In this document: in pieces, positions 1 through 64,000 of the stretch
Layout of the letters: every line of letters starts with the position of its first letter
Position numbering within the stretch: the first letter of the stretch is position 1
Origin: Nostocoides sp. Soil756
Lineage (GTDB): Bacteria > Actinomycetota > Actinomycetes > Actinomycetales > Dermatophilaceae
Direction: 5' to 3'
NCBI RefSeq assembly: GCF_001428065.1
Contig: NZ_LMSE01000007.1
Coordinates: 77,037 to 141,036, forward strand
DNA: 64,000 bases
Notes under the pieces: generated by a model
The model's input: only the letters and a program-made list of their open reading frames with translations
Database searches by the model: none
What the model was told of the DNA's origin: nothing
Made by a program: the position numbers and the translations under genes

Positions 1-103
1 CACACAAGATGAGACAAACCTTTGACGGACCGGCCTGACCTGGGCATACTCAACACTCCCGGGATCGGCGACGGACCCTCATCACGACGGAAGGTGCACG
101 ACG

Positions 104-397
104 ATGGCCACTGACTACGACGCTCCCCGGGTTCGCGAGGGCGAGGACGAGAAGAACGACACCCTCGTCGAGCTCGACGCCGCCCGCTCCCGCACGACGA
201 CCGACCTCCTCGAGGAGGACACCGAGGCGACCGACGGCCTGACGCTGCCGGGTGCCGACCTGTCCGACCTCTCGCTCGAGGTCCACGTCATCCCCCAGCA
301 GGCCGACGAGTTCTCCTGCATCGGCTGCTTCCTCCTGGTGCACCGCTCGCAGGAGTCCAAGCCCGGCACGCACCTCTGCCGCGACTGCGCCGCCTGA
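104..397 (+). CDS. DUF4193 family protein
   Basis: This 97-residue protein matches the small actinobacterial DUF4193 family, whose biochemical role is unknown. The N-terminal 50 residues are acidic. The C-terminal part has two Cys pairs, CIGC near residue 67 and CRDC near residue 92, which look like a zinc ribbon. The start is the ATG after a purine-rich stretch. It is a single gene closed by a strong hairpin at 422-464, and it belongs to the core chromosome left of the island. Confidence 0.9.
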   Translation: MATDYDAPRVREGEDEKNDTLVELDAARSRTTTDLLEEDTEATDGLTLPGADLSDLSLEVHVIPQQADEFSCIGCFLLVHRSQESKPGTHLCRDCAA

Positions 398-421
398 CGC
401 ACCCCCAACACCTTCCGCCCC

Positions 422-464
422 CGGGCGGGGTGCCGGCCCTTCCTCCAGACCGGCACCCCGCCCG
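422..464 (+). terminator. Rho-independent-like terminator hairpin
   Basis: A perfect 15-bp inverted repeat (422-436 with 450-464, arm CGGGCGGGGTGCCGG) encloses a 13-nt loop and is followed by a short T-rich run. It lies 25 bp after the DUF4193 stop and separates that gene from the tRNA. High-GC actinobacteria often terminate on such GC hairpins without a long U tract. Confidence 0.85.
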
Positions 465-551
465 TTGTCGTCGGCTGAGGCCGCGTTGGGTCGTGGCAGG
501 GCCAGCGCGCTACTGTCGGTCGCGCGTTCGGTCGGCATCGGTCGGCGCAGC

Positions 552-626
552 GGGCCTCTAGCTCAATGGTAGAGCTGCGGACTTTTAATCCGTAGGTTGT
601 GGGTTCGAGTCCCACGGGGCCCACCA
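552..626 (+). tRNA. tRNA-Lys (TTT anticodon)
   Basis: The sequence folds as a full cloverleaf. The acceptor GGGCCTC pairs with GGGGCCC, the anticodon stem GCGGA/TCCGT has the loop CTTTTAA giving anticodon TTT, and the T arm GTGGG-TTCGAGT-CCCAC and an encoded CCA (624-626) are present. It is the only complete copy in the window. Its 3' part is repeated three times downstream, so it is the integration target of the island and its 3' end may itself have been supplied by an element. Confidence 0.97.
582..625 (+). repeat. Attachment core 1 (inside tRNA-Lys)
   Basis: These 44 bp run from the anticodon loop to the encoded CC of the CCA end. The same 44 bp recurs exactly at 5774-5817 and 32492-32535 and with one T-to-C change at 40336-40379. 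Direct repeats of a tRNA 3' end are the standard footprint of tyrosine-recombinase integration, and this copy marks the left edge of the island. Confidence 0.93.
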
Positions 627-917
627 AGAACCCTGTCTTACAATGGTTTCGAGATTGCCCGCTCATTCGGACGACAGTCCGACTGCACCACCGTGACCCG
701 CCGTGGCGCCGAGCACGCTCCGCGAGAACTCAATTCGTCACATCACGCGTCATGTCTGAGTCGTGACAATCCGTGGCGGGGGTCGCGCCTTCGCCGCGGG
801 CTCGATGCGCGCCTCGCGCTCGGACTTCACGTGGCCGACGCCCACCCGGCCCGCAAGCTCCCGGATCGCGTTCATCAAGATCGCGAGTCCCAACGCCTGG
901 CTCAGCCCCGCAGTCCA
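627..917. repeat. Unit 1 left-end sequence (attP-like arm)
   Basis: I see no gene here. The segment is a diverged copy of those at 5818-6035 and 32536-32835. An arm-like motif (CGACTGCACC at 680-689) starts 55 bp after the core end. A conserved block beginning CATGTCTGAG (751-776) lies about 125 bp after it, at nearly the same distance in all three units. The last part (891-917, AACGCCTGGCTCAGCC) recurs at 32801 and, changed, at 36994. The region may also hold an eroded gene, but no consistent frame survives. Confidence 0.75.
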
Positions 918-997
918 GGGGCGACCAGTCACCTGCGGGTGCAGCAGGCGCGGTGGAGACTAATGTGCAGCCACCATGACGCCAGGAAGGCGGTGGG

Positions 998-1215
998 TCA
1001 CGGCACGTAGATCATGATCACTCGGAACTCGAACCGTGAGCCTCGCTCCCGAACCTCCAGCTCCAGGGCGAGGTCGCTGCAACCCTCCTCAGCAGTCCAC
1101 AGATCGACGAGACAGTCCCAGTGGTCGGCGTCGACCCGCCCCAGCCGCGGCGTGCCCAAGCATGACGTACTCCACCGTTCGCTCGGCGTCGAACTCCGTG
1201 GAAGGGCTCTAACCC
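998..1215 (-). pseudogene. Frameshifted immunity-protein-like fragment
   Basis: Read leftward, the last 40 or so codons (WDCLVDLWTAEEGCSDLALE then an acidic C-terminus, stop at 998) look like the end of a small soluble immunity protein of the DUF7668-like type. The preceding codons (EFDAERTVEYVMLG) lie in another frame, so a frameshift seems to separate the two parts. It sits directly downstream of another immunity-like gene in a toxin remnant. The family name is a weak recollection. Confidence 0.4.
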
Positions 1216-1673
1216 TCCAGCGACACTTCTCGCAGCACCCACGGATGTCCGACCTCGTCGGACTGGCAATAGGTCCAGAAGACGTCGATGGCCTCTGCCC
1301 AGGTGAACACCTCGGCCGGCCGCACCGTCTCACGGAACCCGTCCCAGAACACCTCCTGGTCCGCCGGCGCACCGTCCGTCAACGGGGCGCGACCGACCAC
1401 GAACTGCCGAGCCAAGCCCGCGTCGATCATGCGAAGCTCGACCGTCATCCGATCAGCAGAGCCGGCCGCTTGAAGGAACTCCTGCGGCCACGCATCCAAG
1501 TCCACGTCATCGAAGGCCACTCCCGGCGGCAGAGCCCACAGCCCCAACGAATACCGCTCGGCAGCGTCCAGTCGCTGAAGCCTTCCTTGGATCTGATCGC
1601 GGAGCGAACCCGAAGCGGGCTTCAGCTCGCTGTGGATCCGGCCGTTCGTGGTGACCGCGTGCGTCGCACTCAT
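1209..1673 (-). CDS. Putative immunity protein
   Basis: This 154-residue, acidic, soluble protein has no signal peptide or membrane segment. I do not recognise a family with certainty. Its position, third in a leftward row behind a toxin C-terminus and an Imm33-like gene, suggests an orphan immunity gene of a polymorphic toxin locus. The ATG at 1673 follows a short open frame (ending near 1711) whose last residues, SITTRKYGVGQVIVNG, could be the tail of a lost cognate toxin. Function is inferred from context only. Confidence 0.5.
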   Translation of the reverse strand: MSATHAVTTNGRIHSELKPASGSLRDQIQGRLQRLDAAERYSLGLWALPPGVAFDDVDLDAWPQEFLQAAGSADRMTVELRMIDAGLARQFVVGRAPLTDGAPADQEVFWDGFRETVRPAEVFTWAEAIDVFWTYCQSDEVGHPWVLREVSLEG

Positions 1674-1783
1674 CGACCTCTACCCATGCGTTGGACGTGG
1701 CGAGGATCCGCTAGCCGTTGACGATGACCTGGCCAACGCCGTACTTCCGAGTAGTGATTGACTTGCAGCCAGTGAAAGGGATT

Positions 1784-2125
1784 TCACAGAAGACCCTCGT
1801 CGAACCACACGTCCTCGTAGCCGGGGGCCAACAGGACGCGCCAACCTGGCGGCAAGCCGAGGTAGGGCAGGATCTGAGGACACCATTCGGCCAGGTGCGA
1901 TACGTGCAATGGGACGAAGAAGTCGGGTGCGTCTGAAAGTTCCTCACCGGACCAGATGTACCACCCTGAGGTATCGCCCTCAGGCGGGTGCCGAAGCGCG
2001 TTGAGAGGCTGCAGACCAGTTAGGACGTTCCGCGCGATCCCGACCTTAACGTTGCTGTTGAGCGGGACTGCGACGGTGCCAAACCGCGCGGCCATCTCAC
2101 GCTGACTGTCGTTCACGTCGGTCAT
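1784..2125 (-). CDS. Imm33/DUF2185-like immunity protein
   Basis: About 113 residues, soluble. The C-terminal half (WYIWSGEELSDAPDFFVPLH, then LPYLGLPPGW and APGYEDVWFD) resembles the DUF2185/Imm33 immunity domain. The start is the ATG at 2125, which overlaps the TGA of the upstream toxin frame (stop 2122) as ATGA. This shows translational coupling to the toxin and argues against the longer in-frame start at 2203. It most likely neutralises the HNH-type toxin domain encoded just upstream. Confidence 0.75.
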   Translation of the reverse strand: MTDVNDSQREMAARFGTVAVPLNSNVKVGIARNVLTGLQPLNALRHPPEGDTSGWYIWSGEELSDAPDFFVPLHVSHLAEWCPQILPYLGLPPGWRVLLAPGYEDVWFDEGLL

Positions 2126-3035
2126 TCGAGCCCATGCAATCTGCGCATCTCGATAGAGTACCGACTCATTTGCGCTCCCTGACGGGCCGAGCAGGTGGGG
2201 CACTGAGCTTGCACTGCTTCCACCGACCGCATCCGTTGGAGGTCGATACTGCCGGTTCGGTAGTACTCCTTCACCAGCGGATCGATGTGATCAGCGACCT
2301 GCCGCTCTGCGATTTGGCCGCACTCGACACAGGGCTGACCTTGGACCGCCTCTCGCTGAGCTCTTGTCGTCGCTCCAGCCGGTCGGGAGTAGCGGGTAGT
2401 GATGCTGACAGCATCATCCGCACCGTTTGCGGCGAATTTCGAGACGCCGTAGTCGACGGCTTCCACGCCTGCCTTCGCGCCCTTGCCGATCTTGAAGGGA
2501 ATGGCGCTGATCGCGAGTTCGCCACCATCTTCAGGTCCACACCAGGGAAGACCTCGCTGTACGTGGCCTCGTTGCCCACGACGGTCGGCTCCGGAAGCGA
2601 CTGCGGCCAGGACAGCGACAGCTTCACCCCCCGCTGCGTCATCGACACCAACGGCACGGACCCGCCCGGCGAGAACGAGATCGGCACTGCACTGACCGCC
2701 GGCGTCCACGACCCGTCCGCCGCCCGGACCAGCGTCGAGTCCACCGCCTTCCAGGACCCGCCCACCCGCACCCGCTCGGGCTCCAGGGACTGCTCGCGGG
2801 TCATCGTCCCGTCCGGATTGGCGAAGACCTGGTCCGTCTCGGACCTCATCGACGTCACCTCGACCCGCGCGCCCGAAGCCTTCGCCTGCACGAACGCGTC
2901 CGCCGTCGAGAATGCCTCGACCGACGCCCCGCCATCGGCCACCGCCCCGTCGACGGGGACGCCGATCCCAGAGCCGACCAGCGCCATAACCACGACCCCG
3001 AAAAGGGCGCACTTCACCCCAGAAATTGACCCCAT
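2122..3035 (-). pseudogene. WapA/Rhs-type secreted toxin, internally deleted
   Basis: The N-terminal part (from ATG 3035) has a signal peptide followed by the usual leader of large actinobacterial YD-repeat proteins, ending at FPGVDLKMVA near 2530. There the frame changes. The other frame continues with a pretoxin stretch (ISAIPFKIGKGAKAG) and a C-terminal HNH-like nuclease domain with paired CxxC motifs (CVECG and CPTC) and an ADHIDP core, stopping at 2122. The whole repeat-rich middle of a multi-kilobase gene is missing and the two ends are out of frame. The toxin tip remains coupled to an intact immunity gene. Confidence 0.8.
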
Positions 3036-3500
3036 GGCTGCCCGCAAACCTGTCTTCCGTGCGGCCCGAAAGCCGCGACCCCAAGGCCTCCCCACGGGTG
3101 GCAGGAGAAAAGTAAAGCCGCCTCGCTACGGTCTGCAAGTCGAGCACCAAGAATTTGCCAGCACTTTACCTAGCAATCGGTAAACCCCTGGGCGACCTAC
3201 GGCTCAAGGGTCCTTGGGCTTGTCGTCACTCCGGCATGGGCCAACGAGGGTCTCCCCCGCGAGGCATCACCCGGCCCGCGACGCGAGGTCCTGCCTACCG
3301 AGCGATCTCAGCGGACATCCCCACCGCGCCGGCTCCATCGTCATGCCGTGCGTATGCGGGACTGCTGCACCGATAGGTGACGCAGTCCCAGGACAGTCGA
3401 CAGGTAGGTCAGCCGTTCAGCACCCAGCGGGTTCTTATCCCTAGCCCGGCGGACCCACGGAGACACCTTGCAATCACGTGCGCACCACTACTCTTGATGC
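3036..3500. other. No gene seen
   Basis: This 465-bp stretch separates the start of the dead toxin gene from mntA. No open frame on either strand has plausible composition. It probably held the toxin promoter and the promoter of the rightward mntA-hepT pair. I see no repeat or hairpin I would defend. Confidence 0.5.
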
Positions 3501-3821
3501 ATGAAGGCCGCGACCGACCAGAGCGCAGCTCTGCGCTTGGCCCTCACGCGCCACCGCGGTGAACTGCAGCAGATCCTCGAACGCTACTCCGCGAGCAACG
3601 CACGACTGTTCGGCTCTGTGGCGCGCGGCGAGGCCGGTCCTGGAAGCGACATCGACCTGCTGGTAGACCTCCTTCCCGGCGGCGGCAACCCACTGCTGCG
3701 GGTCTCCGGAATCGCCGAAGAGCTGAGCGTCCTCCTCGATGCCAGGGTCGACGTCGTGGCGCCCTCGTTGCTCCGGGATGACGTGTCGGCCAGCGCCCTA
3801 TCAGACGCGGTGGCCTTGTGA
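3501..3821 (+). CDS. mntA: MntA-like minimal nucleotidyltransferase antitoxin
   Basis: This 106-residue protein has the minimal nucleotidyltransferase signature GS-X10-DxD at about residues 37-51 ([15 protein letters not shown]). In the MntA-HepT toxin-antitoxin system such proteins silence HepT by AMPylating its active-site tyrosine. Its stop overlaps the GTG of hepT (GTGA). Broken copies of the pair sit at the matching place in the other two island units, so it is a fixed part of each unit right end. Confidence 0.88.
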   Translation: MKAATDQSAALRLALTRHRGELQQILERYSASNARLFGSVARGEAGPGSDIDLLVDLLPGGGNPLLRVSGIAEELSVLLDARVDVVAPSLLRDDVSASALSDAVAL

Positions 3822-4135
3822 GCCGGTCGGACCAGCAACGGTTCGACGACATCCTGCACGCCATCGAGCGCTGCCAGGAGTACGCACCGCACCTGGGCTC
3901 GGGTGACTTCACCGACATGGCCTACGACGCGGTCCTGCGCAACCTGGCCGTCATCGGCGAGGCCGTCCGCGCCCTCCCCGAGGAGACACGAGCCTCCATG
4001 CCGGACGTGCCGTGGGCGTCCATCGCCGGCCTGCGCAACGTCGTCGTGCACGAGTACTTCCGCGTCGACCCCCAGCTCGTCCTCGACATCGTCGAGAACC
4101 AGCTCGCCGACCTCGCCGCGGTCCTCCGCGCCTGA
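3818..4135 (+). CDS. hepT: HepT-like ribonuclease toxin
   Basis: This 105-residue protein belongs to the HepT/DUF86 family. The diagnostic RX4HXY motif is seen at RNVVVHEYF (about residues 72-80), containing the catalytic Arg and His and the Tyr that MntA modifies. Family members are HEPN RNases inhibited by the partner nucleotidyltransferase. The pair lies about 140 bp left of the reconstructed end of unit 1, after removal of the insertion sequence, and may act as an addiction module for the element. Confidence 0.88.
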   Translation: MSRSDQQRFDDILHAIERCQEYAPHLGSGDFTDMAYDAVLRNLAVIGEAVRALPEETRASMPDVPWASIAGLRNVVVHEYFRVDPQLVLDIVENQLADLAAVLRA

Positions 4136-4161
4136 GTGAGCCGCTCCTCGACAACCACGCG

Positions 4162-4214
4162 GTGCAGTTGTGGTGCAGTTGCAGGGCGTCCCACTGCGTC
4201 TCAACGACGTAGGC
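4162..4214 (+). repeat. Unit 1 right-end arm sequence (proximal part)
   Basis: Two direct copies of GGTGCAGTTG at 4162-4171 and 4173-4182 begin the conserved unit right end. The same doublet occurs at 32378-32398 and 40222-40242, each 94 bp before a tRNA core. Here the segment is split by an insertion sequence at 4215 and continues at 5706-5773. With the IS and one target copy removed, the spacing to the core is 93 bp. The inverse motif CAACTGCAC lies 55 bp after the cores at the left ends. Confidence 0.8.
4207..4214 (+). repeat. Left 8-bp target-site duplication of ISL3
   Basis: ACGTAGGC immediately left of the element is repeated at 5706-5713 immediately right of it. Eight base pairs is the usual duplication for ISL3-family insertions, so both ends are original. 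Confidence 0.9.
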
Positions 4215-5705
4215 GGCTCTTCGAACTTGACCGGGCACGCCGGTCCTCCGCCGTGACGTGGGAGGGCCCGTGACCTCGGTGATCATGGCTGTTGTCGAAG
4301 CAGTTCATGGTCACGAAGCGAGGTCACGGGCTTGGTTCAGGGTACGCATTGTGGAGGGCGGGACGGGCAGCGCGGCGCGACGCTGCTGTTGGGAATCGAG
4401 GGGCTGAGCGTCGCCTCGGTGACCGTCGTCGCCGATGGCGTCAGGGTCGTGGAGGTGGTCACCGACGATGAGAGCGCGGCGGGCTGCCCACGGTGCGGGG
4501 TGCTCTCGAGGTCGGTCAAGGAGCGGGTGGTGACCCGCCCGCGGGACATCCCGTACGGCGCCGCGCCGGTCGCGTTGGTGTGGCACAAGACGCGGTGGCG
4601 GTGCCGCGAGCAGGCGTGTCCTCGGGGGTCGTTCACCGAGTCCATCCCGGCGGTTCCGGCCCGGTCCCGGCTGACCAGGCGGCTGCGGGCCGAGTGCGGC
4701 GCCGGGGTCGCGCAGCGGTTCTCCTGTGTCCTGGCCGGGGCTGAGCACTATCGGGTGTCCTGGCCGGTCGCGCACGCCGCCTACGTCGCGCACGTCGCCG
4801 CCGAGCTCGCCGCGCCGCCGCCTTCGGTGGCCGTGCTCGGGATCGACGAGACCCGCCGTGGGAAGCCGAAGTGGGCCCGCGACCCGGTCACCGGGCGGTG
4901 GGCCGTGGTGGCCGACCGGTGGCACACCGGCATCGTCGACGCCGCCGGCACCGGCGGGCTGCTCGGCCACATCGACGGACGCACCGCCGCCAAGGTCAGC
5001 GAGTGGCTGACCGCGCAACCGCCGGCGTGGCGGGCCGGGATCACTCACGTCACGATCGACCTGTCCGCGTCCTACGCCAAGGCGGTCGCCGACGCCCTCC
5101 CGAACGCGGCCGTCGTCGCCGACCGGTTCCACCTGGTCCGCCTGGCCAACGACATGGTCACCGAGGTCCGCCAGCGCGCCACCCGCGACGCTCGGGACCG
5201 CCGCGGCCGCAAACGCGACCCCGAATGGGCCGGGAGGCGGCGGCTGCTCACCGCCCACGAACGCCTCGACCCCGCCGCCTTCGCCCGGCTGTGGAACTCC
5301 CTGGTCGACGCCGGCGACCCCGGCCTCGAGGTCCTGCACGCCTACACCGTCAAGGAGAACCTGCGCCAGCTGCTCGCCCTGGCCGGCACCGACCCCGACC
5401 GCGCGCTCATCCGGGAGCGGCTGTGGCGCCTGTACGACCAGGCCGCCGCCTCACCCTCGCCTGAGGTGCACCGGTTCGCGGGGACCATCGAGGCGTGGTG
5501 GCCGGCAATCGAGGCCGCGATCACCACCGGCTACTCCAACGCCCGGTCCGAGGGGTACAACCGACTCGCGAAACACCAGAGCCGCAACGCCTTCGGCTTC
5601 CGCAACGTCGACAACCACCGCCGACGCGTACGGTGGGCCTGCACTCGTCAACACCGACGAGCATCAGCTACGACCAGCGAGGTGCCCGGTCAAGTTCGAT
5701 GAGCC
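4215..5705 (+). mobile_element. Intact ISL3-family insertion sequence
   Basis: The 1491-bp element is bounded by 24-bp terminal inverted repeats matching at 23 of 24 positions (GGCTCTTCGAACTTGACCGG on the left and its near reverse complement at 5682-5705) and flanked by the 8-bp duplication ACGTAGGC. It carries one transposase gene and interrupts the conserved right end of unit 1. Units 2 and 3 lack it at the equivalent place, so this is a later insertion. Confidence 0.93.
4332..5702 (+). CDS. ISL3-family transposase
   Basis: The longest frame is 456 codons from a TTG at 4332. The protein core starts near LLLGIEGLSVASV, so the true start may be slightly further in. An N-terminal zinc finger (CPRCG, then CREQACP) is followed by a DDE nuclease: Asp in VLGIDETRRG, Asp in VTIDLSASYAK with VVADRFHLVRL, and Glu in ARSEGYNRLAKHQ. 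The reading frame is intact and its stop lies inside the right inverted repeat. It is only distantly like the transposase at 38240-39589. Confidence 0.92.
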   Translation: MVQGTHCGGRDGQRGATLLLGIEGLSVASVTVVADGVRVVEVVTDDESAAGCPRCGVLSRSVKERVVTRPRDIPYGAAPVALVWHKTRWRCREQACPRGSFTESIPAVPARSRLTRRLRAECGAGVAQRFSCVLAGAEHYRVSWPVAHAAYVAHVAAELAAPPPSVAVLGIDETRRGKPKWARDPVTGRWAVVADRWHTGIVDAAGTGGLLGHIDGRTAAKVSEWLTAQPPAWRAGITHVTIDLSASYAKAVADALPNAAVVADRFHLVRLANDMVTEVRQRATRDARDRRGRKRDPEWAGRRRLLTAHERLDPAAFARLWNSLVDAGDPGLEVLHAYTVKENLRQLLALAGTDPDRALIRERLWRLYDQAAASPSPEVHRFAGTIEAWWPAIEAAITTGYSNARSEGYNRLAKHQSRNAFGFRNVDNHRRRVRWACTRQHRRASATTSEVPGQVR

Positions 5706-5773
5706 ACGTAGGCTGGGAGCGAAAGCGCAGGTCGAGCGACTGGATGAGCCTGCCTGACACAGGTTGCCATGAC
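5706..5773 (+). repeat. Unit 1 right-end sequence (distal part)
   Basis: This begins with the right copy of the 8-bp duplication (5706-5713). It then continues the conserved right end (GTCGAGCGACTGGATGAGCC, CTGACACAGG) that also precedes the cores at 32492 and 40336. Confidence 0.8.
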
Positions 5774-5817
5774 CTTTTAATCCGTAGGTTGTGGGTTCGA
5801 GTCCCACGGGGCCCACC
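5774..5817 (+). repeat. Attachment core 2 (tRNA-Lys 3' end)
   Basis: An exact 44-bp copy of the tRNA-Lys 3' half, lacking the acceptor and D arms and so not a functional tRNA. It separates unit 1 from unit 2. Confidence 0.93.
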
Positions 5818-6147
5818 GAAATCCCTGTGCCACAAGCTTTTCCGACTGGTCCGCCCACCGGGAGGACCGTGCAACTGCACCACCGCAATCCCTTTCGGCG
5901 CTGAAGTCCTTCTACGAGAACATATTTGGTCATGTCATGCGTCATGTCTGAGTCGAAACAATCCGTGGCAGGGGCCACCCGGCCGACCGCCGTCTCGCTG
6001 CGCGCCTGGCGCACGGACTTCACGACTTCGTCGCCGACGAGGGACCGTCAAGCCCGAACCGGGGTTCTGCACCACCGGGACGTCCAACGTCCTGTCCGGT
6101 CCTGACAGCCGGGAGTGACCTGCCACCTGCCGGTGCAGTCGCAGCCC
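5818..6147. repeat. Unit 2 left-end sequence
   Basis: I see no gene. The segment up to about 6035 matches the other two unit left ends. The arm-like motif CAACTGCAC is at 5872-5880, 55 bp after the core, and the CATGTCTGAG block is at 5943-5968, 126 bp after it. From about 6040 it diverges and ends at the 3' end of the leftward nuo operon, for which no convincing terminator hairpin is evident. Confidence 0.75.
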
Positions 6148-7560
6148 TCAGGGAAGCACGGAGACGTCGACGAGGGCCCAGAGAAGTCCGGCACCCAGAC
6201 CCACGACGACCGAGATCGCGGCGCCCAGCTGCGCCGTCCGCGCGGACCACGGGCGTGTGGCTGTGAGCCCCGACGCCGGGTCCGCCCGAGCCAGCGCGGG
6301 TGCCACCCACCGGAGGTAGTAGAACAGCGACACCAGCGAGTTGCCGAGGACGACGACCGTGAGCCACGGCATCCCGCCGTCCCACGCCGCGGTCGCGGTC
6401 GTCAGCTTGCCGACGAACACCGCCGTCGGGGGCGTGCCGACCAGGCCGAGAAGAGCGACGACGAGGGCGACGGCCAACCCCGGCCGACGACGGAGGAGTC
6501 CGGCGTAACCCGCGAGGTCGCGCACGTCCGGGAGCGCCGTCGTCACGGCGAAGGCGGCGATGTTGGTCACCGCGTAGGCGGCCAGGTACAGCAGCATCGA
6601 CGGCAGCGCCAGGTCGCTCGTGCCCGCGACCGCGACGGGGACCAGGAGGTAGCCCGCCTGGCTCACGGTCGACCAGCCGAGGAGTCGTCGCGGGTCCTCC
6701 TGGCCGAACGCGGCGAGGTTGCCCAGGGTCATGCTCGCCGTGGCGATGACTGCGACGAGCAGGCCCCAGGCGAGGGTGTCGGGGAGGGCGAGGAGCAGGC
6801 GGTACAACGCGATGACGGCACCGATCTTCGGCACTGTCGTGACGAAGGCCGCGGCGAGCCCGGTGGAGCCCTGCGCCGCGTCCGGGACCCAGAAGTGCGC
6901 CGGAACCGCTCCGGCTTCGAACGCCAGCCCGGCGACGACGAGGACGACCCCGGCGGCGACCGCGACGGTCGGCAGGCCCTCGAGGCGGGCGGCCAGGTCG
7001 GGGTAGCTGGTAGACCCGGCGAGCCCGTACACGAGCGTCACCCCGAGGAGCATGAGGATCCCGAAGATCGCCCCGACCAGGTAGGTCTTGAGCGCGGCCT
7101 CGGCGCCACGAGCAGTTCGGCGCAGCCCGACGAGGGCGTACACGGGCAGACTGGCGAGCAGGAACCCTACGGCAAGGACGAGGAGGTCACGTGCTCCCGT
7201 GAGCACCAGGGCGCCGGTGGCGGCGAACAGGACCAGGGCGTAGGTCTCGCTCTCGCGGTCGTTCCCGGCGACCTCGTCACCGGCCAGTAGCAGGACGAGC
7301 AGGGTCGCGACGGCGACGGTCACCCGTCCCGCGGTGGTCACACCGTCGACGACGAAGGCACCCTCGAAGGCGGAGCCGGGCACGAGCGAGCCGAGGACGG
7401 CGGCGACGGCACACCCGAGGAGAGCGAGCGCGGCGACGGCCCGCAGGCGCCACTGGCGGCGACGTGCGGTGAACGAGCCGCCCAGCAGACACGCCAGTCC
7501 GCCCCCGAAGAGCAGCATCTCCGGCAGCATGGCCAGCGGCCTCATGGCCATCGACTGCAT
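6148..7560 (-). CDS. nuoN: NuoN-like antiporter-like subunit
   Basis: A 470-residue polytopic membrane protein of the NuoL/M/N antiporter-like family, last gene of the leftward operon. The channel signature AHFWVPDAAQGS and a TM Lys in VPKIGAVIALY are kept, as expected for a proton-conducting subunit. The ATG at 7560 lies 5 nt after the nuoM stop and is preceded by GGTGAGG. In complete complex I this subunit lies in the membrane arm. Here the operon lacks a peripheral arm, so it may work in an ion-translocating module without NADH chemistry. Confidence 0.88.
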   Translation of the reverse strand: MQSMAMRPLAMLPEMLLFGGGLACLLGGSFTARRRQWRLRAVAALALLGCAVAAVLGSLVPGSAFEGAFVVDGVTTAGRVTVAVATLLVLLLAGDEVAGNDRESETYALVLFAATGALVLTGARDLLVLAVGFLLASLPVYALVGLRRTARGAEAALKTYLVGAIFGILMLLGVTLVYGLAGSTSYPDLAARLEGLPTVAVAAGVVLVVAGLAFEAGAVPAHFWVPDAAQGSTGLAAAFVTTVPKIGAVIALYRLLLALPDTLAWGLLVAVIATASMTLGNLAAFGQEDPRRLLGWSTVSQAGYLLVPVAVAGTSDLALPSMLLYLAAYAVTNIAAFAVTTALPDVRDLAGYAGLLRRRPGLAVALVVALLGLVGTPPTAVFVGKLTTATAAWDGGMPWLTVVVLGNSLVSLFYYLRWVAPALARADPASGLTATRPWSARTAQLGAAISVVVGLGAGLLWALVDVSVLP

Positions 7561-7565
7561 TCGCC

Positions 7566-9059
7566 TCACCCACCGAGGAGGCCGACGACCGACCTCGCGG
7601 CGGGCTCGACGACGTCGAGGAGGGGGCGCGGGGCGACACCAATGACGAGCGACAGCACTAGCAGGGGTGCGATGGCCCACAGCTCGTGACCTCCGACGTC
7701 CGTGAAGCCACGGGAGGACGGCCCGAGGTCGCCGGTGAAGACACGTTGCAGGGTCCACAGGAGCACCCTGGACACCACGAGGATCCCGAGTAGCCCGACC
7801 ACGCTCCACGGGACGGCGGCGATGCTGCCGGTGAAGATCTGGAACTCGGCGACGAACCCGGACAGCGCGGGCAGCCCGAGCGAGGCGAACGCGGCCACGG
7901 CGAACAGCCCCGTCGTGCGCGGCGCCGGCCCGGCCAGCCCTCCGAAGCGGTCGATCTCGTAGGTTCCCGAGCGGTCGAGGAACACACCGGCGATCAGGAA
8001 CAGTGCCGCCGTGACCAAGCCGTGGCTCACCATCTGGGTCACCGCGCCGGACACAGCGATGCTCCGCGCCTCCGTCGTCCCCGACGACACGACCCCCGCC
8101 GCACCGACGGCGAGGACGACGTACCCCATGTGGTTGACCGACGTGTAGGCGATCATCCGCTTGAGATCCTTCTGGGCCAACGCGACCAGGGCTCCCCACA
8201 GCACCGACACCAGCCCGACGACGAGCACGACCCAGGCCCACGCCCGCCAGGCCTCGGGCAGCAGGACCATCCCCAACCGGACGAACCCGTAGGTCCCGAG
8301 CTTGAGCAGCACCCCGGCCAGGACCGCCGACCCGACCGCGGGAGCGTCGGTGTGCGCAGGCGGCAGCCAAGTGTGGAACGGGACCGTCGGCGTCTTCACG
8401 GCCAGCCCGAGGAGGATCGCACCCAGCACCGCGGCCGCCACGGTCCCGCCACCGGCGAACGGGTCCTGCCGGGCGAGCTCCAGCATGTCGAACGTGTGCG
8501 GGTCGGCGGCGAGGTACAGGCCGATGAACCCCGCCAGCAGCGCGAGGGAGCCGAGGAAGGTGTAGAGGAAGAACTGCAGGGCCGAGCGGGCGCGGTCTCC
8601 GTGGCCCCACCCCGCGATCACGACGTACATACCGACGATGGACAGGTCGAAGAAGACGAAGAACAGGATGAGGTCCGCCGCGGCGAAGACGCCGAGACAC
8701 ACCGTCTCCAGTGCGAGGAAGAGGGCGGCGCGGCTGCGTGGGCGGTCCGGGTCACGCACCGAGTACACGGCGCAGGCCAGGAAGACGACGGCGGTCATCG
8801 CCACGAGCGGCAGCGACAGCCCGTCGAGGCCGACGTGGTAGCTCGAGTCCACCCCGGGGATCCAGGGCACCTGCTCGTCGAAGGCCAGGGATCCGTCGGC
8901 CGGGGTCTCGTAGCGCCACCACAGGACCCCGACGAGCGCAAGCTCAAGAACGGACGCGAGCACCCACCCCCACCGGGCGGCCCTCGGACCGACGCCGGGG
9001 ACGAGCAGCAGCAACGCCGCCACGAGCGGAAGAAACACGGTCAGCGAGAGCACGGTCAC
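7566..9059 (-). CDS. nuoM: NuoM-like antiporter-like subunit
   Basis: 497 residues, about 14 predicted TM segments. It carries the well-kept NuoM signatures FHTWLPPAHTDAPAVGSA and LLKLGTYGFVRL, plus a TM Lys in AQKDLKRMIAYTSVNHMG. The GTG at 9059 overlaps the nuoL TGA (GTGA). A longer frame runs upstream through nuoL, but that part has shadow-frame composition and is not translated protein. Proton-channel residues appear intact, unlike the quinone-site residues of the neighbouring NuoA, B/D and H relatives. Confidence 0.9.
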   Translation of the reverse strand: MTVLSLTVFLPLVAALLLLVPGVGPRAARWGWVLASVLELALVGVLWWRYETPADGSLAFDEQVPWIPGVDSSYHVGLDGLSLPLVAMTAVVFLACAVYSVRDPDRPRSRAALFLALETVCLGVFAAADLILFFVFFDLSIVGMYVVIAGWGHGDRARSALQFFLYTFLGSLALLAGFIGLYLAADPHTFDMLELARQDPFAGGGTVAAAVLGAILLGLAVKTPTVPFHTWLPPAHTDAPAVGSAVLAGVLLKLGTYGFVRLGMVLLPEAWRAWAWVVLVVGLVSVLWGALVALAQKDLKRMIAYTSVNHMGYVVLAVGAAGVVSSGTTEARSIAVSGAVTQMVSHGLVTAALFLIAGVFLDRSGTYEIDRFGGLAGPAPRTTGLFAVAAFASLGLPALSGFVAEFQIFTGSIAAVPWSVVGLLGILVVSRVLLWTLQRVFTGDLGPSSRGFTDVGGHELWAIAPLLVLSLVIGVAPRPLLDVVEPAARSVVGLLGG

Positions 9060-10942
9060 CTCACGACGAGGAGCAGGACGACGCCGAACGCGACGAGCGC
9101 GACGGCCTGGACGTAGTACTGGTGCAGCTGCCCGGTCTGCGGCCGCCGGGCCGCCCTCCCGGCCCGCCGGACGGCACCGGCGACCGCGAGGACCGTGCCG
9201 TGGATGCGCTTCTCGTCCACGGTCCCCGTGAACGACGCCACTCGGCGCGCTGCCGTGGCCACCCCGACGACGCCGGCCGATATCCTCCGGTCGATGCCGT
9301 CCAGCGACTGCGCGAGCAGCACGGTCGGGCGGACCACGAAGTGGTGGACCGCACGCTCCACGCCACCCCAGGTCCGCACGAGGCCGACCCACCGGCCGTC
9401 GCGGCCGACGGGGCGCCACCAGAGCACGGCGATGACGAGCACCGAGAGCACACCGCTGCCGGCCATGCCCGACGCTCCGGGCTCGACGAGCTGACCCCCG
9501 ACCACCTCTTCCACCCGCTGGGCGACCGCAGGGACGGCAAGAGCGCCCAGCAGCACCGCGGCCGTCGCCAGGACGGCGATCGCCGCTGCCAGCGAGCGGG
9601 GCACCCCTCCCCGGGCCTTCTCCTCCGAGCCCCGTAGCTCCCGGGCCCGTTCGGCCTCGCCCGGTCCGACGGGTGCCCACAGGACCCGCAGGACGACCCC
9701 CGCGTACGCGGCCGACAGCCCGGCGCCGACGACGGCGACCAGCCCGAGCACGGTGGACCGCTCGAAGGCCGCGGCCAGGACGAGGTCCTTGGTGGCCCAC
9801 AACGCCAGCGGCGGAACGCCCGCGAGCGAGAGCAAAGCGACGGTCGCCGCGACCCGCACCAGCCGCCACTCCCCCACGGCGCCGCGCAACCCGTCCAGCG
9901 CCTTGGTGCCGAGGGCCGAGAGCCAGGCCCCGGCGGCGAGGAAGAGCGCGGCCTTCGTCGCGGCGTGGGCGACGAGGTGAGCCGTTCCCGCGGTCGTGGC
10001 ACCGAGCCCGGCGGCGAGGACGACGAACCCCAGCTGGGCCGACGTCGAGGCCGCAAGGAGCTGCTTCAGGTCGCGCTGCCCCACCGCGACCAGCCCGAGG
10101 GCGACCGTCGTCAGGGCGCCCGACCACGCCGTGGCGGACCCGGCCCACGAGGTCGACAGCAGCAGCGGGTTCAGGCGCAGCAGGAGGTACCCACCCATGG
10201 CGACCATGGCGGCCGAGTGCAACAGCGCACTGACCGGCGCCGGACCGTCCATCGCCCGGGACAGCCAGAAGGCGAGGACGAGCTGGGCGGCCTTCCCGAG
10301 CGCTGCGACGAGCACGCCGGCAGCCAGGACGTCCCGCCACCCGGATGGTGTGGTCGCGAGGTCGGCCAGTCCCAGTCCGGCACCCCCTGCCAGGGCCGCT
10401 GCCGCCGCGACGTACAGGCCGAGGTCGGCGGCCCGCGTCGTGAGGAAGGCGGTGAGGCCGGAGGCCACCCGTCGCCGCTCCTGCCACTCGAAGCCGATGA
10501 GGGCGTACGAGGTCGCGCCCATGACCTCCCAGGCGAGCAGGAGGGTGGGCAGTGTCGCCGCCGTGACGGTCAGCAGGGCGCCCGCCGTGAAGACCAGCAT
10601 CAGGCCGTGGAAGCGGTGGCGTGACTCGCGGACGTCCGCCGAGCCGCCGAGCAGCGCGAGGGTCGCCACGACCGACACGACGGGCGCGACGACCGCGGCG
10701 AGGCCGTCGACCTCCAGCGCGAGGTCGGACCCCGCGAGGAACGGCACCCCGACGGAGGGCCGCATGGTCGCGACGACGGCGGCGAGCAGGCTCGTCACCG
10801 CGGCGACGCCCACCCCGACCGCTGCGGCCACCCGTCCGCGTGCTGCGGAGGACGGCGCGAGCACCAGCATGCCTCCCGCGGCCGCGGGCAGCACGACGAG
10901 AGCCCAGAGGGCGGTCTGCGCGAAGGTCATCCGGTCGAGCAC
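9056..10942 (-). CDS. nuoL: NuoL-like antiporter-like subunit
   Basis: 628 residues with the NuoL core (YALIGFEWQ, SRAMDGPAPVSALLHSAAM, LKQLLAASTSAQLGFV). The C-terminal 150 residues resemble the NuoL amphipathic arm and last TM helix. The GTG at 10942 begins just after the nuoK stop at 10944. An ATG at 10930 is an equally possible start. It is the largest membrane-arm subunit and stop/start overlap couples it to nuoM. Confidence 0.9.
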   Translation of the reverse strand: MLDRMTFAQTALWALVVLPAAAGGMLVLAPSSAARGRVAAAVGVGVAAVTSLLAAVVATMRPSVGVPFLAGSDLALEVDGLAAVVAPVVSVVATLALLGGSADVRESRHRFHGLMLVFTAGALLTVTAATLPTLLLAWEVMGATSYALIGFEWQERRRVASGLTAFLTTRAADLGLYVAAAAALAGGAGLGLADLATTPSGWRDVLAAGVLVAALGKAAQLVLAFWLSRAMDGPAPVSALLHSAAMVAMGGYLLLRLNPLLLSTSWAGSATAWSGALTTVALGLVAVGQRDLKQLLAASTSAQLGFVVLAAGLGATTAGTAHLVAHAATKAALFLAAGAWLSALGTKALDGLRGAVGEWRLVRVAATVALLSLAGVPPLALWATKDLVLAAAFERSTVLGLVAVVGAGLSAAYAGVVLRVLWAPVGPGEAERARELRGSEEKARGGVPRSLAAAIAVLATAAVLLGALAVPAVAQRVEEVVGGQLVEPGASGMAGSGVLSVLVIAVLWWRPVGRDGRWVGLVRTWGGVERAVHHFVVRPTVLLAQSLDGIDRRISAGVVGVATAARRVASFTGTVDEKRIHGTVLAVAGAVRRAGRAARRPQTGQLHQYYVQAVALVAFGVVLLLVVR

Positions 10943-10943
10943 C

Positions 10944-11246
10944 TCATCCGGCCAGGTCCGTCGCCGAGTCGGTCATGTCGCTGCCGCGGTGGCGATGGAC
11001 GAGTGTGGCGACCGCGAAACCCATCGCCATCTCGACCGTCATCGCGGCCAGGACGACGAGGAGGAGGACCTGGCCGGTGGGGTCCGGGGCGAGGAACCAC
11101 CACATCGCCCCCGCCGCCAGGAGCACGGCGTTGACCATGACCTCGAGGCCCATCATCACCATGACGACGACCTGCTGCGAGATCGCGCCGTAGAGTCCGA
11201 CCGCAAAGAGCGCGGCCGCGACGAGGAGGACGGTCTGGAGGGTCAT
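10944..11246 (-). CDS. nuoK: NuoK-like subunit
   Basis: 100 residues with three TM helices, the normal NuoK size. The two buried glutamates essential for proton transfer in NuoK are present: Glu35 in MMGLEVMVNAV and Glu72 in MTVEMAMGF. The ATG at 11246 overlaps the nuoJ stop at 11243. Retention of these residues suggests the proton path is under selection although the redox arm is absent. Confidence 0.92.
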   Translation of the reverse strand: MTLQTVLLVAAALFAVGLYGAISQQVVVMVMMGLEVMVNAVLLAAGAMWWFLAPDPTGQVLLLVVLAAMTVEMAMGFAVATLVHRHRGSDMTDSATDLAG

Positions 11247-11815
11247 CGACCCACCCCTCCCCGTTCGGGGTCGCGCGGCGGCCGGACGTCGAGGTCGTCA
11301 CCGAACCGGTCGTAGCGGGTGCGACCGGCGGCCAGGACGATCCCCCCGACGATGGTCGCGACCATGACGGGGCTGACGACGACCATGACGAGCATCTGCT
11401 TTCCCATGAGGGCCTCACCCAGCGCGGCCGTGACGTCGGGCGACGGGACGCCACGGCGCACGGGCCACGGCACGAGCAGCGCTCCGGCGCCGAGGACGAC
11501 GAAGGCGGCGACGGACACGGCGAGGGCGGCGCGCTTGTCGTGGACCATCGACATCGGCATCAGAGCCGGGTTCATCCCCATGTACATCACCATGTAGACG
11601 GCCATGACCGCCATCTCCATGACCATCATGAGGACGGTGACGACGCCGACGTAGTTCTGCTGCAGCAGCAGGAGCGAGAGGCCGACGGCGACGAAGGACA
11701 GCGCGAGGGCGTAGGTGGCGCGGGCCATCGAGTCCACGACGAAGACGAGGACCGCGGAGGCGACGGCGAGGATCCCGAGGACCCAGAAGCCGATGTCGAC
11801 GAGCACCCCGATCAC
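11243..11815 (-). CDS. nuoJ: NuoJ-like subunit, methionine-rich
   Basis: 190 residues with five TM helices. The GTG at 11815 overlaps the nuoH TGA. The usual NuoJ stretch after the YVG motif is replaced by an exceptionally Met-rich segment: 12 Met within residues 63-90 (for example MMVMEMAVMAVYMVMYMGMN), ending in MPMSMVH. Met-rich membrane segments bind Cu(I) in some copper proteins, and this island also carries copA, copZ and csoR. Whether the Met run binds metal is untested. Confidence 0.88.
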   Translation of the reverse strand: MIGVLVDIGFWVLGILAVASAVLVFVVDSMARATYALALSFVAVGLSLLLLQQNYVGVVTVLMMVMEMAVMAVYMVMYMGMNPALMPMSMVHDKRAALAVSVAAFVVLGAGALLVPWPVRRGVPSPDVTAALGEALMGKQMLVMVVVSPVMVATIVGGIVLAAGRTRYDRFGDDLDVRPPRDPERGGVGR

Positions 11816-12756
11816 CCCCGCACCGCGACGACGACGGCGACGACGAGGTCCTGGACGAGGACGGCGGGCAGCAGGACGACCCAGCCGACCTCCATCAGCC
11901 GCTCCGGACGCACCGACGGCAGGGTCCGCCGGGCGAGGACGAACAGCGCGAGGAGCACACTGGCCTTGACCGGGACCCACAGCCACCCGGGGAGCGCCGG
12001 TCCCGCACCGCCACCGAGGAACAGAGGGACGGCGAACAGGGCGCCCGCCGCGAGCAGGGCGTAGCGGCCCGCCTGCGCCAGGAGCCGGTCGACCCCGCTG
12101 AGCTCGGCGAGCACCCCACCGGCCAGGTCGTGACCGGCCGGGACCGCGAAGGGACCCCACACGGAGAAGGCGACGACGCCGAGACAGTAGACGGCGAACG
12201 CGACCGGCATCCACACGACGAACCAGAGGCCGGACTGGGCCGCCGCCACGTCACCGAGCCGGAGACTGGCGGCTCCGACCGCCGGGGCGACGAGGGCGAA
12301 CATCAGCGGCAGCTCGTAGGCCAACGCCAGGGCCAGGAAGCGGTACCCCCCGACGAGGGAGTGCGCCGAGTTGGCCCCCCAGCCGAGGAGCCAGACCAGG
12401 GCCCAGACGAGAACGTCCATGGTGTTGAACCACACGATGCCGACGTCGAGGTCGGACACCACGTGGTCGCCGAAGGGGACGACGGCGACCATGAGGAGGG
12501 CGGCGACCACGAGCCCGCTGCTTCCTACGCGCCACACCAGGGTGTCGGCCGACAGCGGTGCGCGGCGCCGCTGACGGAGCAGACGGGCCGTCTCGTCGAC
12601 CACACGGGTCAGGCTCGGCCGCAGGGGAGCTCCCTCCGACCTCGCCGCCAGGACGCCGTCGAGAGCGACGGCGCCAACGGCCAACGCGAGCAGGGCTGCG
12701 GCCCACAGGAGAAGACCCGGCAGACCGACGGTCGTGAGCGACGACGCGTCAGACAT
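11812..12756 (-). CDS. nuoH: NuoH-like subunit with altered quinone loop
   Basis: 314 residues, eight predicted TM helices. The motif NSAHSLVGGYRF...AYELPL matches NuoH. The acidic loop that normally reads PFDLPEAE...EYSG and lines the quinone chamber is PFAVPAGHDL...AELSG here (residues 202-220), so the key Glu residues are lost. The ATG at 12756 overlaps the stop of the NuoB/D-like gene (12749). The protein probably anchors the module but is unlikely to support normal quinone coupling. Confidence 0.87.
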   Translation of the reverse strand: MSDASSLTTVGLPGLLLWAAALLALAVGAVALDGVLAARSEGAPLRPSLTRVVDETARLLRQRRRAPLSADTLVWRVGSSGLVVAALLMVAVVPFGDHVVSDLDVGIVWFNTMDVLVWALVWLLGWGANSAHSLVGGYRFLALALAYELPLMFALVAPAVGAASLRLGDVAAAQSGLWFVVWMPVAFAVYCLGVVAFSVWGPFAVPAGHDLAGGVLAELSGVDRLLAQAGRYALLAAGALFAVPLFLGGGAGPALPGWLWVPVKASVLLALFVLARRTLPSVRPERLMEVGWVVLLPAVLVQDLVVAVVVAVRG

Positions 12757-13846
12757 CGACGACCTCCCGGACCGCTGTGGCGCCCAGACTGGCGACGACG
12801 AGCCGCGCCTCCCCCACGTCGAGCCCGGTGACGAGAGCCGCCACCGTCTCGGGCCCCACGAGCTCCGCGCTGGAGACGTCGGCGCCCTCGCCGCTCGTCG
12901 CGGCCCGAGCCCGGTCGGCCAGGACGAGGAGCCGGTCGTGGCAGTCGCCGACGAGCCACTCCGGCACGTGGAACCCCGGTGCGGACTCCGCCGTGACGTG
13001 GCCGGCCCCCGCCAGCGACCACCGCAGCGTCCGGGAGCTCTCGATCCGGCGGCGCAGGGCCGAAAGGACCGTCACGGCGACCTCGTCCCGGCCGTCGAGC
13101 GCCGCGTCCCTCGCCCGTCGGGCGCGGGCGGCACCGTCCGGCCACCCGGCAAGGTCGAGCATGGCAGCGAGGTCATCACAGCGCCGGGCCCCCACCAGGG
13201 CCGCACCGACCTCGGCGGGGGCCCCTACGGGCACGAAGGACCCGGTGGCGGCCACCACGAGGTCCCCGTGCAGGACCAGGTCGAGGACCAGACCGGCCGG
13301 CCACGCGGGCAGGACCGGACCCAGCCGCAGCGGCAGCTCGTCCATCTCGAGCCCGTCGCGGTCGTGCTCGGACGCGCCGGCGAGCGGGATCCCGTCCGGC
13401 GCCATGTCCATTTCGCCGTGGTCCATCTCGCCGTGGTCCATCTCGCCATGGTCCATGTCGCCGTGGCCTGTGGAGTCGTCGGCGCGTGCCGGGTCGCCAC
13501 TCGCCGACCCGGACCGTCCGTCGGCATCCGTGCGTTGTGTCCCGTCGTCCACGAGGTCCAGCACCGCGGCGTCGAGCACGTCCGCCACGGCGGCCGCGCT
13601 CTCGGCGCGGCCACGGGCACGAGGTCCCGGCATGGCATCCCAGTGTCGCTCGACGATCTCGGCCATCTCGCCGTCCGCAAGGCCGGTGACGACGAGGACG
13701 TCGGCGGACGCCGGCGAGAGCGCCAGTCGCCACCCTCGGGCGCGCACGGCCCGTTCCACAGCGACCCGGACCTCCCACGAGCCCGGGCACTCGACGACGA
13801 GGACACGCGCGGCGCGGACGGCCCGTCGTGCGAGCCAGGACCTCAC
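12749..13846 (-). CDS. Degenerate NuoB-NuoD-like fusion with His/Met/Asp repeats
   Basis: 365 residues from GTG 13846, which overlaps the nuoA stop (GTGA). Residues 1-90 resemble NuoB (SPASADVLVVTGLADGEMAE, then WDAMPGPR) but lack the Cys pair and further Cys ligands of iron-sulfur cluster N2. Residues 127-148 are four HG(D/E)MD repeats, a likely metal-binding linker. Residues 165-365 look like a shortened NuoD: the N-terminal strand LPLRLGPVLPAWPAGLVL corresponds to the quinone loop, but the quinone His is absent. It fills the genomic slot of nuoB-C-D. A structural plug or regulatory scaffold seems likelier than an enzyme. Confidence 0.7.
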   Translation of the reverse strand: MRSWLARRAVRAARVLVVECPGSWEVRVAVERAVRARGWRLALSPASADVLVVTGLADGEMAEIVERHWDAMPGPRARGRAESAAAVADVLDAAVLDLVDDGTQRTDADGRSGSASGDPARADDSTGHGDMDHGEMDHGEMDHGEMDMAPDGIPLAGASEHDRDGLEMDELPLRLGPVLPAWPAGLVLDLVLHGDLVVAATGSFVPVGAPAEVGAALVGARRCDDLAAMLDLAGWPDGAARARRARDAALDGRDEVAVTVLSALRRRIESSRTLRWSLAGAGHVTAESAPGFHVPEWLVGDCHDRLLVLADRARAATSGEGADVSSAELVGPETVAALVTGLDVGEARLVVASLGATAVREVVDV

Positions 13847-14184
13847 ACCCACCGCAGCGCCCCTTCCCGCCAGGCCCAGGCGACGGCCACGAGAAGCGCA
13901 CCGAGGAAGACGAACATCTCGGTGACGGCGCTCGCGCCCAGGTCTGCGACGACGACCGCCCACGGGTACATGAAGAGCATCTCGACGTCGAAGGCCAGGA
14001 ACAAGAGCGTCGCGAGGTACCACCGCACGTGGAAGCGCGAGAGGGCATGGGCGTCCGGCTCCCAGCCGGACTGGTACGGCAACGGGCGGAGCGCACCACG
14101 CCACGGCACGAGCAGCCAGTGGACGGCGTACACGACGGCGACCCCGCCGACGGCGAGGATCGCCATCGCGAGCAGGCCACTCAT
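13843..14184 (-). CDS. nuoA: NuoA-like subunit
   Basis: 113 residues with three TM helices. The FDVE motif (residues 65-68, LAFDVEMLFMYPW) of NuoA is intact. The loop motif usually YECGxEP reads YQSGWEP (37-43), so the conserved loop Cys is a Ser. The ATG at 14184 overlaps the stop of the upstream histidine kinase (14181), placing the nuo module in one transcript with the two-component system. Confidence 0.9.
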   Translation of the reverse strand: MSGLLAMAILAVGGVAVVYAVHWLLVPWRGALRPLPYQSGWEPDAHALSRFHVRWYLATLLFLAFDVEMLFMYPWAVVVADLGASAVTEMFVFLGALLVAVAWAWREGALRWV

Positions 14185-15311
14185 GTCCGCACCGTCGCCC
14201 GGGTCGGCAGGCGCACCTCGAGGGTCGCCCCTCGACCCGGTCCACCGCTCTGCGCGGTGATGGAGCCGCCGTGGGCGTCGACGATGGCGCGGCTGATGGT
14301 CAGACCGATCCCGGATCCGCGGTCGGTGCGGTCGCGGGCGGTGTCCCCCCGGTAGAACCGCTCGAACACGTGGGGCAGCTGGTCGTCACCGATGCCCTCA
14401 CCGTCGTCCTGGACGGTGATGACGACCTCCTCGGCGTCGACCCTGCTGGCGATCCGCACGTGGCCGCCGCCCGGGGTGTGCCTCACCGCGTTGTCCAACA
14501 GGTTCGTCAGCACCTGTCCGAAGCGCTGCGCGTCCACCCGCACGGTCGGCGCCGGACCCGCCTCGTCGACACGTTCGAGCGAGACCGCCTTGTCCTCGAA
14601 CCGGGGCCGGACGGTGGCGACGGCGGTGTCGACCAGCCTGGCCACCGGGACCTCGCGCAGGTCGAGGGAGAGCCGGCCCTCCTCCGCGCGGCTCACGTCC
14701 TCCAGGTCGGCCGCCAACCGGGACAAACGGATCACTTGCTGCGCCATGATCCCGCTCGTGTCCGGCCCCCACGTGGCGACGCCGTCGTCGAGCGCCTCGA
14801 GGTAGGCCGAGCAGGTCGCCAGCGGCGTGCGCATCTCGTGGGCCAGGTCCGCCAACAGCCGGCGTCGGGTGTCCTCGGTGGTCTGGAGGCGCATCGCCAT
14901 CTCGTTGAAGGACTCCGCGAACACGTCGAGCTCCGCACCCGCCCCGGTCGGTGCCACCCGCCGGTCGTAGCGGCCGCCGGCGATCGCGCGAGCCGCCGAC
15001 GACAGGTCGTCCAGCGGGCGACGCAACCGCCGGGCCATGACCCAGGTGACCACCCCCGCACTGACGATCGCGATGAGGAACGCGACCCCGAAAGCCAACA
15101 GGCTGGAGTCGAGGTAGGCCCGCTCGACGTGGTCGACCTGGCTGTCGTTCAGCGACCCACGGGCCCGCAGCAGGTGCGCGTGGAAGAGCGGGGGCCCGAG
15201 GACTGCCGCGACCACAGCAGCCGTGACCACACTGGCCACGAGCACCCCGAGCTGCGCGAGCATCAGTCGCGTCGCGAAGCCGTCCCACCGTCCGATCCGG
15301 GGCGCGATCAT
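14181..15311 (-). CDS. Sensor histidine kinase
   Basis: 376 residues. TM helices near residues 20-40 and 75-95 bound an extracytoplasmic loop of only about 35 residues, followed by HAMP, a HisKA domain with phospho-acceptor His in DLAHEMRTPLA, and an HATPase domain with the N box (LLDNAVRHTPGGG) and G boxes (DDGEGIGDD, GSGIGLTISRA). The ATG overlaps the regulator TGA (ATGA). The short sensor loop suggests sensing within or near the membrane. Location upstream of nuoA and beside copper genes suggests an envelope, redox or copper cue; this is inferred. Confidence 0.9.
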   Translation of the reverse strand: MIAPRIGRWDGFATRLMLAQLGVLVASVVTAAVVAAVLGPPLFHAHLLRARGSLNDSQVDHVERAYLDSSLLAFGVAFLIAIVSAGVVTWVMARRLRRPLDDLSSAARAIAGGRYDRRVAPTGAGAELDVFAESFNEMAMRLQTTEDTRRRLLADLAHEMRTPLATCSAYLEALDDGVATWGPDTSGIMAQQVIRLSRLAADLEDVSRAEEGRLSLDLREVPVARLVDTAVATVRPRFEDKAVSLERVDEAGPAPTVRVDAQRFGQVLTNLLDNAVRHTPGGGHVRIASRVDAEEVVITVQDDGEGIGDDQLPHVFERFYRGDTARDRTDRGSGIGLTISRAIVDAHGGSITAQSGGPGRGATLEVRLPTRATVRT

Positions 15312-16000
15312 GACGGGAGCATCCGGTAGCCGACCCCGCGGACCGTCTCGACGAAGCGCGCCTCGCCCGCGTCGTCACCGAGCTTGCGCCGCAGATGGGC
15401 GACGTGGACGTCGACGATGTGCTCGTCCCCGACCCAGGCCGGGTCCCAGACCTCGTCGACGAGCTGCCGCCGCGCCCAGGCGTACCGCGGTCTGCTGGAC
15501 AGGACCTCGAGGAGGTCGAACTCGGTCCGGGTGAGGTCGACGAGGTGTCCGCCCAGGAACACCTGCCGCGCTCCCGGGTCGATCTCCAGGTCACCGAACA
15601 CGCGGGTGTCGGCGCCGTCCGGGACCGGACCGCGCCGGGGTCTGCGGAGCAGCACGTGGACCCGGGCGACGAGCTCGCGCACGCTGAACGGCTTGGTCAT
15701 GTAGTCGTCGGCCCCCACCGAGAGTCCGACGATCCGGTCCGTCTCCTCCGACCGCGCCGTGAGCATGAGGATGTAGCAGTCGCTGAAGGTCCGCACCTGA
15801 CGGCACACCTCGATCCCGTCGAGTCCGGGCAGGCCGAGGTCGAGGACGATGACGTCCGGCGCCGTCTCCCGCGCCGTGCGGACGGCCTCCGGACCGGTCG
15901 TGACCCTCTGGGTGCGGTAGCCGGCGCGTTCCAGGTAGGTGCACACCATGGCGGCCAGGGCCGTCTCGTCGTCGACGACGAGCACACTGGCCGGTGGCAT
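15308..16000 (-). CDS. OmpR/PhoB-family response regulator
   Basis: 230 residues from ATG 16000, with an in-frame GTG at 16018 as alternative. The receiver domain has the acidic pair VVDDE, phospho-Asp in VIVLDLGLPGLDG and Lys in DDYMTKPFS. The C-terminal winged helix ends with the typical VRGVGYRMLP. It is the first gene of the leftward ten-gene operon that includes the nuo module. The intergenic region 16001-16189 faces a divergent lipoprotein gene and contains tandem TGAACCTG-like elements near 16100 that could be its binding site. Confidence 0.92.
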   Translation of the reverse strand: MPPASVLVVDDETALAAMVCTYLERAGYRTQRVTTGPEAVRTARETAPDVIVLDLGLPGLDGIEVCRQVRTFSDCYILMLTARSEETDRIVGLSVGADDYMTKPFSVRELVARVHVLLRRPRRGPVPDGADTRVFGDLEIDPGARQVFLGGHLVDLTRTEFDLLEVLSSRPRYAWARRQLVDEVWDPAWVGDEHIVDVHVAHLRRKLGDDAGEARFVETVRGVGYRMLPS

Positions 16001-16189
16001 CTCGTCCGGAGCAGGCACGTCGCCAGTCTGTCGGACCGGCCACCGGGACGACGAGGGCCCGGGACTGCGCGCCACCATCCTTCGTCGATTCTTCATCGAA
16101 CCTGAACCTGCGGCTGAAACGCTCGATGCCCGCCGACCGGGGCGGCCAGCCGCCACCGATCTCGACCCCGAGCCCTGGAGACGCCACTC

Positions 16190-17056
16190 ATGCCTCGCCG
16201 GCCAGCCGCCGCTCGTCCTCACCGCATCGCCCTCAACCTCGCAACCACGGCCGTCGCAGCGCTGCTCCTCGCCTCGTGCGGCTCCACCTCGCAGGATGCC
16301 GACCTCGGAGAGTCGAGCCCGGACCCACGTCCGATGGGACACATCCACGCCGTCGCGTCGGACCCCGGCAGCGGAGACGTCCTCCTGGCGACGCACGGCG
16401 GTCTGTTCCGGCTCGGTCCGTCCGGGACCACGCCGGTGGGGCCAGCCGTCGACCTCATGGGCTTCGCCGTCGCTCCCGACGGCGCCTACCTCGCGTCCGG
16501 CCACCCCGGTCCCGGCACCGACCTGGACCAGCCCGTCGGGCTCATCCGGTCCGAGGACGGCGGGCAGTCCTGGTCCGCGGTCTCCCGGGCCGGGAAGTCC
16601 GACTTCCACACCCTCACCGTGGGCCCCGGTGTCGTCGCGGGCTTCGACGGAGCCCTGCGAGTCGGCACCGACGGCTCCTCCTGGCAGCAACGTCCGATCC
16701 CGGCGCCACCGCGCACGCTGTCGGCCTCGCCCAGCGGCGACCGGCTGCTCGCGACCACCGAGCAGGGTCTGCTCTCGTCCGAGGACCAGGGCCGGGCCTG
16801 GGCACCGGTCGCGACGCCGGACCTGCTCGTCACCGTCGCGTGGGCCGACGCCGACACCCTCGTCGGGGTGAGCGTCACCGGCACCCTGGTCATCAGCGAG
16901 GACGCCGGCGGCACCTGGACGGCCGGCGGGTCGGTCGGTCAGGCCTCCGCGGTGTCCGCCACGCGCACCGCCGACGGGCTGGACGTCCTCCTCGTCGTCG
17001 GCGAGACCGTGGTGCGCACGACCGACCGTGGAGAGACCCTCGAACGGGTGGTCTGA
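16190..17056 (+). CDS. Lipoprotein with BNR/beta-propeller repeats
   Basis: 288 residues. A lipoprotein signal peptide ends at LLLASCGS (Cys near residue 30). The rest is made of repeated blades with Asp-box-like motifs (SEDGGQSW, SEDQGRAW, SEDAGGTW, TTDRGETL), resembling the F510_1955 / sialidase-fold exported proteins common in actinobacterial copper loci. It is divergent from the response regulator and convergent with copA. A cell-surface role is likely; the ligand is unknown. Confidence 0.75.
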   Translation: MPRRPAAARPHRIALNLATTAVAALLLASCGSTSQDADLGESSPDPRPMGHIHAVASDPGSGDVLLATHGGLFRLGPSGTTPVGPAVDLMGFAVAPDGAYLASGHPGPGTDLDQPVGLIRSEDGGQSWSAVSRAGKSDFHTLTVGPGVVAGFDGALRVGTDGSSWQQRPIPAPPRTLSASPSGDRLLATTEQGLLSSEDQGRAWAPVATPDLLVTVAWADADTLVGVSVTGTLVISEDAGGTWTAGGSVGQASAVSATRTADGLDVLLVVGETVVRTTDRGETLERVV

Positions 17057-17094
17057 CCCCACTCGTCGCCAACGGACCGGCGCGGCGGGCGTCC

Positions 17095-19374
17095 TCACGG
17101 CGTCGTCGATGCCCGGAAGCCTCGCAGCCGCAGGCTGTTCGTCACGACGAACACCGAGGAGAAGGCCATGGCCGCCCCGGCAATCAGCGGGTTGAGCAGG
17201 CCGAGCGCCGCCAACGGGATCGCCGCGACGTTGTAGGCGAACGCCCAGAACAGGTTGCCCTTGATCGTCGCCAAGGTCCGCCGCGAAAGCCGGATGGCGT
17301 CGACGGCGGCCGTGAGGTCGTCCCGCACGAGGGTGAGGTCCGAGGCCTCGATCGCGACGTCGGTCCCCGTGCCCATGCTGATCCCGAGATCGGCCGTCGC
17401 GAGCGCAGCCGCGTCGTTGACGCCGTCGCCGACCATGGCCACGACCCGGCCATCGGCCTGGAGGGCGCGCACGACCTCGACCTTGTCCTGGGGCAGCACC
17501 TCGGCGTGCACCTCGTCGATCCCGACCGCCGCCGCCACGGACCGCGCGGCGCGGTCGTTGTCGCCGGTCAGGAGCACCGGACGCAGCCCGAGGCCGCGCA
17601 GGGCCCGCACCGCGTCGGGGCTCGTCGACCGCACCGTGTCGGCGACGACGAGGAGGCCGCGGGCGACGCCGTCCCATGCGGCGAGGACGACGGTCGCGCC
17701 CTCCGCCTCGGACTCGGCCGCGACGGCGAGGAGCGCGTCGTCGACGACGACGTCGTGCTCGTCCCGCACCCATGAGGGGCGGCCGACCAGCACGGCCCGG
17801 CCGTCGACGACCCCCTGCACCCCGAGCCCGGCGGTCGACGAGAAGTCCTCGACCCCGGGCAGCCGGCCCCCGACGAGGTCGCGCCCCCCGTCCGCGACGG
17901 CCCGGGCGATCGGGTGCTCCGAGGCACTCTCGACCGCGCCGGCCAGGCGGGCGACGTCGTCGCGATCCTCCCCCGTGGCGGGCACGACCTCGACGAGCCG
18001 CATCCGTCCGCTCGTCACGGTGCCGGTCTTGTCCAGCACGACGGTGTCGACGACCCGGGTCGACTCCAGGACCTCCGGACCCTTGATGAGGATGCCGAGC
18101 TGCGCCCCACGACCGGTCCCGACGAGCAGGGCGGTCGGCGTGGCGAGCCCAAGAGCACAGGGGCAGGCGATGATGAGCACCGCGACAGCGGCCGTGAAGG
18201 CCGCCGCCGCCGGGTGTCCGAGGAGCAGCCAGACCGCGAGGGTCGCCAGGGCCAGGACGATGACAACCGGCACGAACACGGCCGAGACCCGGTCGGCCAG
18301 CCGCTGGACCTCCGCCTTGCCGCTCTGCGCGTCCTCGACGAGCCGCGCCATCCGGGCGAGCTGGGTGTCGGACCCGACCCGGGTGGCCCGCACGACGAGC
18401 CGACCGCCGGCGTTGACGGTGGCGCCGACGACGGCGTCCTCCGGACCCACCTCCACCGGGATCGACTCCCCCGTGAGCATGGACACGTCGACCGCCGACG
18501 TCCCGGACTCGACGACGCCGTCCGTGGCGACCTTCTCACCGGGCCGGACGACGAACCGGTCCCCCACCGCGAGCTCCGACACCGGGATCCGGACCTCCGC
18601 CTCCTCCGGGGCGGCGCCGCGGAGGACGGCGACGTCCTTGGCGCCGAGGTCGAGCAGTGCGCGCAGCGCGGCACCCGAGTCCCGCTTGGCCCGCGCCTCG
18701 AAGTACCGCCCGGCGAGGATGAAGACCGTGACCGCCGCCGCGACCTCGAGGTACAGGTGCGGCTCGGCACCCGCCTCGCTGGGCAGCAGCGTGAACTCCA
18801 TCCGCATCCCGAGCTCGCCCGCCATGGTGAAGAGCAACGCCCACAGGGACCACAGGTAGGCCGCGGCCACCCCGACCGAGATGAGGGTGTCCATCGTCGC
18901 CGCCCCGTGCCGGGCGTTCGTGACCGCTGCGCGGTGGAACGGCAACGCGCCCCACACGACGACCGGCGAGGCCAGGGTGAGCGTGATCCACTGCCAGCCG
19001 TCGAACTGGAGCCACGGCACCATGCTGAGGACGACGACCGGGGCCGCGAGGACCGCCGACACCACGAGCCGCTGCCGCCAGCCGGCCGCCTCGTCCGGTT
19101 CGCCGGCGGTCGCCGTGTCAGCGGGCGTCGCCGACGGCTCGGGCGGCAACTGCGCGGTGTAACCGGTGGCCTCGACCGTCGCGACGAGGTCGGCGGCGCT
19201 GATGCCGTCGACGAAGGTGACCCGCGCCTTCTCGGTGGCGTAGTTCACCGTCGCGGTGACGCCGTCCATCCGGTTGAGCTTCTTCTCCACCCGGGCAGCG
19301 CACGAGGCACAGGTCATGCCGCCGATCACGAGCTCGGTGTCGTGTGTCGCGGCGCCTGCGGTGACGTCGGTCAT
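17095..19374 (-). CDS. copA: Copper-exporting P1B-type ATPase
   Basis: 759 residues. One N-terminal heavy-metal domain ([15 protein letters not shown]), eight TM helices, the CPC ion motif in [14 protein letters not shown], the phosphorylation site DKTGTVTSG and the TGD/GDGVND motifs are all present, as in Cu(I) exporters (P1B-1). It is followed upstream by copZ and csoR on the same strand, so expression should be derepressed by copper through CsoR. No sign of decay. Confidence 0.94.
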
Positions 19375-19413
19375 GACTGGTCTTCCTTCCTGGTGCGGCC
19401 GCCAGCGTGTAGG

Positions 19414-19632
19414 TCAGGACGTGAGGTGGTAGTCGCCCGCCTCGTCCAGCGCGGCGACCACGGCCTCCTGGTCGAGGGGCTCCGCGCTCGTGACGGCGAC
19501 GGCGGAGGCGTCCCCGGGCACGAGGTCGATCGTCACTCCGGTGACGCCATCGATCCCGGACAGCTCCTCGGTGACGGCGTGGACGCAGTGGTCGCAGGTG
19601 AGGCCGGTGACGCTGTAGGTCTGGGTGGGCAT
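19414..19632 (-). CDS. copZ: CopZ-like copper chaperone
   Basis: 72 residues with a single heavy-metal-associated fold. The metal motif is GLTCDHCVHAV, Cys at about 13 and 16. It delivers Cu(I) to CopA or CsoR in related systems. It lies between csoR and copA on the same strand. Confidence 0.9.
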   Translation of the reverse strand: MPTQTYSVTGLTCDHCVHAVTEELSGIDGVTGVTIDLVPGDASAVAVTSAEPLDQEAVVAALDEAGDYHLTS

Positions 19633-19664
19633 GGTGGTGTTCCTCTCGATGGGTGGTGGTGCGG

Positions 19665-19958
19665 TCAGGAGCGGACGAGCCGGGCGATTGCGTCCGACGC
19701 CTCGGTCAGCTTGACCTCGGCCTCGTCACCCCCGGCCCGGACCGCGTCGGTGACGCAGTGCCGGAGGTGTTCGTCGAGCAGGCCGAGGGCCACGGTCTCG
19801 AGAGCCTTCGTGGCGGCTGCGACCTGCGTGAGGATGTCGATGCAGTACACGTCCTCGTCGACCATCCGCTGCAGACCGCGGACCTGGCCCTCGATACGCC
19901 GCAGCCGGTTCTGCACCGCCTGCTTCTCCCCGATGTAGCCCGGGACCGTGTGTGCCAT
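19665..19958 (-). CDS. csoR: CsoR-family copper-sensing repressor
   Basis: 97 residues, all helical. The Cu(I) ligands of CsoR are visible as Cys in DEDVYCIDIL and the His and Cys of LDEHLRHCV. It represses its own operon and releases DNA when copper binds. Two palindromic sites lie immediately upstream (19974-19988 and 20006-20020). First gene of csoR-copZ-copA. Confidence 0.93.
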   Translation of the reverse strand: MAHTVPGYIGEKQAVQNRLRRIEGQVRGLQRMVDEDVYCIDILTQVAAATKALETVALGLLDEHLRHCVTDAVRAGGDEAEVKLTEASDAIARLVRS

Positions 19959-19973
19959 CTCCGCCTCCTCGCT

Positions 19974-19988
19974 TACCCCACGGGGGTA
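19974..19988. promoter_or_regulatory. CsoR operator 1
   Basis: TACCCCACGGGGGTA is a G/C-tract palindrome of the type bound by CsoR. It starts 16 bp upstream of the csoR ATG. Confidence 0.8.
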
Positions 19989-20005
19989 TCACATGGTGAG
20001 GCTAT

Positions 20006-20020
20006 TACCCATGGGGGGTA
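20006..20020. promoter_or_regulatory. CsoR operator 2
   Basis: TACCCATGGGGGGTA is a second operator whose start lies 32 bp from that of operator 1, about three helical turns, so two tetramers could bind on one face. It lies between csoR and the DUF2752 gene, so it might also touch readthrough from that gene. Confidence 0.78.
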
Positions 20021-20036
20021 TGCGTCAAGCTGTCCC

Positions 20037-20495
20037 TCACGTACCCATCAGCAAGTCGGCCCGCCCTTGTTGTCGCACCTCGAGCGCGACCACGGCGACG
20101 GCGACGCCCAGCCACAGCAGGCGGCGAGCCCCCGAGGAAGGCGACCAGACCCAGGCCGGCCACCTCGACGTGAGCGCGCCCCACCCCGCGCGCAGCACCA
20201 TGAAGGCCGCGCCCATGACGGCGGCGATGCCGAGCGGGTTGTACGTCCACGCGAGGCCGAGCTCGCCGCGGGCGGTGAACACCGCCGCCCGCGTCGCCCC
20301 ACACGTGGGGCCCATGACACCCAAACGATGAAGGGGTCCGTGGGTGTCGACCGACGGCAGCCCGACCACGGCGAGCACGGCGGCCGCCACCATGCCCCCG
20401 GTCGCGACGAGGGTCAGCCAGCGGTGGCGGTCGTGGTCCTCGATCGCCACCGGCCACCCGGAAGCTCGTGGGACGGGTCCCAGGCGCGCTACCAC
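20037..20495 (-). CDS. DUF2752 membrane protein
   Basis: 152 residues from GTG 20495, chosen because GGAGGAG lies 7 nt upstream. The frame is open further. Three or four TM helices and the DUF2752 motif GPTCGATRA followed by YNPL are seen; the family usually reads GCPGCGLTR. Function unknown. It points toward csoR but the operators in between suggest separate control. Confidence 0.7.
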   Translation of the reverse strand: MVARLGPVPRASGWPVAIEDHDRHRWLTLVATGGMVAAAVLAVVGLPSVDTHGPLHRLGVMGPTCGATRAAVFTARGELGLAWTYNPLGIAAVMGAAFMVLRAGWGALTSRWPAWVWSPSSGARRLLWLGVAVAVVALEVRQQGRADLLMGT

Positions 20496-20634
20496 AGTCC
20501 ATCTCCTCCACGACACGACGACCGTCCTACTGTGCTGGAGCAGCCTTCGGGAGGTCGAGCGGGACCCGCAGATCTTCATCGCTTCTTGACGGGCCGCAAG
20601 CCGCATCTCCACCTATCCGCGTGATGGTGGAGCC

Positions 20635-20796
20635 ATGGAGAAGAACATGCTGACGGCTATGCGACCGGAGGCGGCCCTCAGCGCCGCCTCGGCCGGGCCG
20701 GGAATCGGTGGCCTGCGCGGGTGGGGCGTCGCGGTCGCGCTCGTCGCTTTGGCGTCCCTCGCAGCCTGGTGGACCACCCGACGGCGGCGACGATGA
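20635..20796 (+). CDS. Small single-TM protein coupled to multicopper oxidase
   Basis: A 53-codon frame starting ATG GAG AAG AAC. It predicts one TM helix (VAVALVALASLAAWW) followed by TTRRRRR, a positive-inside anchor. Its TGA overlaps the ATG of the multicopper oxidase gene (ATGA at 20793), which argues that it is translated. I do not recognise a family. A membrane partner for the oxidase is plausible. Confidence 0.6.
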   Translation: MEKNMLTAMRPEAALSAASAGPGIGGLRGWGVAVALVALASLAAWWTTRRRRR

Positions 20797-22250
20797 CGCC
20801 GGACCCGCGCCCCCCGGTGAGCCGGCGCGCCGTGGTCGCCGCGGGCGGCCTGGGCGCGGCCGCTGTCGCGGTCGGGGCCTGGGGCACCTGGCAGGCCGTG
20901 GGCAGATCCTCGACCGGCGGGGCCTCGTTCGCCGAGCCGCCGGTCAGTCGCAGCGCCGACGGGCTGCTCGAGGTCGTGTTGGAAGCGGCGCCCGGAGTGA
21001 CCCTGGCGGGGCGTTCCACCCACGCCCTGGGATACAACGGGCATTCGCCGGGACCCACGCTCGTCGTCCGCCCGGGGGACCTGGTGCGGGTGACCCTGCG
21101 CAACCGGCTCGACCAGGCCACCAACCTCCACACGCACGGCCTGCACGTCTCCCCGGCCGGGAAGAGCGACAACGTCTTCCGCGTCGTCGGTCCCGGCACG
21201 GACGCGGACTACGAGTACCGGATCCCCGACGACCACCCGGCGGGCACGTTCTGGTACCACCCGCACCACCACGGGACCGTCACCGACCAGGTCTTCGGCG
21301 GCCTGCTCGGGGCCATCATCGTCACCGGACCCGACCAGCCGGTCGTCGACCGCGACCGACTCCTCGTCATCAGCGACACCAGCCTCACGAGCGACGGCAC
21401 CGTCGCCGCGGCCGACCACATGGACGCCATGCTCGGCCGCGAGGGCGACCTCGTCCTCGTCAACGGCCTCCAGCAGCCGCGCATCGAGGTGGCCGCCGGC
21501 ACCACCGAGAGGTGGCGCATCGTCAACACCTGCGTCTCCCGCTTCCTCGACCTCGAGATCGAGGGCCAAACGTGGCAGCTGCTCGGCTACGACGGCCAGG
21601 CTCTCCGAGCACCACAGGAGCGGGACTCCCTGCTGCTCGCCCCGGGCAACCGCGTCGACGTCCTCGTCTCGCCCTCGGCCACCGGGTCGACGACACTCCG
21701 CAGCCGCAGCTACGACCGCGGGGACATGGGCATGGGTGGCGGCATGATGGGCGGCAAAGTCGACTCCTCCAAGGACGTCACGCTCGCGGCGGTCACCATC
21801 ACTCCCGGGCCCGATGCCTCACGAGCCGTCTCATGGCGCGGCCCCGGGGTCCCCGCCCGCGACCTGCGCCGAACCTCGGTCGACCGGAGCCGCCAGCTGA
21901 CGATGACCGGCGGCGGGATGGGCATGGGCATGACCGAGTTCGGCTTCGGCGGACGGACCTTCGACCCCGACCGGGTCGACCAAAAGCTCCGGCTCGGGAC
22001 CGTCGAGGAGTGGACCATCACGAACACGACGACGATGGACCACCCCTTCCACCTGCACGTGTGGCCCATGCAGATCGTCGGTCCCGAGGAGTCTGCCGAG
22101 CCGGACTGGCGCGACGTCGTCATCGTGCCGGCGAACGGACAGGTCACCGTCCGCGTCGACGTGCGCGACCACCCCGGGCGGACGGTCTACCACTGCCACA
22201 TCCTCGACCACGAGGACCTCGGGATGATGGGCGTCGTCGAGGCGGTCTGA
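20793..22250 (+). CDS. Multicopper oxidase (CueO/laccase-like, Tat-exported)
   Basis: 485 residues from the ATG at 20793. A Tat signal (SRRAVVAAGG) precedes two to three cupredoxin domains. All four copper-ligand motifs are present: HTHGLH, WYHPHHHG, HPFHLHVW and the type-1 site YHCHILDHEDLGMM. Met-rich patches (MGMGGGMMGG and GGGMGMGMTEF) resemble the cuprous-ion-binding inserts of CueO. It likely oxidises Cu(I) outside the membrane, complementing CopA efflux. Convergent with the nickel/cobalt permease 11 bp downstream. Confidence 0.92.
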   Translation: MTPDPRPPVSRRAVVAAGGLGAAAVAVGAWGTWQAVGRSSTGGASFAEPPVSRSADGLLEVVLEAAPGVTLAGRSTHALGYNGHSPGPTLVVRPGDLVRVTLRNRLDQATNLHTHGLHVSPAGKSDNVFRVVGPGTDADYEYRIPDDHPAGTFWYHPHHHGTVTDQVFGGLLGAIIVTGPDQPVVDRDRLLVISDTSLTSDGTVAAADHMDAMLGREGDLVLVNGLQQPRIEVAAGTTERWRIVNTCVSRFLDLEIEGQTWQLLGYDGQALRAPQERDSLLLAPGNRVDVLVSPSATGSTTLRSRSYDRGDMGMGGGMMGGKVDSSKDVTLAAVTITPGPDASRAVSWRGPGVPARDLRRTSVDRSRQLTMTGGGMGMGMTEFGFGGRTFDPDRVDQKLRLGTVEEWTITNTTTMDHPFHLHVWPMQIVGPEESAEPDWRDVVIVPANGQVTVRVDVRDHPGRTVYHCHILDHEDLGMMGVVEAV

Positions 22251-22261
22251 CGCCGTGGTCG

Positions 22262-23335
22262 CTACCCGAGGGTTCGGGTGGCGCGACGGGCGCGGGCCAG
22301 TCGGAGGATGCCGAAGCTCGTGGCCCACACGAGGGCGAAAACGGCGACGAGGGCGAACCCGGCGAACTCCAGGTCAACCGACGTCGCCCAGGACAGCCCG
22401 GGAACATCGAGGCGCTGCGCGGTGAGCTGGAGCAGCAGCAGAACGCCGACGGCCAGCGCGACGACGACCGACAGGAGCGTCACGGTGGCGTTGTACGCGA
22501 TCTTGCGCCCGGGGTCGACGAACGCCCAGCTGTACGCGCGAGACATCACGATGCCGTCGAGGCTGTCGAACAGCAGCATGCCGGCCGCGAACAACGTCGG
22601 CAGCACGAGAATTGCGTACCAGGGAAGGGTGTACGCGGCCGTCCCGCCTGCGAGGACCAGCAGGGCGACCTGTGTCGCGGTGTCGAAGCCCAGTCCCATG
22701 AGCAGGCCCACCGGATAGATGTGCCACGGCTTGTCGACCCGCTGGACGGCCCGGTGGAAGAGGCGTGCTAACAGCCCTCGCTGGTGCAGGTGGTGCTCCA
22801 GCGCAGCCTCGTCGAACGAGCCGGCTCTCCAGTGGCGGTAGGCGTGGACGGTGCCGAAGAAGGCACTCAGGTTCAGGAGCCCGATCGTGATGAGGAAGAT
22901 TCCCGCCGCCAACGTCCCGACCAGACCGAGACTGCTCTGCAGGGTCGAGCTCTCGTCCTGGACGGGGCCCGCGAGGGCCCGCACGCCCACCGCGAGGAGG
23001 AAAGACAGCCCGAAGACGACACTGGAGTGGCCCAGCGCGAACCAGAACCCGGTGTCGAGAGCCCGCTTCCCCTCGCCCACGAGCTTGCGGGTGGTGTTGT
23101 CGATGACCTCGATGTGGTCGGCGTCGAAGGCGTGGCGTGCGCCCAGCAGGAACGCCGTGACTCCGAGCCCGACCCCGAACACGCCCGCGTCGCCGACCTC
23201 GTACCCGCGCGGCGCGATGACCAGGAGGAGAACTCCCCAGCCAACGGCGTTGACGAGGAGGACCGCCGAGACGACTCGGACCAGGACCACCCGCTCGCTG
23301 GCCGTCCAGCGTCGTCGGTCGGTGGCGGTCGGCAC
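22262..23335 (-). CDS. NiCoT-family nickel/cobalt permease
   Basis: 357 residues, eight TM helices. The family signature HX4DH in TM2 is seen as HAFDADHIEVIDNTTRK, with GFWFALGHSSVVF and LGFDTATQ further on. Members of this HoxN/NixA family import Ni or Co, although some relatives export. GTG start at 23335. Single gene; why it sits in a copper island is unclear. Confidence 0.88.
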   Translation of the reverse strand: MPTATDRRRWTASERVVLVRVVSAVLLVNAVGWGVLLLVIAPRGYEVGDAGVFGVGLGVTAFLLGARHAFDADHIEVIDNTTRKLVGEGKRALDTGFWFALGHSSVVFGLSFLLAVGVRALAGPVQDESSTLQSSLGLVGTLAAGIFLITIGLLNLSAFFGTVHAYRHWRAGSFDEAALEHHLHQRGLLARLFHRAVQRVDKPWHIYPVGLLMGLGFDTATQVALLVLAGGTAAYTLPWYAILVLPTLFAAGMLLFDSLDGIVMSRAYSWAFVDPGRKIAYNATVTLLSVVVALAVGVLLLLQLTAQRLDVPGLSWATSVDLEFAGFALVAVFALVWATSFGILRLARARRATRTLG

Positions 23336-23488
23336 ACCCCCACCTTATTGCAGGGTGTTCGCAACAGGGCGGGAAGCTGTTGCACGACCCGGGCACCACC
23401 CACGGCCGGACCCCGGCCCCCACGACGACGGTGGAAGACCACGAGCTGTCCACGGGGAAACATCAACGCGGTGCGAGCACCGCGGTCA

Positions 23489-23911
23489 TCACCCTCCGGC
23501 GTCATGCTCCACGCTGCGGCCACTGGCCTCCCAGGCGTCCATCCCGCCCTGGAGCTCCACGACGTTCGTATACCCCAGACCCGCAAGAGTGCGCGCCGCG
23601 TCACTGCTCATCCGTCCGCTGCGGCAGTAGACGGCGATCAGGGTCGCAGTATCCGCGGGAAGCCGCTCGCGTTCGTCGCGGATCCGGTCGAAGGGGACAA
23701 AGACGTCGGTCCCGGGGATCTCACCCTCGTACGGCGTGTGGACGTTCACCGCCGTCACGCTCGGCTTCCTGATCATCTCGGCGAACGCAGCCGGCTGGAG
23801 CAGCCGAGCCGCCGGGGAGTCGGTGGTCGTCGGCGTCTGCGCGTCGGCCTCGCAGCCTGTCGCACCCACCGCCGCGAGGGGCAGGACGAGCACCAGCGCT
23901 CGACGGGACAT
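23489..23911 (-). CDS. Rhodanese-like lipoprotein
   Basis: 140 residues. Lipobox AVGATGCEA near residue 20, then a single rhodanese domain with active loop CRSGRMS. Extracytoplasmic rhodaneses handle sulfane sulfur or act as reductant-linked proteins. Downstream of the DUF305 gene on the same strand, 72 bp away. Confidence 0.85.
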   Translation of the reverse strand: MSRRALVLVLPLAAVGATGCEADAQTPTTTDSPAARLLQPAAFAEMIRKPSVTAVNVHTPYEGEIPGTDVFVPFDRIRDERERLPADTATLIAVYCRSGRMSSDAARTLAGLGYTNVVELQGGMDAWEASGRSVEHDAGG

Positions 23912-23983
23912 CCTGTCCCTCGTCCTCGCCCCGTCGATGGCTACCCTCCTGCGTCTGCGCGTCGCGGTCCTGACCCTTGGCTT

Positions 23984-24577
23984 TCAGGAGCTGAGGAGCT
24001 TCTTCATCGTCGCGATCTCCGCAGTCTGCGCCTTCTCGATCTGTCCCGCCAGAGCGACGGCGTCGGCGTCGGCGCCGTCAGAGATCTCGGTACGTGCCAT
24101 CTCGATGGCGCCCTCGTGATGAGCCACCATCATCGTGAGGAACCGGGTGTCGAAGTCCGCTCCGGAGGCCTTGGAAAGGGACGCCATGTCGGCGGTGCTC
24201 ATCATCCCGGGCATCGAGCCCGACATGTCCATGCCGCTCATGTCGGCCGGTACCGGCCGACCCCACGCGGTCAGCCACGCGGACATCGTCTTGATCTCCG
24301 GGCCCTGAGCGTCCTTGATCTGCGTCGCCAACGCCTTGACCTCCTGACGCTTTGCCCGGGTGTCCGCGAGCTCCGCCATCTCGACGGCCTGACGGTGGTG
24401 GGAGATCATGTCGGTCGCGAAGCTGACGTCGGCGTCGTTGAACGTCGCTGACGTCGTCGCGGACAACGAGGACGTCGACGCCGAAGATGACGCCGCACCG
24501 TCACTCACCGTGCCGCTGCACGCTGTCAACGCGACGGCCGCGAGCGTCAGCGAAACAGCCAGGGTCTTGAGTGCCAC
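23984..24577 (-). CDS. DUF305 lipoprotein (copper-associated)
   Basis: 197 residues from GTG 24577, which has GAAGGAG upstream. The lipobox ALTACSG is followed by a DUF305 ferritin-like helical domain with paired motifs MISHHRQAVEMA and MMVAHHEGAIEMA, and a Met-rich loop (DMSGMDMSGSMPGMM). DUF305 proteins are common in metal-resistance loci and probably bind metal via these His and Met residues. Confidence 0.85.
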   Translation of the reverse strand: MALKTLAVSLTLAAVALTACSGTVSDGAASSSASTSSLSATTSATFNDADVSFATDMISHHRQAVEMAELADTRAKRQEVKALATQIKDAQGPEIKTMSAWLTAWGRPVPADMSGMDMSGSMPGMMSTADMASLSKASGADFDTRFLTMMVAHHEGAIEMARTEISDGADADAVALAGQIEKAQTAEIATMKKLLSS

Positions 24578-24753
24578 GCGGGCTCCTTCGGGAAGAGGAC
24601 CCGCGATCGCGAGCCAGGTTCGGTGGCGGTCCACCCGCCGGTGGTCCCAGTGTGCGGACCGTTCCCCGGCCGCCACCCCACCCGAACCATGAAGACTTCA
24701 TGTAGATGCGGCTCCGAAAGTGCCATGGCCCGGCTTGACGGAATCTCAACACG

Positions 24754-25011
24754 ATGTCGCTGCTCTCTTCACACGCGAACGCCACGGTGGAGCGCGTGTT
24801 CGAGGTCACGGGAAGTATCGGGTCGCTCCTCGCCGCCGGGGTGGCGCTCTCCCTCCTGTGGGGCGCTGTGGTCTACGCCGTGATCCGCTGCGTCGACACT
24901 CAGCCGAAGGCGGGAAGAGGATCGGCCGCCCCGTCGGTTGCCCCGTCCGTCGGCAGCCATCGGCGCTTCCGTGCCCGGCCGTTCCAGCCCGGACGAGGCG
25001 GTCGGCAGTGA
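24754..25011 (+). CDS. Small membrane protein preceding tlpA
   Basis: 85 residues with one TM helix (residues 22-44) and a basic, disordered C-terminus. No family recognised. Its TGA overlaps the GTG of the TlpA gene (GTGA), so it is probably the first gene of the small ORF-tlpA-ccdA-resB-ccsA operon. Confidence 0.6.
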   Translation: MSLLSSHANATVERVFEVTGSIGSLLAAGVALSLLWGAVVYAVIRCVDTQPKAGRGSAAPSVAPSVGSHRRFRARPFQPGRGGRQ

Positions 25012-25619
25012 CCGGCCACGCAGCCGACATCGCTCGACGTGGGCTGTTGGGCCTGGCCGGGAGCACCGCCGTGGCGGCGCTGGCCGGGTGCTCTCCGGAT
25101 CCCCACTCTGTCGCCGCGCAGGCGAAGGCCGGCGACCAGAAGGGCTACGTGTCCGGGGATGGCGCCGTGGAGACCGTCCGTGCGGTGGACCGGGCCGAGC
25201 CGGTGACGATGTCGGGCAAGCTGCTCGACGGCACGGCGTGGGACATCACCTCGACCCGCGGGACGGTGCTGGTCCTCAACGTCTGGGGGTCGTGGTGCCC
25301 GCCGTGCGTGGCGGAGGCGCCTGGGCTTCAGAAGGCCTGGGAGAGCGTTCAAAAGAAGTCGCTGCCCGTACAGTTCATGGGCATCGACTTCCGCGAGGAG
25401 GCTGCACGCGGGGCGGCGTTCAACCAGAAGTACGGGATCACCTACCCGAGCTTGTCCGACGAGGCGGGGGTGCTGATCCTGCGGTTGCAAGGCAAGGCGC
25501 CGACAGTGCCGACCACACTGGTGCTGGACCCGAAAGGCCGGATCGCGGCCCGGGTCAACGGCACCGTCGATGCGACCACGTTGACGGGCCTCGTCGACGA
25601 CGTGGTCGCGGAGTCGTGA
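25008..25619 (+). CDS. TlpA/ResA-like thioredoxin lipoprotein
   Basis: 203 residues. The lipobox is LAGCSP, near residue 28. The thioredoxin fold has the active site NVWGSWCPPC and the cis-Pro loop VPTTLVLDP. In system II cytochrome c maturation such proteins keep haem-binding Cys residues of apocytochrome c reduced, receiving electrons from CcdA. The next gene is ccdA, overlapping by GTGA. Confidence 0.9.
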   Translation: MTGHAADIARRGLLGLAGSTAVAALAGCSPDPHSVAAQAKAGDQKGYVSGDGAVETVRAVDRAEPVTMSGKLLDGTAWDITSTRGTVLVLNVWGSWCPPCVAEAPGLQKAWESVQKKSLPVQFMGIDFREEAARGAAFNQKYGITYPSLSDEAGVLILRLQGKAPTVPTTLVLDPKGRIAARVNGTVDATTLTGLVDDVVAES

Positions 25620-26389
25620 CGCAGATCCTGGCCGTCGCCCCCGGTGACGCGGTGGCGACCGGCGCGCTGCCGCTGGCCGTGGCCGTCGCCGCCTTGGCCG
25701 GGCTCGTCTCGTTCGCCAGCCCGTGCGTGCTGCCGTTGGTCCCGGGGTTCCTGGGTTACGTGACGGGGCTGACCGGTCAGGGCTCCGATGCGGAAGCGGT
25801 GAAGTCCGGGCGTGGCCGGGCGGTACTGGGCGCTCTGCTGTTCGTGGTGGGCTTCACGGTGGTGTTCGTCCTGGGTGCGGTGTTCGTCACCTCGGCCGGT
25901 CGGGTCCTGGTGGAGCACCGGGTGCTGCTGTCACGGGTCGGTGGCGGGGTCGTGGTCCTCATGGGTCTGGCCTTCCTCGGCGTGGGCAGCGGCCGGGAGG
26001 CGCGGATCCGCTGGCGACCACGGGCAGGGCTCGCGGGATCGCCTGCGCTCGGGGCGGTGTTCGCCCTGGGGTGGGCGCCGTGTACCGGTCCGACGTTGGC
26101 CGCGGTGCTGGTCATGGCCAGCACGTCCGTGGACCCACAGGTGGGCCGGGGCGCCACCCTGGCCGTCGCGTACGGCCTCGGACTCGGGCTGCCGTTCCTC
26201 CTCGTGGCCGCCGGACTGGACCGCGCCGGCCGGGCGTCCGCCTGGCTGCGACGTCACCACCGTCCCATCCAGATGTTCGGCGGGGCCATGCTCATCCTCG
26301 TCGGGCTACTCCTGGTCACCGGCATGTGGGAGACCCTCAACCGTTGGGTCCAGGCCGAGCTCGTCGCCGGCTTCCAGGTCTCGCTGTGA
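25616..26389 (+). CDS. ccdA: CcdA thiol-disulfide transmembrane reductase
   Basis: 257 residues with six TM helices. The two redox Cys are in FASPCVLPLVP (TM1) and GWAPCTGPTLA (TM4). CcdA carries reducing equivalents from cytoplasmic thioredoxin to ResA/TlpA. GTG start at 25616 overlaps the tlpA stop, and its own stop overlaps the resB GTG at 26386. Confidence 0.92.
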   Translation: MTQILAVAPGDAVATGALPLAVAVAALAGLVSFASPCVLPLVPGFLGYVTGLTGQGSDAEAVKSGRGRAVLGALLFVVGFTVVFVLGAVFVTSAGRVLVEHRVLLSRVGGGVVVLMGLAFLGVGSGREARIRWRPRAGLAGSPALGAVFALGWAPCTGPTLAAVLVMASTSVDPQVGRGATLAVAYGLGLGLPFLLVAAGLDRAGRASAWLRRHHRPIQMFGGAMLILVGLLLVTGMWETLNRWVQAELVAGFQVSL

Positions 26390-27987
26390 GCACCGACCAG
26401 CGCCCCACCGGGCCGGCGTCGGACGCCCACGGGCCCGCCCCCGGCGGTCCCGTGACGCAGCCTCGGCTCGGGCTCGTCGGGTGGCTGCGGTTCGTCTGGC
26501 GGCAGCTGACGTCGATGCGCACCGCGCTGCTGCTCCTGCTGCTCCTCACGGTCGCCGCGATCCCGGGCGGTACCTTTCCCCAGCGCTCGATCGACGCCGC
26601 CCGTACCGCGCAGTGGATCACCGACCATCCGACCACCGGGCCCGCGCTCGACCGCCTCGGCTTCTTCGAGGTGTACGCCTCACCGTGGTTCGCCGCGATC
26701 TACCTCCTGCTTTTCGTCTCGCTCATCGGCTGCGTCGCCCCACGCTCACGGATCCACTGGCGGCAGGTACGGGCCGACCCACCGCGAGCGCCGCGGCGGC
26801 TCGACCGGCTGGGCGCCCATCGCGAGCTGGAGATCGACGGGCACCCCGACGAGGTCCGCGAGCGACTGCGGACCACCCTGCGGCGTCGGCGCTACCGGAT
26901 CCACGCGTACGACGACGCGACGCTGTCGGCCGAGAAGGGTCACCTCAGGGAGACGGGCAACCTCGTCTTCCACCTCGCCCTCATCGGCGTCCTGGTCGGC
27001 GTTGCCTGGGGTCACCTCCTCGGCTGGAAGGGCGACGTCATCCTCCCCGTGGGCCAGACGTTCGCCAACACCCTGTCGCGCTACGACACCTTCAGCCCCG
27101 GCCCAATGGTCGACGTCAACCACCTCGACCCGTTCACGCTCACCCTGGACGAGTTCGCCGTCTCCTTCGAGACCAAGGACCGCGGGCGGGGACAGTTCGG
27201 CGCCCCACGTGACTTCACCGCCACCACCCGCTTCACCCCCGCCTCCGGACCGGCCCGAGAGGTCGACATCAAGGTGAACCACCCGCTCGAGACCGGTGGC
27301 GGCACGGTCTTCCTCCTGGGGAACGGGTACGCCCCCCACGTCACCGTGAAGAGCGCCGACGGCAGGGTTCTCTACTCCGACGCCACCCCGTTCCTCGCCC
27401 AGGACAACAACTACACCTCCGTCGGGGCCATCAAGGTCCCCGGCGCCCAGCCCGACCAGCTGGGGTTCGCCGGCTTCTTCCTGCCCACCGGCGTCATCGA
27501 CCAGCAAGAGGGGCCGCACTCGGTCTTCCCCGACGCCCTCGACCCCCAGCTCGCCCTCACTGCTTTCTCGGGCACCCTGTTTCCCGGCGGGGCACCGCAG
27601 TCCGTGTACACGCTCGACACCGCACAGATGACCGCGCTCCCCGGCAAGGACGGCGCCGACCAGCTGCGCATCCTCCTACGCCCTGGTGACACCTACGACC
27701 TGCCCGGCGGTCGCGGGTCGATCACCTTCGACGGGGTCGAGCGCTTCGCCGGCCTGTCCATCCGCACCGACCCCGGCAAGACCCTCACCCTCGTCTCGGC
27801 CCTGCTCGCGCTCGCCGGACTCGTCCTCAGCTTCGTCGTCCGACGTCGCCGGGTCTTCGTCCGGGTACGCCCCGCCGACGACCCTGCCCGAACGGTCGTG
27901 GCCGTGGGGGGTCTCGCCAAGGACGACGACACCGCCATGGACGACGAGGTCGCCGACATCATCCTCTCCGTGAAAGGAACGCCATGA
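26386..27987 (+). CDS. resB: ResB/Ccs1 cytochrome c biogenesis protein
   Basis: 533 residues from GTG 26386. Three N-terminal TM helices, a large extracytoplasmic domain (about residues 220-470) and a last TM helix near 475-495 follow the ResB plan. TSMRTALLLLLLLTVAAIPG and GNLVFHLALIGVLVGVAWG are typical. With CcsA it forms the haem export and attachment synthase of system II. No cytochrome c gene is in the window, so its substrate lies elsewhere. Confidence 0.93.
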   Translation: MSTDQRPTGPASDAHGPAPGGPVTQPRLGLVGWLRFVWRQLTSMRTALLLLLLLTVAAIPGGTFPQRSIDAARTAQWITDHPTTGPALDRLGFFEVYASPWFAAIYLLLFVSLIGCVAPRSRIHWRQVRADPPRAPRRLDRLGAHRELEIDGHPDEVRERLRTTLRRRRYRIHAYDDATLSAEKGHLRETGNLVFHLALIGVLVGVAWGHLLGWKGDVILPVGQTFANTLSRYDTFSPGPMVDVNHLDPFTLTLDEFAVSFETKDRGRGQFGAPRDFTATTRFTPASGPAREVDIKVNHPLETGGGTVFLLGNGYAPHVTVKSADGRVLYSDATPFLAQDNNYTSVGAIKVPGAQPDQLGFAGFFLPTGVIDQQEGPHSVFPDALDPQLALTAFSGTLFPGGAPQSVYTLDTAQMTALPGKDGADQLRILLRPGDTYDLPGGRGSITFDGVERFAGLSIRTDPGKTLTLVSALLALAGLVLSFVVRRRRVFVRVRPADDPARTVVAVGGLAKDDDTAMDDEVADIILSVKGTP

Positions 27988-29024
27988 CCGAATCGACCTG
28001 GGCCGCGCTCTCCGACTACTCCGTCTTCTCTGCCCTCCTCGTCCTGTCGGGCGCGCTCGTGGGATACGTCGTCCACCTCGCCCGAACCGTGCCTCGGGAG
28101 GACACCACATCGGACGGCGCCATGACCTCCGCTCCACGCGTGACGCAGCAACAGCTCGTGGATCCTGCCGGGGCGCCGACCCCCGACGGCGAGTGCTCGG
28201 GCCCCGCGCTCGTGGGGGTCGCGACGACGCACGGGCCCGACCACGAGACCGGACGTCCCGACCCCGGGCCTGCTCGACGGGCATCCGGCATCGCCTGGAT
28301 GCTCACCCTGCTGGGTACCGCCCTCGTCGTCGCCGGGGTCGTGCTGCGCGCCCTGGACGTCCACCGGTGGCCGCTCGGCAACATGTACGAGTTCGCGCTC
28401 GCCGGCGCCATGTTCACCCTCCTGGCGTACATCGCCTGGTCGACCCGGCGGGACCTGCGGTGGCTGGGCGCCTTCGTCCTGGCGCCCGTCCTCGCCGTCC
28501 TCGGGTCGGCCGTCACGATCTGGTACACGGAGGCATCCCAGCTCATGCCGTCACTGCGGTCGTACTGGCTCGCCGTCCATGTCACCGTCGCGACCATGAC
28601 GGTCGCCGTCTTCACCCTCGGCGCTGCCCTCGGGGCCCTGTACCTGATCCAGGACCGGATCGAGACCGGCGGCTCCGCGCGTGCCCGCCGCTCCTTCATG
28701 AGCCGGCTTCCGACGGCGCAGGCTCTCGAGCGGCTCGCCTACGCCGCGCACGTCGTCGCCTTCCCGATGTGGACCTTCACCGTCATCGCCGGCGCCATCT
28801 GGGCCCGGCAGGCCTGGGGCTCGTACTGGAACTGGGACCCCAAGGAGGTGTGGAGCTTCGTCATCTGGGTCGCCTACGCCGCCTACCTCCACGCCCGCGC
28901 CACGACCGGGTGGAAGCGCCAGAACGCCACCTGGATCGCCCTGGCCGGCTTCGGCGCCGTCATCTTCAACTTTGCCGTCGTCAACGTCTTCATCGTCGGC
29001 ATGCACTCCTACTCCGGCCTGTGA
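27984..29024 (+). CDS. ccsA: CcsA/ResC haem lyase subunit
   Basis: 346 residues. The haem-handling WWD-type motif is seen as WGSYWNWDPKEVWSF, with conserved His in the flanking TM helices (LAVHVTVA, VGMHSYSG). The N-terminal 110 residues contain a long hydrophilic insert between TM1 and TM2, not needed in the family core. ATG overlaps the resB stop. The final gene of the maturation operon. Confidence 0.93.
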   Translation: MTESTWAALSDYSVFSALLVLSGALVGYVVHLARTVPREDTTSDGAMTSAPRVTQQQLVDPAGAPTPDGECSGPALVGVATTHGPDHETGRPDPGPARRASGIAWMLTLLGTALVVAGVVLRALDVHRWPLGNMYEFALAGAMFTLLAYIAWSTRRDLRWLGAFVLAPVLAVLGSAVTIWYTEASQLMPSLRSYWLAVHVTVATMTVAVFTLGAALGALYLIQDRIETGGSARARRSFMSRLPTAQALERLAYAAHVVAFPMWTFTVIAGAIWARQAWGSYWNWDPKEVWSFVIWVAYAAYLHARATTGWKRQNATWIALAGFGAVIFNFAVVNVFIVGMHSYSGL

Positions 29025-29058
29025 CCGGCATCGACCGGCCCGAGGACGGGACCCGCTG

Positions 29059-29952
29059 ATGACGACGCTCGAGACCACGGCCGGGATCCTGCTCGTCGGG
29101 CTGGTGCTGCGGGACATCTTCCACACCCTCTTCCACCCGAGCGGCTTCGGGACCATCGCTCGGAGCACCTTCGTCTCCGTGTGGCGAGGGACACGGTTCG
29201 CCTGGCGCCGGGGTCGCGGGTCGGAGCTCGCCGGTCCGGCTGCCCTCGTTCTCGTCATCGCCCTCTGGGCCCTCGGCGTGGTCGGTGGCTTCGCGCTCGT
29301 CTACCACCCACGCCTGGAGTCGTTCACCGTCGGCCACGGGCACCGGGCCGCGACGACCTTCGGCACGGCCCTCTACGTCTCGACGGTCGCCGTCAGCACC
29401 CTCGGGCTCGGGGACGTCGTCCCGGTCGACGGACCCATGCGGACGGCCATCGTCCTCGAGGCGCTGATCGGGTTCCTCCTCCTGACCGCGGCGATCTCCT
29501 GGGTCCTGCAGCTCTACCCCGCCCTCACCCGACGCCGGGTCCTCGCCCGCAGCCTGCACACCCTCCACCGCACTCGCTATGCCGACCACCTACGAGCGGG
29601 GTCCGGCCCGAGCGACGCGGTCCTGTTGGACGGCCTGAGGCAGCAGCTCGCCACTGGCGCTGTCGACCTGGAGCAGTACCGCGAGTCCTACTACTTCCGG
29701 GAGTCGAAGCGCGAGACCGCCCTGGCCGCCACCCTTCCCGTGGCCCGTGCCGTGGCCGACTGCGCCTGTGCCCCGTCGTCGCACGTCGAGTGCCGACGCG
29801 CAGGACGACGACTCCGGGCGGAGCTCGACACCTTTCAGCACCAGGTCGCCGACGTCATCGGTGCTTCGGCGGACGACGACCCGATCGGCGCGTACGCAGC
29901 CGATCACGAGCACAGACCGTTCATCGACCACGCCGCACTCGACGACGCGTGA
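29059..29952 (+). CDS. Two-TM potassium-channel-like protein
   Basis: 297 residues from ATG 29059. TM segments near 5-25, 55-80, 125-150 with a pore-loop sequence STLGLGDVVP before the last helix; canonical K channels have TVGYGD, so the filter is changed. The C-terminal 140 residues are soluble and include an EYSYYF-like helix and several Cys. Starts 35 bp after ccsA, so it may be co-transcribed. Ion selectivity cannot be assigned. Confidence 0.7.
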   Translation: MTTLETTAGILLVGLVLRDIFHTLFHPSGFGTIARSTFVSVWRGTRFAWRRGRGSELAGPAALVLVIALWALGVVGGFALVYHPRLESFTVGHGHRAATTFGTALYVSTVAVSTLGLGDVVPVDGPMRTAIVLEALIGFLLLTAAISWVLQLYPALTRRRVLARSLHTLHRTRYADHLRAGSGPSDAVLLDGLRQQLATGAVDLEQYRESYYFRESKRETALAATLPVARAVADCACAPSSHVECRRAGRRLRAELDTFQHQVADVIGASADDDPIGAYAADHEHRPFIDHAALDDA

Positions 29953-29972
29953 CCCGGCGCGGTGCGAGTCCG

Positions 29973-30281
29973 TCAACGGTCGAGCCGACCCGCTTCCTGG
30001 TCCACCGTCGCCGACCACCACGGCGGCAGCTGCGCGATCCTCGTGCGGCTGGCGTGGGCCAGGGACACGAACGCCGCCACGCTCAGAGCCGCCATCGCCG
30101 CGAGATCCCAACGATCCTCGGCGTAGTGAGCGATCCCGGCAGGAACCAGCAGAGCACCCGTCCCACCCGCAACGACGACCGGCCAACACACCGGCGGGAG
30201 CCGCTTGCGCAGACTGGCGACCACGAAGACCGTTGAGAGCAGCAGCGCAACAGCGGCAAAGAAACTGTGGCCAAGTATCAC
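29973..30281 (-). CDS. Small membrane protein
   Basis: 102 residues, three TM helices (1-22, 30-52, 60-80) and a short hydrophilic tail. No family recognised. ATG 30281 overlaps the stop of the gene before it (30278), so they form a two-gene leftward unit. Confidence 0.6.
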   Translation of the reverse strand: MILGHSFFAAVALLLSTVFVVASLRKRLPPVCWPVVVAGGTGALLVPAGIAHYAEDRWDLAAMAALSVAAFVSLAHASRTRIAQLPPWWSATVDQEAGRLDR

Positions 30282-30514
30282 CGACGGGTGCCCGGCTCAG
30301 CGCGGCCGGCCAGGACCGCCCCGACGACGAAGACCGCGCCGGCCGCCGGATAGCCGGCCACGAGGTCGACGAGCCCCGAGGGACTGCTCGTCAGATGTGC
30401 CCCGACGTGGACGATCGCCACGACGGCGGCAACGCCCATGAGCACCTTGCCGGCCAGGACCAGTCGCCGGTGCCTCCGGTACTCCTGCACTGCCGATCCG
30501 TGCGCTTCTGGCAT
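30278..30514 (-). CDS. Small membrane protein
   Basis: 78 residues with two TM helices (about 20-42 and 50-70) after a basic N-terminus. No family recognised. It is coupled to 29973-30281 by an ATGA overlap. The pair sits between the channel gene and DUF302. Confidence 0.6.
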   Translation of the reverse strand: MPEAHGSAVQEYRRHRRLVLAGKVLMGVAAVVAIVHVGAHLTSSPSGLVDLVAGYPAAGAVFVVGAVLAGRAEPGTRR

Positions 30515-30737
30515 GTGCCCGTCCTCCTGTTTGTGGTCGTTCGGTCCGCCGTCAGGCCCGCGGTGACGAGGGCGAGGAGAGCGGCGACGGGTCGAGCCTC
30601 ACATGTCGACGTCACGCAGCGGTCACGGCAACGGTGCATTCCGACCTTCTTGACGCAACGTTCATGGTTCCTCAACGTGGCCCGAGGAACGGTCTGCGAG
30701 CGTCGGATCGTCCGACACCCAGACAGGAGCCCGCGCC

Positions 30738-31127
30738 ATGTCCTACGCACTGTCCGTCACGACCGACGGCCCCTTCGACGCAACCCTGACACGGACCCGG
30801 TCCGCCCTCGAGGACCAAGGCTTCGGCGTCCTCACGGAGATCGACATCGCCGAGACCCTCGCGGCGAAGACCGGCGAGACGATCCCGGACCAAAGGATCC
30901 TCGGGGCGTGCCGCCCGCCGCTGGCCCTCGACGCTCTTCGAGCGGAGCCCGGTATCGGCCTCCTCCTGCCCTGCAACGTCGTCGTCCGGGAGGCAGACGA
31001 CCGGGTGCTCGTCGAGGCCATGGATCCGGAGGTCATGGTGCAGGTCACCGGCAACCAGGACCTGCACGGCGTGGCAGCCGACGCACGGGCCCGTCTCGAG
31101 GCTGCCCTGACCTCGATCACGGCCTGA
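30738..31127 (+). CDS. DUF302 protein
   Basis: 129 residues, soluble, no signal peptide. The DUF302 pattern is clear: FDATLTRTRSALEDQGFGVL, then ILGACRPPLALDAL and LLPCNVVV. The Cys in GACRP and PCNV are typical. DUF302 proteins occur near thiol and metal stress genes but have no settled function. Confidence 0.85.
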   Translation: MSYALSVTTDGPFDATLTRTRSALEDQGFGVLTEIDIAETLAAKTGETIPDQRILGACRPPLALDALRAEPGIGLLLPCNVVVREADDRVLVEAMDPEVMVQVTGNQDLHGVAADARARLEAALTSITA

Positions 31128-31199
31128 CCGCGCGCTCACCATCCCACGCTCGACCATGGTCCCACCCTGGTCGAGTCCCCTGTCGCAAGGAGCTCGTCA

Positions 31200-31823
31200 G
31201 TGGCCCGCCCCGATCGTCCCTCCCATGCCCGGCTCGAGAAACTGAAGAACCAGCAGCGCGCCCGCGAACGCCGCACTCGGTGGCTCTGGGTCGGCGGCAC
31301 CTCCCTCGCCGTGTTGGCCATCATCGCCGTCGTCGTGTTCACCGTGGCGCGCGACGTGGCGACCCGCCCCACGCTCGACGCTGTGAGCACCTACGAACCG
31401 AGTAGGAACCACGTCACGACCCCCGTGACCTACAAACAGTCGCCGCCCGTCGGCGGAGACCACAACCCCGTCTGGCTCAACTGCGGCGTCTACGACAAGC
31501 CCGTCCCCAACGAGAACGCCGTGCACTCCCTCGAGCACGGCGCCGTATGGGTCACCTACTCCCCCGACCTGCCTGCCGGGCAGGTCGACGGCCTCGTCTC
31601 CAACCTTCCAGCGGACTACGTGATCGTCTCCCCCTACACGGGGCTTCCATCACCCGTCGTCGCCTCCGCCTGGGGAACCCAGCTCGAGCTGGACGGCGTC
31701 GACGACCCGAGACTGGGCGAGTTCGTCCGCGAGTACCGCCAAGGGCCACAGACCCCCGAGCCCGGTGCTGCGTGTACCGGCGGCACCGATGGCACCGGCA
31801 CCAGCGGCGCCGGCATGGAATAG
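31200..31823 (+). CDS. DUF3105 membrane-anchored protein
   Basis: 207 residues from GTG 31200. A basic N-terminus and one TM helix (about 30-50) anchor an extracytoplasmic DUF3105 domain, recognised by PPVGGDHNPVW, LNCGVYDKPVP and AVHSLEHGAVWV. The conserved His residues suggest metal binding. The family is common in actinobacterial envelope and DUF305/copper neighbourhoods. Confidence 0.88.
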   Translation: MARPDRPSHARLEKLKNQQRARERRTRWLWVGGTSLAVLAIIAVVVFTVARDVATRPTLDAVSTYEPSRNHVTTPVTYKQSPPVGGDHNPVWLNCGVYDKPVPNENAVHSLEHGAVWVTYSPDLPAGQVDGLVSNLPADYVIVSPYTGLPSPVVASAWGTQLELDGVDDPRLGEFVREYRQGPQTPEPGAACTGGTDGTGTSGAGME

Positions 31824-32090
31824 TCGCCGTGACCACCGAGACCTCGCGCCCGCCCACCAGCGCACACTGACAGCGGCCGCGCGACCAGCCTGGACCACCC
31901 TCGCTCTGGCGAGCCTCACCGCGCTGCACCTCGAAGCGCTGGCATACCTTCTCGCCGGCTCACGCCACGACCTCGACCTCGACCCCGGTAGCCGACACCG
32001 ACTCCTCCCGCGACATGCAGCTCGCCACCGGCAAACCGCCATGACGGCCTCCACAATCCGCGACCGCACCAACGACATCGCCACCTGCTC
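31824..32090. other. No intact gene; decayed sequence
   Basis: Between DUF3105 and the decayed hepT I find only short broken frames. By position this should contain the remains of mntA, but I cannot align more than a few codons by eye. Confidence 0.4.
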
Positions 32091-32350
32091 CGGGACGACG
32101 TGTCGGCCGGCACTCGGTCGAGCGCGGTGGCTGTATGAGCCGGTCGGTCATGAACATTTCGCCAACGGCCTGCGCGCCATCGAGCGCTAGCAGAACCACG
32201 CACCACACCCGAGCTCGCGTGACTTCCGGAAGTGTCTAGTCACCCATCGCCGACCTGCGGAACGTAATGGTGCGCAAGCACCTTTCGCGTCGATCCCCAG
32301 CTCGTCCTCGACATCGTCGAGCACGGGTTTTCCGCCGCCCTTGGCGCCTG
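32091..32350 (+). pseudogene. Decayed mntA-hepT remnant, unit 2
   Basis: The first bases match the end of mntA (GACGACGTGTCGGCC). Next come a degenerate hepT (GCCATCGAGCGCTAGCAG with an internal stop), the ADLRNVMVRK region where RX4HXY has lost its His, and the intact tail VDPQLVLDIVE then a stop at about 32350. The remnant lies at the same place relative to the core as the intact pair of unit 1. Confidence 0.7.
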
Positions 32351-32377
32351 AAGCGCGCCAAAGCCCCCGCACCCGGC

Positions 32378-32491
32378 GGTGCAGTTGTGGTGCAGTTGCA
32401 GGGCGTCTCCTGGCGTCTCATCAACGTAGGGTGGACGCGAAGGCGCAGGTCCAGCGACTGGATGAGCCTGCCTGACACAGGGTGCCGTGAC
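32378..32491 (+). repeat. Unit 2 right-end arm sequence
   Basis: Direct doublet GGTGCAGTTG at 32378-32387 and 32389-32398, then the conserved run to the core at 32492. The second copy ends 94 bp before the core, as in unit 3. Confidence 0.82.
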
Positions 32492-32535
32492 CTTTTAATC
32501 CGTAGGTTGTGGGTTCGAGTCCCACGGGGCCCACC
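32492..32535 (+). repeat. Attachment core 3 (tRNA-Lys 3' end)
   Basis: Exact 44-bp copy separating unit 2 from unit 3. It has no acceptor or D arm and so is not a tRNA gene. Confidence 0.93.
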
Positions 32536-32838
32536 GAAAACTGTGTGCCACAACAGTTTCGAAGTCAGCCGCTGATCCAAACGACCGTTCAACTGCACCA
32601 TCGCAACTCCAGCGGTGCCGAGATCGCTCTGCTCGAATTCATTTCGAGGCATCATGCGTCATGTCTGAGCCGTGACAATCCGTGGCAGGGGCCGCCCGGT
32701 CGACCGCCGGCTCGCTGCGCGCCACGCGCACGGACTTCACGTGGCCGATGCCCGGCTGGCGCCCGAACTCCCAAATTGCGTTCGCAATAGTTACGATAAT
32801 CAATGCCTGGCTCAGCCCCGCAGGCCAGTGGCGCTCGG
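32536..32838. repeat. Unit 3 left-end sequence
   Basis: No gene. Arm-like motif CAACTGCAC at 32590-32598, 55 bp after the core; CATGTCTGAG block at 32660-32685. From about 32801 the sequence ATGCCTGGCTCAGCCCCG is shared with 893-910 and, in altered form, with 36996-37014 inside an Rhs gene. It then runs straight into a truncated transposase. Confidence 0.75.
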
Positions 32839-33765
32839 CACGTCCTGGTCGCCTGTGTGGACCTTGATCAAGCCGGTCTTGGCCCTGGCCGCCGCGGACT
32901 GGTCCCGGTTCGAGAGCGCCACCGTCCTCGGGGTTGACGAGTACGTGTGGCACCACGTGTCCACCAAGCCCGTTGAGCACGGCGGACGGGGTCCAAGGAG
33001 CTGACCGGGATGGTCGACCTCACCCGCGAGCGAAGGCCGTGTCCATGCCCGGCTGCTGGACATGGTCCCGGACCGATGGAGTGAGACCTACACATCCTGG
33101 CTCCGAGACCGCGGGGAATACTTCAGAAGTCGGGTGGAGATGGCCACGCTGGACCCGTTTCACGGGTGGAAGAACGCCGTCCACGACCAACTCGAGGACG
33201 CCCGCTCCGTCCTGGACGCGTTCCACGTCGTCAGGCTCGACACCCAGGCCGTCGACGAGGTCCGCCGCCGGGTCCAGCAGGACACCACTGGACACCGCGG
33301 CCGCCGCGGCGACCAGCTGTACCGGATGCGGATCATCCTGCGCGTCGGCGGGGATCGCCTGAACCGACTGGCAGCGAGCCCGGTCGCACGCCGCGTTCAC
33401 CGCGGGGGAGGCGCACGTCGAGGTCGAGCTGGCCTGGCGGTGCGCCCAGCAGCTCCGTGTCGCCCACCACCAGGACAGCTACGCCGCCGGTCGTGGGATC
33501 GCGAGAAGATCGTCACGACGTTCGCCCCCCGGCCCTATCCCCGAGGTTGCCCGCCTCGGCAAGACCTCACGGTGATGGAGCAGCGAGTTCCCATGCTGCG
33601 TCGACACCAACGGCGCGAGAAGCGGCGGCACCGAAGCCGTCAACGGCCTCATCGAGCTTGACCGCCGCATCGCCCGCCGGTCTCCGAAACCGAGACAAGC
33701 CACCGCCTTCGGCGGTCATTATCGCCGGACGTCTACAGATCCCGACCCACGCTCATCCGTGACGA
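32839..33765 (+). pseudogene. Truncated, frameshifted ISL3 transposase
   Basis: The remnant begins inside the gene at GTSWSPVWTLIKPVLA and aligns closely with the intact copy at 38240-39589 (GVDEYVWHHVSTKP, LDPFHGWKNAV, EDARSVLDAFHVVRL). It has at least three frame changes, near 33000, 33380 and 33570. The right end still shows the inverted repeat CACGCTCATCCGTGACGAGCC (one change), but the 5' 600 bp and left end are gone. Confidence 0.85.
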
Positions 33766-33825
33766 GCCAATTTGGTGAATGTCCCTCAACTGGTGGAGCG
33801 CCCGAGACGCCGCTCAAATAGGGCC

Positions 33826-34197
33826 TCATTCCCTATGCGGAAAAAACCACACAGGACGCTGCGCCAATGCTACAAAGATGCTCGCTATCAATCCCGAAAG
33901 AATGCTTGCGACGCCAACAACAAATAGAACCAGTCCAACGTCCTTAGTCACCGACTGTCCAGGGGTGTGATCGAGCGCCGCAAAACCGAGTAGCCCGACA
34001 CCGTACCCAACGAGGCCGATATACAGCAGGATCCCCGATCCTGTGAAGCCGTTTGCGAAACGCTCAGAGGTTGACAGCGCAAATGCACGAGCATATCGCT
34101 CCCATTTTTCCTTGCTTTTTCGACAGTCGACCCAAAACTTCAAGCCGGCCATCCCAATCACCAAGGTGGCAAGCGCGCCCAGAACCGCTCCGCTCAC
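33826..34197 (-). CDS. Membrane immunity protein, module A
   Basis: 123 residues with three or four TM helices (1-20, 52-75, 90-115) and a basic loop. It starts at GTG 34197, directly after the toxin TAA at 34198, so the two are coupled. No family known to me. A TM protein next to a glycine-zipper toxin fits immunity to a membrane-active toxin. The gene is AT-richer than its surroundings, which suggests transfer. Confidence 0.6.
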   Translation of the reverse strand: MSGAVLGALATLVIGMAGLKFWVDCRKSKEKWERYARAFALSTSERFANGFTGSGILLYIGLVGYGVGLLGFAALDHTPGQSVTKDVGLVLFVVGVASILSGLIASIFVALAQRPVWFFPHRE

Positions 34198-35147
34198 TTA
34201 TTCGAACCTCTCGTACACCGCGACTGTGCCCTGCTCGGCTCCCTTGCTGGCGAAGTACCCGGCCACCGCGCCGATGCCGAAGCCGATTGCTGCCCCCGCA
34301 ACGGTGCCGAGGACTGGGATAGGTATCGCGGTGCCAATCGCGGCGCCGACGTAGGCCCCAGCCAAGCCTGTAGCGAGGCTGCCGGCACCGGAGATCGCGC
34401 CCGCTGCTGCCGCGGCACCTGCGCTGCCCGTTTCATCCTTGACGACGTTATACGACGAGTAGGCGGAAACGGCGACGCCGGCGACGGCCAACCCCCGCCC
34501 AGCCACCTTCACGCCGTTCACCATTCTGGGATCGGGGCGCCCGCTTTGTCCGGCCATGCTCCACGCGGCGGCGCGCTCGCCCGCGGCGCGGCGCTCGGCT
34601 TGGCGAAGAGCTTCGGCGCGAGCCGCGGCACGCGCGGCGGCGCGCGCGGCGGCGCGGGCGCTCGCTGCGATCTGTGCTCGACGTGCGTCGGAGCGGTAGT
34701 CGTCCGCCCTCGGCGATGGTGCCCGATAGTTGCGTCCTCCGGTGTACTTGTAGCCGGTGTAGCGGGCCCCGTAGACGCTCCGCGACCCGTGGGACTCGTC
34801 GCCGTAGCTCCAGAATCGGGTGGTCTTGCCGCTGGAGGACTTCTTCGTCGTGAGCTTGCAGTTGGAGCAGGCCGTGTCGCCGGCTCCGAGCGGGCGGCGC
34901 CCGTCGGGGTCGGACATCGCGACCGGGTTGTTCTGCCCGTAGGTGTACGCGTTCATCTGCAACGGGTCCTGCATATCGATCACCGGGTCGACACTGAGGA
35001 ACCGTCCAGGCTCGGGTCGTACCCCCGAGCCCCCAGATGGGTTAGCCCCGTCGCGCTGTCGCATGGCCCGTCCAGGAAGCCGTGGTCACCGTTCCAGTCC
35101 ACGCCCCACCGCGCGTCCCACCGTAGGGCGTGGACGGCGGACCGCCT
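34198..35147 (-). pseudogene. Orphan Rhs C-terminal toxin, module A
   Basis: Open from 35064, it keeps the Rhs core end (GRFLSVDPVIDMQDPLQMNA, NNPVAMSDPDGRRP), then a spacer shared with module B up to KYTGGRNYR, an Ala/Arg-rich helix (RAAARAAARAAARAEALRQA) and a glycine-zipper tail (VLGTVAGAAIGFGIGAVAG). A base missing near 35000 breaks the frame with the upstream Rhs fragment (GLTHLGARGYDPSL). Without an export domain it is an orphan cassette, usable only by recombination into a full Rhs gene. Confidence 0.75.
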
Positions 35148-35555
35148 TCAGCCCTTCCCACTTCCAAGGGCACGGGCCCGGTGGATCCTCCTGATCCAGT
35201 ACTCTGCGTGGGGGATAAGGAGCCAGATCACCATAAGAGCGACGAGTAGCGCCAATAGGTAAAAGTCGCCATCTGCCGTACCGATCAGAGGGACATCTAC
35301 ACCTCGCGCCTCAAGAGTAAAAGATACTCCGAGCAGGCCGTAGAGCGCGATGAGAGCACTTCCCAACCAGAACCAGCGCGGAAAGTACTTCGCGGTTGCT
35401 GGGCCATATAGACCGATGGCTATAGCGCCCCGTTCCAACCTGCTCCACACGCCCGCATCCCGGCGGGCCTTCTTCCAGGCCCAGAGTCCGCTCGCACCCA
35501 GGAGCACTCCGAATGCGCCGGTCAACAACGCTATAGTCCCACCGCTGTCAGCCAT
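35148..35555 (-). CDS. Membrane immunity protein, module B
   Basis: 135 residues from ATG 35555 (ADSGGTIALL), overlapping the module B toxin stop by 8 nt. TM helices near 8-25, 62-82 and 95-115, then a basic tail (RRIHRARALG). No family recognised. It is likely the cognate immunity protein of the glycine-zipper toxin 35548-37251 and is AT-richer than core genes. Confidence 0.6.
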   Translation of the reverse strand: MADSGGTIALLTGAFGVLLGASGLWAWKKARRDAGVWSRLERGAIAIGLYGPATAKYFPRWFWLGSALIALYGLLGVSFTLEARGVDVPLIGTADGDFYLLALLVALMVIWLLIPHAEYWIRRIHRARALGSGKG

Positions 35556-37251
35556 TCGGAACACCGTAGTGATTCCGGATGGCCGGTTGATAGAAACTCT
35601 GCGCCAGGGCCGAGAACGCCCAGCCGACGCCGAACCCAATCGCGGCGCCAGCAACAGTCCCAACACCGGGGAACAGGAACGTACCCACACCTGCCCCGAC
35701 CGCGCCCGCGGTGAGGCCCGTCGCGGTCGCAGCAGCGAATGTTGCGTTCGCGACGTCGTCTGCCTGCTCGTCGGTTGCCCCGAGCTGGAGAACGTCTCGC
35801 CGCTCCTGTTCGGCCTCGAGCGCCCCGCCAAAGGGAGCAAGGACCCAGGCCCCCTTTGTCGCCAGCTTTCCCAACCGCGCATTGGTCGCGAGATCACCTT
35901 CATACGACGCCACACCATGGCGCCCGTAGAACCTATGGGTACCCACATGGGACGTTGACTGAGATTGAGCAAGCTGGGTTGCGAAGTCACCGCTCTTGAG
36001 CGCGGCATTAGCCCCGGCCGTAATCGCAGCCCATTGAGTGCGCTTGCGCGAGATCTGATCATTGATGGTCTCGCGCACATAGGGCCGGTAGTTGCGTCCG
36101 CCGGTGTACTTGTAGCTCCTGCTGCGGCTGCCGTAGACGCTCCTCGATCCGTGGGACTCGTTCCGGTAGCTCCACGAGCGGGTGGTCTTGCCGCTGGAGG
36201 ACTTCTTCGTGGTGAGCTTGCAGTTCGTGCAGGCCGAGTCGCCGGCTCCGAGCGGGCGGCGCCCGTCGGGGTCGGACATCGCGACGGGGTTGTTCTGCCC
36301 GTAGGTGTAGGCGTTCATCTGCAGGGGGTCCTGCACGTCGATCACCGGGTCGACGCTGAGGAACCGGCCCAGGCTCGGGTCGTACTCCCGAGCCCCCAGA
36401 TGGGTCAGGCCCGTCGCGCTGTCGCTCGGCCCGTCGAGGAAGCCGTGGTCACCGTTCCAGGACACCCCCGGACCGCGGGTCCCGCCGTAGGGGGTGGACC
36501 GGCGGACCGTGAGGGTCGAGGTGGTGTTGACCACCGAGTGCAGCGCGGTGTTCTGCGGGTTCGAGAACAGCGTCGAGACGTCGGCGTTCGAGCCGCCCTT
36601 GCGGACCGCGACCGTCCGGCCGGCGAAGGAGTAGTACCGCTGCGCGGTCACCACCCCCGTCGAGGTGGTGACGGTCAGTTCCGTCGGCCCGAGGTACAGG
36701 GTCGTCTTCCCACCCTGCCGGCGGGTCATCCGGTTCCCCTCGGAGTCGTAGAGGAACTCCGCCACAGTGGAGGACCCGGTGACCTTCGACAGGTGCCCCT
36801 CGGGATCCCACGCCAGCGTCTGCGACACCCCGTTGTCGACCCGGGTCGCGGTGTTCCCGGCGCCGTCCGCGGTGAACGACCTCGTCCGGCTCGACGTACC
36901 CGTCGTCACCGCCGTCGTCGAGAAGTGCGGCCGGGGCAGCACCCGGCGCAGGGTAGGTCGTTCGCCAATAGAGTTCGTCAAAGTCGGAATATTCAACGCC
37001 TGCCTCAGCCCCCGCAGGCCAGGAGCGCTCGGCACGCCTTGGTCGACTGTCCAGGAAGCCGTGGTCACCGTTCCAGGACACCGGTGTTGAAGGTCCGAGC
37101 ACAAGGTCGACACCTCCGCGTTCGCGCCAGCCTTGTGGACCGCCACCGTGCGGCCAGCGAACGAGGCGTGCCGGTGCGGGGCGCCGTCCGCCGACTTCCG
37201 AACATCCAATAGGTGGCTATCGATGCGCTGGGTCCAAGGTGCGGGCCTCAT
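35548..37251 (-). pseudogene. Rhs core fragment with glycine-zipper toxin, module B
   Basis: 567 open codons, but the start of the large exported protein is missing. YD-type repeats (YDSEGNRMTRRQ, YYSFAGRTVAV) lead to the core end (GREYDPSLGRFL-like, DPDGRRP), then a C-terminal toxin with a zipper (PGVGTVAGAAIGFGVGWAF) and tail SFYQPAIRNHYGV. The first 90 codons are a second, decayed copy of the same core region joined in frame near 37060. No signal peptide remains, so secretion is unlikely. Confidence 0.8.
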
Positions 37252-37756
37252 GTCGCAGCCTGTCTACCTCAATCCCCAGCCGTCCTAGGTCGAGCAAGGT
37301 CGGGTCGTCCCGCCAGGCGTACAAGTTCCGTTCCCAGGTCACGGCTGGGAGACCGAGCGTTACGAAACCCGCCTGATCACCGTCCAGCATGCGCACGTCC
37401 ACCCGACCGGACGGATCGAAATTAACGCCGTCGATGGCGGCCCAGTCCGCGCATCGCGTCTTGTAGTGGATCCGTTGGGCCACGCCTTTACCCGTAACGA
37501 TGATGTCGCCCCCGCCGCCTAAGCGGCGGAACAACGGATAGGCAACGACCGCCGCGAAAGCGAAGGCGACCCATCCGCCACTGCTTCCCCCTCGCAGAGC
37601 GGACAATCCGACGAGCACGAACAACAATAGACAGCCGGAGAGTACGACGATACCCGGCAGTTCACGAACAACCGTGCGGATCTGGATTCCACCGTCGCGC
37701 TGTCGGATGCTCGATTCAATCGGCCGCCGGAAAAGGCTGGATGGCGTAAAGTTCAT
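37217..37756 (-). CDS. Membrane immunity protein, module C
   Basis: 179 residues from ATG 37756; a TTG at 37768 is possible. Two TM helices (about 34-52 and 58-76) are followed by a cytoplasmic beta-rich domain (GGDIIVTGKGVAQRIHYKTR...DWAAIDGV) like a bacterial PH domain. It directly follows a glycine-zipper toxin end and is probably its immunity protein. Overlaps the Rhs fragment of module B by 35 bp. Confidence 0.6.
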   Translation of the reverse strand: MNFTPSSLFRRPIESSIRQRDGGIQIRTVVRELPGIVVLSGCLLLFVLVGLSALRGGSSGGWVAFAFAAVVAYPLFRRLGGGGDIIVTGKGVAQRIHYKTRCADWAAIDGVNFDPSGRVDVRMLDGDQAGFVTLGLPAVTWERNLYAWRDDPTLLDLGRLGIEVDRLRHEARTLDPAHR

Positions 37757-37761
37757 ATCTT

Positions 37762-38116
37762 CTACCAATCCGTGAAGAACCCGGTGACGGATCGGACGCC
37801 GTCGGACCAGTTGGACGAATGCAGCCCATTATCGTACATGGACTCGGCCACGCCCGACGTGTACAGCCCAACGCCGAAACCTACAACGGCACCGATGACA
37901 GCACCCGGTACGGCTCCGATGCCGAAGGCTGGCGACCCGGCGACCGCCCCCACAGCGGCACCTGCGGCTATGGACCCCAGCAGGCCTGCGCCGGTGCTGA
38001 CCGCAGCGCGCTTGACGTCGTGGTCCTCGTCTTCAGCGACCGTCGCGGCGAAGCCGACCGCTGCGAAGACGCCCGATCCCTTCAAACTCTTCGCCTTCCC
38101 TGCAGCCTTGATAAGC
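37762..38116 (-). pseudogene. Truncated glycine-zipper toxin, module C
   Basis: The frame is open from the insertion-sequence edge at 38116 to the stop at 37762. It reads KAAGKAKSLKGSGVFAAVG, then an acidic stretch (EDEDHDVKR) and a zipper (FGIGAVPGAVIGAVVGFGVG), ending SVTGFFTDW. The 5' part was lost where the ISL3 element now begins. Third member of the same toxin type in the unit. Confidence 0.65.
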
Positions 38117-39595
38117 GGCTCTTCACGGATGAGCGTGGGTGAGGGCGCGACGCGCTGAGTGGGGTGGTTGTCGGGGGTAGGGGTCGAGGCCCCCGAGGAT
38201 CAGAGGACTTCTACCTCTCCTGATCTCAAGGACCTCGACATGGATGACCCTACGGTGTGCTGCCCTGCCTTCGGCGGCTACTGCGACCGGTGCGACCTGA
38301 TCGTTGGCATCGAAGGGCTGCATGTGACTGCGGCCGAGCGTGACGATCGCGGCCGGCTCGTGGTGACGGTGGAGTCCGAGCCGGTGGTGATGGGCTGCCC
38401 GGCTTGCGGTGTCGTTGCCCGTGGTCATGGTCGGGACGTGGTGGAGCTGGTCGACGCGCCCGCGTTCGGTGCTGCGGTGCGGATCCGGTGGCGCAAGCGG
38501 CGCTGGGTGTGCCCGGACGCCGGGTGCCCGGTCGTCTCGTTCGTCGAGCAGGACGAGAGGGTCGCGGCGCCGCGGTCGAAGCTGACCACCAGGGCGTGCC
38601 GGTGGGCGATCGAACAGATCCGCCGCGAGCACGCGTCGGTCAACGGGGTCCGTCGCCAGCTCGGGACGTCGTGGTCGACGGTGTGGATCAGCATCGAGCC
38701 GATCCTGGCCGCGGCCGCTGCGGATGAGTCCCGCTTCGAGGGCGTGAGGATCCTCGGCGTGGACGAGCACGTGTGGCACCACGTCTCGACCAAGCCGATC
38801 GAGGACGGCGGGCGGGGTCCGAAGGAGCTGACCGGGATGGTCGACCTCACCCGCGACAGCCGCGGCAACGTGCAGGCGCGGCTGCTGGACCTGGTCCCGG
38901 GCCGCTCCGGTGAGACCTACAAGACCTGGCTGCACCAGCGCGGAGAGGCGTTCCGCTCGAGCGTGGAGATCGCCACGCTCGACCCGTTCCACGGGTACAA
39001 GAACGCCGTCGACGACCAGCTCGAGGACGCCCGCTCCGTGCTCGATGCGTTCCACGTCGTCAAGCTCGCCACCGCCGTCGTCGACGACGTCCGCCGCCGG
39101 GTGCAGCAGGACACCACCGGCCACCGAGGCCGCCGCGGCGACCCGCTGTACCGGGTCCGGAACATCCTGCGCGCCGGGCAGGAGCACCTCACCGACCGGC
39201 AACGCGCCCGCCTGCACGCTGCGTTCACCGCCCGGGAGGAGCACCTCGAGGTTGAGCTCGCCTACCGATGTGCCCAGCAGGTCCGGGCCGCCTACCACCA
39301 GCACACCCTGGCGGCCGGCCGTGCCGTCGCGGAGAAGATCGTCGCCACGCTGCCCACCTGCCCGATCCCCGAGGTCGCTCGCCTCGGCAAGACCCTGCGC
39401 CGGTGGCGCCGGGAGTTCCTCGGCTACTTCGATACCGACGGCGCGTCCAACGGCGGCACCGAAGCCGTCAACGGCCTCATCGAGCTCCACCGCCGCATCG
39501 CCCGCGGCCTGCGCAACCGAGACAACTACCGCCTCCGGATGCTCCTCATCGCCGGAGGACTACCGATCCCGAACCACGCTCATCCGTGAAGAGCC
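38117..39595 (+). mobile_element. ISL3-family insertion sequence, no target duplication
   Basis: 1479 bp with perfect 22-bp terminal repeats (GGCTCTTCACGGATGAGCGT at left, its complement ending at 39595). The 8 bp outside the ends differ (TGATAAGC versus CGCAATCC), and both neighbours are truncated genes. This suggests an adjacent deletion or recombination between two copies. The element at 32839-33765 is a relative of this one. Confidence 0.9.
38240..39589 (+). CDS. ISL3-family transposase
   Basis: 449 residues from ATG 38240; the frame is open from 38159. Zinc finger (CPACGVVARG then CPDAGCP), helix-turn-helix, and DDE core with Asp in ILGVDEHVWHHV, Asp in TLDPFHGYKNAV and Glu in NGGTEAVNGLIE. 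The frame is intact, so it may be active. Same subgroup as the remnant at 32839, distinct from the 4332 copy. Confidence 0.92.
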   Translation: MDDPTVCCPAFGGYCDRCDLIVGIEGLHVTAAERDDRGRLVVTVESEPVVMGCPACGVVARGHGRDVVELVDAPAFGAAVRIRWRKRRWVCPDAGCPVVSFVEQDERVAAPRSKLTTRACRWAIEQIRREHASVNGVRRQLGTSWSTVWISIEPILAAAAADESRFEGVRILGVDEHVWHHVSTKPIEDGGRGPKELTGMVDLTRDSRGNVQARLLDLVPGRSGETYKTWLHQRGEAFRSSVEIATLDPFHGYKNAVDDQLEDARSVLDAFHVVKLATAVVDDVRRRVQQDTTGHRGRRGDPLYRVRNILRAGQEHLTDRQRARLHAAFTAREEHLEVELAYRCAQQVRAAYHQHTLAAGRAVAEKIVATLPTCPIPEVARLGKTLRRWRREFLGYFDTDGASNGGTEAVNGLIELHRRIARGLRNRDNYRLRMLLIAGGLPIPNHAHP

Positions 39596-39654
39596 CGCAA
39601 TCCTCGGCACCGCAACGGGAAGTCGGAAAATTTACCTACTCATGAACTTCGCCG

Positions 39655-40198
39655 ATACTCCGCGAGCAACGCACCACTGTTCGGCTCCGTGGCGCGCGGC
39701 GAGGCCGGTCCTGGACGCGACATGGACCTCCTAGTCGACCTGCTTCCCGACGCGGCATCCCGCTGCTGCGTGTCTCCGGAATCGCCGAAGAGCTGAGCTT
39801 CCTCCTCGGTACCCGGGCTAACGTCGTGGCGCCCTCGTTGCTCCGGGAGGACCTGTCGGCCAGCGCCCTACTCGACGCGGCTGGCGGTGTGAGCCGGTCG
39901 GACCAGCAACGGTTCGACGACACCCTGCACGCCATCGGGCGCTGCCAGGAGTACGCACCGCACTTGAGCTCGGGTGACTTCACCGACGTGGCCAACGACG
40001 CGGTCCTGCGAACCTCGCCGTCGTCGTAGAAGCCGTGCGGGCACTGCCCGAGGAGACACGTGCCTCGATGCCGGGGGCGTCTGTCGCGGGCCTGCGCAAC
40101 GTCGTCGTGCACGACTACTTCCGGGTCGAGCCCCGGCTCGTCCTCGACATCATGGACTACCAGTTCGCCGACCTCGCCGCAGCGCTTCGCGCCTGAGT
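39655..40198 (+). pseudogene. Decayed mntA-hepT pair, unit 3
   Basis: mntA begins mid-gene at [20 protein letters not shown], keeps the GS-X10-DxD motif and then shifts frame near 39750. hepT restarts at 39891 (MSRSDQQRFDD), is broken near 40015, and continues in another frame as VVVHDYFRVEPRLVLDI to a stop at about 40197. About 85% of bases match the intact pair at 3501-4135. Confidence 0.82.
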
Positions 40199-40221
40199 GG
40201 GCCACGCCTCGACGACTCGAC

Positions 40222-40335
40222 GGTGCAGTTGTGGTGCAGTTGCAGGGCGTCTCACGGCGTCTCACCGACGTAGGCTGAGAGCGAAATTGCAGGTCGAGCG
40301 ACTGGATGAGCCTTCCTGACACAGGGTGCCATGAC
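40222..40335 (+). repeat. Unit 3 right-end arm sequence
   Basis: Doublet GGTGCAGTTG at 40222-40231 and 40233-40242, ending 94 bp before the core at 40336, with the conserved run between. The same spacing as in unit 2 supports a functional arm site. Confidence 0.82.
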
Positions 40336-40379
40336 CTTTTAATCCGTAGGTTGTGGGTTCGAGCCCCACGGGGCCCACC
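40336..40379 (+). repeat. Attachment core 4 (right edge of island)
   Basis: 44 bp equal to the tRNA-Lys 3' end except GAGTCC to GAGCCC in the T loop/stem. It is followed by A, completing CCA, as in the intact tRNA. It probably descends from the displaced original 3' end of the tRNA gene and marks the return to core chromosome. Confidence 0.92.
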
Positions 40380-40522
40380 ACCTCCCGCCGGTGCCGGCTG
40401 AGTCCCGCTCTCAGGTCGCACGGCGTTGCCTGAGCCGCGCGGAACGTCGGCCCCTGTCCAGGAACCGGGCTTCCTCGCTGCCCGGCACGGGTCCACGGCC
40501 GCCACCGTGGGATCCTTCGGTC

Positions 40523-41818
40523 ATGACCGATCGCAGCTGGGGGTTCCGCACCCGCGCCCTGCACGCCGGCGGGGCGCCCGACCCCACCACCGGGGCCCGC
40601 GCGGTGCCGATCTACCAGACGAGCAGCTTCGTCTTCGACGACACCACCGACGCCGCCAGCCTCTTCGCGCTGCAGAAGTACGGGTCCATCTACACCCGCA
40701 TCGGCAACCCCACCGTCGCGGCCTTCGAGGAGCGGATGGCGAGCCTCGAGGGCGGCATCGGCGCCGTCGCCGCCGCCAGCGGGCTGGCCGCCGAGTTCCT
40801 GGTCTTCGCGGCGCTGGCCGGCTCCGGTGACCACATCGTCGCGGCCGGCAGCCTCTACGGCGGCACCCTGACCCAGCTCGACGTCACGCTGCGCCGCTTC
40901 GGGGTCGACACGACGTTCGTCCGCGGGACCGACGCAGCCGACTACGCGGCCGCGATCACCCCGGCCACCCGCTGCCTCTTCGCGGAGGTCGTGGCCAACC
41001 CCAGCGGCGAGGTCGCCGACCTGGCCGACCTCGCCGACGTCGCGCACGCCGCCGGCATCCCGCTGGTCGTCGACGCCACGACGGTGACCCCCTGGCTCTG
41101 CCGCCCCATCGAGCACGGCGCCGACATCGTCATCCACAGCGCGACGAAGTTCCTCGGCGGGCACGGCACGACGCTCGGCGGCGTGGTCATCGAGAGCGGC
41201 CGGTTCGACTGGGGCAACGGCAAGTTCCCGCGGATGACCCAGCCCGTGCCGTCGTACGGCGGCATCGAGTGGTGGGGCAACTTCGGCGAGTACGGCTTCC
41301 TGACCCAGCTGCGCAGCGAGCAGCTGCGGGATGTCGGGCCCGCGCTCTCGCCGCACTCCGCGTTCCTGCTGCTCCAGGGCATCGAGACGCTCCCCCAGCG
41401 CATGGACGCCCATCTGGCCAACGCCCACGAGGTCGCACGCTGGCTCGACCAGGACCCGCGGGTCGGCTGGGTCCGGTGGGCCGGCCTCCCCGACCACCCG
41501 CACCACGAGCGAGCGCAGCGCTACACGCCGAAGGGCCCGGGTGCCGTCTTCTCGTTCGGCGTCCGCGGCGGGCGGGATGCCGGGGCGCGGTTCATCGAGT
41601 CGCTCCAGCTGTGCAGCCACCTGGCGAACATCGGCGACGCCCGGACCCTCGTCATCCATCCGGCGAGCACCACCCACCAGCAGCTGCGGGCCGACCAGCT
41701 CGAGGCCGCCGGGGTCGGCGAGGACCTGGTGCGGATCAGCGTCGGGCTCGAGGACGTCGAGGACATCCTCTGGGACCTCGACCAAGCCCTGGCCACCGCC
41801 GCGAAGGACGCCCGATGA
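40523..41818 (+). CDS. O-acetylhomoserine sulfhydrylase-like PLP enzyme
   Basis: 431 residues from ATG 40523. Cys/Met metabolism PLP family: YTRIGNPTVAAFEERMASLE, the PLP-Lys in HSATKFLGGHGT and VIHPASTTHQQL are diagnostic for the O-acetylhomoserine/O-acetylserine aminocarboxypropyltransferase branch that makes homocysteine from sulfide. Its stop overlaps the next ATG, so it forms a two-gene operon with a CoA-binding protein. Confidence 0.9.
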   Translation: MTDRSWGFRTRALHAGGAPDPTTGARAVPIYQTSSFVFDDTTDAASLFALQKYGSIYTRIGNPTVAAFEERMASLEGGIGAVAAASGLAAEFLVFAALAGSGDHIVAAGSLYGGTLTQLDVTLRRFGVDTTFVRGTDAADYAAAITPATRCLFAEVVANPSGEVADLADLADVAHAAGIPLVVDATTVTPWLCRPIEHGADIVIHSATKFLGGHGTTLGGVVIESGRFDWGNGKFPRMTQPVPSYGGIEWWGNFGEYGFLTQLRSEQLRDVGPALSPHSAFLLLQGIETLPQRMDAHLANAHEVARWLDQDPRVGWVRWAGLPDHPHHERAQRYTPKGPGAVFSFGVRGGRDAGARFIESLQLCSHLANIGDARTLVIHPASTTHQQLRADQLEAAGVGEDLVRISVGLEDVEDILWDLDQALATAAKDAR

Positions 41819-42291
41819 GCGCGGGCTGGACGTCGCCGTCCGCCCAGGAGCGCAGGGCACTGCTGGGTCGTACCCGCACGGTCGCGATCGTCGGGGCGTC
41901 GGCCAAGCCCTCGCGGGCCAGCTACTTCGTGGCGACCTACCTGCTGTCGAGCACCGACTTCACGGTGTGGTTCGTGAACCCGTCCGTGAGCGAGATCCTC
42001 GGCCACCCGGTGTACCCGTCGCTCGCCGCGCTGCCCGAGGCGCCTGACCTGGTCGACGTGTTCCGCAAGGCCTCGGACCTGCCCGAGGTTCTCGACGAGA
42101 CCCTCGCGGTCGGCGCCAAGACCCTCTGGCTCCAGCTCGGGCTCTGCGACGACGCGGTCGCCGAGCGCGCCGCCGCCGCCGGGCTCGACGTCGTGATGGA
42201 CCGGTGCCTGAAGATCGAGCACGCCCGGTTCGCCGGCGGCCTGCACCTGGCCGGCTTCGACACCGGCGTCATCAGCTCCCGCCGGCGCTGA
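41815..42291 (+). CDS. CoA-binding domain protein
   Basis: 158 residues, a single Rossmann CoA-binding domain (VAIVGASAKPSRASYFVATYL, VYPSLAALPEAPDLVDVFRK, WLQLGLCDDAV, DRCLKIEH). Family members bind CoA or acyl-CoA; the role is unknown. It follows O-acetylhomoserine sulfhydrylase genes in many actinobacteria, here with an ATGA overlap. Confidence 0.88.
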   Translation: MSAGWTSPSAQERRALLGRTRTVAIVGASAKPSRASYFVATYLLSSTDFTVWFVNPSVSEILGHPVYPSLAALPEAPDLVDVFRKASDLPEVLDETLAVGAKTLWLQLGLCDDAVAERAAAAGLDVVMDRCLKIEHARFAGGLHLAGFDTGVISSRRR

Positions 42292-42325
42292 GCCGCGGGC
42301 GGGTGCGCCGCGCCGCACCCCGGAT

Positions 42326-42384
42326 CGAGAGGAGGCAACACGCGGATAACGGGGCACGGCGCATCGGCGTGTCGCCTCCTCTCG
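42326..42384. terminator. Bidirectional terminator hairpin
   Basis: Inverted repeat CGAGAGGAGGCAACACGC (42326-42343) with its complement at 42367-42384, matching 17 of 18 positions, loop 23 nt. It lies between two convergent genes. Confidence 0.7.
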
Positions 42385-42413
42385 ACGGGGGCGCACCCCC
42401 GAGGACGCCCGCG

Positions 42414-43445
<1,032 letters not shown>

Positions 43446-43609
43446 GACGACCTTCCTGTCGAGGGATGGGCAACAGGTAGGTCCAACGACGACACCAGCG
43501 CCGGTATGCCGGGCCCGCCGACCAGCGCGATGCCGTCGGCCGGGCCGACGTCCCGTGACACCCCCGAAAGGCCGGGCGTGCCCCGCGCGAGCGGGGGCGC
43601 CGGGGCTCC

Positions 43610-43801
43610 TCAGCCGTCGGTGCGGGCGACCTTCTCGGCCCGGATGCGCTCGACCCGCCGCTGCCGCTCGCGCAGCAGCTTCTGCTGGGGGTCCTCGGCC
43701 GTCCCGAGCTGCGCCGGCCCGAAGACACTCGTGGCGATGTAGCGGAACCGCCACCCCAGGCGGTACCCCAGGGACAGCCCCTCGACCTCAGCACGCGCCA
43801 T
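43610..43801 (-). CDS. Hypothetical protein
   Basis: 63 residues, very basic C-terminus (RERQRRVERIRAEKVAR). Starts MARAEVEGLSLGYRLGWRFR. I do not recognise a family. It is divergent from the MarR gene, across a region with an operator-like palindrome, so it may be part of that regulator's target unit. Confidence 0.55.
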   Translation of the reverse strand: MARAEVEGLSLGYRLGWRFRYIATSVFGPAQLGTAEDPQQKLLRERQRRVERIRAEKVARTDG

Positions 43802-43818
43802 GTCGACCCCTCGCCTTC

Positions 43819-43836
43819 AGTAAGTGCACTAAGTAT
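43819..43836. promoter_or_regulatory. Operator-like palindrome, MarR promoter
   Basis: AGTAAGTGCACTAAGTAT contains the palindrome AGTGCACT and lies between the divergent hypothetical and MarR starts, in an AT-rich island of otherwise GC-rich DNA. A MarR-family dimer site is likely. Confidence 0.5.
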
Positions 43837-43868
43837 TATGACGTGAACCTACCCGCACCGGTCCTAGG

Positions 43869-44348
43869 ATGGAAATCGTGACTCCGCCGCGATCGCCCTC
43901 GCCCCGCCCGGCCGAGGACGACCCGCTCGCCCTGGACCGCCAGGTCTGCTTCGCGCTGGCCGTGGCGTCGCGCAACGTCATCGGCCTCTACCGGCCGCTG
44001 CTCGAGCCCCTGGGCCTCACCCACCCGCAGTACCTCGTGATGCTCGCCCTCTGGGAGGAGGCGCCGCTGCGGGTCTCCGCGATCGCCGAGCGGCTGAGCC
44101 TCGAGCCGGCCACGCTCTCCCCCCTGCTGAAGCGCCTCGAGGCCGCCGGCCTCATCCGCCGGGACCGCGACCCACGCGACGAGCGGGTGGTGGCGGTGTC
44201 ATTGACCCCCACCGGGCGTCGGCTGCGGCGCCGAGCCGAGGGCATCCCCCCGGCCGTCCTGGCCCGGCTCGGGATGGACCTCGCCGAACTCGAGGACCTC
44301 CGAGACCGGCTGACCGGGCTGATCGCCGCCACCCGCCGCGCCCCCTGA
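43869..44348 (+). CDS. MarR/OhrR-family regulator
   Basis: 159 residues. Winged helix with LTHPQYLVMLALWEEAPL, SLEPATLSPLLKRLEAAGLI and wing DPRDERVVAV. A Cys in LDRQVCFALAVASR sits where the OhrR peroxide-sensing Cys is found, so organic-hydroperoxide sensing is plausible. Probably autoregulated through the 43819 palindrome. Confidence 0.85.
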   Translation: MEIVTPPRSPSPRPAEDDPLALDRQVCFALAVASRNVIGLYRPLLEPLGLTHPQYLVMLALWEEAPLRVSAIAERLSLEPATLSPLLKRLEAAGLIRRDRDPRDERVVAVSLTPTGRRLRRRAEGIPPAVLARLGMDLAELEDLRDRLTGLIAATRRAP

Positions 44349-44397
44349 ACCGGCATGGACCGGATTTCGCGCAGCCCTCCCCCCGCCGCTATCCTGG

Positions 44398-44494
44398 CGG
44401 CCGAAAGGGAGTAGTCCCCAATCGCCGTGTCGACACACTGACCTCCGGGTCCGGTGCGGTGGGCCACCTCGGGTGGCGGACGAGACTTTCGGCC
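44398..44494 (+). ncRNA. yybP-ykoY (Mn2+) riboswitch
   Basis: GGCCGAAAGGGAGTAG at 44399 and GGACGAGACTTTCGGCC ending at 44494 pair as P1 and carry the two conserved loops of the yybP-ykoY family, which senses Mn2+. The following leader (44512-44540) has a GAGGACGT/ACGTCCTC hairpin that could be the expression platform. It lies 80 bp before a UPF0016 metal exporter gene, the classic target. Confidence 0.87.
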
Positions 44495-44574
44495 AGCTCA
44501 CGACCATCTTTCGAGGACGTGTCCGGCCGAGACGTCCTCCCCAGGAACCTCGCCGGCCGCGAGGAGACCATCAC

Positions 44575-45153
44575 ATGAACGCCTTCCTGATCAGCACGGC
44601 CGTCATCTTCGTGGCCGAGCTCGGCGACAAGAGCCAGCTGATGGCCATGACGTTCGCGACCCGCTACCGGGTGCGCGACGTCCTCATCAGCATCACCGCC
44701 GCCACCGCCATCGTGCACCTGCTCTCGGTGGGCCTCGGCGCCCTGGTGGGAACCGCCTTCTCGCAGTACCAGGGTGCGATCTCGGTCGTGGCCGGCGTCG
44801 CGTTCCTGGTCTTCGCCGCCTGGACCCTGCGCGGCGACGAGCTCACCGAGGACGAGGCCGACAAGGCCCGCCGCAGCACCGGCGCCGCGCTGCTGGCCGT
44901 CGGCGGCGCGTTCTTCCTGGCCGAGCTGGGCGACAAGACGATGCTCGCCACCATCACGCTGGCCACCCAGGAGGGCTGGCTCGGCACCTGGATCGGCAGC
45001 ACCGTGGGGATGGTCGCGGCCGACGCGCTCGCGATCGGCGTGGGCGCCGTCCTGGGTCGCGCGCTGCCCGAGAAGGCCATCAAGTACGGCGCGTCTGCCG
45101 CCTTCGTGGTGTTCGGCCTGCTGCTCATCGGGCGGGGTCTCGGCTGGTTCTGA
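44575..45153 (+). CDS. UPF0016/GDT1 family Mn2+ exporter (MntX/MneA-type)
   Basis: 192 residues with six TM helices and two copies of the family motif E-x-G-D-K-(S/T), seen as VAELGDKSQL and LAELGDKTML. Members export Mn2+ or Ca2+. Preceded by the Mn riboswitch, which should turn it on when manganese is high. Confidence 0.92.
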   Translation: MNAFLISTAVIFVAELGDKSQLMAMTFATRYRVRDVLISITAATAIVHLLSVGLGALVGTAFSQYQGAISVVAGVAFLVFAAWTLRGDELTEDEADKARRSTGAALLAVGGAFFLAELGDKTMLATITLATQEGWLGTWIGSTVGMVAADALAIGVGAVLGRALPEKAIKYGASAAFVVFGLLLIGRGLGWF

Positions 45154-45193
45154 GGCCGGTCGGTACGGCGCCGGTCCGCCGGGGTCGCGACCC

Positions 45194-46360
45194 TCAGACC
45201 TCGAGGGGCGTGGCCAGCGCGCCGCCGCAGTGGTAGACGTCGGGGCGCCCGGGCCAGATGTGGCCGGCCTCGTGCATCCGGTCGTCGAGCTCGTTGCGCC
45301 ACGTCCCGGCCTCGTCGACCCAGTAGCGCGCCGCGTGGTCCCAGAGCCGGCGGTACCAGCCCTCCCAGTGCTCGTCCCCGGTGCGTCGCAGCAGGTACGC
45401 CGCGATCTGGATGCCCTCGCACACCGGCCAGTGCAGCCGCACGTCGGCCACGGGGGTGCCGTCCCAGTCGACGGTGTAGACCAGCCCCGGGCGCCCGTCG
45501 AGGCTCCAGCCGCCGTCGAGGGCTCGCCGGGTGAGCGCCTCGGCGGCCTCCGCCAGCCAGGGCGGCGACGCGACCAGGGGCGAGTCGTCGAGCTGGAGCA
45601 GGAAGCGGGCCCACTCGAGGGAGTGCCCGAAGGTCGCACCGTACGGCCGGAACGGGTGCATCGGCTCGTCGCGGTTGTAGTCGAGCACGACCTGCCAGTC
45701 GGGGGTGTAGTGCTCGGGCAGCAGCCAGCCGTGCTCGCGGGCCGCGCCGTCGATGAGGCGGGCGGCGACGGCCAGCCCGCGCTCGTGCCAGCGCGGTTCC
45801 TGCAGCGCGGTGCCCATGGCCAGGAACGCCTCGAGGCCGTGCATGTTGGCGTTGGCGCCGCGGTAGTCCTCGGAGTCGCTCCAGTCGGGAGCGAACGACT
45901 CCCGCAGGGCCTGCGCCTCGTCGTCCCAGAGGTGGGCGTCGACGACCTCGGCGACCTGCGCGAGGAGGCGCGCGGCCGCGGGGTGCCCGACCTCCAGGGC
46001 GGCGGCGGCGGCGAGCCCGACGTGGACGTGGTCGTAGGTCATCTTGCGGGTGACGCTGCCGGGCTCGCTGAGCCAGCCCCCGTGCTCGGGGTCGGCGTGC
46101 AGGCCGGTGAGCGAGGTCATCGCATGGTCGAGCAGCTCGCCCGCTCCAGGGATGCCGTGCCGTACCGCGATGGCCGCGACGTACCCCATCCGTGCCGTCA
46201 GGAACAGCTGCGGCGAGCGGCCGGGCAGCGGCTCCCCCGCGCCGTCGAGGTGGTGGAAGCCTCCCTCGGGCCGGATGGAGCGCAGCGAGAACGCGACGAG
46301 GTCGGCGAGGCCGCCCTCGAGCCAGGTGCGGTGGGCGGGGGTGTCGAGCCAGGACGTCAC
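45194..46360 (-). CDS. AGE-family epimerase/isomerase
   Basis: 388 residues from GTG 46360. An alpha6/alpha6 barrel of the N-acylglucosamine 2-epimerase family; conserved His/Arg motifs include GANANMHGLEAFLA, PYGATFGHSLEWARFLL and VYHCGGALATP. It most resembles sugar 2-epimerases acting on mannose or N-acyl sugars. Overlaps the upstream mutarotase gene by GTGA. Confidence 0.85.
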   Translation of the reverse strand: MTSWLDTPAHRTWLEGGLADLVAFSLRSIRPEGGFHHLDGAGEPLPGRSPQLFLTARMGYVAAIAVRHGIPGAGELLDHAMTSLTGLHADPEHGGWLSEPGSVTRKMTYDHVHVGLAAAAALEVGHPAAARLLAQVAEVVDAHLWDDEAQALRESFAPDWSDSEDYRGANANMHGLEAFLAMGTALQEPRWHERGLAVAARLIDGAAREHGWLLPEHYTPDWQVVLDYNRDEPMHPFRPYGATFGHSLEWARFLLQLDDSPLVASPPWLAEAAEALTRRALDGGWSLDGRPGLVYTVDWDGTPVADVRLHWPVCEGIQIAAYLLRRTGDEHWEGWYRRLWDHAARYWVDEAGTWRNELDDRMHEAGHIWPGRPDVYHCGGALATPLEV

Positions 46361-47184
46361 AGGTCCTCCACGGTGAGCCGGTAGGTGAGCGTGTGCGTGG
46401 CGCCGGGGGCCACGGTGACGACGTCGGCGAGGGCGTTGGCGGCCTCCACGCAGACGAAGCGCGGCCAGTGCGCGCCGATGTCGTCGATGCCGGCGGCCTT
46501 CTCGGACCAAGGGTTCCAGACCACCCGGTCGGCCGCACCGTCGGTCTCGACGACGAGCCGCCGCCCGAGCACCGGGTCGGTGATGACCACCGGTGCGGCG
46601 GAGCGGTACACGCGGTCGGTCTCGCCGGTGAGAACGAGGTCGCCCTCCTGCACCCGGTCCTCGCCCGCGACCTTGTCGTGGAAGGTCGCGCCGTCGAGAC
46701 CGCCCACCCGGACCTCGCGCACGTCGCCCACGGCCAGGTAGGCGTGCAGGGCCTCCCCCACGACGAACGGCTCGTCGCCGAGGTTGCTGGTGCTCAGGCG
46801 CAGGGTGAGCGAGGGCCCGAGGGTGACCTCGAGGTCGAGCCGGTAGGGGTGCGGCCACCAGGGGCTCGTGGCCTCGTCGGGCGTGAGGCGGTGGGTCACG
46901 GTGGCGACGTCGCCGTCGGTGATGGTGCCGCGGTACTGCCAGAGCGCGCCACGGGCGATGCCGTGGGCCGGCGCCTCCGGCTGCGGCCCCGGCCCGAACC
47001 ACGGCCAGCACACCGGGATGCCGGCGTGCGGCGGCATCCCGGCCTCGGATCCGGCGCCCGGAGGGGCGAACAGGACCGGGTCGCGGCCGGCGGGGGCCCA
47101 CCGCAACACCAGCGCCCCGGTGTCGAGCACCTCGGCCGTGCCGGCCGGGCCGTCGACGCGACGGGAGGTGGGGGGCGCGCTCAC
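46357..47184 (-). CDS. D-hexose-6-phosphate mutarotase
   Basis: 275 residues. Aldose-1-epimerase-like beta sandwich with PHAGIPVCWPWFG, AHGIARGALWQY and EALHAYLAVGDV, typical of YeaD-type glucose-6-phosphate 1-epimerases. It interconverts alpha and beta anomers. It is co-transcribed with the AGE epimerase, which suggests a joint sugar isomer pathway. Confidence 0.88.
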   Translation of the reverse strand: MSAPPTSRRVDGPAGTAEVLDTGALVLRWAPAGRDPVLFAPPGAGSEAGMPPHAGIPVCWPWFGPGPQPEAPAHGIARGALWQYRGTITDGDVATVTHRLTPDEATSPWWPHPYRLDLEVTLGPSLTLRLSTSNLGDEPFVVGEALHAYLAVGDVREVRVGGLDGATFHDKVAGEDRVQEGDLVLTGETDRVYRSAAPVVITDPVLGRRLVVETDGAADRVVWNPWSEKAAGIDDIGAHWPRFVCVEAANALADVVTVAPGATHTLTYRLTVEDL

Positions 47185-47223
47185 CCGCTCAACCTACCGG
47201 CGCCGACGACCGGCCCCAACGGC

Positions 47224-48285
47224 TCACGACGGTTCGGAACCGACCGTCTCGCGACGCGGGGCCGCATCGTCGTCCGTCCCGCCGGCCTCCGCTCTGCGCT
47301 TGGCCACCAGGCTGGTGACCGTGACCAGCGCCAGGATGCCGACGATGACGCCCAGCGAGGCCAAGGTAGGCACCTCGGGGGTGGCCGGCCAGACGCCGTG
47401 CGCCCAGTGCAGGACGAGCTTGACGCCGATGAACGCCAGGATGGCCGCGAGGCCGAAGCCCAGGTGCGCCAGGGCTCCGAGCAGGCCCTCGAGGACGAAG
47501 TACAAGGCGCGCAGGCCGAGCAGGGCGAAGGCGTTGGTGGCGAAGACCAGGTACGCGTCGCCGGTGATGCCGAAGACCGCCGGCACGGAGTCGACCGCGA
47601 AGACGATGTCGGTGCCGAGGATGGCGACGGTGACCAGCGCCAGCGGGGTGAGGGCGCGCCGGCCGTTCTCCATCACCGTCATCCGCGGGCCGCGGTAGTC
47701 CTCGACGACCGGGCGGACGCGGCGCAGCAGCCGGACCGTGCGCAGGCTGCCGATGTCGACGGCGGCCTCCTCGTGCGACAGGGCGTCACGCAGCACCTTG
47801 ACGGCGGTGACCAGGAGGACGGCGCCGAACAGGAGGAAGGTCCACGAGAAGGTCGCGATCATCTGCGCGCCCAGGGCGATGAAGACACCGCGCAGCACCA
47901 GCGCCCCCGCGACGCCGATGAGGAGGACCCGCTGCTGGAGCTCCTTGGGCACCGCGAAGGCGGTGAGCAGCAGCATGAAGACGAACAGGTTGTCGACCGA
48001 GAGCGACTTCTCGACGAGGTAGCCGGTGTAGTACTCGATCCCCCGGTCGCCGCCGTACCGACTCCAGACGAACACCCCGAACGCCAGCGGCAGCGCGATG
48101 TAGAAGGACGACCAGCCGACGGCCTCCTTCATCGAGACCTCGTGGGGCCTGCGGGTGATGACGAAGTCGAGGGCGAAGAGCAGCAGGACGCCGCCGATGG
48201 TGATCCCCCAGAGCAAGGGGGTCCCGACGGAGTCCTGGGCGGCGGCCGGCTGGACCGCCGCGAGCAGGGTGGGGAGGGTCGACAT
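47224..48285 (-). CDS. TerC/Alx family membrane protein
   Basis: 353 residues from ATG 48285, nine TM helices. The family residues are seen in EKSLSVDNLFVFMLLL and LGTDIVFAVDSVPAVFG, which contain the paired Asp needed for metal transport. Alx/TerC proteins export Mn2+ and aid metalation of secreted proteins. A leader RNA like the Mn riboswitch lies upstream, matching the UPF0016 gene 2 kb away. Confidence 0.9.
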   Translation of the reverse strand: MSTLPTLLAAVQPAAAQDSVGTPLLWGITIGGVLLLFALDFVITRRPHEVSMKEAVGWSSFYIALPLAFGVFVWSRYGGDRGIEYYTGYLVEKSLSVDNLFVFMLLLTAFAVPKELQQRVLLIGVAGALVLRGVFIALGAQMIATFSWTFLLFGAVLLVTAVKVLRDALSHEEAAVDIGSLRTVRLLRRVRPVVEDYRGPRMTVMENGRRALTPLALVTVAILGTDIVFAVDSVPAVFGITGDAYLVFATNAFALLGLRALYFVLEGLLGALAHLGFGLAAILAFIGVKLVLHWAHGVWPATPEVPTLASLGVIVGILALVTVTSLVAKRRAEAGGTDDDAAPRRETVGSEPS

Positions 48286-48311
48286 GGTGCTCCTCAGGGC
48301 GTGGTGGTGCT

Positions 48312-48419
48312 GTCCTGAGGTCTCCTTCACCGCCACCTGGCGGCGCCGTCCCGGGAGGACCATGGGGCCCTCGTACTGACCGGAACGAGCTTGGGAAGTA
48401 CTCCCCTCGTGCTCTCAGC
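48312..48419 (-). ncRNA. Putative second yybP-ykoY riboswitch (TerC leader)
   Basis: Read leftward, CTGAG at the 5' end pairs with CTCAG at the 3' end as P1. The 5' part has GAGGGGAGTACTTCCC and the 3' part GGTGAAGGAGACCTCAG, matching the conserved loops of the family in diverged form. It ends 27 bp before the TerC start. Confidence 0.65.
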
Positions 48420-48453
48420 GTACCCTCAGGCGCCGCGTCGCCCAAGTCCCGGC

Positions 48454-48488
48454 GCGCCACAACCTCGCACGTGCCGGGATGGTGCGCC
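48454..48488. repeat. 35-bp intergenic repeat, copy 1
   Basis: GCGCCACAACCTCGCACGTG and following bases to 48488. It contains the palindrome GCACGTGC and is flanked by GCGC-type inverted ends. A second copy with two differences begins 17 bp later. It could be a REP-like element; no other copy seen in the window. Confidence 0.65.
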
Positions 48489-48504
48489 ACCGCATCCCCT
48501 CCGA

Positions 48505-48539
48505 GCGCCACAACCCCGCACGTGCCGGGATCGTGCGCC
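48505..48539. repeat. 35-bp intergenic repeat, copy 2
   Basis: Same unit as 48454-48488 (two mismatches), between the photolyase stop and the TerC leader. Confidence 0.65.
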
Positions 48540-48553
48540 CGGCCGCCCGCGCC

Positions 48554-49921
48554 TCAGCGCCCCTTGACCGCCGCGAGCCGGTCGAGGGCCTCCTGGCGCT
48601 CAGCGGCGTGGTCGACGATCCGCTGCGGGTAGCCGTGCGCGTAGCCGTCGGCGTGCTCCCACGGCTGGTGCGCGGCCTTGCCGGGCAGGTGCCGCAGCTC
48701 GGGCACCCACCGGCGCACGTACTCGCCGTCGGGGTCGAACTTCTCGCCCTGCGTCACCGGGTTGAAGACGCGGAAGTACGGCGAGGCGTCGGTGCCGGTG
48801 CCGGCGACCCACTGCCAGCCGTGGTTGTTCGATGCCACGTCGCCGTCGGCCAGGTGGTCGAGGAAGTGCCGGGCCCCCACGGGCCACCACACGTGCAGGT
48901 CCTTGGTGAGGAAGCTGGCCGTGATCATCCGCACCCGGTTGTGCATCCAGCCCTCGGCCAGCAGCTGGCGCATCCCGGCGTCGACCACCGGGTAGCCGGT
49001 CTCGCCCTTCGTCCAGGCCTCGACGGCGTCCTCGGGCTCGTCGTAGCGCATGCCCTGCAGGGTCGGGCGCAGGTCGTGCCACGCGCTCCTGGGGTTGTGG
49101 TGCAGCACGTCGGCGTAGAACTCGCGCCAGGCCAGCTCGGTGCGGAACGAGTCGGCGCCCGTGCCGCTGCGCTCGCCCAGCTCGGCCAGCAGGGTGCGCG
49201 GGTGCACGACCCCCAGCTTGAGGTAGGGCGACATCCGCGAGGTGGCGTCGAGGGCCGGCCGGTCGCGGTCGTCGTCGTAGCCCGCGAGGTGGTCGTCGCG
49301 GAAGGCCCGGAAGCGGCGCAGCGCGGCCTCCTCCCCGGCTGCCGGCAGGGCCGGCAGGTCGGAGGCCGACAGCGCGGCGTCGAGGGCGGCGGTGGCGTCG
49401 GCGTCGTTGCGGGCGTGCCGCAGCGGCAGCTCGCGCGGGGTGGGTGCGGGGTCTGGCCAGCCGTGCCGGCGCCAGGCGCGTGCGAACGGGGTGAAGACCT
49501 TGTAGGGCTCGCCGGAGCCGTTGGTGACCAGGCCGGGGCCCACCGCGTAGGGCGTGCCGGTCTCCACCCACTCGACGCCGGACCCCAGCGCGTCGCGGAC
49601 GGTTCCGTCACGCCGCAGCCCCGCCGGGGTGGTCTCGCGCGAGACGTGCACGGACGTGGCCGACACCCGCCCGGCCAGCGCGGGCATCACGGTGCGGGGG
49701 TCGCCGTGCAGCAGGGTCAGCGCGCCCCCGAGGGACTCGTCCAGGGCGCGCAGGTTCGCGGCCAGCCAGGCCCGGCGCACCGGCCCGGCCCCGCCCCAGA
49801 GCCGCGGGTCGACGACGAACGCGACGACCAGGTCACCGTCCCCGGCGGCGTCCCGCGCAGCGAGCAGGGCGGGGTGGTCGCGCCGGCGCAGGTCGCGCCG
49901 GAGCCAGAGCACGGCGGTCAC
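48554..49921 (-). CDS. phr: Deoxyribodipyrimidine photolyase
   Basis: 455 residues from GTG 49921. The N-terminal alpha/beta domain starts VLWLRRDLRRRDHPAL. The FAD domain has ELAWREFYADVL, the conserved Trp and Asn motifs (EGWMHNRVRMITASFLTKDL, SNNHGWQWVAGTGTDASPY) and the Trp electron chain. Class I CPD repair is likely. It is the last gene of the leftward light-response cluster, 11 bp after the CPBP gene. Confidence 0.93.
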   Translation of the reverse strand: MTAVLWLRRDLRRRDHPALLAARDAAGDGDLVVAFVVDPRLWGGAGPVRRAWLAANLRALDESLGGALTLLHGDPRTVMPALAGRVSATSVHVSRETTPAGLRRDGTVRDALGSGVEWVETGTPYAVGPGLVTNGSGEPYKVFTPFARAWRRHGWPDPAPTPRELPLRHARNDADATAALDAALSASDLPALPAAGEEAALRRFRAFRDDHLAGYDDDRDRPALDATSRMSPYLKLGVVHPRTLLAELGERSGTGADSFRTELAWREFYADVLHHNPRSAWHDLRPTLQGMRYDEPEDAVEAWTKGETGYPVVDAGMRQLLAEGWMHNRVRMITASFLTKDLHVWWPVGARHFLDHLADGDVASNNHGWQWVAGTGTDASPYFRVFNPVTQGEKFDPDGEYVRRWVPELRHLPGKAAHQPWEHADGYAHGYPQRIVDHAAERQEALDRLAAVKGR

Positions 49922-49932
49922 GGGGACTCCTG

Positions 49933-50718
49933 TCAGCTGAGGCGATCGAGGACGACCGGGAGCAGGAAGAGCATCCCGAGCGACCAGGTGAGGTGGGTGA
50001 CGATGGGGCCGAGGATGCCGCCGGTGACTCGCCGCTGGAGGCCCACGACGAACCCCACCAGCGCCGCCGCGAAGACCAGGAGCGGGATGCCCGAGGTCGC
50101 GGTGACCAGCGCGTAGACGACGGTGGTGACCGCCACCGCGTGCTTGCGTCCGACCCCCGCATAGAGGGCGCCGCGGAAGTACAGCTCCTCGGCCACGCCG
50201 TTGACGGTCGTGACCACCGCGACCACGGCCAGCGACCCGTACCGGGCGTGGTCGAGCAGGGTCAGCACCGGGTCGCGCAGGAACGGGATGCGGGCCACCA
50301 CCACCGCGCCCGCGAGGAAGAGCCCCAGCAGCAGTACGCCCAGGGCGAGGGACTGCACGACGGCCCGGCTCTCGAGGTCGCCGTGCCGGGTGTGCCCGCG
50401 GCCGAGGTGCAGGGGGCCCGAGACGAAGGCGCCCACGGCCCACACGGCCGCCAGCGCGAAGGTGGCGACGTAGAACATCGGGTTGCCGGGTTCGATGCGC
50501 AGCGCCCAGGTGAGCAGGGCCGCACCCACGACCAGGGTGACGACCACCACGACGCGCCGGCGCCGGAAGGCCCAGTCGGGCTCGGTGTGGTCACGCGGCA
50601 CGGGGTCGACCAGGGCGGCCCGGACGAACGAGCGCAGCTCGGCCACCGGGTTCAGCCGTCCCCGGCCGGGAGCACCCGGGCCACCCCCGGCCCCGGGGGC
50701 GCGACCGCCGGCCGTCAC
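49933..50718 (-). CDS. CPBP family intramembrane protease
   Basis: 261 residues from GTG 50718, six to seven TM helices. The CPBP signatures EELYFRG (EExxxR) near residue 170 and the later FVVGLQRR and HLTWSLGML carry the metal-site residues of this Abi family. Function may be prenyl-protein processing or, in other members, bacteriocin immunity. GTGA overlap with the epimerase gene. Confidence 0.85.
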   Translation of the reverse strand: MTAGGRAPGAGGGPGAPGRGRLNPVAELRSFVRAALVDPVPRDHTEPDWAFRRRRVVVVVTLVVGAALLTWALRIEPGNPMFYVATFALAAVWAVGAFVSGPLHLGRGHTRHGDLESRAVVQSLALGVLLLGLFLAGAVVVARIPFLRDPVLTLLDHARYGSLAVVAVVTTVNGVAEELYFRGALYAGVGRKHAVAVTTVVYALVTATSGIPLLVFAAALVGFVVGLQRRVTGGILGPIVTHLTWSLGMLFLLPVVLDRLS

Positions 50719-51740
50719 GACGACGAGCCGCGTCCGCCTCCGGCCCACGAGGGGTCGGCCGCGTTGACGCGGGCGGGGTCGACGGTCCCGGGCTCCGGGC
50801 GCGGGTCGGCGTCGTCGCCGGCGATCGCGTCGGTGACGCCCCGGTCGTAGCCGAGCAGGCCACCGGCGGGGGCGCCCACGAGGTCGTCGATGTCGTGCTC
50901 CTCGCAGACGACCTCGTGCAGCAGGCTCTCGACCAGCGGCTTGGCCAGCCCGGTGGGCACCGGGGTGACGAAGCCCACCCACTGCGAGGCCAGCCGGGGG
51001 GTGAGCACCGGGACGGTGACGATGGTGCGCGGCATCAGCCCCGCCAGGCGCGCGAAGCGCATGATCATCTCGCGGTAGGTGAGCACCTCGGGGCCCCCGA
51101 TGTCGAAGGTGCGGGTGACCTCGGGCGGCAGCTCGGCCGCTCCCACCAGGTAGTGCAGGACGTCGCGCACCGCGATGGGCTGGATGCGGTTGTCGAGCCA
51201 CTTGGGCGTGATCATGAACGGCAGCCGGGTGGTCAGGTGACGCAGCATCTCGAACGACGCCGAGCCCGACCCCAGGATGATGGCCGCCTGGAGCACCGCG
51301 GTCGGCACCCCGCTGGCCATCAGCAGGTCGCCCACCTCGACGCGCGAGGCGAGGTGGTCGCTGAGCGGCCCGTCGGACGGGTGCAGGCCCGAGAGGTAGA
51401 CGATGCGGCCCACCTCGGCCTCGAAGGCGGCCCGGCCGAAGCCCGAGGCCAGCTCGCGGTCGCGCTCGACGAAGCCGCCGTCGGCGTCCATCGAGTGCAG
51501 CAGGTAGTAGGCGACGTCGACGTCGGCCAGCGCCTGCGCCAGGGTCGAGCGCGACGTGGCGTCGCCCTCGACGACCTCGGCGTCGGCCAGCCACCAGCGG
51601 TCGTGGAGCTTGCCGGCGTCGCGGGTGAGCACCCGCACCGTCCAGCCCTCCTCGAGCAGGGTCGGCACCAGGCGGGACCCGATGTAGCCGGTGACCCCGG
51701 TGACCAGGGCGCGACGGCCGGTACCGCGTCGTTCGCTCAC
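50715..51740 (-). CDS. NAD(P)-binding epimerase-like protein
   Basis: 341 residues. Rossmann motif ALVTGVTGYIGSRLVPTLLE, then YYLLHSMDADGGFVERDREL. It is an atypical SDR of the type found in photolyase/LitR clusters; substrate unknown. Its C-terminal 40 residues are low complexity. ATG 51740 overlaps the SRPBCC stop. Confidence 0.85.
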   Translation of the reverse strand: MSERRGTGRRALVTGVTGYIGSRLVPTLLEEGWTVRVLTRDAGKLHDRWWLADAEVVEGDATSRSTLAQALADVDVAYYLLHSMDADGGFVERDRELASGFGRAAFEAEVGRIVYLSGLHPSDGPLSDHLASRVEVGDLLMASGVPTAVLQAAIILGSGSASFEMLRHLTTRLPFMITPKWLDNRIQPIAVRDVLHYLVGAAELPPEVTRTFDIGGPEVLTYREMIMRFARLAGLMPRTIVTVPVLTPRLASQWVGFVTPVPTGLAKPLVESLLHEVVCEEHDIDDLVGAPAGGLLGYDRGVTDAIAGDDADPRPEPGTVDPARVNAADPSWAGGGRGSSS

Positions 51741-52168
51741 CGGCGGTCCAGGGTCTCCTTGAGCTGGGCGGCCGTGCGGTCACCCAGACGCTCCAGGAGG
51801 GGCTTCATGATCGGCCCGAGGAAGCGCGCCGGCCCGGAGAAGTCGAAGTCGGCCCGGTAGGTGACCGAGGAGCCGGTGCCGTCGGGTCGCACGGTGATCG
51901 TGTCGTGGCTGGTCGTGGACGCGTTGCGGCCGACGACGACGAACTCGGGCTCGGCCACCTTCTCGGTCGTGTACTCGAGCTCGACGGAGCGGCCGGCGAA
52001 GGTCGAGACGTTCCGGTAGACCGTCCCCACCCCGCCGTCACCCGAGACGCGCTCGCAGGAGTCGGTGCCGGCGTCCCACTCGGTGGCGTTGCGGAAGTCG
52101 ACGAGGTAGGGGAAGACCACCTCCGGGGCGGCGCTCGTCCGGATCGTGCGTTCGACGGTCATGGACAT
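51737..52168 (-). CDS. SRPBCC (START-like) lipid-binding protein
   Basis: 143 residues. A START/Bet v1-like fold begins VERTIRTSAAPEVVFPYLVDF and ends GPIMKPLLERLGDRTAAQL. These small proteins bind hydrophobic ligands. It sits in the lipid-modification cluster, 8 bp after the CFA synthase stop. Confidence 0.85.
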   Translation of the reverse strand: MSMTVERTIRTSAAPEVVFPYLVDFRNATEWDAGTDSCERVSGDGGVGTVYRNVSTFAGRSVELEYTTEKVAEPEFVVVGRNASTTSHDTITVRPDGTGSSVTYRADFDFSGPARFLGPIMKPLLERLGDRTAAQLKETLDRR

Positions 52169-52176
52169 GTGGTGGC

Positions 52177-53421
52177 CTACCTTCTGGCGAGACGGATCTG
52201 TGCGACGTCCAGGTACCCGGTCGCGAAGCCTGCCTCACAGTACGCGAGGTAGAAGTCCCACATCCGGCGGAAGGTCTCGTCGAAGCCGTGCTGCTGGATC
52301 TGGCTCCAGTTGGCGTTGAAGGTCTCCCGCCAGCGGTGCAGGGTCTCGGCGTAGTCGGCGCCGAAGGCGTGCACCCGCTCGACGCGCAGCGAGGTGGAGT
52401 CGCGCGAGACCTCGCGGATGGCCTGCAGGGAGGGGATGAGACCGCCCGGGAAGATGTACTTCTGGATCCACCCGAAACTGTGCTTGGTGGCCAGCAGCCG
52501 GTGGTGCTCCATGAGGATGGCCTGCACGGCCACCGCCCCGCCGGGCGCCAGCAGCTCGTCGATCTTGCGGAAGTAGGTCGCCCAGTACTCCTCCCCGACC
52601 GCCTCGATCATCTCGACGCTGACGATGGCGTCGAACTGGCCGGTGGTCTCGCGGTAGTCCTGGAGCAGGACGGTGACCCGGTCGGACACCCCGGCGGCCT
52701 CGATGCGCTGCAGGGCCAGGGCGCGCTGCTCGGCCGAGAGGGTGACCGAGGTGACGGTGGCGCCGCGGGCGGCGGCGCGCAGGGCGAGCTCGCCCCAGCC
52801 GGTGCCGATCTCGAGCACGCGGCTGCCCTCGCGGACGTCGGCGGCGTCGAGGATGGCCTCGACCTTGCGCACCTGGGCCTCGTGCAGGTCCTGCTCGGCC
52901 AGCGGCCGCGCCGGGTCGAAGAGGGCCGAGCTGTACGACATCGAGGGGTCGAGGAAGGCGGCGAACAGGTCGTTCGAGAGGTCGTAGTGCGCGCTGATGT
53001 TGCTGCGCGAGCCCTCGAGGGTGTTGCGCATGGCCTGGGGGATGGCGCGGTCGACGACGCCGCGCAGCGCCAGCAGGGGCTTGGGGACCAGCTCGCCCAT
53101 CCGGGCCGCGAACGGCATCAGGGCCTGCGCGAGGTCGGTACCGTCGGCGGCCTTCCAGTCGCCGGCCATGTAGGCCTCGCCGAGGCCGATCTTCGGGTGG
53201 GCCTCGAGGCGGCGGAACATCGCCCGGGGGCGGACGACCTCGATGACGGGGCTGTCGGGGCCGCCGCTGCCGACCACGGTGCCGTCGGGGTAGCGCATCC
53301 GCACCGGCATCGGCTTGACGGCGACCTCGGTGATGGCCTTCGCGACGGCGCCGCGGGTGAGGACGCGGGGGAAGCCGAGCCGCGGGGCGGCGAGCTCGAG
53401 GCGGGGGGTGTCGGCGGTCAT
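52177..53421 (-). CDS. Cyclopropane-fatty-acyl-phospholipid synthase-like (1)
   Basis: 414 residues from ATG 53421, overlapping the DUF1365 stop (ATGA). The SAM-dependent domain has SAHYDLSNDLFAAFLDPSMSYSSALF, VLEIGTGWGELALRAA and VSVEMIEAVGEEYW. It uses AdoMet to methylenate or methylate unsaturated phospholipid chains. A paralogue is at 56681. Confidence 0.92.
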   Translation of the reverse strand: MTADTPRLELAAPRLGFPRVLTRGAVAKAITEVAVKPMPVRMRYPDGTVVGSGGPDSPVIEVVRPRAMFRRLEAHPKIGLGEAYMAGDWKAADGTDLAQALMPFAARMGELVPKPLLALRGVVDRAIPQAMRNTLEGSRSNISAHYDLSNDLFAAFLDPSMSYSSALFDPARPLAEQDLHEAQVRKVEAILDAADVREGSRVLEIGTGWGELALRAAARGATVTSVTLSAEQRALALQRIEAAGVSDRVTVLLQDYRETTGQFDAIVSVEMIEAVGEEYWATYFRKIDELLAPGGAVAVQAILMEHHRLLATKHSFGWIQKYIFPGGLIPSLQAIREVSRDSTSLRVERVHAFGADYAETLHRWRETFNANWSQIQQHGFDETFRRMWDFYLAYCEAGFATGYLDVAQIRLARR

Positions 53422-54173
53422 CGCACACTCTCCAGGCTGTGGTGGGGACGGGGGCGGACGGGCAGCCTCCGCAGCCACAGCCAGATGCCGTGGACCCGGA
53501 TGAGCCCGCTCACCCGCTGAGGCATCAGCGGGTACCGCACCACGGCCCTGGCCACGGCCGAGGTGGTCGCCCGCCTCGGCACGCCGGTCACGGTCGCGGT
53601 CACCAGTGGTTCGTCGCGGACGCGCAGTCGGATGGCCACGCCGACCGTGGAGGGGGTCAGGGTGAGACGGATGGCGTACTCACCGTCGACGTCGTTGAAG
53701 GGCGAGACGAAGAACTCCTTGCGGAGGTCGGCCCGCCCGGCCGCGTCGGGGCGCAGCACGTAGGCGTGCCGCTCGCCGTAGGTGTTGTGGACCTCGACCA
53801 GCACCGCCCGCAGGGCACCGCCGGGCGCGAAGACCCAGAACGCGCTCATCGGGTCGAAGACGTGGCCCAGGACGCGGGCGTGGGCCAGCATCACCACCCG
53901 GTCGCCGGGCGTGGTGTCGACGCCGTCGCGCTCGAGCACCCGCAGCACGTTGGCCTTCAGTGCGGGGATGCCGGGCTCGGCTGACAGGTGGTCCTCGCCG
54001 CGGAACGAGGCGAACGGGCGCAGCCACCGCGGCAGGCTCGGCATGGCGTCGAGGTCGACCAGCCACTGGGTGTGCCGGTTCGTGAAGGAGTGGTGCACCG
54101 GACGGAAGCGGGTGTGGTGGATCCGCCCGACGACGAGGGCCGGCAGCGGGGGGAGGTCGGCGGTGCTGGTCAC
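53418..54173 (-). CDS. DUF1365 protein
   Basis: 251 residues. GRIHHTRFRPVHHSFTNRHT at the start and VLGHVFDPMSAFWVF define DUF1365, nearly always next to an FAD amine oxidase and CFA synthase. The role in lipid modification is inferred. ATGA overlaps with both neighbours. Confidence 0.9.
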   Translation of the reverse strand: MTSTADLPPLPALVVGRIHHTRFRPVHHSFTNRHTQWLVDLDAMPSLPRWLRPFASFRGEDHLSAEPGIPALKANVLRVLERDGVDTTPGDRVVMLAHARVLGHVFDPMSAFWVFAPGGALRAVLVEVHNTYGERHAYVLRPDAAGRADLRKEFFVSPFNDVDGEYAIRLTLTPSTVGVAIRLRVRDEPLVTATVTGVPRRATTSAVARAVVRYPLMPQRVSGLIRVHGIWLWLRRLPVRPRPHHSLESVR

Positions 54174-55456
54174 CAGGTGACCCCGAAGGCGGCCGCCGCC
54201 TCGACGCCCGAGCGGCAGCCGTCCTCGTGGAAGCCCCAGCCCTGGTAGGCGCCCGCGAAGGCGGTCCGCTCGGTGGTGATCTCGGGGATGCGGCGCTGGG
54301 CGCGCACCGCGGCGAGGTCGTAGAGGGGGTGTGTGTACTGCATGGTGGCCACGACGCTAGCGGGGTCGATGCGCTCGGTGGCGTTGAGCGTCACGTAGAA
54401 CGGCTCACTCGCCGGCAGGCCCTGGAGGCGGTTCATCCAGTACGTGACGATCGCCCCGCGGGAGGGGTCGTCGCCCAGCAGGTAGTTCCACGACGAGCGG
54501 GCCAGCCGCGCCCTCGGCATGAGCGAGCCGTCGCGGTGCAGGACGGTCTCGTTGCGGCTGTAGCGGAACGCGCCCAGGACCTCCTTCTCGGCCGGGGTGG
54601 CGTCGGCCAGGAGCCGCAGGGCGTCGTCGGCGTGGGTGGCCAGCACCACCCGGTCGTAGCGGTCGAGCCGGCCCGCGGCGGTGCGGACCGCCACGCCGTC
54701 GTCGGTGCGGGTGACGGAGGTGACGGCGTCGCCGCTGCGCACGTCGGCCAGGCGGGCGGCCAGCGCGTCGACGTAGCTGCGCGAGCCCCCCACGACGGTC
54801 ATCCACTGCGGGGAGTCGCCCACCGAGAGCATCCCGTGGTGGGAGAGGAAGCGGAACAGGTAGCGGGCCGGGTAGTCGAGCGCGTCGCCCTCGCCGCTGG
54901 ACCACACGCACGCCACGACGGGGATGGCGTAGTAGCGGACGAACGACTCGGGGAAGCCGTGCTCGCGGATGAACTCGCCGTAGGTGGTGGTGTCCTCGTC
55001 GTCGCTCTGCTCGAGGAAGGCGCGCGCGAGCGTGTGGAACCGCTTGACGGCCCGCAGCATCCCCACGTACTCGCGGTCGAGGAGCTGGCGGGGGCGCGCC
55101 ACGAAGCCCTTGACCCCCCGCCCGCCCGCGTACTCGAGCCCGGTCGCCTCGTCGCGGATGGACATCGACATCTCGGTGTCATGGGTCTGCACGCCGAGCT
55201 CGCCGAAGAGGCGGCGCAGGTAGGGGTAGGTGCGGTCGTTGTGCACGATGAACCCGCTGTCGACCCGCAGGTCGCCGGCCGCGGTGGGCACGGTGTGGGT
55301 GTGGGCGTGGCCCCCGAGGCGGTCCTCGGCCTCGACCAGCGTCACGTCGTGGCGGGTGGCCAGGACATGGGCCGCCGTGAGCCCCGAGACCCCCGCCCCG
55401 ACGACGACGACGCGCTCGCGCGCCGGGGAGCGCTCGGAGATGGACAGGGCGGGCAT
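54170..55456 (-). CDS. FAD-dependent amine-oxidase-like protein
   Basis: 428 residues from ATG 55456, or 436 from ATG 55480. FAD motif VVVVGAGVSGLTAAHVLATR, DRLGGHAHTHTV and a C-terminal FAGAYQGWGFHEDGCRSG. It belongs to the amine oxidase/phytoene desaturase-like group found with CFA synthase in ChrR/LitR regulons; Rhodobacter relatives take part in furan fatty-acid formation. First gene of the leftward operon and divergent from the LitR gene. Confidence 0.88.
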   Translation of the reverse strand: MPALSISERSPARERVVVVGAGVSGLTAAHVLATRHDVTLVEAEDRLGGHAHTHTVPTAAGDLRVDSGFIVHNDRTYPYLRRLFGELGVQTHDTEMSMSIRDEATGLEYAGGRGVKGFVARPRQLLDREYVGMLRAVKRFHTLARAFLEQSDDEDTTTYGEFIREHGFPESFVRYYAIPVVACVWSSGEGDALDYPARYLFRFLSHHGMLSVGDSPQWMTVVGGSRSYVDALAARLADVRSGDAVTSVTRTDDGVAVRTAAGRLDRYDRVVLATHADDALRLLADATPAEKEVLGAFRYSRNETVLHRDGSLMPRARLARSSWNYLLGDDPSRGAIVTYWMNRLQGLPASEPFYVTLNATERIDPASVVATMQYTHPLYDLAAVRAQRRIPEITTERTAFAGAYQGWGFHEDGCRSGVEAAAAFGVTW

Positions 55457-55480
55457 GGTCACGACCGTAGAACCTTCCAT

Positions 55481-55510
55481 GAAGTTTCGTCAAAGGTTTG
55501 TCAAATCTAG
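55481..55510. promoter_or_regulatory. LitR/CarH operator candidate
   Basis: Two direct TTYGTCAAA elements 11 bp apart (TTTCGTCAAAGGTTTGTCAA) in the 77-bp divergent promoter region between the amine oxidase and MerR-type regulator. One-turn spacing fits a MerR-family oligomer. A 15-bp identical sequence occurs at 13-27 of the window. Confidence 0.55.
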
Positions 55511-55533
55511 GGGCACGACGTACCGTCGTGTCC

Positions 55534-56637
55534 ATGAGACGTTCGGCTCCACCCTCGATGCGGATTGGCGAGCTCGCGACCCGGGTCGGCGTGAGCACCC
55601 ACGTCCTCCGGGCCTGGGAGTCGCGCTACGCCCTCCTCACCCCGACCCGCTCACAGGGCGGCTACCGCCTCTACGGCGCCGACGACGAGCGCCGGGTCCG
55701 CGAGGTGCTCAGTCTGCGCGACCAGGGCGTCAGCGCGATGGAGGCCGCCCGCCAGGTGCTGGCCGCCGAGCGCGCCGGCACCGCCGCGGCCACCGGCATC
55801 GCCGCCGAGCCCGGGCCCGACGACGCGCAGTCCCCGGAGGATGCCGAGTCGAGGCTGCGGCTCGACCCGCCGCTGCTCGTCGCCCAGCTGCTCGACGCCA
55901 TCACCGCCCTCGACGAGGACCGCGCCCACGCCGTCCTCGACACCGCCTTCCTCGACCGCTCGGTCGAGAGCGCCGTCGTCGACGTCCTCGTCCCGTTCTT
56001 CGTGCGGGTCGGCGAGATGTGGGAGCTCGGCCGCATCGGCATCGCCCAGGAGCACTTCGCCAGCAGCCTCGTCCGTCGCCGGCTGGGAGCCCTGTCGATG
56101 ACCTGGGGCCTGGGCACCGGCCCGATCGCCGTCCTGGCCTGCCCCCCGGGGGAGTTCCACGACATCATCCTCATGAGCTTCGGCGTGCTGCTCGGCCGGG
56201 CCGGATGGCGGGTCCGCTACCTCGGCGAGGACACCCCCATCCCGTCGCTGGTGTCGGCCTGCCGCCTCACCAAGCCCGACGCCGTGGTGCTGGCCTCGCG
56301 CCGGCCGTCCGGCTTCCGGGCCCACGCCCGCCAGCTCAAGGCCCTGCACGAGCAGCACCCGCTGTGGATCGCGGGCCGGGGCACCACGCCCCGGGTCCTC
56401 ACCGAGATCGGCTGCCACCACCTCGGGCCCGACATCGTGGCCGACGTGGCGCTGCTCACCGAGGCGGCGCGAGCACGGCGGCGGGCCGCGGAGTCCGCGG
56501 CCCGGGAGTCCGCCGCCCGGGAGTCCGCGACCCGCCAGGGTGCGGCGCTCGAGGCCGCGGCCTCCGAGGGCGCCGGCCTCGAGGCCGAGGATGCCAGGCC
56601 ATCCGGGGCGCGGTCGGACTCCGAACCGCTTGCGTGA
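55534..56637 (+). CDS. litR: B12-dependent MerR photoregulator (LitR/CarH-like)
   Basis: 367 residues from ATG 55534; another ATG at 55558. An N-terminal MerR helix-turn-helix (IGELATRVGVSTHVLRAWESRYALLTP) precedes a helical and B12-binding domain with the CarH W-x9-EH motif in MWELGRIGIAQEHFAS and the cobalamin-His region GEFHDIILM. Such proteins repress in the dark and release DNA when light breaks the adenosylcobalamin bond. The C-terminal 60 residues are AAESAARE-type repeats of no known function. It should control both flanking operons. Confidence 0.9.
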   Translation: MRRSAPPSMRIGELATRVGVSTHVLRAWESRYALLTPTRSQGGYRLYGADDERRVREVLSLRDQGVSAMEAARQVLAAERAGTAAATGIAAEPGPDDAQSPEDAESRLRLDPPLLVAQLLDAITALDEDRAHAVLDTAFLDRSVESAVVDVLVPFFVRVGEMWELGRIGIAQEHFASSLVRRRLGALSMTWGLGTGPIAVLACPPGEFHDIILMSFGVLLGRAGWRVRYLGEDTPIPSLVSACRLTKPDAVVLASRRPSGFRAHARQLKALHEQHPLWIAGRGTTPRVLTEIGCHHLGPDIVADVALLTEAARARRRAAESAARESAARESATRQGAALEAAASEGAGLEAEDARPSGARSDSEPLA

Positions 56638-56680
56638 CCTCGCGGCACCCCCGCGCCCGCACCCGACGCCAGGAGCACCC

Positions 56681-57982
56681 ATGACGATGACCGACCAGGC
56701 CACCACCGCGCCGACCACCCGCTCGGCCGGGGTCGCGGGGCGGATCGAGGCCGCGCTGCGCCCCCTCATCGCGGGGCCGTTGCCGGTGCGCCTGCGGGCC
56801 TGGGACGGCTCTGAGGCGGGCCCGGCCGACGGCACCCTCGTCGAGCTGCGCACCCCGCAGGCCCTCACCCGGCTGCTGTGGCACCCGGGCGAGCTGGGCG
56901 CCGCCCAGGCCTACGTCACCGGTGAGCTCGAGGTCGAGGGCGACATCGGCGACGCGCTCGACCTCGTGCGCGAGACCGTCGCCGCCCGCAACATCCCGCC
57001 GCTGACGGCCTCCCGGGTCGGCCGGCTGCTGCCCGACCTCGTGCGGCTCGCCCGCGACACCGGCGCCCTCGCCCGGCCGCCGGCGCCACCGGCCACGCAG
57101 GCCGTCATCAAGGGCCGCCTGCACTCGCTCGCCCGCGACCGCGCCTCGATCAGCCACCACTACGACCTGTCGAACGACTTCTACCAGTTCCTGCTCGACC
57201 CGCACATGGCGTACTCGTCGGCCTACTTCGTCGACGGCCCCGACATGCCGCTCGAGGCCGCGCAGGCCGCCAAGCTCGACCTGGTCTGCCGCAAGGTCGG
57301 ACTCACCGAGGGCACCCGCTTCCTCGACATCGGGTGCGGCTGGGGCTCGCTCTCGCTGTACGCGGCCGAGCACTTCGGGGCCCAGGTCACCGGCGTCACC
57401 ATCGCGGCCGAGCAGAAGGCCTTCATCGACAACCGGATCCGCGAGCGCGGCCTCGAGGACCGCGTGCAGATCCAGCTGCGCGACTACCGCCAGATCGACT
57501 CCGGGCCCTACGACGCGGTCGCCTCGCTCGAGATGGGCGAGCACGTCGGCGAGAAGAACTACGCCACCTACGCCTCGGTGCTGCACCGCAGCGTCAAGCC
57601 CGGCGGCTACGTCCTGGTGCAGCAGATGTCGCGCCGCGGCGTGCACCCCGGCGGCGGCCCCTTCATCGAGCAGTTCATCGCGCCCGACATGACCATGCGC
57701 CCGGTCGGCGAGACCCTGAACTACCTCCAGGACGCCGGCTTCGAGGTCCGCGGCGTCCACGCACTGCGCGAGCACTACGTGTGGACCGTCGACGCCTGGC
57801 ACCGCACCCTCGAGGAGAACTGGGACCGCGCCGTCGAGCTCATCGGCGAGGAGGGCGCGCGGGTCTGGCGCCTCTATCTGGTGGGCGGCTCGCAGGCCTT
57901 CCGCGACAACCGGATGGGCGTCGACCAGCTGCTGCTGCGCCGCCCCGGCGGCCCCGCCGTCGTCTCGGACCCGGCGCGCTGA
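56681..57982 (+). CDS. Cyclopropane-fatty-acyl-phospholipid synthase-like (2)
   Basis: 433 residues from ATG 56681 with AGGAG upstream. SISHHYDLSNDFYQFLLDPHMAYSS, FLDIGCGWGSLSLYAAEHFG and SLEMGEHVGEKNYATYA are CFA synthase motifs. It is distinct from the paralogue at 52177, so the two may carry out different methyl/methylene transfers. Its stop overlaps the next ATG (TGATG). Confidence 0.92.
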   Translation: MTMTDQATTAPTTRSAGVAGRIEAALRPLIAGPLPVRLRAWDGSEAGPADGTLVELRTPQALTRLLWHPGELGAAQAYVTGELEVEGDIGDALDLVRETVAARNIPPLTASRVGRLLPDLVRLARDTGALARPPAPPATQAVIKGRLHSLARDRASISHHYDLSNDFYQFLLDPHMAYSSAYFVDGPDMPLEAAQAAKLDLVCRKVGLTEGTRFLDIGCGWGSLSLYAAEHFGAQVTGVTIAAEQKAFIDNRIRERGLEDRVQIQLRDYRQIDSGPYDAVASLEMGEHVGEKNYATYASVLHRSVKPGGYVLVQQMSRRGVHPGGGPFIEQFIAPDMTMRPVGETLNYLQDAGFEVRGVHALREHYVWTVDAWHRTLEENWDRAVELIGEEGARVWRLYLVGGSQAFRDNRMGVDQLLLRRPGGPAVVSDPAR

Positions 57983-58779
57983 TGGGCGCCGGGTTCTCGG
58001 GCGGGACGCTCGTCGCGGTGCTGCTGGCCTCGGCGCTGACGTCCTTCGTCGCCATGGCCGTCACGGCCGTGGTGGCGCGCAGCCGCGGCAAGTACGCGGT
58101 CGTCGACATCACCTGGGGGCTGGTCTTCGTCGCCATCGGGTGGGTCGCCTACCTCGTGGGGCAGCACTCGGCCCGCTCGCTGCTGCTGGCGGTGCTGGTC
58201 ACCCTGTGGGGCGGCCGGCTCGCGTGGCACATCCGCGGGCGGGCGCTCGGCCAGGGCGAGGACCCCCGCTACGAGAAGCTGCTGTCGGCCGTGCCGCCCG
58301 AGCAGCGCTTCCGCTACGCCCTGGTGCGCATCTTCGGCACCCAGGGCGTCGCGGCCTGGTTCGTCTCGCTGCCGCTGCAGGTCGCCGCGGCGACCTACTC
58401 GGCGCTGGGCTGGGTCGCGGCCCTCGGCGTGGTCGTCTGGCTGGTCGGGGTGACCTTCGAGGGGGTGGGCGACGCGCAGCTCAAGGCGTTCAAGGCCGAC
58501 CCCTCCAACAAGGGCAAGGTCATGGACCGGGGCCTGTGGGCCTGGACGCGGCATCCCAACTACTTCGGCGACTCCGCCGTCTGGTGGGGGATGTGGGTGA
58601 TCGCCGCCGGGGCCTGGCCTGGCGTGCTGACGGTGCTCTCGCCGGTGGTCATGACGTACTTCCTGGCGTTCGCCACCGGAGCGCGGCTGCTGGAGTCCGA
58701 GATGTCGAAGCGGCCCGGGTACCCCGACTACATGGAGCGCACCAGCATGTTCTTCCCGCTGCCCCCGAAGAAGCGCTGA
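57982..58779 (+). CDS. DUF1295 membrane protein
   Basis: 265 residues, six to seven TM helices. The steroid-reductase-like C-terminus has DRGLWAWTRHPNYFGDSAVWWGMW and the preceding DPSNKGKVMDRG, which define DUF1295. The family resembles C-14/5-alpha reductases and may act on membrane lipid double bonds. Second gene after CFA synthase 2. Confidence 0.9.
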   Translation: MGAGFSGGTLVAVLLASALTSFVAMAVTAVVARSRGKYAVVDITWGLVFVAIGWVAYLVGQHSARSLLLAVLVTLWGGRLAWHIRGRALGQGEDPRYEKLLSAVPPEQRFRYALVRIFGTQGVAAWFVSLPLQVAAATYSALGWVAALGVVVWLVGVTFEGVGDAQLKAFKADPSNKGKVMDRGLWAWTRHPNYFGDSAVWWGMWVIAAGAWPGVLTVLSPVVMTYFLAFATGARLLESEMSKRPGYPDYMERTSMFFPLPPKKR

Positions 58780-61725
<2,946 letters not shown>

Positions 61726-61766
61726 CCCGGCGCTCGCCCGGTCCCGGCGTGCGACAGGATGGGCGC

Positions 61767-62990
61767 ATGGCCTTCGACGTCGAGCGCATCCGGTCGCACT
61801 TCCCTGCCCTGGCCGAGGGCCTGGCGCACTTCGACGGGCCCGGCGGCAGCCAGACCCCGGACGTCGTGGGCGCCGCCGTCGCGGGCACCCTCACCGCGGC
61901 CATCAGCAACAAGGGCGTCGTCACCGCCTCCGAGCGCCGTGCTTCCGCCGTGGTGGCGGACTGCCGCCAGGCCATGGCCGATCTCCTGGGCGCCGACCCG
62001 CGCGGCATCGTCTTCGGCCGCAGCGCCACCTCGCTGACCTACGACGTCTCGCGCGCCCTGGCCAAGCAGTGGGGTCCCGGCGACGAGGTCGTGGTGACCC
62101 GGCTCGACCACGACTCGAACATCCGCCCCTGGGTGCAGGCCGCCGAGTCCGCCGGCGCCACCGTGCGCTGGGCCGACTTCGACCCCGCCACCGGCGAGCT
62201 CACTGTCGCCGACATCGAGGCCGTGCTCTCCGAGCGCACCCGGCTGGTGGCCACGACCGCGGCCTCGAACCTCATCGGCACCCGCCCCCCGACCCGCCAG
62301 ATCTCCGACGCCGTGCACGCGGTGGGCGCGCTGCACTGGGTCGACGGGGTGCACGCCACCGCGCACGCCTCGGTCGACCTGCGGGGCCTCGGCGCCGACG
62401 TCTGGACCTGCTCGCCCTACAAGTTCCTGGGCCCGCACTGCGGGGTCCTGGCGGCCGACCCCACGCTGCTCGAGACCCTCCACCCCGACAAGCTGCTCCC
62501 CTCGGCCGACACCGTGCCCGAGCGCTTCGAGCTGGGCACCCTCCCGTACGAGCTGATGGCCGGCGCCACCGCCGCTGTCGACTTCCTCGCCGGGATGGAC
62601 GACCTCGACACCCCGGTCACGGCCGCCGACCGCCGCGAGCGTCTCGTGGCCTCGTTCGCCGCTCTGGAGGCCCACGAGGAGTCGCTGCTGGCCGTCCTCG
62701 AGCCGGCCCTGCGCGCGATGCCCGGAGTCACGGTGCACTCCAACGCGGCCCACCGCACCCCCACCCTGCTGTTCACCGTCGAGGGCGTCGACGGGATGGA
62801 CGTCTACCGCGGGCTGGCCGAGCACGGGGTCAACGCCCCGGCCAGCAGCTTCTACGCGCTCGAGTGCTCGCGGCATCTCGGCCTCGGCGACGGCGGCGGG
62901 GTCCGCGTGGGGCTGGCGCCCTACACCAACCGCGACGACGTCGACCGGCTGCTGGCCGGGGTGGCCGACGTCATCGGGTCCCGGGGCTGA
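61767..62990 (+). CDS. Cysteine desulfurase-like (class V) aminotransferase
   Basis: 407 residues. Class V PLP fold with HDSNIRPW, VDGVHATAHASVDL and the PLP-Lys in CSPYKFLGPHCG. A cysteine desulfurase-like or CsdA-like role is plausible, but the active-site Cys loop common in SufS is not obvious. Its 3' end overlaps the convergent DUF1990 gene by 20 bp. Confidence 0.87.
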   Translation: MAFDVERIRSHFPALAEGLAHFDGPGGSQTPDVVGAAVAGTLTAAISNKGVVTASERRASAVVADCRQAMADLLGADPRGIVFGRSATSLTYDVSRALAKQWGPGDEVVVTRLDHDSNIRPWVQAAESAGATVRWADFDPATGELTVADIEAVLSERTRLVATTAASNLIGTRPPTRQISDAVHAVGALHWVDGVHATAHASVDLRGLGADVWTCSPYKFLGPHCGVLAADPTLLETLHPDKLLPSADTVPERFELGTLPYELMAGATAAVDFLAGMDDLDTPVTAADRRERLVASFAALEAHEESLLAVLEPALRAMPGVTVHSNAAHRTPTLLFTVEGVDGMDVYRGLAEHGVNAPASSFYALECSRHLGLGDGGGVRVGLAPYTNRDDVDRLLAGVADVIGSRG

Positions 62991-63522
62991 GCGGCAGCGC
63001 CCGCAGATAGCGCCGGGTGTAGACCTCCTGCACCCGGCGGGTGACCGGCGCCCCCCACCGCGACAGCAGGATGCCGGGCCGCGAGAACGCGCGGACGTGG
63101 GCCCGCACGGTGCCGTCGGGGTCGAGGACGACCTCGAACAGCTCCTCGCCGCTCTCGGGATGCCCCGGGAGCGTCCCGTAGGCGAACCCGCGGCGCCGCG
63201 GCTCGTCGACGACGTAGACCACCCGCACCGGCACGTCGGCCGGCCACCAGCCGATCCGCAGGGCAGCCTCGTCGCCGGGCGCCACCGGGCGCCCCTCCGC
63301 CGTCGTCGTCGTGCGGATCCGGATGCCCGCACCCCGCTGCATCCCCCACCGCTGCACGTCGTCGCCGGCCCGCTCGAAGAGCGCGCTGCCGGTGCCGATG
63401 ACCGCCCACCGGTCCACGGCCCGGAAGCCCGCGGGCGGCCGGTCGAGGAGGTCGTCGCGCGCGGTGGCGCCGACGTCGGGGTAGGTGAGAGCGGCGGGAG
63501 CAGGGTCGCGCGGACGGGCCAT
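62971..63522 (-). CDS. DUF1990 protein
   Basis: 183 residues from ATG 63522 (63549 also possible). LTYPDVGATARDDLLDRPPAG and FAYGTLPGHPESGEELFEV are typical of DUF1990. Unknown function. Convergent with the PLP enzyme and divergent from the PHP gene. Confidence 0.85.
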   Translation of the reverse strand: MARPRDPAPAALTYPDVGATARDDLLDRPPAGFRAVDRWAVIGTGSALFERAGDDVQRWGMQRGAGIRIRTTTTAEGRPVAPGDEAALRIGWWPADVPVRVVYVVDEPRRRGFAYGTLPGHPESGEELFEVVLDPDGTVRAHVRAFSRPGILLSRWGAPVTRRVQEVYTRRYLRALPLSPGTR

Positions 63523-63602
63523 GCCGGCATCGTCGCACCGGGCCGCCATGCGGTCGCTCCGGGGGCCCGCCCGGCACCACCGGCTATGACAGCATCGGGC
63601 GC

Positions 63603-64000
63603 ATGGTCGCGCTGCTCGAGCCCCTGCAGGCCCCGGTCGAGCCGGTCGACGCCCTGCGCCGCATCGCCTTCCTGCTCGAGCGCACCCGGGCCGGCACCTA
63701 CCGGGTCGAGGCGTTCCGCAACGCGGTGAAGACCCTGCGCACCGTGGACGGCGCCGAGCTCCCGGCGCGGGCCGAGGCCGGCACCCTCCAGGAGCTCGAC
63801 GGCATCGGCAAGTCCACCTCCGGCGTCATCGCCGAGGCTCTCGCGGGCGAGCTGCCGGCGTACCTGGCCTCGCTGCAGGAGAAGGCCGGCGGCCCGCTCG
63901 TCGAGGGCGGCGGCGAGCTCTACGGGCTGCTGCGCGGCGACTGCCACCTGCACTCCGACTGGAGCGACGGCGGCTCCCCCATCGACGAGATGGTCCTTAC
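63603..64000 (+). CDS. PHP domain protein (PolX-like), partial
   Basis: The first 132 residues only; the gene runs off the window. A helix-hairpin-helix region (LERTRAGTYRVEAFRNAVK, LDGIGKSTSGVI) precedes the PHP metal motif LRGDCHLHSDWSDGGSP. These features match the PHP/PolX family of DNA polymerase beta-like or phosphoesterase proteins. Confidence 0.85.
   Translation, partial: MVALLEPLQAPVEPVDALRRIAFLLERTRAGTYRVEAFRNAVKTLRTVDGAELPARAEAGTLQELDGIGKSTSGVIAEALAGELPAYLASLQEKAGGPLVEGGGELYGLLRGDCHLHSDWSDGGSPIDEMVL

Follow-up and report, generated by a model that had tools for sequence, protein, structure and literature searches.

Predicted manganese riboswitch leaders of two subtypes upstream of GDT1 and TerC genes in Nostocoides sp. 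Soil756

Two genes for membrane proteins in Nostocoides sp. Soil756, one of the GDT1/UPF0016 family and one of the TerC family, are each preceded by a leader that, judged by covariation and covariance-model matches, is a conserved structured RNA of the Mn2+ (yybP-ykoY) riboswitch kind. Very probably, each leader is a Mn2+-sensing aptamer that would turn its gene on at high Mn2+. The riboswitch kind is a known one, and its split into TerC and GDT1 subtypes is under-annotated. The annotation of Mn homeostasis in actinobacteria depends on such calls, and the association of aptamer subtype with gene family raises the question of different metal set points in one cell. The window analysed here is a stretch of 64,000 nucleotides from contig NZ_LMSE01000007.1, and all coordinates refer to it.

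Genes and leader anatomy

The GDT1/UPF0016 family cation transporter (192 aa; 44575..45153, + strand) matches PF01169 at 125 bits (E 1.3e-36), and the TerC family membrane protein (353 aa; 47224..48285, - strand) matches PF03741 at 152 bits (E 1.4e-44). These assignments uphold the initial annotation, which had placed both genes in families of Mn export or metalation. GDT1 proteins export Mn2+, while TerC proteins either export Mn2+ or load secreted proteins with it, judging by their families.

The predicted GDT1 aptamer (44399..44494, +) ends 80 nt upstream of the ATG at 44575. It comprises P1.1 (44399-44407/44486-44494), L1 with GGAGUA (44408-44413) and GAGA (44482-44485), P1.2 (44414-44417/44478-44481), P3.1 (44423-44432/44452-44461), L3 with the sequence ACACACU (44433-44439; A41-like residue at 44435) and P4 (44463-44477). 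A TATCCT hexamer at 44390..44395 (+) is a putative -10-like promoter element, as suggested by its sequence and by the position of its TerC-leader counterpart.

The predicted TerC aptamer (48317..48408, -) lies upstream of the ATG at 48285 (-) and comprises P1.1 (48408-48405/48320-48317), L1 with GGAGUA (48404-48399) and GAGA (48324-48321), P1.2 (48398-48395/48328-48325), P3.1 (48386-48380/48354-48348), L3 with UCAGUAC (48379-48373; A41-like residue at 48377), P3.2 (48372-48355) and P4 (48343-48330). Its putative -10-like hexamer, TACGCT (48417..48422, -), is supported by conservation, as a TAnnnT pattern begins 15-19 nt upstream of the leader motif in 76 of 77 TerC leaders. The motif itself, G[GA]GGAGTA, is found in 77 of 81 TerC-upstream regions (the window and 80 loci) and is missing at L013, L025, L047 and L075, the last of which has a shortened leader (47.2 bits).

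Class membership, subtypes and distribution

Class membership was assessed with Rfam and with three covariance models, built from TerC leaders alone (R1), without TerC leaders in training (R2) and from ten GDT1 leaders alone (R3). The window GDT1 leader, which is outside the R1 training set, is matched by R1 at 39.8 bits, in agreement with the yybP-ykoY RNA that had been called upstream of the UPF0016 exporter. The window TerC leader is matched across the full model by both R2 (41.7 bits, E 2.1e-8) and R3 (39.8 bits, E 3.5e-8). R1 is weak on three other GDT1 leaders (L090 21.0, L095 17.4 and L086 14.8 bits), close to its best chance match (19.1). Among Escherichia coli leaders, alx is matched by R1 (40.6 bits) and not by R3; R2 and R3 match mntP at 39.1 and 34.5 bits, and R1 does not.

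Across 49 TerC leaders, 90.3% of cells are paired with a covariation score of 0.453, where slid partners reach no more than 52.1% and 0.163; for 18 GDT1/exchanger-type leaders the values are 94.4% and 0.429, and slid partners stay at or below 42.8% and 0.093. Cells of helix 1 are paired in 99.5% and 100% of cases, respectively. Motif conservation, covariation and the cross-matches between models together rule out chance.

Rfam sees much less. At gathering cut-offs, none of its 4227 models, including a candidate terC motif, matches either window leader. Searched permissively, the GDT1 leader yields a 35-nt piece of RF00080 at 13 bits, and the TerC leader yields no RF00080 match and nothing plausible at E<=10, only chance-like matches. 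Rfam also gives microRNA, snoRNA and similar matches between 43000 and 50000; these lie far under cut-off without exception and were taken as chance. The RF00080 cut-off of 45 bits is a detection threshold and no biological trait: the E. coli mntP leader, a validated one, scores 41.6 bits and alx is unseen at E<=1, so that non-detection is a property of the model. Rfam was dropped as sole judge, as it undercalls these two leaders, which are reported as Mn riboswitches. The initial annotation had proposed a covariance-model search of both leaders and regarded the lack of a hit for the TerC leader as refuting its reading; taken literally, Rfam gives no hit, which does not refute the reading because RF00080 misses alx too, and the positive outcome comes from R2 and R3.

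In the 103-row and 93-row alignments, whose rows were selected by the models, which limits the weight of invariance counts, GGAGUA is present in 103/103 and 93/93 rows, the GAGA of the L1 3' side in 95/103 and 92/93, and C-A in the seven-nucleotide L3 between P3.1 and P3.2 in 103/103 and 93/93. The residue equivalent to A41, assigned by alignment and not by structure, is A in every row (103/103 and 93/93); the Mn-contacting role of A41 is described in PMC6754395 and PMC9190785, and the site nucleotides in the latter. Helix P2 was looked for in both window leaders and is absent, leaving a three-way junction. The spacing between L1 and L3 is 18-25 nt in 103/103 rows and 18-21 nt in 91/93, as compared with 33 nt (mntP) and 41 nt (L143) where P2 is present. 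P2 and the four-way junction are usual in the class and not defining, as P2 is also missing in the alx alignment and a review describes a three-way junction in Streptococcus mgtA (PMC9495176).

Two subtypes can be told apart. The one upstream of TerC has GGAGUA-C/U/A and an L3 of UCAxxxC, and the one upstream of GDT1 has GGAGUA-G and an L3 of ACAxxxU. Of the genes downstream of 196 aligned rows, 97 are TerC and 80 GDT1 (177 together), and two are Na_Ca_ex. The TerC leader, which had been described as a diverged yybP-ykoY RNA, is indeed of the Mn riboswitch kind according to R2 and R3, but is neither diverged nor decayed, being a conserved subtype (77/81). A bolder and rather doubtful proposal is that the class holds two old sensors with distinct functions, which often share a genome and each go with a single kind of target. 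The TerC/alx type, which lacks P2, would be tuned to metalation or to a mild excess, and the exporter type to a toxic one. Their divergence would then be older than the separation of Actinomycetota and Proteobacteria, and the current Rfam model would see mainly the exporter type.

Of 296 Actinomycetes genomes, 146 and 169 have a match to our models, as opposed to none for RF00080 above its cut-off; the standard model therefore leaves most of the class uncalled, including the TerC subtype to which alx also belongs. The two window leaders are the only such elements found in their genome by searches that are lossy. A further RF00080 match in this genome, at C3:16327, has 10.1 bits and an E of 2.3. 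Within the genus, the TerC-type element occurs in 12/12 genomes, and GDT1 lacks a GDT1-leader match in 3/12; in the order sample, 9/24 GDT1-bearing genomes have a GDT1 leader of this type.

The two loci stay close to each other within the genus only. Between them on the reverse strand lie a gene at approximately 45198..46361 (4/80 TerC loci), which had been called a sugar epimerase and matches no Pfam family at E<=0.001, and an aldose 1-epimerase family gene at 46357..47184 (PF01263, E 2.3e-32; 5/80 TerC loci). Of the small Mn regulon proposed to flank two epimerase genes, the two leaders with their cross-matching models and the Mn-family genes hold, whereas the epimerases show no sign of membership. 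They are rejected as regulon members and regarded as bystanders, since R1 and R2 have no hit better than chance in the stretch separating the leaders and the neighbourhood is not conserved outside the genus. An intergenic repeat has two copies in the window by pattern search.

Proposed switching and alternative readings

Translational ON switching is the likeliest mechanism, and sequence supports it well for TerC and less clearly for GDT1. We infer Mn2+ binding by both leaders. Bound between L1 and L3, Mn2+ would dock both legs and stabilise the weak P1.1, and the closed P1.1 would keep its 3' strand from the downstream CCUGAGG that contains part of the Shine-Dalgarno sequence, so that TerC would be translated. 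This putative anti-P1.1 element (48298-48292) overlaps the Shine-Dalgarno sequence GAGGAG (48295-48290; both within 48290..48298, -) and complements the P1.1 3' strand CCUCAGG (48320-48314) perfectly over 7 nt. The predicted energies are -61.3 kcal/mol for the fold with the sequestered Shine-Dalgarno sequence and -51.4 kcal/mol for the aptamer fold. Complements of at least 6 nt occur in 61 of 77 TerC leaders, compared with 9.5% in shuffles, and 53 of the 61 have SD-like purines and a start codon within reach; the other 16 leaders have no 6-nt complement.

GDT1 control would probably run in the same direction, through a less clear platform. ViennaRNA suggests a possible expression platform at 44525..44566 (+), with GGCCGAGAC (44525-44533) capable of pairing with the P1.1 3' strand and a hairpin (44548-44564) covering the Shine-Dalgarno sequence GAGGAG (44561-44566). 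Enforcing P1.1 and P1.2 gives a fold of -82.5 kcal/mol, the same energy as the alternative fold, and the P1-enforced fold does not reproduce the comparative P3 and P4.

The fold could be right and one or both RNAs could sense another divalent ion, chiefly Ca2+, since the GDT1 and Na/Ca-exchanger families carry this ion. GDT1-type leaders also stand upstream of Na_Ca_ex genes, the subtypes differ around L3, and according to a review the Streptococcus mgtA aptamer of this kind has a higher affinity for Ca2+ than for Mn2+ (PMC9495176). We nevertheless consider this unlikely, as no aligned row has lost the base responsible for Mn2+ preference (A41 N7), the same gene pair is Mn-induced in Vibrio (PMC13274385) and E. 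coli alx, the TerC-type relative, is reported to sense Mn (PMC9603457). Far less probable still, and largely refuted, is that the TerC leader is some other conserved RNA with no relation to this class, for instance a different kind of riboswitch or an attenuator that binds a protein, resembling a Mn riboswitch at L1 only: Rfam's silence and an L3 unlike its consensus would fit, but R2 and R3, with no TerC training, match this leader over the full model (E 2e-8 to 4e-8), and the TerC-only R1 matches alx. That the leaders are functionless remnants, as leaderless GDT1 genes in some relatives and the shortened L075 leader might hint, is equally implausible given that each window leader keeps its L1 and L3 core and is matched by the other's model, and that the TerC-type element is present throughout the genus.

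Comparison with known systems

Crystallised class members have P2 and a four-way junction, and both window leaders have neither. The TerC leader resembles the E. coli alx leader, which is reported as a Mn riboswitch, precedes a gene annotated as the Mn2+ exporter Alx of the TerC family and, in the R1 alignment, shares GGAGUA-A in L1, an L3 of UCAUUAC, P1.1, P1.2, P3 and P4, and the lack of P2; its P4 is longer and its G+C lower. The E. coli mntP leader resembles the GDT1 type in GGAGUA-G and an L3 of ACAUACU, but has P2, a wider L1-L3 spacing than the 18-25 nt of our alignments and a different exporter family downstream.

In actinobacteria, the leader of Corynebacterium glutamicum cg2157 (terC) is assigned to RF00080 in PMC3890552, at 49.13 bits under the then-current Rfam model and with a transcript observed; as an actinobacterial terC listed behind a yybP-ykoY leader it is like the window TerC gene. 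In Vibrio parahaemolyticus, mneA (UPF0016 family) and terC each stand behind a predicted yybP-ykoY element and are Mn-induced, and RNA-seq there did not show termination at the leader (PMC13274385). By its locus tags (VP0023 and VPA0856), the Vibrio pair, from another phylum, is not adjacent. The two Vibrio genes presumably reside on two separate chromosomes.

Leader identity and covariance-model matches

The GDT1 (former UPF0016; 44575-45153, forward strand) and TerC (47224-48285, reverse strand) genes were assigned by Pfam, and the interval between them holds one aldose-epimerase family gene and one gene without a Pfam match. The source assembly comprises 3.47 Mb in 9 contigs with a completeness of 100%, and the TerC protein shares 79-83% identity with four Phycicoccus records and 73% with a fifth, which marks the source as a Phycicoccus-like actinobacterium. 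Between the TerC promoter and a photolyase gene, CGCACGTGCCGGGATNGTGCG occurs twice without mismatch at a spacing of 51 bp (48466-48486 and 48517-48537; expected 0.04, two copies reached in 1/100 shuffles).

The leaders of both genes (aptamers at 44399-44494, forward, and 48408-48317, reverse) had been described in the initial annotation as manganese-riboswitch-like. For the whole window, Rfam at gathering reported tRNA only and called neither leader, and with permissive settings the yybP-ykoY model RF00080 gave a 35-nt match of 13 bits to the GDT1 leader and none to the TerC leader. In relatives, 80 TerC loci were fetched, and the 12 of them searched with Rfam at gathering also gave no match. 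The Escherichia coli mntP and alx leaders, both reported to be Mn riboswitches (PMC9603457), reached 41.6 bits, under the 45-bit cut-off and thus uncalled at gathering, and no match at E<=1, respectively. Across 296 Actinomycetes genomes RF00080 passed its cut-off in none and E<=0.01 in 11, where nine places were GGAGUAG-motif leaders before GDT1 or Na/Ca-exchanger genes and two (L151, L153) had a chance-like appearance. Because RF00080 undercalls mntP, alx and Actinomycetes leaders, an absent Rfam match is uninformative here; the riboswitch claim fares weakly on the Rfam test, and our own covariance models match both leaders.

These models, with rough E-values from short calibrations, were R1, trained on TerC leaders only, and R2, trained on 18 GDT1/exchanger-type leaders. 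R1 matched the window GDT1 leader (39.8 bits, E 9.4e-7) and the GDT1 leaders of loci L004, L083, L084 and L085 (34.5-44.9 bits), and was weak on L090 (21.0 bits), L095 (17.4) and L086 (14.8), against a top chance score of 19.1 bits within the window. R2 matched the window TerC leader (41.7 bits, E 2.1e-8), 16/16 other TerC-type leaders supplied (33.8-48.7 bits) and mntP (39.1 bits, E 1e-7), with a best chance match of 15.2 bits. Since 8 of the 18 R2 training leaders came via RF00080, a further model, R3, was built from the other ten, and it still scored 39.8 bits (E 3.5e-8) on the window TerC leader and 34.5 bits (E 9.8e-7) on mntP. The alx leader was matched by R1 (40.6 bits, E 2.4e-8); R1 gave no match to mntP and R3 none to alx. 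Judged from sequence, TerC-type and GDT1-type leaders are one RNA class.

Two subtypes and their downstream genes

For comparing the leaders, 103 rows were aligned to R1 and 93 to R2. Of these 196 rows, a tally that counts the window's own leaders more than once, 97 precede TerC, 80 precede GDT1, 2 a Na/Ca exchanger and 2 an ion channel; for 15 the downstream gene matched none of these four queries. The L3 C-A was kept in 103/103 R1 and 93/93 R2 rows, an invariance partly expected because the models selected the rows; its A is the counterpart of the Mn-contacting residue A41 in Lactococcus, as described in PMC6754395 and PMC9190785. In each of the 97 TerC rows GGAGUA is followed by C, U or A and L3 opens with U; in each of the 80 GDT1 rows and the two exchanger rows GGAGUA is followed by G and L3 opens with A. 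In E. coli, alx, preceding a TerC-family gene, falls on the TerC-type side (GGAGUA-A, L3 UCAUUAC), and mntP on the GDT1-type side (GGAGUA-G, L3 ACAUACU). Because this split tracks gene family and recurs in E. coli, the TerC leader represents a subtype and not, as initially proposed, a diverged version. Both subtypes occur together in at least 36 of the 142 genomes with elements in aligned rows, and in none of the 36 was the pair within 30 kb on one contig; the window pair is outside this set, because the GDT1 leader of that pair was taken directly from the window sequence.

With strict filters and E<=0.01, 146 of the 296 genomes had an R1 match and 169 an R2 match, in overlapping sets; the matches listed (150 places per model) comprise 263 distinct places, 37 of them shared by the two models, spread over 178 genomes. 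A TerC-type element also precedes TerC in three very small Actinomycetes genomes (L138, L141, L142; 1.4-1.5 Mb). In three loci (28-39 bits) a second element lies just upstream of the TerC leader on the opposite strand, namely L081:4649-4768 (reverse; Streptosporangium minutum), L119:1252-1365 (reverse) and L125:1707-1854 (forward), with no clear gene behind it in L081 and L119. TerC-type elements further precede an ion channel gene in two loci, including L135:267-1196 (reverse; PF00520 in L135), a PGPGW membrane protein (PF09656) in one, L185:198-527 (forward), and related proteins in four genomes (L139, L189, L198, L229). The L139 protein starts MSKLNRLFDLASKALDKG and is without Pfam family, and this group is possibly a new Mn-linked gene.

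Architecture and predicted switching

In 77 of the 81 regions examined (the window and 80 loci), the motif G[GA]GGAGTA occurs no more than 330 nt upstream of TerC, followed by C in 77/77. In 76/77 it is preceded by a TAnnnT hexamer whose first base lies 15-19 nt ahead of the motif, so the transcripts probably begin near the aptamer. A hand-drawn structure of P1.1, P1.2, P3.1, P3.2 and P4 paired 90.3% of cells in 49 TerC leaders with a covariation score of 0.453, against at most 52.1% and 0.163 in the slid-partner control; P1.2, for example, is mostly CUUC/GAAG and CCCC/GGGG in several Nocardioides. The same architecture fits the 18 GDT1/exchanger-type leaders (94.4% and 0.429; control at most 42.8% and 0.093).

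In the TerC leader, the 3' strand of P1.1, CCUCAGG (48320-48314), is a perfect complement of CCUGAGG (48298-48292), a stretch that shares bases with the Shine-Dalgarno GAGGAG ahead of the ATG at 48285. As the computed sequestered fold is lower in energy than the aptamer fold (-61.3 vs -51.4 kcal/mol), TerC should be off without ligand. Mn2+ would stabilise P1.1, described as an accepted step in this riboswitch class (PMC6754395). Complements of 6 nt or longer occur within 75 nt downstream in 61/77 TerC leaders, compared with 9.5% in shuffles, and in 53 of the 61 both SD-like purines and a start codon are within reach; 16/77 have no such complement within 75 nt. For the GDT1 leader the candidate expression platform is uncertain, because an alternative fold ties with that enforcing P1.1 and P1.2 (both -82.5 kcal/mol) and the enforced fold fails to recover the P3 and P4 derived by comparison.

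Neighbourhood and known systems

In the window's own genome, the TerC leader was the sole R1 match listed above chance and the GDT1 leader the sole R2 match, with others at 15.5 bits or less. These searches scored 150 first-look candidates each, and each missed the other window leader, so further elements may exist. Of the proposed small manganese regulon flanking epimerases, the two leaders stand, and no tie of the epimerases to Mn was found. In the source genus, a TerC-type element (>=88 bits) and a GDT1 gene are present in 12/12 genomes and a GDT1-type leader (>=95 bits) in 9/12; in 7 of the 9 the two elements lie on opposite strands, separated by 3.9-6.5 kb, and in the other two the distance is 24 and 30 kb. 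The remaining genomes (G378:C29, G381:C14, G385:C3) carry GDT1 with no GDT1-leader match, and in L003, perhaps from one of them, the 330 nt before GDT1 hold no leader, an apparent natural loss of the switch. Within flanks of up to 5 kb around TerC, 5 of the 80 loci carry the aldose-epimerase gene, 4 the second gene of the interval and 3 GDT1. In an order sample GDT1 occurred in 24/99 genomes, with a leader of this type found at GDT1 in 9 of the 24. On this gene-order comparison, the GDT1-TerC neighbourhood is a lineage trait.

The L1-L3 spacing was 18-25 nt in 103/103 R1 rows and 18-21 nt in 91/93 R2 rows, the exceptions being mntP (33 nt) and L143 (41 nt), both with P2. The crystallised aptamers are described with a four-way junction (PMC6754395, PMC11087558), whereas alx aligns without P2, like the window leaders. 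A three-way form is reported in a review for the Streptococcus mgtA aptamer (PMC9495176), and this form is already known, not new. The actinobacterial element L143:1482-1603 (reverse), before a Na/Ca exchanger gene, has P2, and both junction forms therefore occur in the class.

Searches that covered open-licence papers and approached both points indirectly turned up no account of a two-subtype split or of actinobacterial members being lost by Rfam. The split is the part worth following, while the window leaders extend a known riboswitch class. A 2013 survey reports yybP-ykoY in >75% of its taxonomic groups (PMC3766115), and, according to PMC8164766, RNA-seq studies of Corynebacterium and Streptomyces have detected Mn riboswitches. 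For Corynebacterium glutamicum, a yybP-ykoY leader before terC is described, with its transcript observed (PMC3890552, PMC4046766), and in Vibrio a UPF0016 and TerC pair is recorded under a yybP-ykoY riboswitch (PMC13274385).
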